Positions 1 through 44,016 of a stretch of 44,016 nucleotides of DNA are shown here, piece after piece. Within the stretch, counting starts at the first letter, position 1; each line of letters starts with the position of its first letter. Position numbers and translations under genes: made by a program. This stretch comes from Deltaproteobacteria bacterium. GTDB taxonomy: Bacteria; Myxococcota_A; UBA9160; SMWR01. Below the pieces are notes generated by a model, which was given only the letters and a program-made list of their open reading frames with translations, made no database searches and was not told the origin of the DNA. The stretch is taken from contig PBYF01000136.1 of NCBI GenBank assembly GCA_002729515.1, forward strand, positions 1-44,016, in the 5' to 3' direction.

Positions 1-80
1 CTGGGGCGCCCCCTGCGGAGGCGGCTGGGGCGCCCCCTGCGGAGGCGGCTGGGGCGCCCCCTGCGGAGGCGGCTGGGGCG
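1..80. repeat. 24-bp tandem repeat at left window edge
   Basis: Three full copies of a 24-bp GC-rich unit (1-24, 25-48, 49-72) and an 8-base partial copy run into the left edge, so the real array may be longer. All three plus-strand frames are open through it. The frame of the following foldase gene reads GAPPAEAA per unit. Another frame reads LGRPLRRR per unit and stops at TGA 112-114, just where a TTG (111) could start the foldase, so the array may be the 3' end of an upstream gene. Which frame is used cannot be decided here. Confidence 0.9.
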
Positions 81-125
81 CGTCCCCGCCTCGCCCATCG
101 GTTGCCCGCCTTGAGGCGCCCCGGG

Positions 126-1094
126 ATGGCACGCCCGGGTTGGCTCCGCTCGCCCCTGCTCCATTTCCTCGCGATCGGGGCTGGACTTTTTGCGCTCCAG
201 GGCCTGCTCGCAGACGCCGCCGCGATCCGGCCGGAGCCGGTCGTCGTCACGCCGCAGCAGTTGACCCGGCTGGAGACGCTCGCCCGCCGGGAACTCGGGC
301 GCGACCCGACACCCGCAGAACTCGAGGGACGGCTTGCCGCCTGGGTGGACGAAGAGCTGCTGCTGCGCGAAGCACGAGCGCTGCGTTGGCACCGCACGGA
401 TCCCGTGGTGCAGATGCGGCTGGCGCAGAACCAGCGTTTTCTGCTCGCCGGATCCGAATCGGAAACGATCACCGATGCGGAGTTGGTCGACCGCGCCTTC
501 GAGATGGGTATGGACCGCACCGACCTCGTCGTGCGCCGACGCCTCGCCGAGCGCATGCGACTGGCGATCGCGGCTGCGGCGCTCGATCACGAGCCGGACG
601 ACGGCGCGCTGGCGCAGATCTTGGCCGGGGATCCGGAGCGCTACCGACGCCCCGCCCTGGTCCAGCTCAGCCAGGTCTTCCTCTCCCGCGACCGCCGCGG
701 TGCCGGCTTGACCAACGATGCAGTGGCATTGCAGGCAGAACTCGTCGCGGCGGGCACCCCACCGGACGAGGCGATACGGCGCGCCGATCCCTCGCTGGTG
801 CCGGCACAGCTCCCCTTGTCTTCGCAACGCGCCCTTGCCTCACGCCTGGGGCCCGAATTCGCACAAGCGGCGCTGCGCGCCCAGCCCGAGCGCTGGGTGG
901 GGCCGATCGAATCGGCCTATGGCCAGCACGTGGTCTGGGTCCACCGCCAGGAACCTGCGCGGGACCCCAGCGTCGACGAAGCGCGCCGCGAGCTGCGCGC
1001 CACCTGGCGTGCGGAACGCGAGCGTGCGGCACTCCGCAATGCACTCGCCACATTGCGCGAGAGAGTCGAGATCAGTCTTCCCGCAACGCCCTGA
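126..1094 (+). CDS. PpiC/SurA-type peptidyl-prolyl isomerase, membrane-anchored
   Basis: Predicted periplasmic foldase of 322 residues. A short basic N-terminus and one hydrophobic segment (about residues 9-28) act as signal anchor. A helical, acidic SurA-N-like part follows, and a parvulin domain lies at about 175-280, recognisable from the VQLSQVFLS strand and the closing YGQHVVWVH strand. The ATG at 126 is chosen because GAGG sits about 9 bases upstream; in-frame TTG codons at 102 and 111 are alternatives, and 111 would give a TTGA overlap with an upstream frame. Its 3' end overlaps the convergent LLM oxidoreductase by 23 bp. A second PpiC protein and a HupE-like gene lie just beyond that gene, so all three probably belong to one functional set. 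Family assignment is firm; clients are unknown. Confidence 0.85.
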   Translation: MARPGWLRSPLLHFLAIGAGLFALQGLLADAAAIRPEPVVVTPQQLTRLETLARRELGRDPTPAELEGRLAAWVDEELLLREARALRWHRTDPVVQMRLAQNQRFLLAGSESETITDAELVDRAFEMGMDRTDLVVRRRLAERMRLAIAAAALDHEPDDGALAQILAGDPERYRRPALVQLSQVFLSRDRRGAGLTNDAVALQAELVAAGTPPDEAIRRADPSLVPAQLPLSSQRALASRLGPEFAQAALRAQPERWVGPIESAYGQHVVWVHRQEPARDPSVDEARRELRATWRAERERAALRNALATLRERVEISLPATP

Positions 1095-2085
1095 CGACGT
1101 CGATCCAACTCTCGGGCTCGAGCGCGGTCTGCGAGATCAGGGCGATGCGGTCCGCGAAGCCCGCATAGCGAGCGCGCACCGCGTTGGCAATCTCTCCCGG
1201 CCGCCCGATCACGGCAATCCGCTCGAGGATTTCGTCGTCGATCAGGCCCGCCATTTCGAGCCAGCCCCCTTTCTTGGAGAGCGTGTTGAGTTCGTCCTGC
1301 ACGTCGCCGCGGCCGATGCTCTCGAGCACCGGCCGATAGGCGGGCGTCGAGCCGTAGAAGGAGATATGCGCGCGTGCGGCGTTCTTCGACCGGTCGAGCT
1401 CTTCATCGGTCTCGCCCACTGCCACAATCACCTGGCAGGCAACTTGGAGGGAGTCGCGCAGACGTCCGCTCTTGGCCAGACCGCGCTCGAGCGCTGGCAC
1501 GGTCGTCTCCCGCAGGAAGCGTTGCGTGTGGAAGGGGTGAACGAAGTAGCCGTCGGCCACCTCGCCCACCACCTCGGTCATCTTGGGACCGACACCGGCG
1601 ACGAAGATGGGCGGCAGTCCGTGTGGGTTCGGACCCGGGTTGAAAACCGGCGTCATCAATGTGTGCGAGTAGAACTCCCCGCGGTAGTCGAGCTTCTCGC
1701 CCTCCTGCCAGGCTCGCCAGATGGCGCGGATCGCGAGCACGAGGTCTCGCATGCGCGCTGCGGGGCGCGACCACGGCATGCTGAAGCGCTTCTGGATGTG
1801 GGGACGGATCTGCGACCCGAGGCCAAGGATGAAACGACCTTCGGAAAGGAGTTGGAGGTCGTAGCCTAGATTCGCGAGCAGCATCGGGTTGCGCGCAAAG
1901 GCGATGGCAATCGCCGTCGCGAGTTCGAGCCGGCTCGTGGCACCGGCCGCCACAGCGAGGGGCAGAAAGGGATCGTGGGGGCCCTCGAACGTGTAGCCGC
2001 CGTGGTATCCCAGTTCCTCGAGCCGCAGCGCCGCCGCCGCCGCATCGGCGGGGTTTTGTACCAGCATCGCACCGTCGATCTTCAC
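1072..2085 (-). CDS. LLM-class (F420-dependent-type) oxidoreductase
   Basis: Luciferase-like TIM-barrel flavin/F420 oxidoreductase of 337 residues. Family marks include the N-terminal MKIDGAML strand, the ATAIAIAFARNPM and LSEGRFILGLGSQ segments, and the PIFVAGVGPKM strand in the second half. Length and layout fit the F420-dependent TIGR03617-like subgroup. The substrate cannot be told, and FMN rather than F420 is possible because no F420 biosynthesis gene is in view. The gene starts with ATG and is divergent from the second PpiC gene. Its last bases overlap the end of the first PpiC gene by 23 bp. It sits inverted between two foldase genes, which suggests it was inserted into an older foldase-HupE gene set. 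Confidence 0.85.
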   Translation of the reverse strand: MKIDGAMLVQNPADAAAAALRLEELGYHGGYTFEGPHDPFLPLAVAAGATSRLELATAIAIAFARNPMLLANLGYDLQLLSEGRFILGLGSQIRPHIQKRFSMPWSRPAARMRDLVLAIRAIWRAWQEGEKLDYRGEFYSHTLMTPVFNPGPNPHGLPPIFVAGVGPKMTEVVGEVADGYFVHPFHTQRFLRETTVPALERGLAKSGRLRDSLQVACQVIVAVGETDEELDRSKNAARAHISFYGSTPAYRPVLESIGRGDVQDELNTLSKKGGWLEMAGLIDDEILERIAVIGRPGEIANAVRARYAGFADRIALISQTALEPESWIDVVRALRED

Positions 2086-2153
2086 GCTGTCCTCCCGAGC
2101 GGCACCCTACCCCATTGTGCCAGCTCCGGGCTTTGGGTAAGCCATGGCCCGGC

Positions 2154-3053
2154 ATGGCCCAGAATCGCGACACCCGCGCACCGGGCTCAGCGCGCCCGAT
2201 CCTGGCCCTCGGCGCCAGCATCGGGCTCGGCCTAGCCGTCGCGAGCCTCCTCTCCACCCCCAGCAACGAAGGTGAACTCCCCTCGGGCAGCGTCGCGCGG
2301 GTCGACGGCGTTGCGATTCGCAGCGAGTCCTACGCGCGCCTGGTTGCGGCGCTCGCAGCCGATCGCCGCACGCCGCTAGCCGACGAAGACCGGCGGCGCG
2401 TCCTCGAGCGCCTCATCGACGAAGAGCTGCTGGTGCAATACGCCGTTGACCTCGGTCTGGTGCAAACCGACCGCCGCGTGCGCGCGGATCTGGTGACGGC
2501 GGTACTGGCCGCATTGAACGCCGCGACCGACACCTACGAGCCGGACGAGGCAGCGATCGCCGAGTTCTACACCGACAACCGCGCCTACTTCGCGCTGCCG
2601 GCACGGGTGCACGCGCAGCGCGTCTTCGTCGCGCGCGGGGAGGACGCGGACGCCGCGCGCGGGCGAGCAGGCGAGGCGTCCAGACGGCTGCACAACGGGG
2701 AGTCCGTGGAAGCCGTGCGCACTGTTCTCGGCGACGAGGTAATCGCCCCCGTGCCAGACGGGCCCCTTCCGCCGGCGAAGCTGCGCGAATACCTGGGGCC
2801 GAGCGCTCTGCGCGCGGCACTGGCGCTGATGCCCGGCGAGGCGAGCGATCCCGTGGAAACCCCCCAGGGCTTCCACGTCGTCGTCCTGATCGATCGCACG
2901 GACGCCCGGGAACTCCCGCTCGACGACGTGCAGCCACAGGTCGTTGCCGAGATGAAGCGCCGCGAAGGAGACCGGAGGCTGCGCCAGAAACTCGAGGACC
3001 TGCGACAAGAAGCGGACATCCTGACGATCGACCCCCTGCCGGCGACTCCTTGA
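2154..3053 (+). CDS. PpiC/SurA-type peptidyl-prolyl isomerase, second copy
   Basis: Second predicted extracytoplasmic foldase, 299 residues. A hydrophobic anchor lies at about residues 14-36. A SurA-like helical region follows (LIDEELLVQYAVDLGL), and a parvulin domain lies at about 148-245 with HAQRVFVARG at its start and the ETPQGFHVVVLID strand near its end. The ATG at 2154 gives a normal signal anchor; a TTG at 2115 in the same frame would add 13 residues. It shares the helical-plus-parvulin architecture with the foldase at 126-1094, but the two are clearly diverged. The downstream HupE-like gene starts at TTG 3050 inside this gene's stop codon (TTGA overlap), so they are translationally coupled. 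Confidence 0.85.
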   Translation: MAQNRDTRAPGSARPILALGASIGLGLAVASLLSTPSNEGELPSGSVARVDGVAIRSESYARLVAALAADRRTPLADEDRRRVLERLIDEELLVQYAVDLGLVQTDRRVRADLVTAVLAALNAATDTYEPDEAAIAEFYTDNRAYFALPARVHAQRVFVARGEDADAARGRAGEASRRLHNGESVEAVRTVLGDEVIAPVPDGPLPPAKLREYLGPSALRAALALMPGEASDPVETPQGFHVVVLIDRTDARELPLDDVQPQVVAEMKRREGDRRLRQKLEDLRQEADILTIDPLPATP

Positions 3054-4258
3054 AACTGCTGCGCGCCCTCGCCGCGGTGCTCGCGCTGCTCGCCCTGGCG
3101 GGAGCCGCACAAGCGCACCGGCGCAGCCTCTCCTATTCGACCTGGCGGCCGGATGCCGACGGTGCCCGGGTGCACGCACGCGTGTCGCAGCTGGACCTTT
3201 CCCGGCTCGGGCTCGCCTTCGCCGGCACGGGGGACGCTCGGGACCCGATCGCCGCCTACCTCTCGGAGCACCTGACACTCCGCGCCGGAGACGCTGCTTG
3301 CGCGCCAATCGCTCCGGCCGAGCGCCGGGGCGCACCCGAGGGCTGGGCGCTGTATACGTGGAGGGTGCGCTGCCCGTCGTCGGCACCGCGCAGCATCGAG
3401 AGCGCGCTCCTGCTCGACGTGGCGCCCTCGCACCTCCACTTCGCGCAACTCGAGCAGGGCGGCAGAAACTCGGAGCGCGTGCTCTCCGAAGCCGACCCGC
3501 GCTGGCACCTCGCAGCCGGGCGCGCGACATCCGAGCCCGGCGACAGGAGCGCCGGCACATCCTTCGCCGGCTACGTCGCACTGGGGATCGAGCACATCCT
3601 CACGGGCTGGGACCACCTCGCCTTCGTGCTGGCACTACTCCTGCTCGCCGGAAGCCTCGGCGAAGTCGCCGTCCTCGTCACGGCCTTCACGGTGGCGCAC
3701 AGCGTGACGCTCGGCCTCGCAACCCTCGGCTGGGTGCGGCCAGACGCCGACGCGGTCGAGGCCCTGATCGGCTTTTCGATCGCGCTGGTAGCGGCCGAGA
3801 ATAGCTGGATTCTTGCGGGACGCGGCCGAGCGGTGCCGTGGACCGTCGCCGGCGGGCTCGTGCTGCTGGCGACGCTCCCCGCCGGCGCAGTGGCGAGGCC
3901 GGCGCTGCTCGGCCTGGCGCTCTTCTCCGCCTGCCACTTCGGCCTGCTCGCCGGCTCGTCGCGCCCGGCGCGGCTGCGAGCCGCCGTGGCCTTCGCCTTC
4001 GGCCTGGTCCACGGCTTTGGCTTCGCGGGGGTGCTGGCCGAAATGCAACTCGCAACGGCACGACTCGTCCCGGCACTCTTCGGCTTCAACGTGGGCGTCG
4101 AACTGGGTCAGCTCGCAGCCGTAGCACTCGTCTGGCCGCTGCTCCGTGCGGTCTCGCGCGCCGGAAACGGCGCAGCCGGCGTGCGAATCGCAGCGGTTGG
4201 CTCGGCGGCGGTCTGCGCGGTGGGGGTCTACTGGTTCATCGTCCGGAACTTTGGATGA
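3050..4258 (+). CDS. HupE/UreJ-family membrane protein
   Basis: 402-residue membrane protein. A cleavable signal peptide ends near AQA-H (residues 20-23). An exported N-terminal domain of about 150 residues follows, then a polytopic HupE/UreJ_2 core from about residue 174. The core begins with the family hallmark GIEHILTGWDHLAF and contains FTVAHSVTLGLA and the later FGLVHGFGFAG segment; the conserved His and Asp residues are those thought to handle metal in HupE/UreJ proteins. No hydrogenase or urease genes are nearby, so a role in nickel uptake is only a family-level guess. Genes of this type with a long exported N-terminal part are often beside PpiC foldases. TTG start, overlapping the PpiC stop; the next gene can start in its own stop codon (ATGA, 4255). 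Confidence 0.82.
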   Translation: MKLLRALAAVLALLALAGAAQAHRRSLSYSTWRPDADGARVHARVSQLDLSRLGLAFAGTGDARDPIAAYLSEHLTLRAGDAACAPIAPAERRGAPEGWALYTWRVRCPSSAPRSIESALLLDVAPSHLHFAQLEQGGRNSERVLSEADPRWHLAAGRATSEPGDRSAGTSFAGYVALGIEHILTGWDHLAFVLALLLLAGSLGEVAVLVTAFTVAHSVTLGLATLGWVRPDADAVEALIGFSIALVAAENSWILAGRGRAVPWTVAGGLVLLATLPAGAVARPALLGLALFSACHFGLLAGSSRPARLRAAVAFAFGLVHGFGFAGVLAEMQLATARLVPALFGFNVGVELGQLAAVALVWPLLRAVSRAGNGAAGVRIAAVGSAAVCAVGVYWFIVRNFG

Positions 4259-4929
4259 GGTCCCGAAACCCGGCGCCGTGGTACGATGCCCCTGTGATAC
4301 GCGCGTACCTCGCGCTCGCGGCCCTCGTACTCTGCGCCGGTTGCGGTGCCGCAAAAAACGTCGTGGAGCGCGGCTTCTCGGGCCCCGAAAGGACCGTCGC
4401 CAGCGTGATGGCGATCGACGGCTACCTCGACACGCGCCTCGATGACGGCAAGGCAGCGGTGCGGACCTTCCTGCCCGCAAACCCAACCTGCCGCGAGGTG
4501 GCGAAACTCGGCGCCACAGTCCACTTCAAGACCGCCGGTCCCTACGGAACGCTGTATCGGGGCGAGCAGAGCTGCGCCGCCGCCGGAATCGGCTCACTCG
4601 CGTGGTGGCGGAGCAAGCTGCCCCGCCCGAATACCTCATCACCCGTACCGTCGGCAATGGCGAGCTATCGCACCGTGTACGAGGGCGAATTGGTCGTCTT
4701 CCTGCGCGGCGACTTCCCGTTGACCGGGCTGCTCGGCTTCACGGCCATGGGCGATGGAATTGCGGTCGTTCCGAATTCGGCGCTGTGTCGGCGCCCGATC
4801 GACCGGGGGAGTTCGACTATCGAATACTTCTACGGCGGCCGGAACGTCCTCACCCTGTCCTCGTCGGACGGCCGTTGCGAGATCGAGGCGCTGCTCCGCC
4901 CGCTCACGGAGTCCGACGTCGGCGCCTGA
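4255..4929 (+). CDS. putative lipoprotein of unknown function
   Basis: 224 residues if started at the ATG at 4255, which overlaps the HupE stop codon in an ATGA. A GTG at 4294 would give a neater signal peptide of 17 residues. The hydrophobic stretch LALAALVLCAGC ends at Cys30, a plausible though not perfect lipobox (Cys at -3). The mature part has paired cysteines, several Gly/Tyr-rich beta segments and the repeated theme 'YRTVYEGELVVFLRGDF', suggesting a small beta-rich domain. I do not recognise the family. It lies between HupE and a GT-C protein with only 9 bases to the next start, so it is probably co-transcribed with them. Confidence 0.65.
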   Translation: MRSRNPAPWYDAPVIRAYLALAALVLCAGCGAAKNVVERGFSGPERTVASVMAIDGYLDTRLDDGKAAVRTFLPANPTCREVAKLGATVHFKTAGPYGTLYRGEQSCAAAGIGSLAWWRSKLPRPNTSSPVPSAMASYRTVYEGELVVFLRGDFPLTGLLGFTAMGDGIAVVPNSALCRRPIDRGSSTIEYFYGGRNVLTLSSSDGRCEIEALLRPLTESDVGA

Positions 4930-4938
4930 GACCGCCGC

Positions 4939-6900
4939 ATGAAAACGCAACCCCCGAGCCGCCCCCAGGTATTCGGCGCCGTGGCGCTGCTCCTGGTTTC
5001 CCTTGCCGCCTTCGCCGCATTCGCCGGCCTCAACCCGGCGGTTCCCTTCCTGGCGCAGGAGCGCACGGCTCCCTGGATCGGCTTCCCGGATCCGCCGGAC
5101 GGCATGCTGGGACTGGCCCCGCGAAACGACCCCCCGGTGACGCATTTCGCACGCAGCTTCGACGCTCCACCGCTGGGCAAAGACGGCGCAAGGCTCCGGG
5201 TGCGGGCACTGCGCGAACTCCGCGTCTGGATCGACGACGAGCCGCTGCCCCTCCCAACCACCGGGCACTGGCGGCGCGAGCGCACGCTCGACGTCAGCGA
5301 CCGCCTGGCACCCGGGCCCCACGAGATCCGCGTTGCGGTCACGAACCCGACCGGCCCCGCCCTGCTCTCGCTTCGCCTCGAGGGACTCCCAACGCCCCTC
5401 ATCTCCGACGAGTCGTGGCGCGTCGAACGCCCGGGCTCGGAGCGGCGTCGCGCGATCCGCATCGGACCGGAGCGCGTCAACCCGGGGGGCTTCGCCATGC
5501 CGTCGCCCGCCGAGGGGCTCGCCGAACGAAGGGGCATCGTCCTCGCGGCGCTCGCCTGCGGCGCCCTACTCCTGCTCGTCCTGCACGGACGGCCGTCGAA
5601 CCCCTGGATCGTGGGACTCGTCCCCGTCGCGATTACAGCGCTCTGGCTCGGACCCGTGCTCTGGAACGCACTCGCGATTCCAATCGACGTGGGCTTCGAT
5701 GCCCGCCACCACGTCGCCTACGTGAACTTCCTGCGCGATCACGGTGCATTGCCCATCGCCACCGATGGCTGGTCGATGTTTCACCCCCCGGTCTACTACG
5801 GGGCCACGGCAGGTCTCCTTTCTCTCTCGGGCGGCGCACCACTCGGCTGGAAGCTCGTCGGCGTCGTCTCCGGGCTCGCGAGCGCGCTGCTCGTTGCGTG
5901 GTTGGCGGTGAGCCTCTTCGGTCGCGGCGGGCGGGAAGCCGCGTACACCACACTGCTCGCCGGAACTCTGCCCATGAACGTCTACGTGTCGAGTTACGTC
6001 ACCAACGAGTCGCTCCACGCGGCGCTCGCAACCGCCATCGTCGTCGCGACCTGCCGCATCCTGCTGGCAGACTCGACCCGCCTGCCCACACTCCTCGCCT
6101 GGGCAGTTCTCGTCGCTGCGGCAGTCCTCACCAAGTACACGGCCTGGATCGTCGCCTCGGTCGCAGGCTTTTTCCTCGTCGCAAAATGGTGGCGCATCGA
6201 GTCATCCGGCGGTGCGGAGCTATCGCGACGCATCGCGCTCACCGCCGGCACGGTCCTTGCGCTCGCGGGCTGGTTCACGGTTCGCGGCTTCCTCACCACC
6301 GGCCAGCTGTTTCCGCTCAACGTCGACCTGCCCGGGGAAACACAGCAGTGGTGGGCGCAGCCGGGCTACTACACCCCAGCCTTCCTATTCCACTTCGGCA
6401 GCGTGCTCACCCATCCCTTTCTGTCCGGCACGCACTCGGCCTGGGACGCCTTCTATTCGACGCTCTGGGGCGACGGACAACTCGCGGGCCAGATGCTGGC
6501 GGCCCTTCGCCATCCCCACTGGGACTGGGAGCTCATGGCGGCCGGCTACGGGCTGGCGCTCCCGGCCACCCTCCTGATCGGGTTCGGCGGAATCCGTGCA
6601 GCGCGCACGGCATTTCGGGACGCAGACCCCCGCGTGCGCGCGGTGCACTCGTTCCTCCTGACGCTGGCATGGGCGCTCCTGCTCTCGGTCCTTGCCATGA
6701 CGCTGCGGCAGCAGGACTACGGCATGGCCAAGGCTTTCTACGCTCTCGCCGCGATGGCACCGCTGTGCGTCTTCTTCGGCATGGGCGCAGCAACGGCCGA
6801 CCGCTGGCTCGAGGCCCGGCTCGGGGTCCCCGGACGGGCGATCTTTTTCGCCTGGCTCGCAGCCTTCGCGGCAACGACCTTCGGGCCCTATCTGGTCTGA
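4939..6900 (+). CDS. GT-C-type membrane glycosyltransferase with N-terminal beta domain
   Basis: 653-residue polytopic protein. TM1 is at about residues 12-30. A soluble extracytoplasmic region (about 45-185) follows, built of short beta strands with VRALRELRVWIDDEPL and PHEIRVAVTNPTG, like a carbohydrate-binding beta-sandwich. About ten more TM segments follow. After the second TM comes VGFDARHHVAYVNFL (about 252-266), with the acidic first-loop position typical of ArnT/PMT-like GT39/83 enzymes, then FHPPVYYG. Such enzymes move a sugar from a polyprenyl-phosphate donor to a target at the outer face of the inner membrane. Substrate and acceptor are unknown. It starts 9 bases after the lipoprotein gene and its end overlaps the convergent SDR gene by 13 bp. 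Confidence 0.75.
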   Translation: MKTQPPSRPQVFGAVALLLVSLAAFAAFAGLNPAVPFLAQERTAPWIGFPDPPDGMLGLAPRNDPPVTHFARSFDAPPLGKDGARLRVRALRELRVWIDDEPLPLPTTGHWRRERTLDVSDRLAPGPHEIRVAVTNPTGPALLSLRLEGLPTPLISDESWRVERPGSERRRAIRIGPERVNPGGFAMPSPAEGLAERRGIVLAALACGALLLLVLHGRPSNPWIVGLVPVAITALWLGPVLWNALAIPIDVGFDARHHVAYVNFLRDHGALPIATDGWSMFHPPVYYGATAGLLSLSGGAPLGWKLVGVVSGLASALLVAWLAVSLFGRGGREAAYTTLLAGTLPMNVYVSSYVTNESLHAALATAIVVATCRILLADSTRLPTLLAWAVLVAAAVLTKYTAWIVASVAGFFLVAKWWRIESSGGAELSRRIALTAGTVLALAGWFTVRGFLTTGQLFPLNVDLPGETQQWWAQPGYYTPAFLFHFGSVLTHPFLSGTHSAWDAFYSTLWGDGQLAGQMLAALRHPHWDWELMAAGYGLALPATLLIGFGGIRAARTAFRDADPRVRAVHSFLLTLAWALLLSVLAMTLRQQDYGMAKAFYALAAMAPLCVFFGMGAATADRWLEARLGVPGRAIFFAWLAAFAATTFGPYLV

Positions 6901-7709
6901 CGCTCGCCCTTGGCGACCGCGTCGATCGTGTTGCGCTTGACCTGGCCGCGCATGAAGCCGGGCGCGAGCGCCTGGACGGCGTAACCCGCGGCGATGCCGC
7001 GCGGATAGGTGAGAGTGTGGCGGCCGCGGGCCAGCGCCCTCAGCACGGCCTCGACCAGGCCGTCGACTTCGACCATGCCGCGGCGCGCCACCGGCGGCAT
7101 GCGCTCGAGGGCCTCCGCATCGAAGAAAGGCGTGCGGATCACGCCGGGGCAGACCGTCAGCACGTGGACCCCCGCCTCCTCGAGTTCCAGATCCAGCGCG
7201 CTCGCCAGTCCCACGAGCGCGAACTTGGAGGCGGCGTAGGCGCTCTCATCGGGCGTGGCGATCCGGCCCGCCACCGAAGCCACGAAAACCAGCCACCCGC
7301 GGCGGCGTTCCACCATCGCCGGAACCAGGGCTTTCGTGAAGTACACGGCACCCAGGTAATTGACGCGCAGCATCCGCTCCATGTCGGCGACGTCCCAGTC
7401 GAGAAACCGGCGGTGGCCACCGTAGCCGGCGTTGTTCACCAGCAGGTCGATGCCCCCAAAGCGCTCGGCAGCGCGGCGCGAGGCGGCTTCAGCCGCCTCG
7501 CGATCGGCGACGTCGCACGGCAACACGAGCGCCTCTGAACCGGCCTCGCGCACCTCCTCGGCCAACGCTTCGAGTTCGGACTCGCGCCGGGCCACCAGAG
7601 CAACACGCGCACCCTCACCGGCCAGGCGCAACGCCAGCGCGCGGCCAATGCCACTCGAAGCCCCGGTGACCAAGGCAGCGAGACCACGGATCGAGGCGAG
7701 CGCCGGCAC
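6888..7709 (-). CDS. SDR-family NAD(P)-dependent oxidoreductase
   Basis: 273-residue classical short-chain dehydrogenase. TGASSGIG at residues 15-22 is the cofactor loop, NNAG lies near residue 92, and the catalytic Ser, Tyr and Lys appear in ASVAGR...YAASK (about 143-161). An Arg-Arg pair just after the second strand (VARRES) favours NADP(H). The C-terminus carries an extra basic, hydrophobic tail (FMRGQVKRN) that may sit at the membrane. The start is GTG at 7709. The substrate is not evident. It is convergent with the GT-C gene (13-bp overlap) and divergent from the next GT-C gene across about 138 bases. Confidence 0.85.
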   Translation of the reverse strand: MPALASIRGLAALVTGASSGIGRALALRLAGEGARVALVARRESELEALAEEVREAGSEALVLPCDVADREAAEAASRRAAERFGGIDLLVNNAGYGGHRRFLDWDVADMERMLRVNYLGAVYFTKALVPAMVERRRGWLVFVASVAGRIATPDESAYAASKFALVGLASALDLELEEAGVHVLTVCPGVIRTPFFDAEALERMPPVARRGMVEVDGLVEAVLRALARGRHTLTYPRGIAAGYAVQALAPGFMRGQVKRNTIDAVAKGERQTR

Positions 7710-7847
7710 GGCCGGAGAGTGCCGGAAGGGGAGCCATCCCGCACCCGCTCAGCGCGCCCCTAGGAGGCAGCACCGGCCCCGCGCGGCGCCTTGCGCGAGA
7801 ACCGTGGCACGCCGTCCCGGGGCCAACGCCGGACGCGTGCGGCGTGT

Positions 7848-9557
7848 ATGTTCCCCCCGGTGCCTTCCGCTGGAACTGTGGCGCGCCGTCCGAGGCTCGA
7901 ACTCGCGTTCTTGACGCTGGTCATGCTCGGCCTGCTCCTGCCCTTTCTCGGAAAGGCGCTGAACATCGACGATCCCATCTACGTGTGGATCGCGCGGCAG
8001 ATCGTCGAGCATCCCTTCGACGCCTACGGCTTCGCCGTCAACTGGAGGGGCGAAGCGCTGCCCCTGCACGCGTTCGTCAACAATCCGCCCCTCGCGAGCT
8101 ATTACCTGGCTCTCGCCGGCTCGCTGGGGGGCTGGTCCGAACACAGCCTACACGCGGCCTTCCTCCTGCCAGCCCTCGCCGTCGTCTGGGCGACCTGGGC
8201 CCTCAGCCGGCGCTTCGGGGCCAACGGCCTAACCGGGGCGCTGCTGCTGGGCCTCGCACCCGCCTTCCTCGTGTCGAGTACGACGCTCATGGCCGACGTG
8301 CCGATGTTGGCGCTCTGGGTCGGCGCGTTCGTCTGCTGGGACCGGGGCCTGCGCGGCAACGAACGCCCGGCGCTGCTGGCGGGTGCAGTTCTCGCGGGAC
8401 TGTGTGCACTCACGAAGTTTCCGGGCCTCGCACTCCTGCCCCTGTTGGTGGCCCACGCGCTGCTGCTCCGCATCGCCTGGCACCGCTGGGCGCCGTGGCT
8501 ACTGATTCCCCTGGCGACGTTCGGCGCCTACCTCGCGTACACCGACGCTCTCTACGGCCACGCCCTGTTCCTCGACCCGATCGCTTACGCCGGTAATTAC
8601 CGCCCGGAGGGCACACTCGACGTCCTGGGCCGCGTGCTCTGTGGCCTCGCATTCACCGGCGCGGGCGCCGCCAGCCTACTCGCAGTGGCCCCCCTGCTGG
8701 TCGACCGACCGAGCGCGGCGGGTTTCGGAGTCCTGGCACTCTCACTGGCGCTCGGGATGACCCTCGCCCCGGGAATCGTCTCCGAGAGCCTCCAGGCGCC
8801 GACGACCCTCGGCACAGCAGTCGTTTTCCAGCTGGCGCTGTGGAGCAGTGTCGGCGTCGGCGTGCTGGCGCTCGCAGTGACCGACGCCCTCAAAACGCGG
8901 GCTCCCGAGTCGATCGTTCTGCTGCTCTGGGTGTTCGGCATCTTCGTCTTCGCCGCGCTTCTCAACTGGACCGTCAACGTGCGCAGCATCCTGCCCCTGG
9001 TGCCGGCCGCCGCGATCCTCGCCGCCCGGCGCATCGCACGCCGGGAGCCAAAGCCGCGCCACGCCGGTGTCTGGCTCGCGGCGGGTCTCACCGCGGCCGC
9101 GGTGCTCTCCCTGACGGTCGCGCGAGCAGACGAGCAGCTGGCCGCCTCGGCCCGCAACGCGGCGCGCGATCTGGTGGACGAGTACGGAGGGGCGAACCGC
9201 GATGTGTGGTTCCAGGGACACTGGGGCTTCCAGTACTACGCGCAAGCGCGCGGCGCGAAGCCCCTGCAACGCGGAAAGCACCTGCCCGCCGGCGCGATCC
9301 TTCTCGCGCCGCGCAACAACAGCTACTTGTGGCCACTCAACGCAACCCGGCTCGCAGAGCGCACATTCGAAGGTCCCACCGGGTGCGCCACCATGGATTC
9401 CGGCACCGGAGCGGGTTTCTACGCCAGTACCTGGGGACCAATGCCGTTCGCCTTCGGCGCAGTGTCGCCCGAGACCTACGCCGTCTACGAGTCACCGGGC
9501 GCGGCGTCGAGTCCGGCGCCGACGAGCACGAGAACCAAGGCGTTGGTGAGGAAGTAG
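7848..9557 (+). CDS. GT39/ArnT-like membrane glycosyltransferase
   Basis: 569 residues from the ATG at 7848; an in-frame TTG at 7791 is less likely. The first TM is followed by NIDDPIYVWIARQIVE (about residues 39-54). The Asp pair in this first periplasmic loop is the GT-C catalytic mark seen in ArnT and PMT enzymes. NNPPLASYYLALAG follows, then about ten further hydrophobic segments. A soluble C-terminal domain (about 450-569) has a Tyr/Trp-rich patch. Expected role: transfer of a sugar from a lipid-phosphate donor to a surface acceptor. Its last 73 bases overlap the convergent GT87-like gene, which is unusually long for a coding overlap. Confidence 0.75.
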   Translation: MFPPVPSAGTVARRPRLELAFLTLVMLGLLLPFLGKALNIDDPIYVWIARQIVEHPFDAYGFAVNWRGEALPLHAFVNNPPLASYYLALAGSLGGWSEHSLHAAFLLPALAVVWATWALSRRFGANGLTGALLLGLAPAFLVSSTTLMADVPMLALWVGAFVCWDRGLRGNERPALLAGAVLAGLCALTKFPGLALLPLLVAHALLLRIAWHRWAPWLLIPLATFGAYLAYTDALYGHALFLDPIAYAGNYRPEGTLDVLGRVLCGLAFTGAGAASLLAVAPLLVDRPSAAGFGVLALSLALGMTLAPGIVSESLQAPTTLGTAVVFQLALWSSVGVGVLALAVTDALKTRAPESIVLLLWVFGIFVFAALLNWTVNVRSILPLVPAAAILAARRIARREPKPRHAGVWLAAGLTAAAVLSLTVARADEQLAASARNAARDLVDEYGGANRDVWFQGHWGFQYYAQARGAKPLQRGKHLPAGAILLAPRNNSYLWPLNATRLAERTFEGPTGCATMDSGTGAGFYASTWGPMPFAFGAVSPETYAVYESPGAASSPAPTSTRTKALVRK

Positions 9558-10852
9558 TAGTAGTTCGCAAAGGCCTGGGGGCCGACGAGAAACGCGACCA
9601 GCGTCGCGGCGGTGCCGACGAGCACCACGTCTTCGCGCCCGCTGAGCACCGGGCCGCGCCGCCACCACCGCGCCAACAGGAAAGACACGGTGACTGCCCC
9701 GGCAGCCATCGCCAGAAAACCGGGCGGCGCGGTCCCGGTACTGCGAAACCAGAGCCCCGCCAACGAGAGCGCGTCCTCCCGGAAGGGCAGATTCTCGGTG
9801 AGCATCCAGCGCACCGGGTACGCCAGAAACGACTCGAGGTCCCACAAAAGAAATGGGAGCACCGTCGCAAGCACGACCGCTGCCGGGACTGCGACCCGCA
9901 GCGGGCGCCCTCGCCCCAGCGCGTCACCAAAAAACGCCAGTGCAAAAAAGACCAGGTATTGCTTGAACGCGAGGAAGAGACCGAAAGTCACGGCCGCCCC
10001 GCGCTCGCGACCCAGCGCCGCCAGGGCCCACCAGACCGCTAGCGCCCCGAGCAGCAGCGGCTCGGTCCACGACATCTCGGTGACATAGGGCCCCTTGCTG
10101 TAGAGCAACGGCGCCGCCGTGAGCAGAGCCGCCGGCGACCGCCAGAGACCGGGCAGGCGACGCCGCGCCACCTGGACCAGGCACAGGCAGGCGAGGAGTT
10201 CGGCGACTACCGACGCCGCGCGCACATCTCCCGCGATGCGCTTCGCCAACACATCCGGCAAGAGCGTCACCGGCATGTAGGCGTAGTTGCCGACGCTGTA
10301 GCCGTATTGCTCCGCACCGCCAGGAATCGGGTCGTGAATCCGGGTCTGGTAGGGGTTGCGCCCCTCGAGAAGTGCGGCGGCGCCTCCTTCGCGCATGCTG
10401 AATACGTCGATGGGCGGCTCGGGAGATGCGAGCGGCACCAGCAGGCGCAGCGCCGTCGCAGCGGCGAGAATCCCGAACACGATCCGCCCCCAGAGGGCCC
10501 CAGCGGGTACGGACCGAAAGCTCGCCACGAGCAGCGCCGCACCGACGGCAAAGAGAACCAGATTCCAGCCCGTGACGAGAAAGGCGAGCCCACCGCCATG
10601 AACAAACATGAATGGACGGCTCACGAGCCCCCCGAGCGCCAGTGCCATGAGCCAGCACGCCATTACCCGCGCCGAGGGTGTCGCATCGGAACCTGACGCA
10701 GCCGGGCCGGCCGCCACGAACAGGAGCACGGCGCAAGCCACCACCGTGTAGAACAACGGAACGAGAGCGTAGAAACCGAGTTCGAGGGCCACCGCGAAAT
10801 CGAGCGCCACGTGGGCAATCAACAGCAAGAAGACGGCCCGGCCGCGAGTCAA
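9485..10852 (-). CDS. GT87/DUF2029-like polytopic glycosyltransferase
   Basis: 455 residues with about eleven to twelve hydrophobic segments. The periplasmic loop after the fourth or fifth TM has DVFSMREGGAAALLEGRNPY, the usual form of the GT87 (DUF2029) signature, in which an Asp precedes a G-x-NPY turn. GT87 members such as mycobacterial mannosyltransferases use polyprenyl-phosphate sugars at the outer face of the membrane. It is the last gene of a four-gene minus-strand operon: its TTG start overlaps the aminotransferase stop (TTGA, 10849-10852). Its own 3' end overlaps the convergent GT39-like gene by 73 bp. In arn-type logic it would be the ArnT-like final transferase. Confidence 0.72.
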   Translation of the reverse strand: MTRGRAVFLLLIAHVALDFAVALELGFYALVPLFYTVVACAVLLFVAAGPAASGSDATPSARVMACWLMALALGGLVSRPFMFVHGGGLAFLVTGWNLVLFAVGAALLVASFRSVPAGALWGRIVFGILAAATALRLLVPLASPEPPIDVFSMREGGAAALLEGRNPYQTRIHDPIPGGAEQYGYSVGNYAYMPVTLLPDVLAKRIAGDVRAASVVAELLACLCLVQVARRRLPGLWRSPAALLTAAPLLYSKGPYVTEMSWTEPLLLGALAVWWALAALGRERGAAVTFGLFLAFKQYLVFFALAFFGDALGRGRPLRVAVPAAVVLATVLPFLLWDLESFLAYPVRWMLTENLPFREDALSLAGLWFRSTGTAPPGFLAMAAGAVTVSFLLARWWRRGPVLSGREDVVLVGTAATLVAFLVGPQAFANYYYFLTNALVLVLVGAGLDAAPGDS

Positions 10853-11946
10853 GCGGCCGCCGACAGCGCTGCGATCACCTCGTCGACAGCCGAGGGTGCA
10901 AGCCCCGGATAGATCGGCAGCGAAAGAACGCGATCAGACGCGCGCTCGCTCACCGGCAGGTCACCGTCCCGGTACCCCAGGCGGGCGTAGGCCTCCATTC
11001 GATGCACCGGTTCCGGATAGTGGACCGCGCTGCCAATCCCCGCCGCCTCGAGGGCAGCCTGCAACTCGTGCCGCCGATCGCTCTGGATCACGAAGAGGTG
11101 GAAGGCGTGGCGGGTCTGCGGCGGCTCCAAGGGAAGCTGCAGTGCCGTGGCGGCGAGGCCCGCGCGGTAACGAGCCGCGATCCCGCGCCGCTCTTCCAGG
11201 AAAGCGTCGAGCCGGCCGAGCTTGACCCGCAGGATGGCGGCCTGCATCTCGTCGAGACGACTGTTGGCTCCCTCGATGCTGGCACGCCGATCGCCGCTCC
11301 CAAAGCCGTAGAAGCGCAAACGGCGCAAACGCTCGGCGAGTGCTGCATCGGCGGTAACACAGAGCCCGCCGTCGCCGTACGCCCCGAGATTCTTGGTGGG
11401 GTAGAAAGAGAAGCAGCCGATGTCGCCGAAGGTGCCGACGTGGCGGTCGCCGAGTCTCGCGCCGTGAGCCTGTGCGCAGTCTTCGACCACCGCGAGACCG
11501 TGGGGTGCGGCGAGTTCGAGCAGTGGCTCCATCGCTACCGGTCGACCGTAGAGGTGCACCGGGAGCAGGCAGCGGGTGCGGTCGTTCACCGCAGCCTCGA
11601 GCAGCGAGGCGTCGAGCAACAGCCCCTCTGCGTCGACATCGACGAAGCGCGGCGTCGCCCCCGCGGCGCAGATCGCCGCGACGGTCGGGACGCCGGCGTT
11701 CGCCACGGTGATCACCTCGTCGCCGGGTCCGACCTCGAGGGCCCGCAGCGCCAGGGTCAGAGCGTCCGTGCCCGAGGCGACGCCCACGCCGTGCGCCGCA
11801 CCGACCCAGGCCGCGAACTCGCGTTCGAAGGCTTCCACCTCGGGCCCGAGCACGAGCCGACCCGACCGCCGCACGCGCCCCATCGCCGCCTCGATCTCCG
11901 CCTCGATCGTCCGGTCTCCGGGGCGGTAGTCGAAGTACGGGATCAC
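10849..11946 (-). CDS. DegT/DnrJ/EryC1/StrS-family sugar aminotransferase
   Basis: 365-residue PLP-dependent nucleotide-sugar aminotransferase. The internal-aldimine lysine is Lys185 in FYPTKNLGAYGDGG. The cofactor aspartate is in VVEDCAQAHGA, and SGTDALTLAL forms the phosphate site. These enzymes make amino sugars from 4-keto or 3-keto NDP-sugars, as ArnB, WecE and DesI/V do; which keto-sugar is used cannot be told. The gene starts with GTG inside the stop codon of the epimerase gene (GTGA, 11943-11946) and ends within the start of the GT87-like gene. This places it in the middle of a co-translated sugar operon with a GT2 enzyme and an epimerase. Confidence 0.9.
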   Translation of the reverse strand: MIPYFDYRPGDRTIEAEIEAAMGRVRRSGRLVLGPEVEAFEREFAAWVGAAHGVGVASGTDALTLALRALEVGPGDEVITVANAGVPTVAAICAAGATPRFVDVDAEGLLLDASLLEAAVNDRTRCLLPVHLYGRPVAMEPLLELAAPHGLAVVEDCAQAHGARLGDRHVGTFGDIGCFSFYPTKNLGAYGDGGLCVTADAALAERLRRLRFYGFGSGDRRASIEGANSRLDEMQAAILRVKLGRLDAFLEERRGIAARYRAGLAATALQLPLEPPQTRHAFHLFVIQSDRRHELQAALEAAGIGSAVHYPEPVHRMEAYARLGYRDGDLPVSERASDRVLSLPIYPGLAPSAVDEVIAALSAAA

Positions 11947-12944
11947 GCTTCCGATCCGTCTGGGACTCCAAGTCGCCGGTGGTACTCGAGCGTCTGCCGC
12001 AGACCGGCCGCGACGTCGACCCTGGGACGCCAGCTGGTAGCCGCCTGGAACTTCGAGAAGTCGCCGTAGTAATCCCCGATGTCGATCGCCTTGGCATCGG
12101 GCGGGAACGGAACGATCTCGTGCTCGAAGTCCGCCACCTCGTGGAGCGCCTCGACGAACTCTAGCAACGTCAGGGGTTTCGGATGCCCCAGGTTGAAGAC
12201 ATCTCCGTAGACGGCATCGTTTGCCCCCGCGGCGAGGAGCGCGTCCACCACGTCGTCGACGTAGTTGAAGTCCCGCCGCTGCTCCCCCCCACCGTAGACC
12301 CGAATCGTCTCACCCCGCAGCGCCCGGCGCACGAAGATCCCGACGAATCCCTTGGTATCGCTCACCAGGTCCATGCGGGGCCCGTAGGTATTGGTCAGAC
12401 GCAGGCTCACCGAGCGGACACCGTGAATCTTGTCGTACAGCGAGTAATACCTCTCCGCGGCGAACTTGTTGATCCCGTTCACGTCTACGGGATCGACGGG
12501 GTGCACCTCGTCCACCGGTAGGTAGCGAGGCCTCCCGTAGACCTGGCGCGTGCTCGCGAAGACGATCTTGACACCGGGGTTCTCGCGGCGACAGCATTCG
12601 AGAAGCGACAGCTGGCTGTGGCAGTTGATCTCCAGATCGGTCATCGGGTCGCGCATGCTGTCGATGTGGCTGACCTGCCCCGCGAGACTGAAGATCAGGT
12701 CCTTGCCCTGGACGAGGTAGCCGAGACTGTGCGCGTCCCGGACGTCGGAGAAGTTGACGTCCACCCTTTCGGCGATGCCGTCGAGGTTCTCGAGCCGCGC
12801 GCCGTACTGGCGGAGCATCGAGTCGACCACCACGACCTCGGCGCCGCGTTCGACGAGCCGATGGGCGAGATTGCTCCCGATGAAGCCGACACCGCCGGTG
12901 ATCAGCACCTTCCGCCCCGCGTAGAAGTCAGTCACAAGGCTCAC
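11943..12944 (-). CDS. extended-SDR NAD-dependent sugar epimerase/dehydratase-like protein
   Basis: 333-residue extended SDR. The NAD loop GGVGFIG is near residues 17-23, and the substrate side has RLTNTYGPRM and GGEQRRDFNYVDDVVDAL, all normal for the epimerase/dehydratase/UXS group. The usual catalytic Tyr of YxxxK is replaced: the stretch reads NGINK with Asn156 and Lys160. The preceding Ser/Thr strand is ASTRQVYG. Either a subfamily uses another base, or catalysis is changed or lost. I have the impression that VNGINK recurs in related proteins, but could not check it. It sits between GT2 (17-bp overlap) and the aminotransferase (4-bp overlap), so it probably prepares the keto-sugar. Confidence 0.8.
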   Translation of the reverse strand: MSLVTDFYAGRKVLITGGVGFIGSNLAHRLVERGAEVVVVDSMLRQYGARLENLDGIAERVDVNFSDVRDAHSLGYLVQGKDLIFSLAGQVSHIDSMRDPMTDLEINCHSQLSLLECCRRENPGVKIVFASTRQVYGRPRYLPVDEVHPVDPVDVNGINKFAAERYYSLYDKIHGVRSVSLRLTNTYGPRMDLVSDTKGFVGIFVRRALRGETIRVYGGGEQRRDFNYVDDVVDALLAAGANDAVYGDVFNLGHPKPLTLLEFVEALHEVADFEHEIVPFPPDAKAIDIGDYYGDFSKFQAATSWRPRVDVAAGLRQTLEYHRRLGVPDGSEA

Positions 12945-13881
12945 CGTGCTCGACCCTGTAGCGAATCACGTACTGGGGATGGCCCGATCGATCGAGAAAG
13001 ACGCGCCCGAGGTACTCACCCACGACGCCTAGGATCGAGAGCTGCACGCCGGCGAAGAACATCACGACGAGGAGAACGGTCGGGAGACCGATCGTCACTT
13101 CGGGGTTGATGTAGAGCTTGTCGATCACGACGCCGATCATGCCCACGAGGGCCGTCGTCGCCGTAAGCATGCCGATCAGGGCGGAAACGCGCAGCGGTGC
13201 GATCGAGAAGTTCAAGAACATGTTGAGCCAGAGCCAAAAGAGCTTTGCAACCGTGTAGTTGGACTCGGACTGTGCCCGCTCCCGGTGTTCGACGTCGATC
13301 TGTGTGACCTTGGAGGTGGAGCGCAGGATCAGGCCGTCGATGTAGGGAAATGCGCCGCTGTAGCGGATGATCTCGTCCACCAGGAAGCGGTTCATCACCT
13401 TGAAGCTCGAGAGGTAGAGCTCCGGGGGCTTGTCGAGCAGGAGATTCGCCATCCGGCCGTTGAAACGGCTCCCGAGGTTGCGGAACCAGCCGTGTCGCTT
13501 CACCCGGTAGTGGCCGTAGACCGCGTCGTGCTCCCCCTTCCGGATCTCGGCGAAAAGCTTTCTCACCTCCTCCGGAGGGTTCTGGCCGTCGTCGTCCAGT
13601 ACGGCCACGTAACGTCCCGAAGCCACGTTGAGTCCGGCCATGACGGCGTTGTGCTCGCCAAAGTTGCGCGCCAGATGCACGAAGCTGACGGTCGCGGGGT
13701 GCGCGGCGGCGAGAGCCATGCAGACCGCTTCGCTGTCGTCCTTCGAGCCATCGTCGACCAGCACCACCTGGATCGCCACGTCCCGGAAGCACTCGTGGAT
13801 CCGGTCGACCACGTCTCCCAGCGTCCGGGACCCGTTGTAGACAGGGATGACGAAGCTGAGTTCCGTGCTTTCGTTGGCCAC
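12928..13881 (-). CDS. GT2 glycosyltransferase, polyprenyl-phosphate type (GtrB/ArnC-like)
   Basis: 317 residues. The GT-A domain begins with SFVIPVYNGSRTL, followed by VLVDDGSKDDS and the metal-binding VLDDDGQNPPEE. Two TM segments at the C-terminus (about 230-250 and 265-290) are typical of GtrB, ArnC and DPM-like enzymes, which load a sugar onto undecaprenyl or dolichyl phosphate at the cytoplasmic face. The GTG at 13881 is chosen because GGAG lies 9 bases upstream and the protein then starts right before the first strand. It is the first gene of the operon; its end overlaps the epimerase start by 17 bp. As in the arn system, it would feed lipid-linked sugar to the GT-C enzymes nearby. Confidence 0.88.
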   Translation of the reverse strand: MANESTELSFVIPVYNGSRTLGDVVDRIHECFRDVAIQVVLVDDGSKDDSEAVCMALAAAHPATVSFVHLARNFGEHNAVMAGLNVASGRYVAVLDDDGQNPPEEVRKLFAEIRKGEHDAVYGHYRVKRHGWFRNLGSRFNGRMANLLLDKPPELYLSSFKVMNRFLVDEIIRYSGAFPYIDGLILRSTSKVTQIDVEHRERAQSESNYTVAKLFWLWLNMFLNFSIAPLRVSALIGMLTATTALVGMIGVVIDKLYINPEVTIGLPTVLLVVMFFAGVQLSILGVVGEYLGRVFLDRSGHPQYVIRYRVEHGEPCD

Positions 13882-13901
13882 CCGGCGTTTCTCCAACTCA
13901 C

Positions 13902-13907
13902 AGTATA
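13902..13907 (-). promoter_or_regulatory. possible -10 element for the GT2 operon
   Basis: On the minus strand TATACT lies 20 bases before the GTG start at 13881 and matches the sigma70 -10 consensus at five of six positions. No clear -35 hexamer is seen at 16-18 bases upstream, so this is only a weak proposal. It would give a very short leader carrying the GGAG ribosome site. Confidence 0.3.
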
Positions 13908-14010
13908 GGCGCCAGCGGGTCCCCGGCCCCGCCATGGGCCCGGCCCGTATACGCTCCAGATTCGCGCCGCTACGGCTTGCGACCGGCCCACGGCGGCGCA
14001 TCATGGGAGC

Positions 14011-15732
14011 GTGAAGGGTGCCGGCCCGGTCTCGCGTCCGCTCGACTTGCTGCTGTGGGCGGGTCTCCTGGCGCTCGTGGCGGCCCTCGGGCTCAACCAG
14101 ATCAGCTCGTTCGACTACTGGTGGATGCTGCGCACCGGTCAGCTGATCGCGGAAACCGGAGCCGTGCCCAGGGTCGATCCCTACACCTACAGCGCGTTGG
14201 GTGCGCGCTGGATCGACATCCACTGGCTGCACCAGCTGGGGCTCTGGGGCCTGTACCGCATGGGGGGCCACACGGCCGTCGGAATCTGGCAGTTCGTTGC
14301 GATGCTGCTGGTCGTGGCGCTCGTCGCCCCGCTCGGGCGGTGCCCGGGCCGCTCGTGGCTGAGCGTGGCGGCGCTGGCCCTGATGCTCCTCAACGCCGCA
14401 TTCCGCTTCTCGCCGCGGCCGGAGAGTTCGAGCTTCGTGCTGCTGGCCGGGGTGCTGGCCCTGCTGGATCGCTTCGAGCGCACCGGCGACGCCCGGGTCT
14501 ATGGCATCGTCGTGCTCCAGCTCATCTGGGTGAACACGCACGGGCTCTTTGCGCTGGGAATCGCGCTGTGCGGGATCCATCTGGCCGCCGAGCTGCTCAG
14601 GGCTCTCGGAGGCGCGCCCCAGGGCCTGCGAACCGCTCGAGTCAGACGGCTGGGCGCCGTGACGCTGCTCGCCCTCCTCGCCGCCCTCGCCAACCCGAAC
14701 GGTCTCGACGCGGCGCTCTACCCCCTGCAGCAGCTCGGGATGATCGGGCCCGTAGACACCCGCGCCGCGTTCGGAATCGCCGAACTCCTACCCGCTATTG
14801 GGAAGCTCACGCCGATCAAGCTAGCCGTTTTCCTCACCACGGCCGGCTTTTCGGCCGCGGCGCTGGCCCTCAACTGGCGACGGGTACCCCTCGCCGACCT
14901 CCTCGTGTGGGTCGCATTCCTCTATCTGGCGCTCGGGGCCATCCGAAACGTCGCGCTCTTCGCCATCGTCGTGACCCCGATCCTGGTGCGCAACGCCAAC
15001 GCGTGGCTCGACACAAGGCCGGGCTTCGCCGCGTGGTCGCGCACGGCGAGCCTGGTGGTCCTCGCACTCGTGCTCGTGCCGACATGGGACGCCGCACGGG
15101 GCGAGTTCTACCCGCGGGACGGGTTGCTCAAGCGGCCCGGATTTGGCGCAACGCCGTGGTTCACCCCCGACCGCGCCGTGGATTGGATCGAGGAGAACGC
15201 ACCCCCCGGACGCATCGCCCACACGATGAAGACGGGCGGCTACCTGACCTGGCGCCTCTACCCCGACTACCCAGTACTCGTTGACGGACGCCTCGAGGTC
15301 TTCGGCGTGGAGCGCTTCCGACAGCTGCTGATCCGCGACGGCAAGGACTTTGCCCGACTCGATGCGGAGTTCGGCTTTGGAACGGCGCTGGTGCGCTTCG
15401 CACCGAAGAAAAACGCTGGACCGCTCATCACGTGGCTCCACGCGAACCGCGATTGGCGCCTCGTCTATCTCGACGACTTCGATGCGGTCTTCGTGCGTGC
15501 GGACGCGGGCCACACCGAACTGGATCTGGACGCGCCGGGCGCATTCGAAGCACTCGACGGCTCGGGCGACTGGTTCGACGAGCTGCGCCTGCGAAACCGC
15601 ACCTTCTTTCTCGCCAGCATCGGCCGTTTCGATCTGGCCCTGGCCGCCTGGAACCAGCTGCTGGCGCTCTTCCCCGCGGCGGAGAACGGCCGCAGCATCC
15701 ACGCATGGCTCGAGTCCGAGTCGCGATCCTGA
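14011..15732 (+). CDS. polytopic membrane protein, GT-C-like, unknown function
   Basis: 573 residues. About ten TM segments fill the first 370 residues; a soluble C-terminal part includes a likely TPR-like helical pair (about 530-560). The first periplasmic loop reads FDYWWMLRTGQLI, with DPYTYSALGARWIDIHWL after it. Further conserved pieces are WVNTHGLFALGI, ANPNGLDAALYP, RNVALFAI and GGYLTWRLYPDYPVLVDGR. I recognise this set from a large, mostly unnamed group of bacterial membrane proteins that look like GT-C transferases (acidic residue in loop 1), but no activity has been assigned that I know of. The start is GTG with only a poor ribosome site. It is divergent from the GT2 operon. Confidence 0.7.
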   Translation: MKGAGPVSRPLDLLLWAGLLALVAALGLNQISSFDYWWMLRTGQLIAETGAVPRVDPYTYSALGARWIDIHWLHQLGLWGLYRMGGHTAVGIWQFVAMLLVVALVAPLGRCPGRSWLSVAALALMLLNAAFRFSPRPESSSFVLLAGVLALLDRFERTGDARVYGIVVLQLIWVNTHGLFALGIALCGIHLAAELLRALGGAPQGLRTARVRRLGAVTLLALLAALANPNGLDAALYPLQQLGMIGPVDTRAAFGIAELLPAIGKLTPIKLAVFLTTAGFSAAALALNWRRVPLADLLVWVAFLYLALGAIRNVALFAIVVTPILVRNANAWLDTRPGFAAWSRTASLVVLALVLVPTWDAARGEFYPRDGLLKRPGFGATPWFTPDRAVDWIEENAPPGRIAHTMKTGGYLTWRLYPDYPVLVDGRLEVFGVERFRQLLIRDGKDFARLDAEFGFGTALVRFAPKKNAGPLITWLHANRDWRLVYLDDFDAVFVRADAGHTELDLDAPGAFEALDGSGDWFDELRLRNRTFFLASIGRFDLALAAWNQLLALFPAAENGRSIHAWLESESRS

Positions 15733-15775
15733 GCGATTCGTTCCCACCCGCTGGGCTCGCACCGCATTGCCGACC

Positions 15776-15817
15776 CTCGGATCAGAGAGAGCGGATCTCG
15801 GTTCCCGGTGATCCGAG
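15776..15817. terminator. 9-bp inverted repeat after the 14011-15732 gene
   Basis: Perfect 9-bp dyad (15776-15784 and 15809-15817) 44 bases after the stop of the membrane-protein gene. It has no T-run, so it could be a terminator stem or an operator dyad. Confidence 0.35.
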
Positions 15818-16002
15818 CGGACGGGCTCTCCGCCTGCACGAACGCGGCTCGCCGTCTGCGAACCCACGGATGCATCGTGTAGATCCTGTCAGATGATTTG
15901 AGTATTAGTCGATCGGTTGAGACGTAAACATCGGAAGTTCGAGCTGTATTTTCCGACGTCCCATCACTAGAGATTCTGTCGGATTGGAGTGGGGCCGGAT
16001 CA

Positions 16003-16019
16003 GACCCCGATGCGGGGTC
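16003..16019. promoter_or_regulatory. tight GC hairpin in the rsbR leader region
   Basis: Seven-base perfect stem (16003-16009 with 16013-16019) and a 3-base loop, about 185 bases before the rsbR start. Not followed by a T-run, so it is more likely a leader structure or operator than a simple terminator. Confidence 0.35.
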
Positions 16020-16204
16020 GCGAGAACCCCGACATTGCTCCCGTCTTCGCCAGCAGGCTGGCTCGAGACCATTGCGAACGCCGGCCGCGTCGGGATATCT
16101 TCGCCGATGCCTGCCGCAGGCCTTCACACCGGAAGCAGGTTCGAGGAATCTCTTCCCAACCGCCTGAACCGGTGAAGGAAAATCCCACCGGGAGGACGAG
16201 CACG

Positions 16205-17071
16205 ATGGTGAGTGGCCGACTGGACCAGACGATTTCCGAACTGATCGAAACTCACAAGGTCGAACTTGCCGCTGATTGGATCGAACGCATCAAGGCTCAT
16301 CCGGGCGGCAGAACCATGGACTTGATCGATCGCGACACGCTCACACGCGAGACAAGAGCCCTGCTCGAAGCCCTCGCCACAGGTTTTCGTTCGGAGTCCT
16401 ACGACAATATCGAACACCCCGAGTTCGCCGAGGCAGTACGCCTGTTGAAGGATCTCAGCACCTCGCGCGCCCAACGCGGATTCTCTCCCAGCGAGACGGC
16501 GACATCCGTCCTGTGCCTGAAGGATTCATTGCTGAACATTCTGCAGTCCGAATACGGAACTGATCCCGAACGGCTTCATACAGGGATCATCGTGATGAAC
16601 AAGGTAATCGACCAACTCGCTTTGGTGACCTTCGAGACGTTCACGCAGGTGCGCGAGACTCTCATCACTTCGCAACACCTCGCCTTGGAGCACAGCACTC
16701 CGGTCGTCAGCATCTGGGAGGGCATGCTCTTGATGCCACTCATGGGCATCATCGACACACAACGTGCGCAGCAGATCATCGAGAACCTCCTGGATACCAT
16801 CGTATCCACAGGGTCACGGGTGGCGATCCTCGATCTCACTGCGGTGCCCGCCTTCGATACGCGGGTAGCTCAGCACATCATCAAAACGGTCTCCGCCGCG
16901 AAGATGCTCGGAGCCGATGTAATCGTCACCGGGATCAGTCCTGACGCCGCGCAGACGCTGACCAAGCTCGGTGTGGACTTGAGCATACTCGACACCTGTG
17001 GCGGATTGATATCCGGAGTCGCAGCGGGGTATCAACGGCTGGGGAAGGAGGTCCGCGATATCGGCGACTAG
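16205..17071 (+). CDS. rsbR: RsbR-type stressosome sensor/scaffold protein
   Basis: 288 residues: an N-terminal helical sensor of the RsbRD_N type (about 10-150, with SRAQRGFSPSETA) rather than a globin fold, then a STAS domain (about 164-280). The STAS part keeps the phospho-acceptor positions expected for RsbR: Thr219 in FDTRVAQH (like B. subtilis Thr171) and Thr251 in AAQTLTKLG (near Thr205). With RsbS it should form the large stressosome core that holds RsbT; phosphorylation by RsbT frees the kinase. ATG at 16205 is fixed by GGGAGG about 9 bases upstream. It is the first gene of a six-gene operon and the only RsbR paralogue in the window. The signal sensed is unknown. Confidence 0.9.
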   Translation: MVSGRLDQTISELIETHKVELAADWIERIKAHPGGRTMDLIDRDTLTRETRALLEALATGFRSESYDNIEHPEFAEAVRLLKDLSTSRAQRGFSPSETATSVLCLKDSLLNILQSEYGTDPERLHTGIIVMNKVIDQLALVTFETFTQVRETLITSQHLALEHSTPVVSIWEGMLLMPLMGIIDTQRAQQIIENLLDTIVSTGSRVAILDLTAVPAFDTRVAQHIIKTVSAAKMLGADVIVTGISPDAAQTLTKLGVDLSILDTCGGLISGVAAGYQRLGKEVRDIGD

Positions 17072-17091
17072 CGCCAGGAGCGGAGCCAACG

Positions 17092-17460
17092 ATGCGTATT
17101 CCGATACTGAAACTCAGGAACATTCTTCTCACGTCCATCCAGACGGACCTGAGCGATGACGATGCACTCCAGTTCCAGCAGGATCTGATCGAACGAACCC
17201 GAGACAGTGGAGCCGCAGGTGTCATCATAGACATCACGGCATTCGATGTCGTCGACTCGTTCATGGCTCGGGGGCTAAACGATACCGCCAACATGGCCCG
17301 ACTCGTCGGTGCCGAGAGTGTCGTCTGCGGCATGCAACCCGCCGTCGCCCTGACGCTGGTCGAGATGGGACGCGAACTCGTCGGCGTAGAGACTGCCCTC
17401 AACCTGGATCAGGCCATGGATCGACTCGAAGATCTCATCGGCTCGCGATCGAAGCGCTGA
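17092..17460 (+). CDS. rsbS: RsbS-type STAS antagonist
   Basis: 122-residue single STAS domain. The acceptor serine is Ser56 in VVDSFMARG, matching Ser59 of B. subtilis RsbS. It starts with MRIPILKLRNILL, the usual N-terminal strand of RsbS. Role: it binds and sequesters RsbT in the stressosome and releases it when Ser56 is phosphorylated. The gene follows rsbR after 20 bases with a GGAG ribosome site, and one base separates its stop from the rsbT start. Confidence 0.92.
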   Translation: MRIPILKLRNILLTSIQTDLSDDDALQFQQDLIERTRDSGAAGVIIDITAFDVVDSFMARGLNDTANMARLVGAESVVCGMQPAVALTLVEMGRELVGVETALNLDQAMDRLEDLIGSRSKR

Positions 17461-17461
17461 G

Positions 17462-17863
17462 ATGAAGGCGTCGCGGGTCGAAATCAGAGGTAGCACCGAC
17501 GTCGTGACGGCTCGGCGCGACGGCCGGGACATGGCTCGGGTGTTGGGTTTTGGCTCTGCCGATCAAACGCGGCTGGCGACTGCCATCTCGGAACTCACTC
17601 GCAACGTCGTACAGTACGCCGGCTCCGGCTTCTGCGAGATCGAGAACGCCTCGAGCCCGAATTTCATGGAGGTCCGTGTCGTCGTCGGCGACTCGGGACC
17701 CGGCATTCCCGACCTGGGGGAGGCACTTCGTGACGGCTTCAGCACCGGAGGCGGGCTCGGTGCTGGACTCCCCGGAACACGCCGGCTGGTCCATTCCTTC
17801 GACATCATTTCGGAGCCCGGCAACACACGCGTAGAGATCACTGTACGGAGACGCCGGTCATGA
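17462..17863 (+). CDS. rsbT: RsbT-type serine/threonine kinase (switch protein)
   Basis: 133 residues, one GHKL-type ATPase/kinase domain. The N box is SELTRNVVQYA (about 42-52), G1 is GDSGPGIPD (about 77-85) and G2 is GGGLGAGLPGTRRL (about 98-111). RsbT phosphorylates RsbR and RsbS and, once free, activates an output protein through an RsbU-type N-terminal domain. That domain is found here on the histidine kinase at the end of the operon. ATG start one base after rsbS. Confidence 0.93.
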   Translation: MKASRVEIRGSTDVVTARRDGRDMARVLGFGSADQTRLATAISELTRNVVQYAGSGFCEIENASSPNFMEVRVVVGDSGPGIPDLGEALRDGFSTGGGLGAGLPGTRRLVHSFDIISEPGNTRVEITVRRRRS

Positions 17864-17890
17864 GTCGTGCAGTGAGTGCCAGAGACACCG

Positions 17891-18382
17891 ATGAGATCCA
17901 TTAGGACCGAACGTGCGAGTTCGGGTCGCTGGGCTGCGGGAACATCGAATGCGGGGCAGCCCGCCCAGCCGGTTGAAGACGCGACGGTTCTCGCGGTAAC
18001 TGCTGAATGGCATGTTGCTCGCGCACGAACAGCGGCGTGGCGTGTGACGGAGCTCATGGGTTTCTCCCGCACCTTGGCCGCATACGTCGTCACCGCCGTC
18101 TCGGAACTCGCCACGAACCTCTTCTTCCACGCCACGAACGGAGGCACCATCACGCTCTTCCGCCATCAGCGAGACGGCCGATCGGGAATCACTGTCGTCG
18201 CAGAGGATGACGGCCCTGGGATCCCCGATATACAGCAGGCCCTCCTCGATGGGTTCACCACCAACAGAGGTCTCGGCGGCGGACTGCCCGGAATACAGCG
18301 GCTGATGGATGAGGTCGAAATCGAATCGCGAGTGGGGGCAGGCACGCAAGTGATCTGTCGAAAATGGAGCCCGTGCAGCTAG
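17891..18382 (+). CDS. second RsbT-like GHKL ATPase
   Basis: 163 residues from the ATG at 17891; GTG at 17876 is possible. After a non-conserved N-terminal 35 residues comes a HATPase_c_2 domain: N box SELATNLFFHA, G1 AEDDGPGIPD and G2 GLGGGLPGIQRL. It is clearly a paralogue of rsbT with all ATP-binding boxes intact. In many bacteria the gene after rsbT codes for an RsbT-like ATPase fused to an RsbX-like phosphatase. Here the two halves are separate ORFs overlapping by 19 bases in different frames, with an A4 run (18361-18364) exactly at the crossing. It may be a true two-gene form, a frameshift product or an indel. Confidence 0.82.
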   Translation: MRSIRTERASSGRWAAGTSNAGQPAQPVEDATVLAVTAEWHVARARTAAWRVTELMGFSRTLAAYVVTAVSELATNLFFHATNGGTITLFRHQRDGRSGITVVAEDDGPGIPDIQQALLDGFTTNRGLGGGLPGIQRLMDEVEIESRVGAGTQVICRKWSPCS

Positions 18383-18963
18383 GGTCTGCCTCTCGGGCCT
18401 TCCCGGGCAGTGATTGCTGCGGTGATCAGGTGGGTCAGTGGATTCGCGACTCGCTCGCAACCCTCTGCGTTGTCGATGGCCTCGGCCATGGCCCGGAGGC
18501 AGAGAGCGCGGCGAAGGCTGTGCTGACATACCTGGACCAGAATCCTCATACCTCCCTGGAGAGCCTGTTCGCTGGAGCCGACGAGGCGGTCCGCAACACG
18601 CGGGGCGCAGCCTTGGGCCTGGTCCTCGTGAACTCGAAGGAAATGTCGTTGACCCACGCGGGCGTTGGCAACACCCGAGCACTCCTGCTCAAACAGGGAA
18701 ATCCCGCCCCCAAGATTCTCAGCAGTACCTACGGCATCGTTGGTGCAGGCTACCGGAAGCTCAGGCCGGAGACGGCTTCCTTTGCGCCCGGCGACCTCTT
18801 GCTCCTCTATACCGACGGCCTCCCGGAGTACCTCGACACCACCGTGTTGGCCCGGAGCAGCAACCGGCATCCCGAGGAAATCGCCGAGCAGACCCTTCAG
18901 CGATGGGCTCTCGGTACGGACGATGCTGCGGTGCTGGTCGCCCGCATGGAGTCGCTCGGGTGA
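18364..18963 (+). CDS. rsbX: RsbX-like PP2C/SpoIIE-type serine phosphatase
   Basis: 199-residue PP2C-type phosphatase. The metal-binding Asp is in VVDGLGHGPEA (about residues 37-47). The central AALGLVLVNSKEMSLTHAGVGN region and the terminal GTDDAAVLVAR motif with its Asp pair are normal for SpoIIE/RsbX. Expected job: removing phosphate from RsbS and RsbR to reset the stressosome. ATG at 18364 lies inside the end of the RsbT-like gene, in the -1 frame relative to it. Its stop overlaps the histidine kinase GTG start (GTGA, 18960-18963). Confidence 0.88.
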   Translation: MEPVQLGSASRAFPGSDCCGDQVGQWIRDSLATLCVVDGLGHGPEAESAAKAVLTYLDQNPHTSLESLFAGADEAVRNTRGAALGLVLVNSKEMSLTHAGVGNTRALLLKQGNPAPKILSSTYGIVGAGYRKLRPETASFAPGDLLLLYTDGLPEYLDTTVLARSSNRHPEEIAEQTLQRWALGTDDAAVLVARMESLG

Positions 18964-20822
18964 TCAGCGAGGAGCATCAGAAGCGTTACTTTCGCTTTCT
19001 CGAGAGCTACATCGATGGCGGCGACGAGCGCCAACTGCTGGAGGCCGCAGATCTCGGACGCGAGTTCGTCGAAGCAGGCGTTCCGGCCGAGGAACTCACG
19101 GAACTGCACGAATTTGCTCTCGCCAGACTGGCCCGCGAACGCGCGATGCCGGAGTTGGCGAAGATTGCTTCCGCCTCACAACCCTTCATGGAAGTGATGA
19201 TGGCGTACAGCCTCGAATTCCACCTTCAGGTGGAGTCGCGGCGCAGCGCGGAGAATGAACTTCGCGAAGTCAACGATGAGCTTCGCCGTCGGGTGCGGGA
19301 ACTGGAAATCTACAAGCGAGTGTTCCAGGCTCTTCCGCTCGGCGTTTCGGTCTTCGCACTGCACGACCGTTCGGACTCCGGCTCGTTGGAGTTCATTCTT
19401 GGAAACCCCGCTGCGGAAACGATCAGATCGCGCATCGACCCGGAGATCTCCGACCCCGGAACAACGGCTGGAGCCCGCTGGGAACCCGACCCGGCATCGC
19501 TCCTCGAAGAATGCGCCGAAGTCGTTCGTCGGGACAGGCCTGCAGATCTCGGAGTGTCGGTCTTCGAAGATGAGGTAGCGGGAGCACTCTACCTGCACAC
19601 CCGCGCCTTCCCCTTGTCCGACGATCATGTCGGTCTGCATATCGAAGACATCACCGAGCGACGGAAACTCGAGGCACAGCTTCGCCACGCTCAAAAGATG
19701 GAAGCCGTCGGTCGACTTGCAGGCGGGTTTGCGCACGACTTCAACAACGTGCTTACCACGATCTTCAACTTCGCTGAATTCGCTGCCGAACGGGTCGGAG
19801 CGCAGAGTCCAGCCTATCAAGATATTCAGGAAGTGCTCCAATCTGCGGAGCGTGCCGCAGCCATCACCCGTCAACTACTTTCGTTTTCGCGCACGCAGGG
19901 TTCGCCTCGGGTACTCAATCCCAACTCTCAGCTTCGCAATATCGACCGCATGATCCGAGGACTGATCGAGGAAGATGTGGAATACCACACTCGGCTCTCC
20001 GACGATTCATGGAACATCCGGATGGATCCTGTGGCTCTCGAACAAGTGGTCATCAATCTCGTGATCAATGCGAGAGACGCACTCTCAGCGGGCGGAACAA
20101 TTTCGCTGGAGACCGAGAACCTCACGATCAACGAACTGGACCGCTCCCGCGGTGCAACATTGAAACCAGGTGAATACGTCGCGCTCGCAGTGACCGACGA
20201 TGGGACGGGAATGAGCGAGGAGATCCAGCGAAAGATCTTCGAGCCCTTCTTCACCACGAAAGATTCCAGCAAGGGTACGGGCCTGGGGCTCTCCATCTGC
20301 TTGGATCTCGTCGAACAAACTGGCGGGGTCATCCGCGTCGAGAGTAGCGTCGGCCGCGGAACCACCATCCAGATCGTGATACCCCGAGTCCAGGAAGAAG
20401 CAGAGGGCCTCCGCAAAGGGACACAGCCCGAGAAGCGCGAAGGTTCCGAGACGATCCTGGTAGCCGAGGACGACGAAGGAGTTCGGCAATCGAGTTGCCG
20501 TGCACTACGCGCGTGTGGGTACCGGGTGCTGCCGGCTGTGACCGGGGCAGAGGCGTTGCGAATTTGTGAGGCCGACCGGGTCCGACCCGATCTCCTCCTG
20601 ACCGATGTCGTCATGCCGGAACTCGGCGGCCGGGAACTCGCTGCTCGCGTGACGGCGCTTCATCCCGAAGTGAGAGTCTTGTTCATGTCGGGATACACCG
20701 GAGACTACAATGAAGAGCGGGGCATGGCGGAGCCGGGAATAGACCTGCTGCAGAAGCCCTTCAGCGCCGAAATGCTGGTTCGCAGAGTGCGTGAAATTCT
20801 CGACTCGGACCCAGACGGATAG
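18960..20822 (+). CDS. hybrid histidine kinase with RsbU-type N-terminal domain
   Basis: 620 residues. Residues 4-85 align well by eye with the B. subtilis RsbU N-terminal (RsbT-binding) domain: RYFRFLESYI, then VPAEELTELHEFAL and FMEVMMAYSLEFH. A coiled coil follows (about 88-112), then a PAS-like domain (about 115-235), then a HisKA helix with the acceptor His near 259 in GGFAHDFNN. The HATPase domain has VINLVINARDAL, DDGTGMS and GTGLGLS. A receiver domain ends the protein, with Asp near 548 in LLLTDVVMPELGG and Lys in LQKPFS. RsbT set free by stress should thus switch a His-Asp phosphorelay rather than a PP2C phosphatase. No DNA-binding partner regulator is in the window. GTG start in a GTGA overlap. 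Confidence 0.9.
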   Translation: MISEEHQKRYFRFLESYIDGGDERQLLEAADLGREFVEAGVPAEELTELHEFALARLARERAMPELAKIASASQPFMEVMMAYSLEFHLQVESRRSAENELREVNDELRRRVRELEIYKRVFQALPLGVSVFALHDRSDSGSLEFILGNPAAETIRSRIDPEISDPGTTAGARWEPDPASLLEECAEVVRRDRPADLGVSVFEDEVAGALYLHTRAFPLSDDHVGLHIEDITERRKLEAQLRHAQKMEAVGRLAGGFAHDFNNVLTTIFNFAEFAAERVGAQSPAYQDIQEVLQSAERAAAITRQLLSFSRTQGSPRVLNPNSQLRNIDRMIRGLIEEDVEYHTRLSDDSWNIRMDPVALEQVVINLVINARDALSAGGTISLETENLTINELDRSRGATLKPGEYVALAVTDDGTGMSEEIQRKIFEPFFTTKDSSKGTGLGLSICLDLVEQTGGVIRVESSVGRGTTIQIVIPRVQEEAEGLRKGTQPEKREGSETILVAEDDEGVRQSSCRALRACGYRVLPAVTGAEALRICEADRVRPDLLLTDVVMPELGGRELAARVTALHPEVRVLFMSGYTGDYNEERGMAEPGIDLLQKPFSAEMLVRRVREILDSDPDG

Positions 20823-20834
20823 GAATCCCCGACC

Positions 20835-20926
20835 CGGCTTCGAGCCAACGGAGCCCCCTAGCCGGTCCGGGGACCCGAGTCCGCGTCCGCTTCGTCTCGA
20901 AGCCGCTGGGTTGCCGCCCAACCCGG
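20835..20926. terminator. nested dyads after the stressosome operon
   Basis: A perfect 10-bp inverted repeat (20835-20844 with 20896-20905, about 50 bases apart) begins 13 bases after the histidine-kinase stop. A second hairpin follows at once (20906-20926; GGGTTG pairing with CAACCC, 5-base loop). Neither has a T-run. They may form the 3' end structure of the operon mRNA. The rest of 20927-21060 shows nothing further. Confidence 0.4.
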
Positions 20927-21063
20927 TCACGCCAACCCCGAGCTGACCCTCCGGGATTGCGCCCACGCAATGAAGGAAGAAGAAGCGGACCTCAGCTTCC
21001 TCGACTTTAGCGGCACCCAACGGCACCCCCGCGGCACCGAGATTCGCGCGGTCGCCGCAACGA

Positions 21064-21099
21064 GAACGCCCCGCCGCACAATACCGCGACGGGGCGTTC
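21064..21099 (-). terminator. terminator-like hairpin after tRNA-Gly
   Basis: Perfect 10-bp GC-rich stem (21064-21073 with 21090-21099) and a 16-base loop, 7 bases beyond the 3' end of the tRNA on the minus strand. Only a loose T-containing tail follows. Its place fits 3' processing or termination of the tRNA transcript. Confidence 0.6.
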
Positions 21100-21106
21100 G
21101 GAAACC

Positions 21107-21182
21107 TGGAGCACGAGACCGGGCTCGAACCGGCGACCCCCACGTTGGCAACGTGGCGCTCTACCAACTGAGCTACTCGTGC
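21107..21182 (-). tRNA. tRNA-Gly (anticodon GCC)
   Basis: Full 76-nt cloverleaf on the minus strand with encoded CCA. The acceptor pairs GCACGAG with CTCGTGC, the D stem GCTC with GAGC, and the anticodon stem CCACG with CGTGG around loop TTGCCAA, giving anticodon GCC. The T arm has TTCGAGC with one G-U closing pair. The discriminator base is U, as expected for bacterial tRNA-Gly. It lies 60 bases downstream of the nucleotide-sugar dehydrogenase gene on the same strand. Confidence 0.97.
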
Positions 21183-21241
21183 CCGAAAATCGCAGAGGCA
21201 CCATAGCACCGGGCTCCACCCCGTGCCCCGGGGACCCGGGC

Positions 21242-22555
21242 CTAGAGTTTGCGAACCTTCTCGGCGCCTTCGACGACGCGCCGGGTCGAATTCCGCGTGT
21301 CGAAGACGCGGGCCGCACGCGCCACGACACGTGCGTAATCGACTTCGTCGTGGTCGGTCAGGATGACGACGACGTCGGCACTCTCGAGGAGATCGTCGTT
21401 GAGATCGGAACTCTTGTAGCTCGCGTCGTCCACCACCAGCTCCGCGACGTGCGGGTCGTGGTAGGAGATCTCGGCCCCGCGCTGTGCGAGCATGCGCAGG
21501 ATGTCGATCGCCGGCGATTCGCGCATATCGCCCACATCGGCCTTGTAGGCGACACCGAGGATCAGCACCTGCGATCCGTTCACTGCGATCCGGTCCTCGT
21601 TCAGGATCGCCGCGACCTTGTCCACCACGTGCTCGGGCATCTGGCCGTTGATCTCAGTGGCGAGCTCGATGAAACGGGCAGGGAAGTTCAGGCTCTTCAT
21701 CTTCCAGGCCAGGTAGGTCGGGTCCACCGGGATGCAGTGGCCACCGAGACCCGGGCCGGGCTGAAACTTCATGAAGCCGTAGGGCTTCGTCGCCGCAGCG
21801 TCGATCACCTCCCATACATCGAGCCCGAGCCGGTCGCACATCAGCGCCACTTCGTTCGCGAGCCCGATGTTGATGGCGCGGAAGGTGTTTTCGAGCAGCT
21901 TCACCATCTCCGCGCTCTGAGTCGAGGAAACCGGTACAACGTTGTCGAATACCGACTCGAAGACACGACAAGCGAGATCGGTGCACCGCTGCGTCTCGCC
22001 ACCCACCACCTTCGGGACCTCTCGCACCCGAAAATTCTGGTTCGCGGGATCGATGCGCTCGGGTGCGAAGGCCACGGCGATGTCCTCACCCACCTGCAGA
22101 CCGCTCGACTCGAGCATCGGCACGAAGAGCTCGTGAGTCGTCCCCGGGTAGGTCGTGCTGCCGACGACCACCAGCTGGCCGCTGCGGGCCCGCTTGGTGA
22201 TCTCCTCGAGGGCACGCGCCATGTGGGAAACGTCCGGATCCTTCGACTTGGTGAGCGGGGTCGGCACGCAGACGTTGATCACATCGCAACGCGAGAGCAG
22301 GTTGAAGTTGGTGGTCGCAGACAGGCGTCCGGATTCGGTCACTCGGGCGATCGCTTCGTCCGAGACATCCTCGATGTAGGACTCGCCGCGGCCGATCGCC
22401 TCCACCTTCTGCGGGTCGAGGTCGAAGCCCACCACCGGAAAGCCCGCCCCGGCAAACTCGATGGCCAGGGGAAGCCCGACGTAGCCCAGGCCGATCACGC
22501 CCACGGACGCGTCCCGCGCTTCGATGCGCTGCTCGAGCTCGTCGAGCCGGCTCAT
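21242..22555 (-). CDS. nucleotide-sugar dehydrogenase (WbpA/TviB-like UDP-HexNAc 6-dehydrogenase)
   Basis: 437 residues of the UDP-glucose/GDP-mannose dehydrogenase family. The NAD loop GVIGLGYVGLP (about 19-29) comes first, then the STTYPGTTHELF segment, the Lys-containing AEMVKLLENTFRAINIGLANE helix, and the catalytic Cys274 in GPGLGGHCIPVDP. The C-terminal UDP-binding domain has VLILGVAYKADVGDMRESP, the form typical of the WbpA/VipA branch that oxidises UDP-GlcNAc or UDP-GalNAc rather than UDP-glucose. It supplies a uronic acid sugar for surface polysaccharide, which suits the glycan genes earlier in the window. ATG start overlaps the pgsA stop (ATGA, 22552-22555). Confidence 0.9.
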   Translation of the reverse strand: MSRLDELEQRIEARDASVGVIGLGYVGLPLAIEFAGAGFPVVGFDLDPQKVEAIGRGESYIEDVSDEAIARVTESGRLSATTNFNLLSRCDVINVCVPTPLTKSKDPDVSHMARALEEITKRARSGQLVVVGSTTYPGTTHELFVPMLESSGLQVGEDIAVAFAPERIDPANQNFRVREVPKVVGGETQRCTDLACRVFESVFDNVVPVSSTQSAEMVKLLENTFRAINIGLANEVALMCDRLGLDVWEVIDAAATKPYGFMKFQPGPGLGGHCIPVDPTYLAWKMKSLNFPARFIELATEINGQMPEHVVDKVAAILNEDRIAVNGSQVLILGVAYKADVGDMRESPAIDILRMLAQRGAEISYHDPHVAELVVDDASYKSSDLNDDLLESADVVVILTDHDEVDYARVVARAARVFDTRNSTRRVVEGAEKVRKL

Positions 22556-23169
22556 CCGCCCTCCCTGCCACCTGTGGCCTCGCGGCCACGAAAATACTCG
22601 GCGAAATACACATAGCCCGACCAGAGCGTCAGCGCCGTCGCAATCGCGAGGAAGAGCATGCCAATCGTATCGGCGGGCAGGCCGAGCGTCGTGTAGTGGA
22701 AGAGCAACGCGCCAATGGCGATGTTCTGGCTCACGGTCTTGATCTTGGCGAGGCCGGAAGCCGCCATCACCTGGCCCCCTGCCGCGGCGACGCTGCGCAG
22801 ACCCGTCACAGCGAGTTCACGGCCCACGATCACCACCACCATCCAGGTCGCCCACACCGGAATGCGCCCGACCGCGAGCAGCACGATCAGGGCAGTCGAC
22901 ACCAGCAGCTTGTCGGCCAGCGGATCGAGAAGCTTCCCGATGCTCGTAACCTGCTGGCCGCGGCGCGCGAGCCACCCGTCGATGACGTCAGTGACTGCCG
23001 CGACGATGAAGCAAACGGCGATGATGGCACTGCCGCGCTCGTCGAGGGCCAGGGGCAGCGCGAGCAGCACCGGCACCACGGCAACCCGCAGCATCGTCAC
23101 GGAGTTGGGGAGGTTCCAGAAAGTCTCCTGCCCCGAAGAGGGAGCAGAGGGCGCGGGGGATGCGGTCAC
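22552..23169 (-). CDS. pgsA: CDP-diacylglycerol-glycerol-3-phosphate 3-phosphatidyltransferase
   Basis: 205-residue integral membrane enzyme that makes phosphatidylglycerol phosphate. The CDP-alcohol phosphotransferase signature DG-x2-AR-x8-G-x3-D-x3-D is complete: DGWLARRGQQ then GKLLDPLADK (about residues 64-86). WNLPNSVTMLRV at the N-terminus is the usual PgsA opening. About five TM segments. GTG start. It lies between the lytic transglycosylase (36 bases upstream) and the sugar dehydrogenase (4-base overlap) in a minus-strand operon. Confidence 0.93.
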   Translation of the reverse strand: MTASPAPSAPSSGQETFWNLPNSVTMLRVAVVPVLLALPLALDERGSAIIAVCFIVAAVTDVIDGWLARRGQQVTSIGKLLDPLADKLLVSTALIVLLAVGRIPVWATWMVVVIVGRELAVTGLRSVAAAGGQVMAASGLAKIKTVSQNIAIGALLFHYTTLGLPADTIGMLFLAIATALTLWSGYVYFAEYFRGREATGGREGG

Positions 23170-23205
23170 CTCGATGCTCGCCTCCGCGTCGTCATACGTG
23201 AGCGC

Positions 23206-23934
23206 TCACGGAGCAAAATCGCCATGGTAGTGGCGATAGTAGGTCAGAACCCGGCGCACGTAAGCCTGAGTCTCCCGATAGGGAGGCACGCCGCCGTAGC
23301 GATCCACGGCATCCGGTCCCGCGTTGTAGGCGGCGAGCGCTCGCTCGAGATCGCCGTAGCGATCGAGCATCCGGCGCAGGTAGACCGAGCCTCCCCGCAC
23401 GTTTTCCATGGGATGCAGGGGGTCCAACACCCCAAGAGAAGCGGCGGTCTGGGGCATGAGTTGCATGAGACCCTGGGCTCCCTTGTGGGATACTGCCGCC
23501 GGATCGAAGTTCGATTCTGCAGCGATTACGGCCTTCACCAGGGCGGGCTGCAGACTCTGCTCCCGGGCCGTGAGGCCGATGATCCCGTCGAACTGCCCGT
23601 GACGCGGCGCGCGGCCTTGGCTGCTCCCCGACTTCTCGAAGGCCACGCGCTGGTAGCGGCCGTCGTGCCGGATGTTCGTGAAGTGAGTAACGCCCTGCTC
23701 GTCCGTGTAGCTCCAGATCCGACCGCCGGCGCCGGCCGGCGCTGCGAGGCCGAGCAGCGCCATGCCACCTGCCGCCATCATACCGGCCTCGATGCAGCCC
23801 AGCAGCAGCAGTCCGCATCCCGCGATGCGCACCGCCCTTCCGCGTGCCCGGCGCTTGCCGAATCCCAACAACAGCCTCACTCCGGTTCCGAGCCCCCCAG
23901 TTTCCCCCCGGGGAAGCCCGATTGTCCTGTCCAC
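23206..23934 (-). CDS. lytic transglycosylase (SLT domain) with DUF4124-like start
   Basis: 242 residues if started at GTG 23934; a GTG at 23832 (209 residues, VRIAGCGLLLLGC...) would give a shorter N-terminus and possible lipoprotein signal. A hydrophobic export segment ends near APAGAGG. Then comes the DUF4124-like piece IWSYTDEQGVTHFTN, and a transglycosylase SLT domain: the catalytic Glu in IAAESNFDPAAVSHKGAQGLMQL, MENVRGGSVYLRRML and AAYNAGPDAV. It cuts peptidoglycan glycan strands in the periplasm, with a C-terminal YRETQAYVRRVL helix as in MltC/Slt70-type domains. It heads the pgsA operon and is divergent from nadB. Confidence 0.88.
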   Translation of the reverse strand: MDRTIGLPRGETGGLGTGVRLLLGFGKRRARGRAVRIAGCGLLLLGCIEAGMMAAGGMALLGLAAPAGAGGRIWSYTDEQGVTHFTNIRHDGRYQRVAFEKSGSSQGRAPRHGQFDGIIGLTAREQSLQPALVKAVIAAESNFDPAAVSHKGAQGLMQLMPQTAASLGVLDPLHPMENVRGGSVYLRRMLDRYGDLERALAAYNAGPDAVDRYGGVPPYRETQAYVRRVLTYYRHYHGDFAP

Positions 23935-24019
23935 CCCGTGGCAGATAGACTGATCCGTTGCTGACAGGTGCTATCGGAGTCCCCGAGCTGGTTCCTGAGG
24001 ATCGAAACCCAGAGGTTGC

Positions 24020-25672
24020 GTGAGCGAACTGCCGCAAAACGATGTCTATTCCAGCGATGTCCTGGTGATCGGGAGCGGGATCGCCGGGCTCTATTACGCG
24101 CTGCGGGTCGCAGAGCACGCCACGGTGGCACTCGTCACCAAGAAGCAGGCCGCCGACTCGGCCACCAACTGGGCCCAGGGCGGCATTGCCGCCGTGCTCT
24201 CGCCCGATGACTCCATCGAAAGCCACGTCCAAGACACCCTGGTCGCCGGTGCCGGCCTCTGCAACGAGGCCGTGGTGCGACACGTGGTCGGGCGCGGTCC
24301 GGACATGATCGACGCGCTCCTCAAGTTCGGAACCGAATTCGATGCCGTCCCGCAGCCACCGGGAGAAACGGTTCGCTTCGACCTCGGCCGCGAGGGTGGC
24401 CACCGCCACCGGCGCATCCTCCACCACCGGGACACCACGGGGCAGGAGATCGAGACGGCGCTGCTCAACCGTGCCCGGGCGCACCCCAACATCAGCATCC
24501 ACGAGGACCACTGCGGCGTCGACATCCTCACCCGCGCGCGTCTGGGCGCCTCCGGCCCGGATGCGGCACTCGGGGCGTACGTGCTCGATTCCCACAGCGG
24601 CAGGGTCCTGCGCTTCCTGGCGCGCGTGACACTGCTGGCCACCGGAGGCGCGGGCAAGGTCTACCTCTACACGAGCAACCCCGACATCGCATCCGGTGAC
24701 GGAATGGCCATGGCCTACCGCGCGGGCGCGACGCTCTCGAACATGGAGTTCGTACAATTTCACCCCACCTGCCTGTACCACCCCCAGGCCAAGTCGTTTC
24801 TGATCACCGAGGCGGTGCGCGGTGAGGGGGGAACCCTGCGTAGGCGTTCCGGCCGCGCCTTCATGGAGCGCTACCACGAACTGGGCGACCTGGCGCCACG
24901 CGACGTCGTGGCTCGCGCGATCGATACCGAACTCAAGCACTCTGGAGACGACTGGGTTGCCCTCGACATCACGCACCGCGACGCCTCGTACGTCGAGGAA
25001 CGCTTTCCCCACATCGTCGCGCGCTGCCGCAGTTTTGGCATCGATCCCACACGCGAGCCAATTCCGGTGGTCCCGGCCGCCCACTACTGCTGCGGCGGAG
25101 TCCGGACCGACTTGAGCGGTGAAACCGACCTTCCCAACCTCTTCGCAGCCGGCGAAGTAGCCAGCACGGGCCTTCACGGGGCCAACCGCCTCGCCTCGAA
25201 CTCCCTGCTCGAGAGCATGGTCTTCGCCGACGGCGCCGCACACGCGACGATCGCACGATTGCGTGACGGAGTTTCCCCACCGGAGCGCACCCGGCCCTGG
25301 GAGGAAGGCGATGCCACCGAGAGCCACGAGGCGGTCGTGATCACCCAGAACTGGGACGAGATCCGCCGGTTCATGTGGAACTACGTCGGCATCGTGCGCA
25401 GCGACAAGCGACTGGCGCGTGCACGCCGGCGCATCGAGCTACTGCGCGAGGAGATCTCGGAGTACTACTGGAACTTCAAGCTCACCCCAGGGCTGGTCGA
25501 GCTGCGCAACCTGGCCACGGTGGCGAGGCTCGTGATCCGCTGCGCCGAGCAGCGCGGGGAAAGCCGCGGGCTCCACTACACGGTCGACCATCCCGAACGC
25601 GACGACGTCCGGCATCTCCGGGACACGCTCGTGCGGCGCAACATCTCGAAGAGCGCCGGCGGCGGGGTCTAG
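24020..25672 (+). CDS. nadB: L-aspartate oxidase
   Basis: 550-residue FAD enzyme of de novo NAD synthesis, oxidising L-aspartate to iminoaspartate. FAD loop VIGSGIAGLYYALRV (about 15-29), then NWAQGGIAAV, the HRRILHHRDTTG loop, QFHPTCLYHP, the active-site LITEAVRGEGG, and the closing FAAGEVASTGLHGANRLASNSLLE. A C-terminal helical succinate-dehydrogenase-like domain follows. These motifs and the missing complex-II partners make NadB far likelier than SdhA. GTG start with AGAGG upstream. Neither nadA nor nadC is nearby. The stop overlaps the convergent SDR stop by 4 bases. Confidence 0.95.
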   Translation: MSELPQNDVYSSDVLVIGSGIAGLYYALRVAEHATVALVTKKQAADSATNWAQGGIAAVLSPDDSIESHVQDTLVAGAGLCNEAVVRHVVGRGPDMIDALLKFGTEFDAVPQPPGETVRFDLGREGGHRHRRILHHRDTTGQEIETALLNRARAHPNISIHEDHCGVDILTRARLGASGPDAALGAYVLDSHSGRVLRFLARVTLLATGGAGKVYLYTSNPDIASGDGMAMAYRAGATLSNMEFVQFHPTCLYHPQAKSFLITEAVRGEGGTLRRRSGRAFMERYHELGDLAPRDVVARAIDTELKHSGDDWVALDITHRDASYVEERFPHIVARCRSFGIDPTREPIPVVPAAHYCCGGVRTDLSGETDLPNLFAAGEVASTGLHGANRLASNSLLESMVFADGAAHATIARLRDGVSPPERTRPWEEGDATESHEAVVITQNWDEIRRFMWNYVGIVRSDKRLARARRRIELLREEISEYYWNFKLTPGLVELRNLATVARLVIRCAEQRGESRGLHYTVDHPERDDVRHLRDTLVRRNISKSAGGGV

Positions 25673-26472
25673 ACCTCTTCGGGCGTCACGTAGGCAGACG
25701 TGATGCCGCCGTCCACCAGGAACGTGGTCCCGTTCACGTACGACGACTCGTCGGAGGCCAGGTAGAGCGCGGCTCGTGCGACCTCAGCGGCCTGGGCGAG
25801 GCGACCCATGGGAACGTGGGTCAGCCGACGCGCCCGGGCGGTGGGATCCGCCAGCAGTTCGCGGAGCAGCGGCGTGTCGACCGGACCGGGACACAGCGCA
25901 TTGGCGCGAATCCCCTGGCGAGCGTACTCGATGGCGATCTCACGCGTCATGGCCAGAACGCCGCCCTTGCTCGCCGTGTACGCAATCTGAGACGTCGCGG
26001 CCCCCATCACAGCGACGAACGAAGCGGTGTTCACGATCGAGCCGCCGCCCGCCCGCAGCAGCGCCGGGATGCCGTGCTTGCAGCACAGAAAGACACCCTT
26101 GAGGTTCACCTCCATGACCCGATCCCAGATCGACTCGTCGGTGTGGGTCGGGGAGCCGTCGGCACTGGGAAAGATGCCGGCGTTGTTGAAGAGGACGTGC
26201 AGCGCACCAGTGACACGCTCGGCCTCGGCCACCGCCGCCGCAACCTCCTCGCTCCGCGAGACATCGGCGCGCACGCAATGCGCGATTCCACCCGTGGCTT
26301 CGATCTCCGCGACGACACCCGCCCCATCGGCGTCCGCCACATCGACCACCGCCACGCGCGCCCCCTCGGCGGCGAAGAGCAGGGCGGCCTCCCGGCCGAT
26401 TCCGCTCGCCCCCCCGGTGATGAGTGCGCCGCGCCCTTCGAGTCGTCCCGCCACCGCGGCGGAGGCTATCAC
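25669..26472 (-). CDS. SDR-family oxidoreductase
   Basis: 267-residue classical SDR. TGGASGIG cofactor loop (about 19-26), an Asp after the second strand (VVDVADAD) that favours NAD(H), FNNAG, and the catalytic NTASFVAVMG ... YTASK. The end has SSYVNGTTFLVDGG, as in FabG-like/glucose dehydrogenase-like SDRs. Substrate unknown. The GTG start overlaps the stop of the PilZ gene (GTGA, 26469-26472), so the two are co-translated although no functional link is obvious. Confidence 0.88.
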   Translation of the reverse strand: MIASAAVAGRLEGRGALITGGASGIGREAALLFAAEGARVAVVDVADADGAGVVAEIEATGGIAHCVRADVSRSEEVAAAVAEAERVTGALHVLFNNAGIFPSADGSPTHTDESIWDRVMEVNLKGVFLCCKHGIPALLRAGGGSIVNTASFVAVMGAATSQIAYTASKGGVLAMTREIAIEYARQGIRANALCPGPVDTPLLRELLADPTARARRLTHVPMGRLAQAAEVARAALYLASDESSYVNGTTFLVDGGITSAYVTPEEV

Positions 26473-27674
26473 ACGGCGATCGTGCCGCGGTCGAGCAGCA
26501 CAGCCAGAGCGCGGTGGATCAGCGGATCGGGTTCGGGAAGAACGGCGACCATCCGCTCCACCGATGAACCCGCGCGCACGAGGTCGAGCACGGCGGCCTC
26601 GGTCTTGGTGAGCGGCTCCTCTGCGGCGCAGCTCTCGTCCGCCAGGCGAGGCCTCGCCTTCGAATCGAGCGGGTGCGGTCCCGCGTGACGGTCCTCATCC
26701 ATCAGGGTGAGCGCCTCGAGCAGCGCGGCGTCGAGCATCCGGGGCTCGGCCATGCCCTCGACCGGGTCGAGCCGCGTGTGGAACTCGAAACTGCCCTCAT
26801 TCCAGCTCAGCAGCCGCACCAGCGCCTTCATCCCCGCAACGGGACCCGCGCGAACGAAGCGCAACAAGCCCCCCTCGAAGCCGACGATGCCCTCCCGTTC
26901 GCCGCGACGCAGCGTGAGCGTGCCGGCCTGGGAACCGCTGGCGAACATCTGGAGCAGGTTGCCCACGCCGAGTTCCGTGAGGTCACCCGTGATGCCTCCG
27001 ATGCGCCGCGCGTGCTCCGACGTCTGGACCGCTTCGACGAAGTGTCGCAGGGCGGACTCCTCACCGTCGCGGGGCTCGAATTCGATGGCCACCGCGGAAA
27101 CCGCACCTTCGCTCCTCGCCTGCCGCACCACGACGCCCCCGACGCCCATGCACTCACCGGAGTCCGGGAGCACGAGCACGATCCGAACGCGCTCGCCCAC
27201 GGGCAACTCACGCTCACCCACGGACACCATCACCCCGGTCTGGCTCAGATCGCGAGTGTGGCCGGCGCTGGTGCCATTCCGGGCTTCGATGCGTGCGGGC
27301 ACACGCGCGTGCGTGCGCCGCGCGCGTCGACGGCCCGGGTCGTGGAACTTGGATTCGGGCGCGCCCGCCGCTTCCCGCAGAGGCTCGAGTTGCCCCCGCA
27401 GCGCCGTAAGGCTGCCCTCGAACTGCACGGCCACGCCCACCGGGGCGCCCATCGCGGCGAGTTCGGGCGTCACGCGATGCACGACTTCACCATCGAGGAC
27501 TCGGGAACACCCACAAAAGCGCAGCCGAAGCTCGACCCGGACCCGCTCGCGCAACGCAACCGCTTCGTCCGTGGCGATAAAGACGCCGCCGTTCAGCAGG
27601 TTTGCGGCGTACTCGTGCCGGAACGCCTCGGCACGGTCGAAGCCGACGATCAGCCTGCGCCGCGTATCCGCCAC
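26469..27674 (-). CDS. PilZ-like / PilZ / DUF4388 regulatory protein
   Basis: 401 residues. The first 100 look like a degenerate PilZ-type domain of the kind common in myxobacteria (NLLNGGVFIAT, no basic RxxxR before it). The second PilZ domain (about 117-215) has the full c-di-GMP binding marks: RRTHARVPARI with RxxxR and DLSQTGVMV with D-x-S-x-x-G. A DUF4388 (PATAN-type) domain follows (about 225-330: GDLTELGVGNLLQMFASG, AGTLTLRRGE, WNEGSFEFH). The tail (about 345-401) resembles a short winged-helix-like module (LTKTEAAVLDLVRAGSS). It is probably a cytoplasmic c-di-GMP-responsive adaptor. GTG start. Confidence 0.82.
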   Translation of the reverse strand: MADTRRRLIVGFDRAEAFRHEYAANLLNGGVFIATDEAVALRERVRVELRLRFCGCSRVLDGEVVHRVTPELAAMGAPVGVAVQFEGSLTALRGQLEPLREAAGAPESKFHDPGRRRARRTHARVPARIEARNGTSAGHTRDLSQTGVMVSVGERELPVGERVRIVLVLPDSGECMGVGGVVVRQARSEGAVSAVAIEFEPRDGEESALRHFVEAVQTSEHARRIGGITGDLTELGVGNLLQMFASGSQAGTLTLRRGEREGIVGFEGGLLRFVRAGPVAGMKALVRLLSWNEGSFEFHTRLDPVEGMAEPRMLDAALLEALTLMDEDRHAGPHPLDSKARPRLADESCAAEEPLTKTEAAVLDLVRAGSSVERMVAVLPEPDPLIHRALAVLLDRGTIAV

Positions 27675-27771
27675 GGAGCCTCCACGGGGGAATACCCTTC
27701 CCCCCCCCTACGGCCTATCGGCCGCTGGCGCTCTCTCCGTGACTCTGACGGTCGAATGCCGCCTCGCCGCG

Positions 27772-29163
27772 TCAGACGCGCTCGAAGTAGCGGGCGCGCT
27801 CGACGTCACTGACACGCGCAGCGACGCCGGCAGCCTCGCTGCGCGCGAAGTGCAGGTAGTGCTCGACCACCTCGGTCCCAAAGGCTTTCCGTGCCGTGGC
27901 ACTGGCTTCGAACGCAGCGACCGCCTCGGTCAGGGTGTGCGGAACCTGCGGCAGTTCCCCAGCACCGTAGACGTCGCCCCGAAACGCAGGCCCCGGATCG
28001 ATCCGCTCCTCGAGCCCCGCCAGTCCTGCCGCGAGCAGAGCCGCGTAGACCAGGTAGGGATTGGCGTCTGCCCCGGGCACCCGGCACTCGATGCGCAGCG
28101 AAGGCCCCGCTCCCACGATGCGCAAGCCAGCCGTGCGATTGTCCCAGCTCCACGCGATCCCGGTGGGGGCAAAGGTGCCCGGGCGGTAGCGCTTGTAGGA
28201 GTTCGTATTCGGCGCGAGCAGCAGCGTGAACTCACGCAGGTAAGCAAGCAGCCCGCCCAGGAACCAGCGGAACGTATCCGACGCGGTAGTCGGCGCTCCG
28301 TCGAGTGGGCCGCTGCCCGGGAAGACCGGCTCGCCCTCATCGTCCGTGAGGCTCATGTGCACGTGAAACGAGCTTCCGGCCAGATCCTCGTGCCACTTCG
28401 CCATGAACGTCACGGCCATCCCCGCGGCTCCGGCGATTTCCTTTGCAGCCAACTTGTAGATCACATGGCGGTCTGCCATTTCGAGCGCCGGTGCATAGCG
28501 CAGGTTGATCTCGTGCTGGCCGGGGCCCCACTCGCCTTTGCTGAACTCCACGGGAATGCCCGAAGCGTCGACCAGCTGGCGAATCGCACCAATCACCGGT
28601 TCGACGAACGTTCCCGACAGGATGTGGTAATCCTCGACGTAGCCCTGGCTCTTTGCGAGATCCCGATAGCCCTTTTCCCGCGCCGCGCGGTAGTCGTCGC
28701 GAAACAGGAAGAACTCGAGTTCGCTTCCCATTTGAGGATGCAGCCCCCGCGCGGCGGCGCGAGTGAGCTGCGCCTGCAGCAGCTGCCGCGGTGCCACGCA
28801 GATGGGCTCACCAGTCCCGGTGACCTGGCTGTCGCAGAGCACCAGCGCTGTGCGCTCGAGCCACGCCACACGCCGCAACGTCGAGAGATCGGGCAGCGCG
28901 TGGAGGTCCCCGTAGCCGCTCTCCCAACTCGCGAACGCGTAGCCCGGAGTCGGATCCATCTCCATGTCGCAGGCGAGCAGGTAATCGCATAGGTGCATGC
29001 CCTGCGACAGCACCTCCTCGACGAAGAAACGCCCGTGAATGCGCTTGCCCACGAGCCGCCCGTAGAGGTCCGGCAGTGCGGTCACCACCGTGTCGATATT
29101 CCCCTGAGTGACCTCCCGCTCCAACTCCTCCCGAGTCAGCATCCCCTGCAACGCGGCACTCAC
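27772..29163 (-). CDS. glutamine synthetase-family protein
   Basis: 463 residues with the GlnA/PuuA fold. The metal-site Glu is in GSELEFFLF, then GPGQHEINLRY, the His loop GSSFHVHMSL, the NSYKRYRPG nucleotide loop, and RIECRVPGADANPYL with the Arg/Glu pair. The tyrosine adenylylation site of enteric GlnA (NLYDLPPEE type) is absent from the C-terminus, so this is probably not the main assimilatory enzyme. Gamma-glutamyl-polyamine or other amine ligases of the PuuA/GlnA3 branch are plausible. It starts 2 bases after the purF stop, so it is the last gene of the purL-purF operon. Confidence 0.85.
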   Translation of the reverse strand: MSAALQGMLTREELEREVTQGNIDTVVTALPDLYGRLVGKRIHGRFFVEEVLSQGMHLCDYLLACDMEMDPTPGYAFASWESGYGDLHALPDLSTLRRVAWLERTALVLCDSQVTGTGEPICVAPRQLLQAQLTRAAARGLHPQMGSELEFFLFRDDYRAAREKGYRDLAKSQGYVEDYHILSGTFVEPVIGAIRQLVDASGIPVEFSKGEWGPGQHEINLRYAPALEMADRHVIYKLAAKEIAGAAGMAVTFMAKWHEDLAGSSFHVHMSLTDDEGEPVFPGSGPLDGAPTTASDTFRWFLGGLLAYLREFTLLLAPNTNSYKRYRPGTFAPTGIAWSWDNRTAGLRIVGAGPSLRIECRVPGADANPYLVYAALLAAGLAGLEERIDPGPAFRGDVYGAGELPQVPHTLTEAVAAFEASATARKAFGTEVVEHYLHFARSEAAGVAARVSDVERARYFERV

Positions 29164-29165
29164 GG

Positions 29166-30626
29166 CTAGTGCTCCTCCTCCACTTCCCGGAAGAGCGACA
29201 GTTGCGGTGTCGTCTTTTCGTCCTCGATAGCCACCGGGTACTCATCCGAGAAGCACGCGTCGCAAAAGCCGTGTTTCAGGCCTTCGGCCGTGCGTCGCAG
29301 TCCTTCGAGGGAGAGGTAACCCAGCGTATCGGTGCCGATGATGTTGCGGATCTCCTGCTCCGTGTGCACCGCGGCGATGAGTTCCTCCCGCGTCGGGGTA
29401 TCGATCCCGTAGTGACAGGGCCCGATCGTTGGCGGCGATGAAATCCGCACGTGCACCTCCTGCGCTCCACCGCTGCGAAGCATCGTGACGAGCTTGGTCA
29501 GCGTCGTGCCCCGGACGATCGAATCATCGACGAGTACGACACGCTTTCCCACGAGCACGCCCTGCACGGCGTTGTGCTTCACTTTTACTCCGAAGTGACG
29601 GATCGACTGGGCGGGCTCAATGAACGTCCGGCGCACGTAGTGGTTGCGAATCATTGCCTGCTCATAGGGAATGCCAGCCTCCTCGGCATAGCCCAGCGCC
29701 GCCGTATTTCCGGAGTCGAGCACCGGCACCACCAGGTCCGCATCCACCGGATGCTCCCGCGCCAGGGCGCGGCCCAGCTCCTTGCGGAAGCTGTAGACAT
29801 TCGTGCGATTGAGATTCGAATCGGGTCGGGCGAAGTAGATGTACTCGAAGATGCAGAAACGCTCTCGCGGGGCCGGCGTGAAGGGCCGCAGCGTGCGCAG
29901 CCGTCCGCGCCGCACGACCACCACCTCGCCGGGATCGAGGTCGCGCTCGAAGCTGGCACCGATCAGGTCCAGGGCGCAGGTCTCGCTCGCGGCCACCCAG
30001 GCTCCATCGAGCCGGCCCAGCGACAGCGGTCGGAAGCCGTGCGGGTCGCGGGTCGCGATGAGGGCATCGGGCGTCATCACCACCAGGCTGAAGGCGCCCT
30101 TCACACGCGACAGCGCATCGATGAGCCGCTCCTCGAGGCTGTGTTCCCGCGATCGCGCCAAGAGTTGCACGATCACCTCGCTGTCCACTGCAGTGCTGAA
30201 AATGGCACCGCGACCCTCGAGCTCACGGCGAATCACACCCGCGTTGACCAGATTCCCATTGTGGGCAATGGCGACCGGGCCGGCGTCGGTGGTCGCGCAG
30301 AAGGGTTGTGCGTTGCGGAGCTGGCTTGCCCCGGCGGTCGAGTAGCGCACGTGCCCGATGGCGTGGCGTCCAGGAAGCTTATCGAGTGTCTTCTCGCCGA
30401 AGACATCGGCCACCAGACCCATGGCGCGGTGTACGTAGTGTTCGCGCCCGTTCGACGAAACAATGCCGCAGCTTTCCTGTCCGCGGTGCTGGAGGGCGTA
30501 GAGCCCCAGGTAGGTGATGTTTGCGGCCTCTCCATGCCCGTGCACTCCGAAGACACCGCACTCGTCGCGGAAATGGTCGCGTTCGCGCTCCCGCAACAAT
30601 TCCACCGCCTCGTCGCTGCGCATCAT
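29166..30626 (-). CDS. purF: amidophosphoribosyltransferase
   Basis: 486 residues; first step of purine synthesis, PRPP plus glutamine to phosphoribosylamine. A 22-residue propeptide ends at Cys23 ([10 protein letters not shown]), the N-terminal nucleophile. The PRPP loop is [13 protein letters not shown]. All four ligands of a B. subtilis-type [4Fe-4S] cluster appear present: Cys in FCIFEYIY, in GPCHYGID, and the pair in [12 protein letters not shown] start overlaps the purL stop (ATGA, 30623-30626). A glutamine synthetase-like gene follows after 2 bases. Confidence 0.97.
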
Positions 30627-32878
30627 CGGCGTTCCCCGGAAGTTGCGAGGCGCCGCGGGAGCGCACCCGCCCAGGCGGCGTGCAGCTCCGCGACATCGGC
30701 GTCGATCCAGACCCCGCCGTCGGGCGGCCGGATCACGAGACGGGCACCTCCGGTTCTACCGACCTCATACGCCGCAATCCCGTGCCGCCGGGCCAGCGCG
30801 AGCAGCGCACCGGCGTCGTGGCTGGCAGTGATTATCCGCCCGGTCGACTCGCCGAAGAGCAGCGCGTCGGGCCGCAGCGGGTCCGCAAATACGGCATCCA
30901 CTCCGATGCGCTCGGGCCCGGCGATCGCACACTCTGCAAGCGCCACTGCGAGGCCTCCGTCCGAGACGTCGTGCGCCGTAACGATGAAACCAGCGGCGAC
31001 ACCCTCGGCCAGAAGCGCGTGCAGGCGACGCTCATGCTCCAGGTCCACGACCGGCGGATGCCCCGCCTCGAGTCCGCGCCGCAGCGCCAGCCACTCGCTG
31101 CCGCCCACCTCCTCGCGGGTCTCACCGAGCAACAATACCGCGAGGCCGGGGCTGGTGAAATGCGAAACGGCGTGGCGCTCCCAGTCCTCGAGCAGGCCCA
31201 CCATGGCAATCGTGGGCGTGGGGAAGATCGCGCGGCCCGAGGTCTCGTTGTAGAACGAGACGTTGCCCGAGACGACGGGCGTCCCGAGGGCACGGGCCGC
31301 GTCGCCGAGCCCCCGCGTCGCCTCGGCAAACTCCCACATGATCTCCGGCTTCTCGGGGTTTCCGAAGTTGAGACAATTGGTGAGCGCCAGCGGCGTCGCG
31401 CCGGTGCACGCCACGTTGCGTGCAGCCTCGGCGACGGCGGCCTGCGTGCCGGTGTAGGGATCGAGCCAACACCAGCGGGGATTGCAGTCGACGGCCAGCG
31501 CCACGGCCTTCTGTGTAGGCGTCCCGTCCTCCCGCGTGATGCGCACCATCGCCGCATCGCCGCCGGGGCCCGCCACCGTCCCGCCCTGCACCAGCTGGTC
31601 GTACTGCCGCCAGACCCAGGACTTCGAGCCCAGATTCGGTGTGTCGAGCAGCGCCTCGAGCGCGCCCTGCAGGTCGTCTTCCGGCACTACGGCGGCCAGG
31701 TCCAGCTTCTGACGCTCGCGCAGCGCGGCGGGCTCGCGCGTCGGCCGCTCGAGTTCGGGCGAACTCTGCGCCACCGGGGCCACCGGGATATCGACCACGG
31801 TCTCGCCGTGCCAGCGCACCTTCATGCGGCCGCCGGTCGTGACGGTGCCCACCACCGCCGCATCCAGATCCCAGCGATGGAAAATCTCGAAGACGCGTTC
31901 CTCCTGCCCCGCCTGCGCCACCAGGAGCATCCGCTCCTGGCTCTCCGACAGGAGCAACTCGTAGGGGGTCATGCCCTCCTCGCGCTGCGGCACTCGGTCG
32001 AGATCGAGATCGATCCCGTTGCCAGCCGCACCCGCCATCTCGAACGACGAGCACGTGAGACCGGCGGCGCCCATATCCTGGATGCCGACGACCGTGCCGG
32101 TCTTCATCAGCTCGAGGCACGCCTCGATGAGACACTTCTCGGTGAACGGATCACCCACCTGCACCGTGGGCCGCTTGGCCTCGCTGCCCTCATCGAATTC
32201 TGCAGAAGCCAGCAGACTGGCACCATGGATCCCGTCGCGGCCGGTCTTGCTGCCCGCGTAGATGACGGGGTTGCCCACGCCACTTGCATGGGCGCGGAAG
32301 ACACCCTCCTCTTCCACGAGGCCCAGGCTGAATGCATTCACCAGAATGTTTCCGCGGTAGCACTCGTGGAACCAGGTTTCGCCCCCAACGGTCGCTACGC
32401 CAACCGGGTTGCCGTAGCCGCCGACGCCGTCCACCACGCCCTGGAGCAGGTAGCGGTGCTTCGGGTCGTCGATCGGGCCGAAGCGCAACGAATCGAGCGA
32501 GGCGATCGGGCGCGCGCCCATGGTAAACACGTCGCGGAGGATCCCCCCGACGCCAGTCCCAGCACCCTGCTTCGGCTCGATGAAAGACGGGTGGTTATGA
32601 CTCTCGATCTTGAAGACGACCGCCAGACCGTCTCCGATCGAGACGACACCGGCGTTTTCGCCGGGACCTTCGATGACGTGCGGACCCTCGGTGGGAAGCG
32701 TCTTCAGATAAACCTTGCTCGACTTGTAAGAGCAGTGCTCAGCCCACATCACGGAGAAGATCCCGAGTTCGGGATAGCTCGGAGTGCGCCCGAGGATCGA
32801 GACGATGCCCTCCCACTCTTCCTCGGTGAGCCCGTGCTCGAGGGCGAGAGAAAGGTCCACTCCGGGGACGGAACTCAC
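30623..32878 (-). CDS. purL: phosphoribosylformylglycinamidine synthase subunit PurL
   Basis: 751-residue small-type PurL, the ATP-dependent synthetase subunit that works with PurQ and PurS. Catalytic and ATP parts are seen in [37 protein letters not shown] and [14 protein letters not shown]; the second half repeats the fold ([37 protein letters not shown]). GTG start overlaps the purQ stop (GTGA, 32875-32878). It does not carry the C-terminal glutaminase of the long proteobacterial form, consistent with separate purQ and purS genes. Confidence 0.97.
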
Positions 32879-33579
32879 CCGCTCCAGCCCTCGCGAACCG
32901 CATCGAGCAGCGAGCCGAGCACGACGGCACCGTCCGTCCCGCCGATCCCCGCTTCGACAGCGTGCTCGGGGTGGGGCATGAGACCCATCACATTGCCCCG
33001 CGCATTGCGCACCCCCGCCACGTTGGCGACCGATCCGTTCGGGTTTGCCGTGTCGCTGACGGCACCCCCGGCCTCGCAGTAACGCAGCACCACGCGCCCG
33101 TCGCTCTCGAGAGCCGCGAGCAGCGCCGGATCAGCCACGTACGCGCCCTCTCCGTGCTTGATCGGCAGGCGCAGCACCTGGCCCACGCGGGCGCGCGAGG
33201 TGAACGGTGCCGCAGCCTGCTCGACCCGCAGATGGGGGAAGTCGCACACGAAATGGAGCCCGTGGTTGCGCATCAGTGCTCCTGGGAGTAGGCCCGATTC
33301 GCAGAGCACCTGGAAGCCATTGCACACACCGAGCACCGGCCCACCCGCGTCGGCGAAGCGCTTCACCGCCGCCATGATCGGGGAGTGGTTCGCCATGGCG
33401 CCAGCACGCAGATAATCCCCGTAGGAGAAGCCGCCCGGGCAGACGACGGCCCTGGTATCTGCGGGCAGCTCGGCATCCTTGTGCCAGACGAGCCTGGAGT
33501 CGGCGCCGAGCACCGCCTTGAACGCGAAGCGCATATCGCGATCGTCATTCGATCCCGGAAACTGGACGACGGCGAGCAA
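32875..33579 (-). CDS. purQ: phosphoribosylformylglycinamidine synthase subunit PurQ
   Basis: 234-residue class I glutaminase subunit that feeds ammonia to PurL. It opens with [16 protein letters not shown], as PurQ proteins do. The nucleophile is in [13 protein letters not shown] and the catalytic His/Glu in [11 protein letters not shown]. The start at TTG 33579 is chosen because GAGAGG lies 9 bases upstream and the first beta strand begins at once. No ATG or GTG fits. First gene of the purQ-purL-purF-GS operon, divergent from purC. Confidence 0.93.
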
Positions 33580-33739
33580 ACTGGGGGACCTCTCGGAACA
33601 CCGCTCCCGCGAGGACGAGCGTATTCCTCCGGGGCGCGGTGCACCTGTGTGGGGACAGGCCCAGTTTATCAGCTCGGGGCCTACCCCGCACAGCTGACCG
33701 GCCCGCCACAATGATCGAGCCTGCGATCCTCGACAGCCC

Positions 33740-33769
33740 TTGCTTCGTCTACGCGGAGAGGGTTATACC
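33740..33769 (+). promoter_or_regulatory. possible sigma70 promoter for purC-pgi
   Basis: TTGCTT (33740-33745) and TATACC (33764-33769) are 18 bases apart, about 25 bases before the purC start. Matches to consensus are partial (3/6 and 4/6). No purine-box or riboswitch structure is evident in the 215-base divergent gap. Confidence 0.3.
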
Positions 33770-33794
33770 GACCCATCATCAACGGGGGTAGACC

Positions 33795-34760
33795 GTGGGT
33801 ATGGATCCCAGACTGCTCGAGGAACAGTGCGCGCGAACACTTCGGGCAACCGACCTCAGCGAGCTCGGAAGACCCGAAGAAGGCAAGGTCCGCGACTGCT
33901 ACATCGGAAACGACAAACGTCGTTTCATCGTCGTCACGGATCGCGTCAGCTGCTTCGATATCATCGTGGACACGCTGCCCTTCAAAGGCCAGGTACTGAA
34001 CCAGATCGCCGCCTTCTGGTTCGGGCACACGGCCGATCTCGCGCCCAACCACCTGCTCGAAGTCCCCGATCCGAACGTCTCGGTGGTGCGCGAGTGCCGG
34101 CCGCTTCCGGTCGAGTTCGTCTACCGCGGCTACCTCACGGGCTCGAGCCCGACGTCGATCTGGACGGCTTACGACGAGGGCGCCCGCAGTTACTGCGGCC
34201 ACTTGCTGCCCGACGGCCTCCACAAGCACGAGCCCCTGCCCGAGCCGCTGTTGACGCCGACCACCAAGGCGCCGAAGGGTTTACACGACGAGCTCACGTC
34301 GCGCGAGGAGCTGATCGCGACCGGCGCGATCGACGAGCCCCTCTACGACGAGGCTGCCGCCCTATGCCGCAAACTCTTCTCCGCCGGCCAGCACCACGCC
34401 GAGCGCCAGGGGCTCATCCTCGTCGATACGAAGTACGAGTTGGCGCTCGACGATGACAACCGGATCGTCGTCATCGACGAGATCCACACGCCCGATTCGT
34501 CCCGCTACTGGTACCGGGCCAGCTACGAACGCGCGCTCGCGAATCGCCGCGACCCCGAGGCCCTCGACAAGGAGTACGTACGCCGCTGGTACGTCGAGCA
34601 GGGCTGGCGGGGCGAAGGTCCGCCACCCGAGCTTCCGATCGCCGTCCGCTGCGAAGCCGCCCGCCGCTACATCGAGGCTTACGAGCAGATCAGCGGCCGC
34701 GACTTCGCCCCCGACGTCGAGCCCCCTGAGACGCGCATCCGCCGGAACCTGGGCCTCTGA
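33795..34760 (+). CDS. purC: phosphoribosylaminoimidazole-succinocarboxamide synthase
   Basis: 321 residues, the long (yeast/deltaproteobacterial-like) form of SAICAR synthetase. ATP part [14 protein letters not shown], then [18 protein letters not shown], signature [18 protein letters not shown], and the second signature region [15 protein letters not shown] with [16 protein letters not shown] start at 33795; an ATG two codons later is as good. It is divergent from purQ and 10 bases upstream of pgi, so the two are probably one transcript. Confidence 0.95.
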
Positions 34761-34770
34761 GGCGGGCGGC

Positions 34771-36399
34771 ATGCCGCGCCCCACCGACTCGAGCAGCTGG
34801 AAGCGCCTCGAACAGCACGCGGCGGCACTCGCCCCGCACACGCTGCGCGACCTCTTCGCCCGAGAGCCCGACCGCGGAGAACGGCTGGCCGCGGAGGGTG
34901 CGGGCTGGCGCCTCGATTACTCGAAGAACCGTGTCACCGACGAGACGCTCTCACTACTCTTCGAGTTCGCCACCGACGCTGGGCTGCGCGGGCGCATCGA
35001 CGCGATGTTCGACGGCGAGCGCATCAACACGACCGAGAACCGCGCCGCACTCCACGTGGCCCTGCGTGCGGACCGCGACGCGTGCATCGAGGTGGATGGC
35101 GTCGATATCGTACCCGAGGTCCACACGGTGCTCGACCGCATGGCCAGCTTCGCCGGGTGCGTGCGCGGCGGCAATTGGCTGGGCCACACGGGCCGTCCAA
35201 TTCGCAATGTGGTCAATCTTGGAATCGGCGGCTCGGACCTGGGCCCCGCCCTGGCGACAGATGCGCTCCGCGCCTACGCGGACCGGAACCTCACGTTGCG
35301 CTTCATCTCGAACATCGATGCCACGGACTTCACCGAGAAAACACTCGATCTCGATCCCGCCGAGACGCTCTTCGTCGTCTGTTCGAAGACCTTCACGACC
35401 CAGGAAACACTCACCAACGCGCACACGGCGCGGCGCTGGATCGTCGAGGCGCTGGGGACCGACGCGGCGGTGGCCCGCCACTTCGTCGCCGTCTCGACCC
35501 ACGCCGAAGCCGTGGCACGCTTCGGAATCGACGCGCAGAACAGCTTCGGATTCTGGGACTGGGTGGGGGGCCGCTACTCGATCGGCTCGGCCGTCGGACT
35601 CTCGCTCATGCTCTCGATCGGTCCGGAGCACTTCGGTGAGATGCTCTCGGGGTTCCGCGCGATGGATGGGCATTTCCGCGAGGCGCCCTTCGAACGCAAC
35701 CTCCCGGTCCTGCTCGGCCTCCTGGGGGTCTGGTACGCGAACTTTCTTGGCACCGAGAGCACCGCTGTCATCCCCTACGACCAGTACCTGGCGCGGCTCC
35801 CCGCCTACCTCCAGCAGCTCGACATGGAGAGCAACGGAAAATCGGTCGCTCTCGATGGCACTCCGGTTGACTGGACCACCGGTCCGATCGTATGGGGTGA
35901 GCCGGGTACCAACGGACAGCACGCCTTCTTCCAACTCCTCCACCAGGGAACCCGGCTCGTTCCCTGCGATTTCATCGGCTTCTGCCAGAGCCTCCACCCG
36001 ACCGGAGACCACCACGACCTGCTGATGTCGAATCTCTTCGCCCAAACCGAAGCACTGGCCCTCGGCCGCACACCGGACGAGGTTCGCGCCGACGGCGTGG
36101 CCGAAGAGCTCGTGACCCATCGCAGTTTCCCGGGCAACCGGCCCACCAACACTCTGCTTGCCGATCGCCTCACTCCCGAGAGCTTCGGCGCCCTCCTCGC
36201 GCTCTACGAGCACAAGGTCTTCGTGCAGGGAACGCTGTGGAACGTCGACTCGTTCGATCAGTGGGGCGTCGAACTCGGCAAGACCCTCGCCCGCCGAATC
36301 ACCCCGGCTCTTTCGTGCGCCGAAGAGCCCGAACTCGCCTCCCACGACTCCTCGACCCGCGCCCTGATCCGTCACTACCGCCGGCGCAAGCTGCCCTGA
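34771..36399 (+). CDS. pgi: glucose-6-phosphate isomerase
   Basis: 542 residues, normal for bacterial Pgi. Interconverts glucose-6-P and fructose-6-P. Substrate loop [26 protein letters not shown], signature 1 [17 protein letters not shown], the catalytic Glu in [15 protein letters not shown], and the C-terminal Lys in [16 protein letters not shown] at 34771 follows purC after 10 bases. The last 25 bases overlap the convergent cysteine-cluster gene. Confidence 0.95.
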
Positions 36400-36824
36400 G
36401 CGGTTCTGCCCATCGAGGTGCCGTCCCGCTCGGCGGTCCGGGCGATATGACCGGCATCTCGGCGGGGCCCGCGGTTCATGCCGGGGCAGTTCTGGGCCTC
36501 CTCAGCCCAACGCTCCGGAGAGTGCACGACCGCGCTCCAGAAAGGCCAGCTGCGGCACTGAAGAGGCCGGTCCGAATGGACGCGGCAGCCAACGGCCGGA
36601 TCGTAGAAGACGCAGGCCTTCTCGCGAGTCTCGCGCAGGCTGACGTCGCCACCCCGAAGACGACGCGTGTACATGGCGCGGAATTCGAGGTCATCGAGCG
36701 CAAGACGGCGGGACAGGCGCACGATCTCGGCGTCGCTGACGCGCACCGAACCGGCGCCTCGGCAGCAGTTTCCGCAGCGCGTGCACGCGAAGCGCAACCC
36801 GTCCGCAAACCACGGCACGGACAC
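36375..36824 (-). CDS. YkgJ-family cysteine-cluster (putative metal/Fe-S) protein
   Basis: 149 residues of the CxxCxxCC type: [12 protein letters not shown] near the N-terminus, then [26 protein letters not shown]. These eight or so cysteines are the YkgJ/Fli-B-like zinc- or iron-chelating set; the true metal and function are not known. The last 30 residues are basic and poorly ordered. GTG start at 36824 lies just before the end of purS on the same strand (1-base gap), so it is the last gene of purB-purS-ykgJ. It overlaps the 3' end of pgi by 25 bases. Confidence 0.85.
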
Positions 36825-36825
36825 G

Positions 36826-37071
36826 CTAGGACTCGATGCGCACCACGCGGTAGTCCTCGATCACCGGGTTCGCCAGCAATTTCTCGCAGAGCTCACCCAG
36901 CAGACGGCGCGCAGCCTCTTCGTCGGCCGCGTCGATCTCCAACTCGAAGACCTTGCCCTGGCGCACCGCGCGCACGCTGTCGTAACCAAGTTGCGCGCTG
37001 GCTTTCTGGATCGCCTTGCCCTGGGGGTCCAGGACCTCGGGCTTGAGGGTGACGTGCACCAATGCCTTCAC
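36826..37071 (-). CDS. purS: phosphoribosylformylglycinamidine synthase subunit PurS
   Basis: 81-residue PurS, the small scaffold that joins PurQ to PurL. It has the usual opening MKALVHVTLKPEVLDPQG, then LGYDSVRAVRQGKVFELEID and the closing NPVIEDYRVV. GTG start at 37071 overlaps the purB stop (GTGA, 37068-37071). It is in the purB operon rather than next to purL/purQ, which are 3 kb away on the same strand with purC and pgi between. Confidence 0.93.
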   Translation of the reverse strand: MKALVHVTLKPEVLDPQGKAIQKASAQLGYDSVRAVRQGKVFELEIDAADEEAARRLLGELCEKLLANPVIEDYRVVRIES

Positions 37072-38369
37072 GTTGCGTCCTCCAGGGTGCGTTCGAAGAT
37101 GGCGTCGACGTGGTGCAGCGCCTCGTCGAGGCTGAACGCGCGTTCGATCTCCTCCTTCGAGAGAAGCCCGGTGATCTCCGCGTCCCCCAGGACACGGTCG
37201 CGGAAATCGCCGCCATGGTCCCACGTCTCCATGGCGTGGCCCTGTACCAATCGGTAAGCATCCTCGCGGGAAGCGCCCTTTCCGGCCAGCGCCAGCAGTA
37301 GCGTGCCGCTGAAAGCGAGTCCGCGAGTCAGCTCGAGGTTCTCTCGCATGCGGTCCGGGTGAACGACGAGCGTCTCCACCAGGCCGGCGAGTCGCTGGAG
37401 CATGAAGTCGAGAGTCGCCGTCGCATCGGGCAAGATCATGCGTTCGACCGAAGAGTTGCTGATGTCGCGCTCGTGCCACAGCGCCATGTTCTCGAGCGCC
37501 GCCACCGCAGTGCCGCGCAGTACCCGTGCGAGGCCGGAGACGTTCTCGAGACGCCACGGGTTGCGCTTGTGCGGCATGGCCGAGGAGCCTTTCTGTCCCT
37601 CGCCGAACTCCTCCTCGACCTCGCGGACCTCGGTGCGGGCCAAGTGACGAAACTCGACGGCGATCTTGTCGAGACTCGACGCGATGAGCGCGAGCACGCC
37701 GACGAGGTGGGCGTGGCGGTCGCGCTGCACCACCTGGGTCGCAGCGGTCTCGAATCCGATGCCGAGCCGCGTGCAGACACCTTCCTCCACTTCCGGAGGC
37801 AGGTGAGCGAACGTACCCACCGCTCCGGAGAGCTTTCCGACGCAGGCCCCCGCGAGTGCGGCTTCGAGACGCGCTGCGTTGCGAACCATCTCCGCGTGGA
37901 AGACCAGGAGCTTCAGCCCGAACGTCGTGGGCTCAGCGTGCACGCCGTGGGTGCGGCCGATGCAGGCCGTGTGGCGGAATTCGAGGGCGCGGCGGCGCAG
38001 CACCTCCGCCACCCGGGTCACGCCCTCCCGAAGCAGCGCGCCCGCATCGCGAATCTGCAGCGCCAGCGCCGTGTCCAGCACGTCGCTCGATGTCATGCCG
38101 AAGTGAACCCAGCGCGCATCCGGGCCCACGTGTTCGGCTACGTTTGTGAGGAAAGCGATCACGTCGTGGCGGACCTCGCCCTCGATCTCGGCAATGCGAG
38201 CGACATCGAAGGAGGCCTTCTCGCGGATGCTGTGGACCGCGTCGGCCGGAATCTCACCGCGCTCGCCGCGCACCTCACAGACGGCGATTTCCACGTCGAG
38301 CCAGCGGCGGTACCTGCCCTCGTCCGACCAGATCTCCGCCAATTTCGGCCGTGTGTAGCGCTCGATCAC
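37068..38369 (-). CDS. purB: adenylosuccinate lyase
   Basis: 433 residues; splits SAICAR and adenylosuccinate. ERYTRPKLAEIWSDE opening, FGMTSSDVLDTALALQ, the catalytic His in CIGRTHGVHAEPTTFG, and the mobile-loop Ser in KGSSAMPHKRNP. GTG at 38369 fits the family N-terminus; a TTG two codons earlier is possible. It starts 2 bases after the cdsA stop and is coupled to purS. Confidence 0.96.
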   Translation of the reverse strand: MIERYTRPKLAEIWSDEGRYRRWLDVEIAVCEVRGERGEIPADAVHSIREKASFDVARIAEIEGEVRHDVIAFLTNVAEHVGPDARWVHFGMTSSDVLDTALALQIRDAGALLREGVTRVAEVLRRRALEFRHTACIGRTHGVHAEPTTFGLKLLVFHAEMVRNAARLEAALAGACVGKLSGAVGTFAHLPPEVEEGVCTRLGIGFETAATQVVQRDRHAHLVGVLALIASSLDKIAVEFRHLARTEVREVEEEFGEGQKGSSAMPHKRNPWRLENVSGLARVLRGTAVAALENMALWHERDISNSSVERMILPDATATLDFMLQRLAGLVETLVVHPDRMRENLELTRGLAFSGTLLLALAGKGASREDAYRLVQGHAMETWDHGGDFRDRVLGDAEITGLLSKEEIERAFSLDEALHHVDAIFERTLEDAT

Positions 38370-38371
38370 AA

Positions 38372-39355
38372 TCAGTTGATCCTCAAGAAGACTGCAAAGA
38401 GCAGCATGTAGTACATGATGGGGACCCCCAGCAAGGGCGAGTCGATCCGATCGAGAACGCCGCCCATCCCCGGCAGCAGATGACCCGTGTCCTTCGTCTC
38501 GGCGTCGCGCTTGAGCAGCGATTCGACCAGATCGCCGGCGATGCCCGCCACCGCGACGACCGCCGCCATGACGGCCGCGGCCATCCACGGAAGCGCTCGG
38601 GAGAGATCGGGCCAGAAGAAGTCGAATATCAGCTTGGTGAGCAGCCCGCCGGCGGTCCCGCACACGACGCCGCCCAACGCGCCCTCGATGGTCTTGGCCG
38701 GGCTGATTCGCGGCGCGAGCTTGCGCTTGCCCCAGGCGCGGCCGGCAAAGTAGGCGCCCGCATCGGAGGCCACCACCGCCGTCAACGCGAAGAGCATGAA
38801 GAAGCTGCCCGACTCGGGCACGATACCCAGCGAAGCGACGGCATCCGAGCCGTAGCGCGCGCTGGCCGCCCGCTCGAAGTTGCGGAGCACGATCGCGTGG
38901 GATGCGAGCCAGCCCACGTAGCAAACGCCAAAGAAGGTTCCGGAGATGCTTACCAGAGCCTCGGTGATCTGCGCGCGCCCCACCGCGCGCACCATGACCA
39001 CGAGCAGGGTCGCAGTCAGGATCAACGTGGCGTAATACTCGTTGCCGAGGTAGGCCACCACGGGAAGGGCCGCCCCGGCCGCCATACCGTAGGCAGCGAT
39101 CGGCTTCGCGCCCTTGTCCTCGATCAAACGGTAGAACTCGCGCTGCCCCAGCAGCACGATCACCACGATGGCGGCCAGAAAGACGAGCCCGCCCAGAACG
39201 ATCAGGTAGATGATGGACGGGATCAGGACCGCAGCCGTCAGAAGCCGCAGCGGGAGGTCGCTGCGCTCGGGCCGCGGCGACGGCGACGGATCCGGAGCGC
39301 GCGGGTGGAACGGCGGCTCCGCGTTCGCCGTGGGCTCCGGCGTGAACTCGCTCAG
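38372..39355 (-). CDS. cdsA: phosphatidate cytidylyltransferase (probable CTG start)
   Basis: 327-residue membrane enzyme making CDP-diacylglycerol, which PgsA uses. About eight TM segments; the C-terminal signature is intact ([19 protein letters not shown], then GGVLDRIDS). There is no ATG, GTG or TTG in frame between the dut stop and the first TM. A CTG at 39355 overlaps the dut stop (CTGA) and has a strong GGGAGGAGGGG stretch just upstream; this gives a 35-residue Pro-rich cytoplasmic leader [15 protein letters not shown]. The nearest normal start is ATG 39460, which would overlap dut by 109 bases and add a low-complexity Arg-rich stretch. Confidence 0.88.
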
Positions 39356-39825
39356 GCTTCCCCTCCTCCCGTTTCGGCCCCCCGCGGCCGTCCGAGACCC
39401 GTGTGGCCGAAGCCGCCGACGCCGCGCTGCGTTGGCTCGAGGCTCGGTTTCTCGTCCCATTCGGGAATGACGACCGGAGCGAAGACCAACTGGGCGATGC
39501 GGTCGCCACGCCGCACGGTGAAGGGCGCGGCTCCGGCATTGAGCAGGATGACCTTCAACTCCCCCCGGTAATCCGAGTCTATCGTACCCGGAGCGTTTGG
39601 AAGCATGACACCGTGGCGCAGGGCGAGGCCGCTGCGGGGCCGCACTTGCGCCTCGTAGCCCGGCGGAACCGCGATCGAAATGCCCGTCGGCACCAGCACC
39701 CGGTCGCCGGGCCCCAACACCTGGTCGCTCTCGACCGCCGCGTGCAGGTCGAAACCCGCCGCCCCCGCCGTCGCCCGGGCGGGCAGCGGCAGGTCCCCGG
39801 TGCCGGGACGGCGCGCGATGGGCAC
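39352..39825 (-). CDS. dut: dUTP diphosphatase
   Basis: 157-residue trimeric dUTPase. All five motifs are present in order: [40 protein letters not shown] and [10 protein letters not shown]. Hydrolyses dUTP to dUMP. GTG start, 39 bases after the pnp stop on the same strand. The stop overlaps the proposed CTG start of cdsA. Confidence 0.95.
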
Positions 39826-39864
39826 TCGAAGCGCGGGGGGGAGCAGCGGTGTTCTCCCTTCGGG

Positions 39865-42054
39865 CTATTCGCCCGCCGAGGCCACGTCGACCAGAGCCTC
39901 CTTGCGCGAGAGCCGGACCCGGCCGGTCGGGTCGATGTCGATGCACTTCGCGAGCACCTCGTCGCCCTCCGAGACCACGTCTTCGACTCGATCGACGTGG
40001 CCCTCGGCCAGGTGGCTGATGTGGATCAGTCCATCGGTGCCAGGAAAGATCTCCACGAAGGCTCCGAAATCGGTGATCCGCTTCACTTTGCCGAGGTAGA
40101 CACGGTCGAGTTCCGCCTCCTGGGTGAGCTCCTCCACCATCTGCTGGGCGCGCTGCAGCGCGTCCCCATCCGGCGAGAAGATCGTCACCTGTCCGGAGTC
40201 CTCTATGTCGATCTTCGTCTGCGTCGTCTCCTGGATAGCGCGGATGACCTTGCCGCCCGGCCCAATCACGTCGCGAATTCGGTCCGGCTTGATGAAGAGC
40301 ACCTCCACCCGCGGCGCGTAGCGCGAGAGCTCCGGACGTGCCTTGAAATCCACGAGTTCGGACTCAGTCTCCCGGGCCATACAGTCGAGAATGTGGAGCC
40401 GCCCGACACGTGCCTGCTCGAGCGCCTGCTCCATCACCTTCCAGTCGACGCTGCGGATCTTGATGTCCATCTGCAGCGCGGTGATGCCATCGTTCGTGCC
40501 GGCAACCTTGAAGTCCATGTCGCCCAGGTGGTCCTCATCGCCAAGGATGTCCGAGAGGATCGCAACCTGGTCGCCCTCCTCGATCAGGCCCATGGCGATG
40601 CCCGCCACCGGCGCCTTGATGGGCACGCCCGCGTCCATCAGCGACAGCGATGCCCCGCACACCGTGGCCATCGACGACGAGCCGTTCGACTCGAGGACCT
40701 CCGACACGATGCGAATCGTGTACGGAAAGTCCTCGGCATCGGGAAGCACCGCGGCGAGGGAACGCTCCGCCAGGTTGCCGTGACCCACCTCTCGGCGGCC
40801 CGGACCGCGCTGCATGCGCGCCTCGCCCACCGAGAACGGCGGGAAGTTGTAGTGCAGGTAGAATCGCTTGCTGGTTCGCGCCGTGAGCGAATCGATCGTC
40901 TGTGCGTCACTCTGACCGCCGAGCGTCGTGAACACGAGGCCCTGGGTCTCGCCCCGCGTGAAGAGTCCAACGCCATGGGGCCGCGGCACGCAGCGCACCT
41001 CACAGGCAATCGGACGGATGTCGGCGCTCGCACGCCCATCGATACGGACACCATCGTCGATGATCCGCTTGCGCATCAACTCCGAACGGAGGTCGTGGAG
41101 AGCAGCCTTCACGTCTCCGCTGAGCTTCGCGAGTCCGTCGCGCCGCGCCTCGATTGCATCGAGAGTGTCGGCGCTGAAGCTGTCGCCGCGATACGCCGCA
41201 ACGAACCCGTCGCGAACCTCGCCTTCGACCTCAGCGATCGCCCGGTAGCGCTCCGCCTTGGTCTGGATCGAAACGGCCTCGGAAAGGCGCGCTTCCGCCT
41301 TCTCCCGGACCTGGGCGGCGAGTGCCGATCGGTCCTCGGGCTCGCCGAGTTCCAGCTTCGGCTTGCCGACCCGTTCGCGCAGTTCCTCCTGCACATCGAT
41401 GATCGGCACGATGTTTCCGTGCGCGAACTTGAGGGCACCGAGGATGTCCTCCTCGCTCGCCTCCTTCGCCGCACCCTCGACCATGACGAGCGCGTTGCGG
41501 CTGCCCGCCACGACCAAGTCGAGATCACTCTCGCCGACCGCTTCGGGAGACGGGTTCACGACGAGTTCGCCTTCGACCCTTGCCACCCGGACGGCGGCAA
41601 TGGGTCCCAGGAAGGGCATCTCCGAAATACTCAGTGCAGTCGATGCACCGACGAAGCCCGGAATGTCCGGCGAAATCTCGGCGTCGACCGAGAGCACCGT
41701 CGCGATGATCTGGGTCTCGTCGCGGTAGGTCTCTGGGAAGAGCGGCCGGATCGCCCGATCGATGAAGCGCGACGCCAGCACCTCGCGGTCCGAGAGCCGG
41801 CCCTCGCGCTTGAAGAAGCCGCCGGGGATCTTGCCCGCCGCCGATGTCTTCTCCACGAAATCGACCACAAGGGGAAAGAAGTCGATGCCCGGGCGGGGCT
41901 TGTCCCGGGCGGCAGTGACGAGGACGACAGTCTCGCCGTAGCTGACGAGCACGGCGCCCGCTGCCTGCTTCGCGAGCCGGCCCGTTTCGAGGGTCATCGT
42001 TCTCCCGCCGACCTCTAGCGAGACGGTGGAAGGTTCGAACCAATAGGATGCCAT
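39865..42054 (-). CDS. pnp: polynucleotide phosphorylase
   Basis: 729 residues; phosphorolytic 3'-5' exonuclease of RNA decay. Two RNase PH domains (first with [18 protein letters not shown], second with [11 protein letters not shown] and [11 protein letters not shown]), a KH domain (about 555-615, [13 protein letters not shown]) and an S1 domain (about 625-695, [18 protein letters not shown]). Length is normal. ATG at 42054 gives the family start [11 protein letters not shown] and has GGAG 11 bases upstream. It follows rpsO after a 226-base leader that holds a long stem-loop. Confidence 0.97.
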
Positions 42055-42143
42055 GAGAAATAGATCTCCTGCCCGGCGCAGAACGAATCCGTCTGCCAAC
42101 CGGGGCATTGTGGCTCGGCTTTGGAATGGAGATCGAGGAGCGA

Positions 42144-42206
42144 TGGAATGCGGAATCAGCAATGCGCGAAGAGCGCACTTCGCAAATGGCTGACTTCCGC
42201 ATTCCA
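42144..42206 (-). promoter_or_regulatory. long stem-loop in the rpsO-pnp leader
   Basis: A 12-bp perfect inverted repeat (42144-42155 with 42195-42206) continues inward after one bulged base as a 5-bp stem (42156-42160 with 42189-42193) and is topped by a further 6-bp stem (42166-42171 with 42178-42183). It lies 90 bases before the pnp start in the pnp leader. In E. coli a long leader hairpin at this same place is cut by RNase III and lets PNPase repress itself; this is the likely counterpart. It could also serve as the rpsO 3' end. Confidence 0.7.
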
Positions 42207-42280
42207 AGACGCCGCGATCGGCGCCGAGCACGGTTGTCGCGCCGCTGGACCCACCGGTGACGTAGGGAAGGCCGGCTGGT

Positions 42281-42547
42281 TCAGCGACGCAGCCCCAGGC
42301 GCTCGATGAGCGCCCGGTAGCGATCGGGACCTGTCCTCCGCAGGTATTTCAGCAGTCGACGGCGCTGGCTCACGAGATCCAGCAAACCGCGACGCGAGTG
42401 ATGGTCATTCTTGTGCACCTTGAAGTGCTCGGAAAGCTCCTCGATCCGCTTTGTGAGCAGCGCGATCTGAACTTCGGACGATCCCGTGTCGTTCTCGTGC
42501 TGGCGAAACGACCCGATGGTCTCTGCCTTGACCGCTCTCGAACTCAA
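42281..42547 (-). CDS. rpsO: ribosomal protein S15
   Basis: 88 residues. The S15 core is clear: [35 protein letters not shown] and RRRLLKYLR. The start is TTG at 42547, chosen because GGAG lies 8 bases upstream and the length then equals the family norm; no nearby ATG fits. Binds 16S rRNA helix 22 in the 30S platform. It lies between truB (95-base gap) and pnp. Confidence 0.95.
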
Positions 42548-42642
42548 GAAGGCTGCTCCTATCACCAGGTTGGGGAACGAATACACCGCCCCCCGGAGGT
42601 GGCGGGCGAGAGTGGCATAGCTATACGCAGGGGGCAACCGAG

Positions 42643-43578
42643 CTAATCCTGGCGGCCGACCGCGAGCACCCTCAGGGGGTGTAGGCGGCGCCCAGGTGTC
42701 GCCTCGAGCACCGCGACCAGCTCTCCGCCCGGCCCCAGGGCCGCGAGCTTCGACCCCGGGGCCAGAGAGGCATCGGGCGCCTCCACGTCACCTCCGTGGC
42801 GCACGCGCTGCGCAGCTTCGCCAGACAGCCGCACCACCGGCAAGCCAAGCACGTTCACGGGCGGCACGAGCCGCCCTTCGAGCGTCCCCTGCTCGGCCTC
42901 GCGCTCGAGCACCGACGCCGCCACTGTCTGCTCCGCGCCGAAAGGCCCGCTGCGCGTGCGGCGCAAGCGCGCCAGGTGGGCGCCGCAGCCCAGACGCTCT
43001 CCCAGCACCGAGGCGAGCGCTCGAACATAGGTGCCTGCCGAGCAGTCCACGGCGATCTCGACGTCCGGAGGTGCGTACTTCAGCAGCTCGATCCGATCAA
43101 TCCGCACGCGCTTTGGATCGCGCTCCACCTGCTTGCCCTGGCGCGCCAGCCGGTACAAGGGCACCCCTCCGCGCTTTACCGCACTGTACATGGGCGGAAC
43201 CTGCTCGATCTCACCGAGAAAGCCGGTAAGCGCCTCGAGGACGGCCGCCTCGTCCGGGAGCGGGCCCTCGTGGCGACGTACCACGGCGCCATCGGCATCC
43301 ATGCTGTCGGTGTCGGTACCGAGACGAATCGCCCCCTCGTAGCTCTTGGTACCGCCCTCGACGAAAGGCACCAGCTTGGTGGCCTCGCGCACGGCGAGGG
43401 GCAGCACACCCGTGGCCAGGGGATCGAGGGTCCCGAGATGTCCAACGCGCCGGGTTCCGAGCCAGCGTCTCGCGGCATCCACCACGTCGTGGGAGGTACA
43501 GCCCGCCGGCTTGTCGACGACCAGGAACCCGGCGGGCCCCGGCCGTTCGTTCCGAGCGCGCCTAGCTCTCCGGCTCAT
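42643..43578 (-). CDS. truB: tRNA pseudouridine-55 synthase
   Basis: 311 residues. [17 protein letters not shown] opening, the catalytic Asp52 in [28 protein letters not shown] and the [11 protein letters not shown] motif, then a PUA-like C-terminal domain. Makes pseudouridine 55 in the T loop of tRNAs. ATG at 43578 overlaps the rbfA end by 17 bases; a start farther upstream would overlap more. Confidence 0.94.
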
Positions 43579-43912
43579 CGGCAATCTCCCGCAGCAGGTC
43601 GAGCGTAGCGTCACCCCCGGAGAGCGATGCGTCGTAGCGGAAACTCAATCGGGGCATCCGCTTGAGCGAAAGCCGGGGGGCCATCCGTCCGCGCAGGTAA
43701 GCAGCGGCGGCATCGAGCCCCGCCTGCACTTCGTCCGGGGGGATCTGCGTCCCCAGCGTGCTCCAGAAGACCAGCGCCTGCGAGAAGTCGGGTGCTACGT
43801 CGACGCGGGTCACCGTCACGAGTCCGAGCCGGGGGTCGGACACATCACGCCGCAGCACCTCGACCAGTTCACCGCGCAGCAGCTCCCCAACGCGTTCAGT
43901 GCGCCTCGTCAG
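43562..43912 (-). CDS. rbfA: ribosome-binding factor A (probable CTG start)
   Basis: 116 residues with the proposed CTG start at 43912; the protein then begins MTRRTERVGELLRGEL, exactly like RbfA proteins. SDPRLGLVTVTRVDVAPDFSQALVF and the C-terminal RMPRLSFRYDASL are the KH-type core. The CTG overlaps the stop of the upstream frame (CTGA, 43909-43912) and has GAGGGGG 7 bases before it. GTG codons at 43939, 43969 and 43999 in the same frame would instead prefix one to three copies of AVAGVRGGRS, the 30-bp repeat read in another frame. RbfA matures the 5' end of 16S rRNA. Confidence 0.9.
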   Translation of the reverse strand: MTRRTERVGELLRGELVEVLRRDVSDPRLGLVTVTRVDVAPDFSQALVFWSTLGTQIPPDEVQAGLDAAAAYLRGRMAPRLSLKRMPRLSFRYDASLSGGDATLDLLREIADEPES

Positions 43913-44016
43913 CGCTCTTCCCCCTCGGACTCCCGCCACGGCAGATCTTCCGCCTCGGACTCCCGCCACGGCAGATCTTCCGCCTCGGACTCCCGCCACG
44001 GCAGATCTTCCGCCTC
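43909..44016 (-). CDS. C-terminal tail of an upstream gene (partial), repeat-bearing
   Basis: Open to the right window edge, 35 residues visible: three copies of AEDLPWRESE, then GEER and a TGA at 43909-43911. It is upstream of rbfA, where infB or a YlxP/DUF503 gene is usual, but nothing visible identifies it. The case for this frame is the stop-start overlap with rbfA and the acidic, hydrophilic repeat; the other frames give Gly/Arg-rich repeats. Confidence 0.5.
   Translation of the reverse strand, partial: EAEDLPWRESEAEDLPWRESEAEDLPWRESEGEER
43924..44016. repeat. 30-bp tandem repeat at right window edge
   Basis: Three identical 30-bp units (43924-43953, 43954-43983, 43984-44013) plus 3 bases of a fourth, continuing off the edge. 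Being a multiple of three, it keeps reading frames open; it codes for AEDLPWRESE units in the most likely frame of the gene upstream of rbfA. Confidence 0.92.

Follow-up and report, generated by a model that had tools for sequence, protein, structure and literature searches.

The DNA analyzed here, referred to below as the window, is a stretch of 44,016 nucleotides from Deltaproteobacteria bacterium assembly GCA_002729515.1 (contig PBYF01000136.1, positions 1 to 44,016). At 16205-20822 it carries six tightly packed genes, all on the forward strand: rsbR, rsbS, rsbT, a second rsbT-like gene (T2), rsbX and a gene for a hybrid histidine kinase (Table 1). A single base separates rsbS from rsbT, the T2 and rsbX reading frames share 19 bases, and rsbX overlaps the kinase gene in the letters GTGA. 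The elements of an rsbRSTX module are present in order, namely RsbR (sensor and STAS), RsbS (STAS), RsbT (HATPase) and RsbX (PP2C), with T2 inserted between T and X. A preliminary description had read the region as an rsbR-rsbS-rsbT-rsbT-like-rsbX operon followed by a histidine kinase, and Pfam searches and gene positions confirmed all six genes where it had placed them.

Table 1. Features of the stressosome operon and its neighboring tRNA gene
Feature	Position	Strand	Description
rsbR homologue	16205..17071	+	288 aa; RsbRD_N sensor 75 bits + STAS 45.6 bits (Pfam)
rsbS homologue	17092..17460	+	122 aa; one STAS domain, 37.1 bits (Pfam)
rsbT homologue, switch kinase	17462..17863	+	133 aa; HATPase_c 43.7 bits (Pfam)
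T2, second RsbT-like protein	17876..18382	+	168 aa; HATPase_c_2 51.9 bits (Pfam)
rsbX homologue	18364..18963	+	199 aa; single-domain SpoIIE/PP2C phosphatase, SpoIIE 50.5 bits (Pfam)
Hybrid histidine kinase	18960..20822	+	620 aa; RsbU_N, long helix, PAS-like region, DHp, HATPase, receiver
RsbU_N domain of kinase (RsbT-docking type)	18981..19211	+	residues 8-84; Pfam, PDB sequence matches, Foldseek
tRNA-Gly(gcc)	21107..21182	-	edge of syntenic block; operon on 3' side of tRNA

The kinase combines an RsbU-type N terminus with a CckA-like core

The N terminus of the kinase had been described as an RsbU-type domain, and profile and sequence comparisons bore this out, with a compatible fold in a structure model. 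Residues 8 to 84 matched RsbU_N (PF08673) at 37.5 bits, against a curated Pfam cut-off of 25.5 bits. This was the single match of the model in the whole genome (E value of 5.4e-10), and among 14 control genomes only B. subtilis gave one. When PDB sequences were searched with the kinase N terminus, RsbU alone was returned at an E value below 0.01 (2j6z, 1w53, 2j70, 2j6y; E value of 7e-4). A structure model of the same region (pLDDT of 89.4) retrieved RsbU at Foldseek ranks 1 to 8, with probabilities of 0.99 to 1.00 and E values of 0.016 to 0.12. The agreement of Pfam, PDB sequences and Foldseek thus excludes an N terminus with no match to RsbU_N. According to excerpts of PMC12143880, Glu24 of RsbU is an RsbT-contact position; the residue aligned to it, E23 of the kinase, is invariant in 15 of 15 RsbU_N hybrid kinases, the window's included. 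M77 and M81 of the kinase align with I74 and I78 of RsbU. A plasmid collection searched with kinase residues 1 to 96 yielded zero matches, but the search also overlooked the RsbU of another locus (L133), which has RsbU_N by Pfam, and is therefore no evidence of absence.

Beyond RsbU_N, a long helix runs to about residue 122 and is followed by a PAS-like region (about 126 to 230), a DHp domain with His259, a HATPase domain (356 to 476) and a receiver (499 to 610) with Asp549. Of the PAS-HisKA-HATPase-receiver order proposed earlier, the HATPase (HATPase_c, 86 bits) and the receiver (57.7 bits) held, HisKA scored just below the Pfam cut-off (26.5 versus 26.9 bits), and PAS drew no Pfam match at an E value of 1 or less. 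Residues 126 to 230 or so are nevertheless plausibly, but unproven to be, PAS-like, since the structure model gives them an alpha/beta fold at low confidence and Pfam finds PAS at the equivalent position in two Pseudomonadota relatives (L155 and L158). The phosphoaccepting His, the N and G boxes and the receiver Asp pair and Lys (H259, N366/N370, D413/G415/G417, G439/G441/G443, D504, D549, K599) are invariant in 15/15 kinases; judged by alignment, the active-site residues of kinase and receiver are intact. From the DHp domain through the receiver the core aligns with CckA models, at 378.7 and 292.7 bits, where the NCBIfam equivalog cut-off for CckA is 1000 in both cases, and its DHp-CA part is 38% identical to CckA of PDB entry 5idj; at the level of sequence it is CckA-like. 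Helical periodicity in the linker is only weakly above that of shuffled sequences (222/5000), and a coiled coil there is at most a tentative reading.

Related kinases and operons

The one-chain form, in which RsbU_N, kinase and receiver are fused, recurs beyond the window. Among the 7996 candidates with most shared words that were scored, 8 further close proteins had it. RsbU_N was found in 9 of 398 Pseudomonadota genomes, five of which encode the one-chain form, and is rare in the window's own phylum (2/377 genomes). A scan of genome contigs with the full-length kinase as query recovered CckA-like cores, and of the 80 loci retained out of 594 none had a match starting before query residue 83; in a cross-phylum sample of 48 of those 80 loci, RsbU_N was present in two, one being again G376 from the window's phylum (see below).

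An orthologous operon of the same order lies in a Pseudomonadota genome (G564, locus L158), with identities of 45% for RsbR, 60% for RsbS, 45% for RsbT, 56% for T2, 34% for RsbX and 29% for the kinase. Like the window, it encodes RsbR with RsbRD_N, RsbS, RsbT, T2 and RsbX and, after them, an RsbU_N-PAS-kinase-receiver protein; unlike the window, it has an RsbU_N-GGDEF diguanylate cyclase between rsbX and the kinase, whose RsbU_N scored 25.7 bits against the cut-off of 25.5.

The switch proteins

In RsbR of the window, Thr219 and Thr251 occupy what we take to be the positions of the two RsbR phospho-threonines, and Ser56 of RsbS sits in a DSF motif. RsbT is 45% identical to that of a Lysinibacillus SigB operon and retains R19, G22 and R23. 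ATP-binding boxes are intact in RsbT and in T2, but T2 has Trp in place of the RsbT contact residue Arg23 (Thr in T2 of the L158 operon). One-chain HATPase-SpoIIE proteins occur in stressosome operons of Phaeobacter and Paraburkholderia and in 12 of 24 loci scanned from the window's phylum, and T2 appears to be the equivalent of the HATPase half of such proteins.

Next to an RsbU_N protein, R19 and R23 are both conserved in the first RsbT of 10/10 operons (the window, eight others and the Lysinibacillus control), a count that omits second RsbT-like domains per operon, a relic on contig 92 and three RsbU_N stretches without RsbT. Both residues are also retained in 16 of 32 RsbTs that have no neighboring RsbU_N (one-sided Fisher test, 0.0036, or 0.0058 minus the Lysinibacillus control, with lineages confounded). 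Specific co-variation of RsbT with RsbU_N was therefore set aside, and our case does not rest on it.

Sigma-B components and phosphate acceptors

The reported lack of RsbU, RsbV, RsbW and sigma-B holds for the locus; elsewhere in the genome, contig 41 carries a set of GAF-SpoIIE phosphatase, HATPase and STAS proteins without RsbU_N. An RsbU-type PP2C phosphatase with RsbU_N was not found in the assembly, where the kinase is the sole RsbU_N match, and none of six sigma factor matches in this 93% complete assembly exceeded the SigBFG cut-off. A sigma match on contig 73 was rejected as a SigB link, being a 254-aa sigma-70 protein below that cut-off, presumably FliA-like from its sequence.

No response regulator was noticed by eye among the listed window ORFs, most of which lay outside the profile scans, in keeping with the earlier remark that a downstream regulator is missing locally. 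A genome search for Hpt gave one match, upstream of a CheA-like gene, and the ChpT family gave one match below its cut-off and none above.

Genomic setting

The operon adjoins tRNA-Gly and has a lower GC3, and was therefore probably acquired. A mis-binned contig was rejected for the right flank, because 6/6 relatives' loci preserve the nadB-pgsA-UDP-glucose dehydrogenase-tRNA-Gly block; these loci, all with the dehydrogenase adjacent to the tRNA, were those fetched from 16 relatives with a strong dehydrogenase match. Four left-flank genes had no match in the six loci, which says little, since just three (L193, L196 and L197) extend at least 6 kb past the tRNA. The tRNA 3' end is not repeated elsewhere in the window, and thus no attachment repeat is shown.

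A predicted RsbT-controlled phosphorelay

Because the kinase bears the docking domain that is usual on RsbU, RsbT would likely act on the kinase rather than on the classic sigma-B chain. The best reading is that RsbT switches a phosphorelay through this domain, RsbT binding being a prediction: in this six-gene stressosome operon, RsbT released under stress would probably dock on RsbU_N of the kinase and thereby switch phosphotransfer. By analogy with B. subtilis, RsbR and RsbS would form the sensor core, RsbT would phosphorylate them and leave, and RsbX, perhaps joined by T2 in the reset arm, would reset them. Free RsbT (17462-17863, not T2) would bind the RsbU_N dimer and, as for RsbU, order the long helix (residues 66 to 122) running toward the kinase, and phosphate would pass onward from Asp549 to some Hpt or response regulator. 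PMC12143880 describes how RsbT orders the linker of RsbU and cites work in which a Moorella diguanylate cyclase with RsbU_N is under the control of RsbT.

We consider it unlikely that RsbT acts by Ser/Thr phosphorylation of the kinase instead of allosteric docking, with RsbU_N merely recruiting it. In work by Kang from 1998, RsbU activation reportedly did not need the kinase activity of RsbT, and the RsbU docking domain is conserved in the window kinase. For phosphorylation speak the intact ATP-binding boxes of RsbT, a proposal of Ser/Thr phosphorylation for downstream sensor kinases without RsbU_N (excerpts of PMC9237108), and the phosphorylation of a Moorella diguanylate cyclase by RsbT (excerpts of PMC4976288).

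It is quite improbable that RsbU_N is a dimerization module only, the kinase sensing through its PAS-like region and the operon providing co-regulation with no direct RsbT input. RsbU_N of B. subtilis does dimerize (PMC12143880, in part), and no RsbT was seen in three of nine Pseudomonadota RsbU_N stretches, those of the kinases L159 and L160 and the HD protein L161; the L160 and L161 genes are near a contig start, while L159 has about 4.4 kb upstream without RsbT. Against this, the contact Glu is invariant throughout the 15 kinases, and RsbT shares the stretch with RsbU_N in the remaining six cases from Pseudomonadota, as it does in the two further RsbU_N loci that were examined (L132 and L162). 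That T2 is the ligand of the kinase is very hard to credit: its gene is nearer the kinase than rsbT and its ATP boxes are intact, but the contact Arg is replaced in it and in its ortholog, and elsewhere HATPase domains of this kind form one chain with RsbX-type phosphatases.

Comparison with known systems

The B. subtilis RsbRST-RsbU-SigB system shares the RsbR, RsbS, RsbT and RsbX homologues and a target starting with RsbU_N, but that target is a PP2C phosphatase rather than a hybrid histidine kinase, and the window locus lacks RsbV, RsbW and SigB and has the additional RsbT-like gene. B. cereus RsbK/RsbY likewise includes a hybrid kinase in a stress pathway, although this is a sigma-B pathway with RsbM methylation. 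We know of no RsbU_N in RsbK. Its receiver is an inhibitory element (PMC4574943). The fused receiver of the window kinase may also gate that kinase. CckA-type hybrid kinases share the core from DHp to receiver; the window kinase departs from them by its N-terminal RsbU_N, a score far under the CckA cut-off and the lack of a ChpT-family match above cut-off in its genome.

In Gram-negative rsbRSTX modules (V. vulnificus D1/D2; Heinz et al. 2022, PMC9237108, excerpts), RsbX follows straight after RST, as in the window apart from T2, and signaling proteins lie downstream, some bearing RsbU_N, with HisKA/REC phosphorelays listed. The V. vulnificus proteins showed no RsbU_N and their RsbR is globin-coupled, whereas the window has an RsbRD_N sensor and a receiver fused to the kinase. 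Kinases of the RsbU_N-NreB type (MBI3545564.1, modeled in PMC12143880, excerpts) also carry RsbU_N, but are NreB-type and not CckA-like with a fused receiver. G376 by eye resembles this type; its kinase directly follows rsbS-rsbT and is itself followed by a separate NarL-like regulator, in place of the CckA-like core and fused receiver of the window kinase.

The novelty first attached to the operon is weaker than claimed: stressosome operons with signaling proteins and kinases that carry RsbU_N have already been published (PMC9237108 and PMC12143880), and the one-chain form is recurrent. Since similar couplings are reported in other bacteria, the window operon is a good new example, not a new kind of system. 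No wording of the one-chain RsbU_N-kinase-receiver form was found in the literature searched, Figure 3 of PMC9237108 (eleven architectures) and subscription papers aside.

For Gram-negative stressosomes (Vibrio), the downstream target is unproven in the literature examined, and a kinase with an RsbT-docking domain next to rsbT offers a connection from the stressosome to a histidine-aspartate phosphorelay that experiments can test directly. We tentatively suggest that RsbU_N could be an interchangeable RsbT socket, one RsbT fanning out to every socket of its operon and broadcasting the stress state to a phosphorelay and to c-di-GMP turnover simultaneously. The L158 operon, with its diguanylate cyclase, is a system for testing two outputs from one RsbT, and the proposal that regulatory domains are swapped among phosphatases, kinases and cyclases (excerpts of PMC12143880) gains more examples. 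Sockets in the fan-out sense would be the CckA-type hybrid kinase in the window, such a kinase and the diguanylate cyclase in L158, and, in other operons, a kinase together with an HD-domain protein (HD-GYP-like) or a chemotaxis-type transducer.

Operon architecture and the RsbU-type domain

The preliminary description had claimed a stressosome operon closing with a hybrid kinase, and all six genes were indeed present, with domains assigned by Pfam. The first five products matched RsbRD_N plus STAS, STAS, HATPase, HATPase_c_2 and SpoIIE, respectively, and the 620-residue kinase matched RsbU_N, HisKA (0.4 bit below the cut-off), HATPase_c and a receiver. Adjacent genes touch or overlap, and translation is therefore probably coupled.

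The proposal that the kinase begins with an RsbU-type domain also held. RsbU_N scored 37.5 bits against a Pfam cut-off of 25.5, a strong match given how short the domain is. When residues 1-96 were compared with PDB chains, four B. subtilis RsbU sequences were recovered (E 7e-4 to 7e-3), and no other chain had E <0.9. A profile search of the 4.4-Mb assembly found RsbU_N in this kinase alone; of 14 control genomes, only that of B. subtilis gave a match.

Features with coordinates or gene order in the window and comparison loci
Locus	Positions	Strand	Feature
Window	16205-20822	+	rsbR, rsbS, rsbT, T2 (second rsbT-like gene), rsbX, hybrid histidine kinase, head to tail (gene calls)
L158 (genome G564)			rsbR (RsbRD_N), rsbS, rsbT, T2, rsbX, RsbU_N-GGDEF, RsbU_N-PAS-kinase-receiver, in this order
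L158	5214-7891		RsbU_N-GGDEF adjoining RsbU_N-kinase-receiver
L132 (G384, Bacteroidetes MAG)	3996-6457		RsbT, RsbU_N-PAS-PAS-HisKA_3 kinase, receiver protein
L135 (Paraburkholderia)	7366-8379		RsbT-like HATPase-led kinase downstream of stressosome genes
L136 (Phaeobacter)	7378-8535		As L135
L137 (Deinococcus)	7405-8757		As L135
L112	7231-9285		Hybrid kinase after rsbS-T-X; degenerate, weak RsbT-like stretch; two receivers
L111 (relative in the window's order)	4690-5559		RsbR with N-terminal protoglobin domain
L110 (window's genome, contig 92)	4559-5261		Decayed second operon copy
L129 (window's genome, contig 41)	3118-6202		GAF-SpoIIE phosphatase, HATPase and STAS genes, grouped

Active sites and predicted RsbT contacts

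In an alignment of 15 RsbU_N hybrid kinases, including that of the window, the phospho-acceptor H259, the N and G boxes, D504, the receiver aspartate D549 and K599 were invariant, as were E23, E78 and Y83 of the RsbU_N domain. PMC12143880 names RsbU Y28, E24, I74 and I78 and RsbT R19, R23 and N24 as contacts. Based on the PDB sequence alignment, the RsbU positions E24, Y28, I74 and I78 correspond to E23, L27, M77 and M81 of the kinase. The window RsbT carries R19, R23 and D24 at its contact positions, and T2 carries R19, W23 and R24. The first RsbT kept both R19 and R23 in all ten operons with an adjoining RsbU_N protein (the window, eight further loci and a Lysinibacillus control) and in 16 of 32 operons lacking RsbU_N; because the two groups differ largely in phylum, this contrast is only a hint that retention is tied to an RsbU_N neighbor.

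The alternative ligand would be T2. Phaeobacter and Paraburkholderia have, 3' of rsbT, a gene that encodes HATPase and SpoIIE as a single chain, as do 12 of 24 loci scanned in the window's phylum. Window T2 and rsbX overlap by 19 bases, and their products look like a split version of that chain. Since T2 has also lost R23, RsbT is the likelier ligand.

If the system works as in B. subtilis, RsbT would respond to stress by phosphorylating RsbR and RsbS and leaving the core, which RsbX, together with T2, would reset. Once released, RsbT would dock onto the RsbU_N dimer and give order to the helix following the domain, thereby shifting the kinase-phosphatase balance at H259, and hence the load on D549, one way or the other. 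In genome G763, a kinase of the same kind has no receiver of its own, and the next gene encodes a receiver protein of 125 residues; this suggests that the receiver domain of the window kinase takes the place of a separate CheY-like partner. A genome search for a phosphate acceptor found none, its single Hpt match adjoining CheA, and the ChpT family gave no match above the cut-off. The L129 partner-switch set adjoins apparent ABC transporter genes (judged by eye); neither RsbU_N nor a sigma gene was seen at that locus, and it is a partner switch separate from the window operon.

Distribution of RsbU_N kinases

Kinase residues 1-230 retrieved 14 matches, nine with the complete architecture (50-100% identity across these residues); these nine are led by the window's own cluster. 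An RsbU_N kinase used as a second query gave 40 matches, 38 with RsbU_N by Pfam: 8 kinases with a receiver, 23 without and 7 others (HTH, HD, PAS), a sample skewed toward kinases by query choice and length. In the window's phylum, RsbU_N occurred in 2 of 377 genomes (the other being G376), and RsbT-type proteins (E<=1e-12) in 75; among 60 relatives, only the window's own genome had RsbU_N.

RsbU_N was detected at E<=0.001 in 9 of 398 Pseudomonadota genomes, eight above the cut-off. Five encode RsbU_N-kinase-receiver in a single open frame (G580, G508, G564, G556, G540), G500 spreads it over two frames, G715 and G763 have RsbU_N kinases without a fused receiver, and G687 has only an RsbU_N-HD protein, below the cut-off. 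RsbT was present in six of these nine stretches and STAS genes in two; several reach contig ends. In G580, G500 and G508 (L153, L154 and L155), rsbT precedes adjoining RsbU_N-HD and RsbU_N-kinase-receiver genes, and no STAS gene was detected in these stretches, leaving RsbT without an adjacent stressosome. The G540 kinase adjoins a methyl-accepting-type protein whose RsbU_N scores below the cut-off.

L158 carries an orthologous operon, with identities of 45 (R), 60 (S), 45 (T), 56 (T2), 34 (X) and 29% (kinase). The arrangement is thus common to two phyla and hardly a chance fusion. The L158 operon holds two possible RsbT targets.

Such kinases are not new as a kind. PMC9237108 reports eleven architectures downstream of rsbRSTX modules of the globin type; RsbU_N occurs in some, and HisKA/REC phosphorelays are also described. 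PMC12143880 describes RsbU_N kinases with rsbT and stressosome genes, one of them modeled. The window is therefore a further example of a reported kind of system, and would serve well for testing RsbT-driven phosphorelays and fan-out from one RsbT.

Other adaptors

Using Pfam and a custom RsbT profile, we found an RsbT-like HATPase domain starting the kinase in three of four named plasmid operons, those of Paraburkholderia, Phaeobacter and Deinococcus; the fourth, from Halobaculum, starts with PAS. In G006, G025, G031 and G036, from the window's order, a weak RsbT-like stretch precedes the kinase in a downstream hybrid kinase frame (23 bits by the custom profile in G006, with no Pfam match). 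At L111, L112, L113 and L114, from that order, the hybrid kinases following rsbS-T-X have such a stretch, weak and degenerate, ahead of the kinase, and none has RsbU_N. On sequence grounds, RsbU_N is thus one of at least two adaptors joining stressosome to kinase. The L111 RsbR resembles the Vibrio oxygen-sensing type.

Origin of the operon

The operon was likely acquired, judging from sequence. GC3 is 0.67-0.77 versus 0.83-0.86 in neighbors such as UDP-glucose dehydrogenase, nadB and an aminotransferase, and roughly 285 bases separate the end of the operon from the 3' end of tRNA-Gly(gcc). Beyond the tRNA, on the side opposite the operon, the gene block was kept in all six loci fetched from relatives. 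None of the window's left-flank genes turned up in these loci, three of which end within ~2.2 kb of the tRNA. The window showed no attachment repeat. The contig 92 copy retains the rsbS end, an open rsbT (89% identity), the T2 end and the rsbX start, and may derive from a second strain, given assembly contamination of 7.66%. A Bacillales-type SigB operon in CP031730.1 (L134), labeled a Stenotrophomonas rhizophila plasmid, has neighbors as in a Lysinibacillus fusiformis record, and this entry is probably mislabeled or contaminated.
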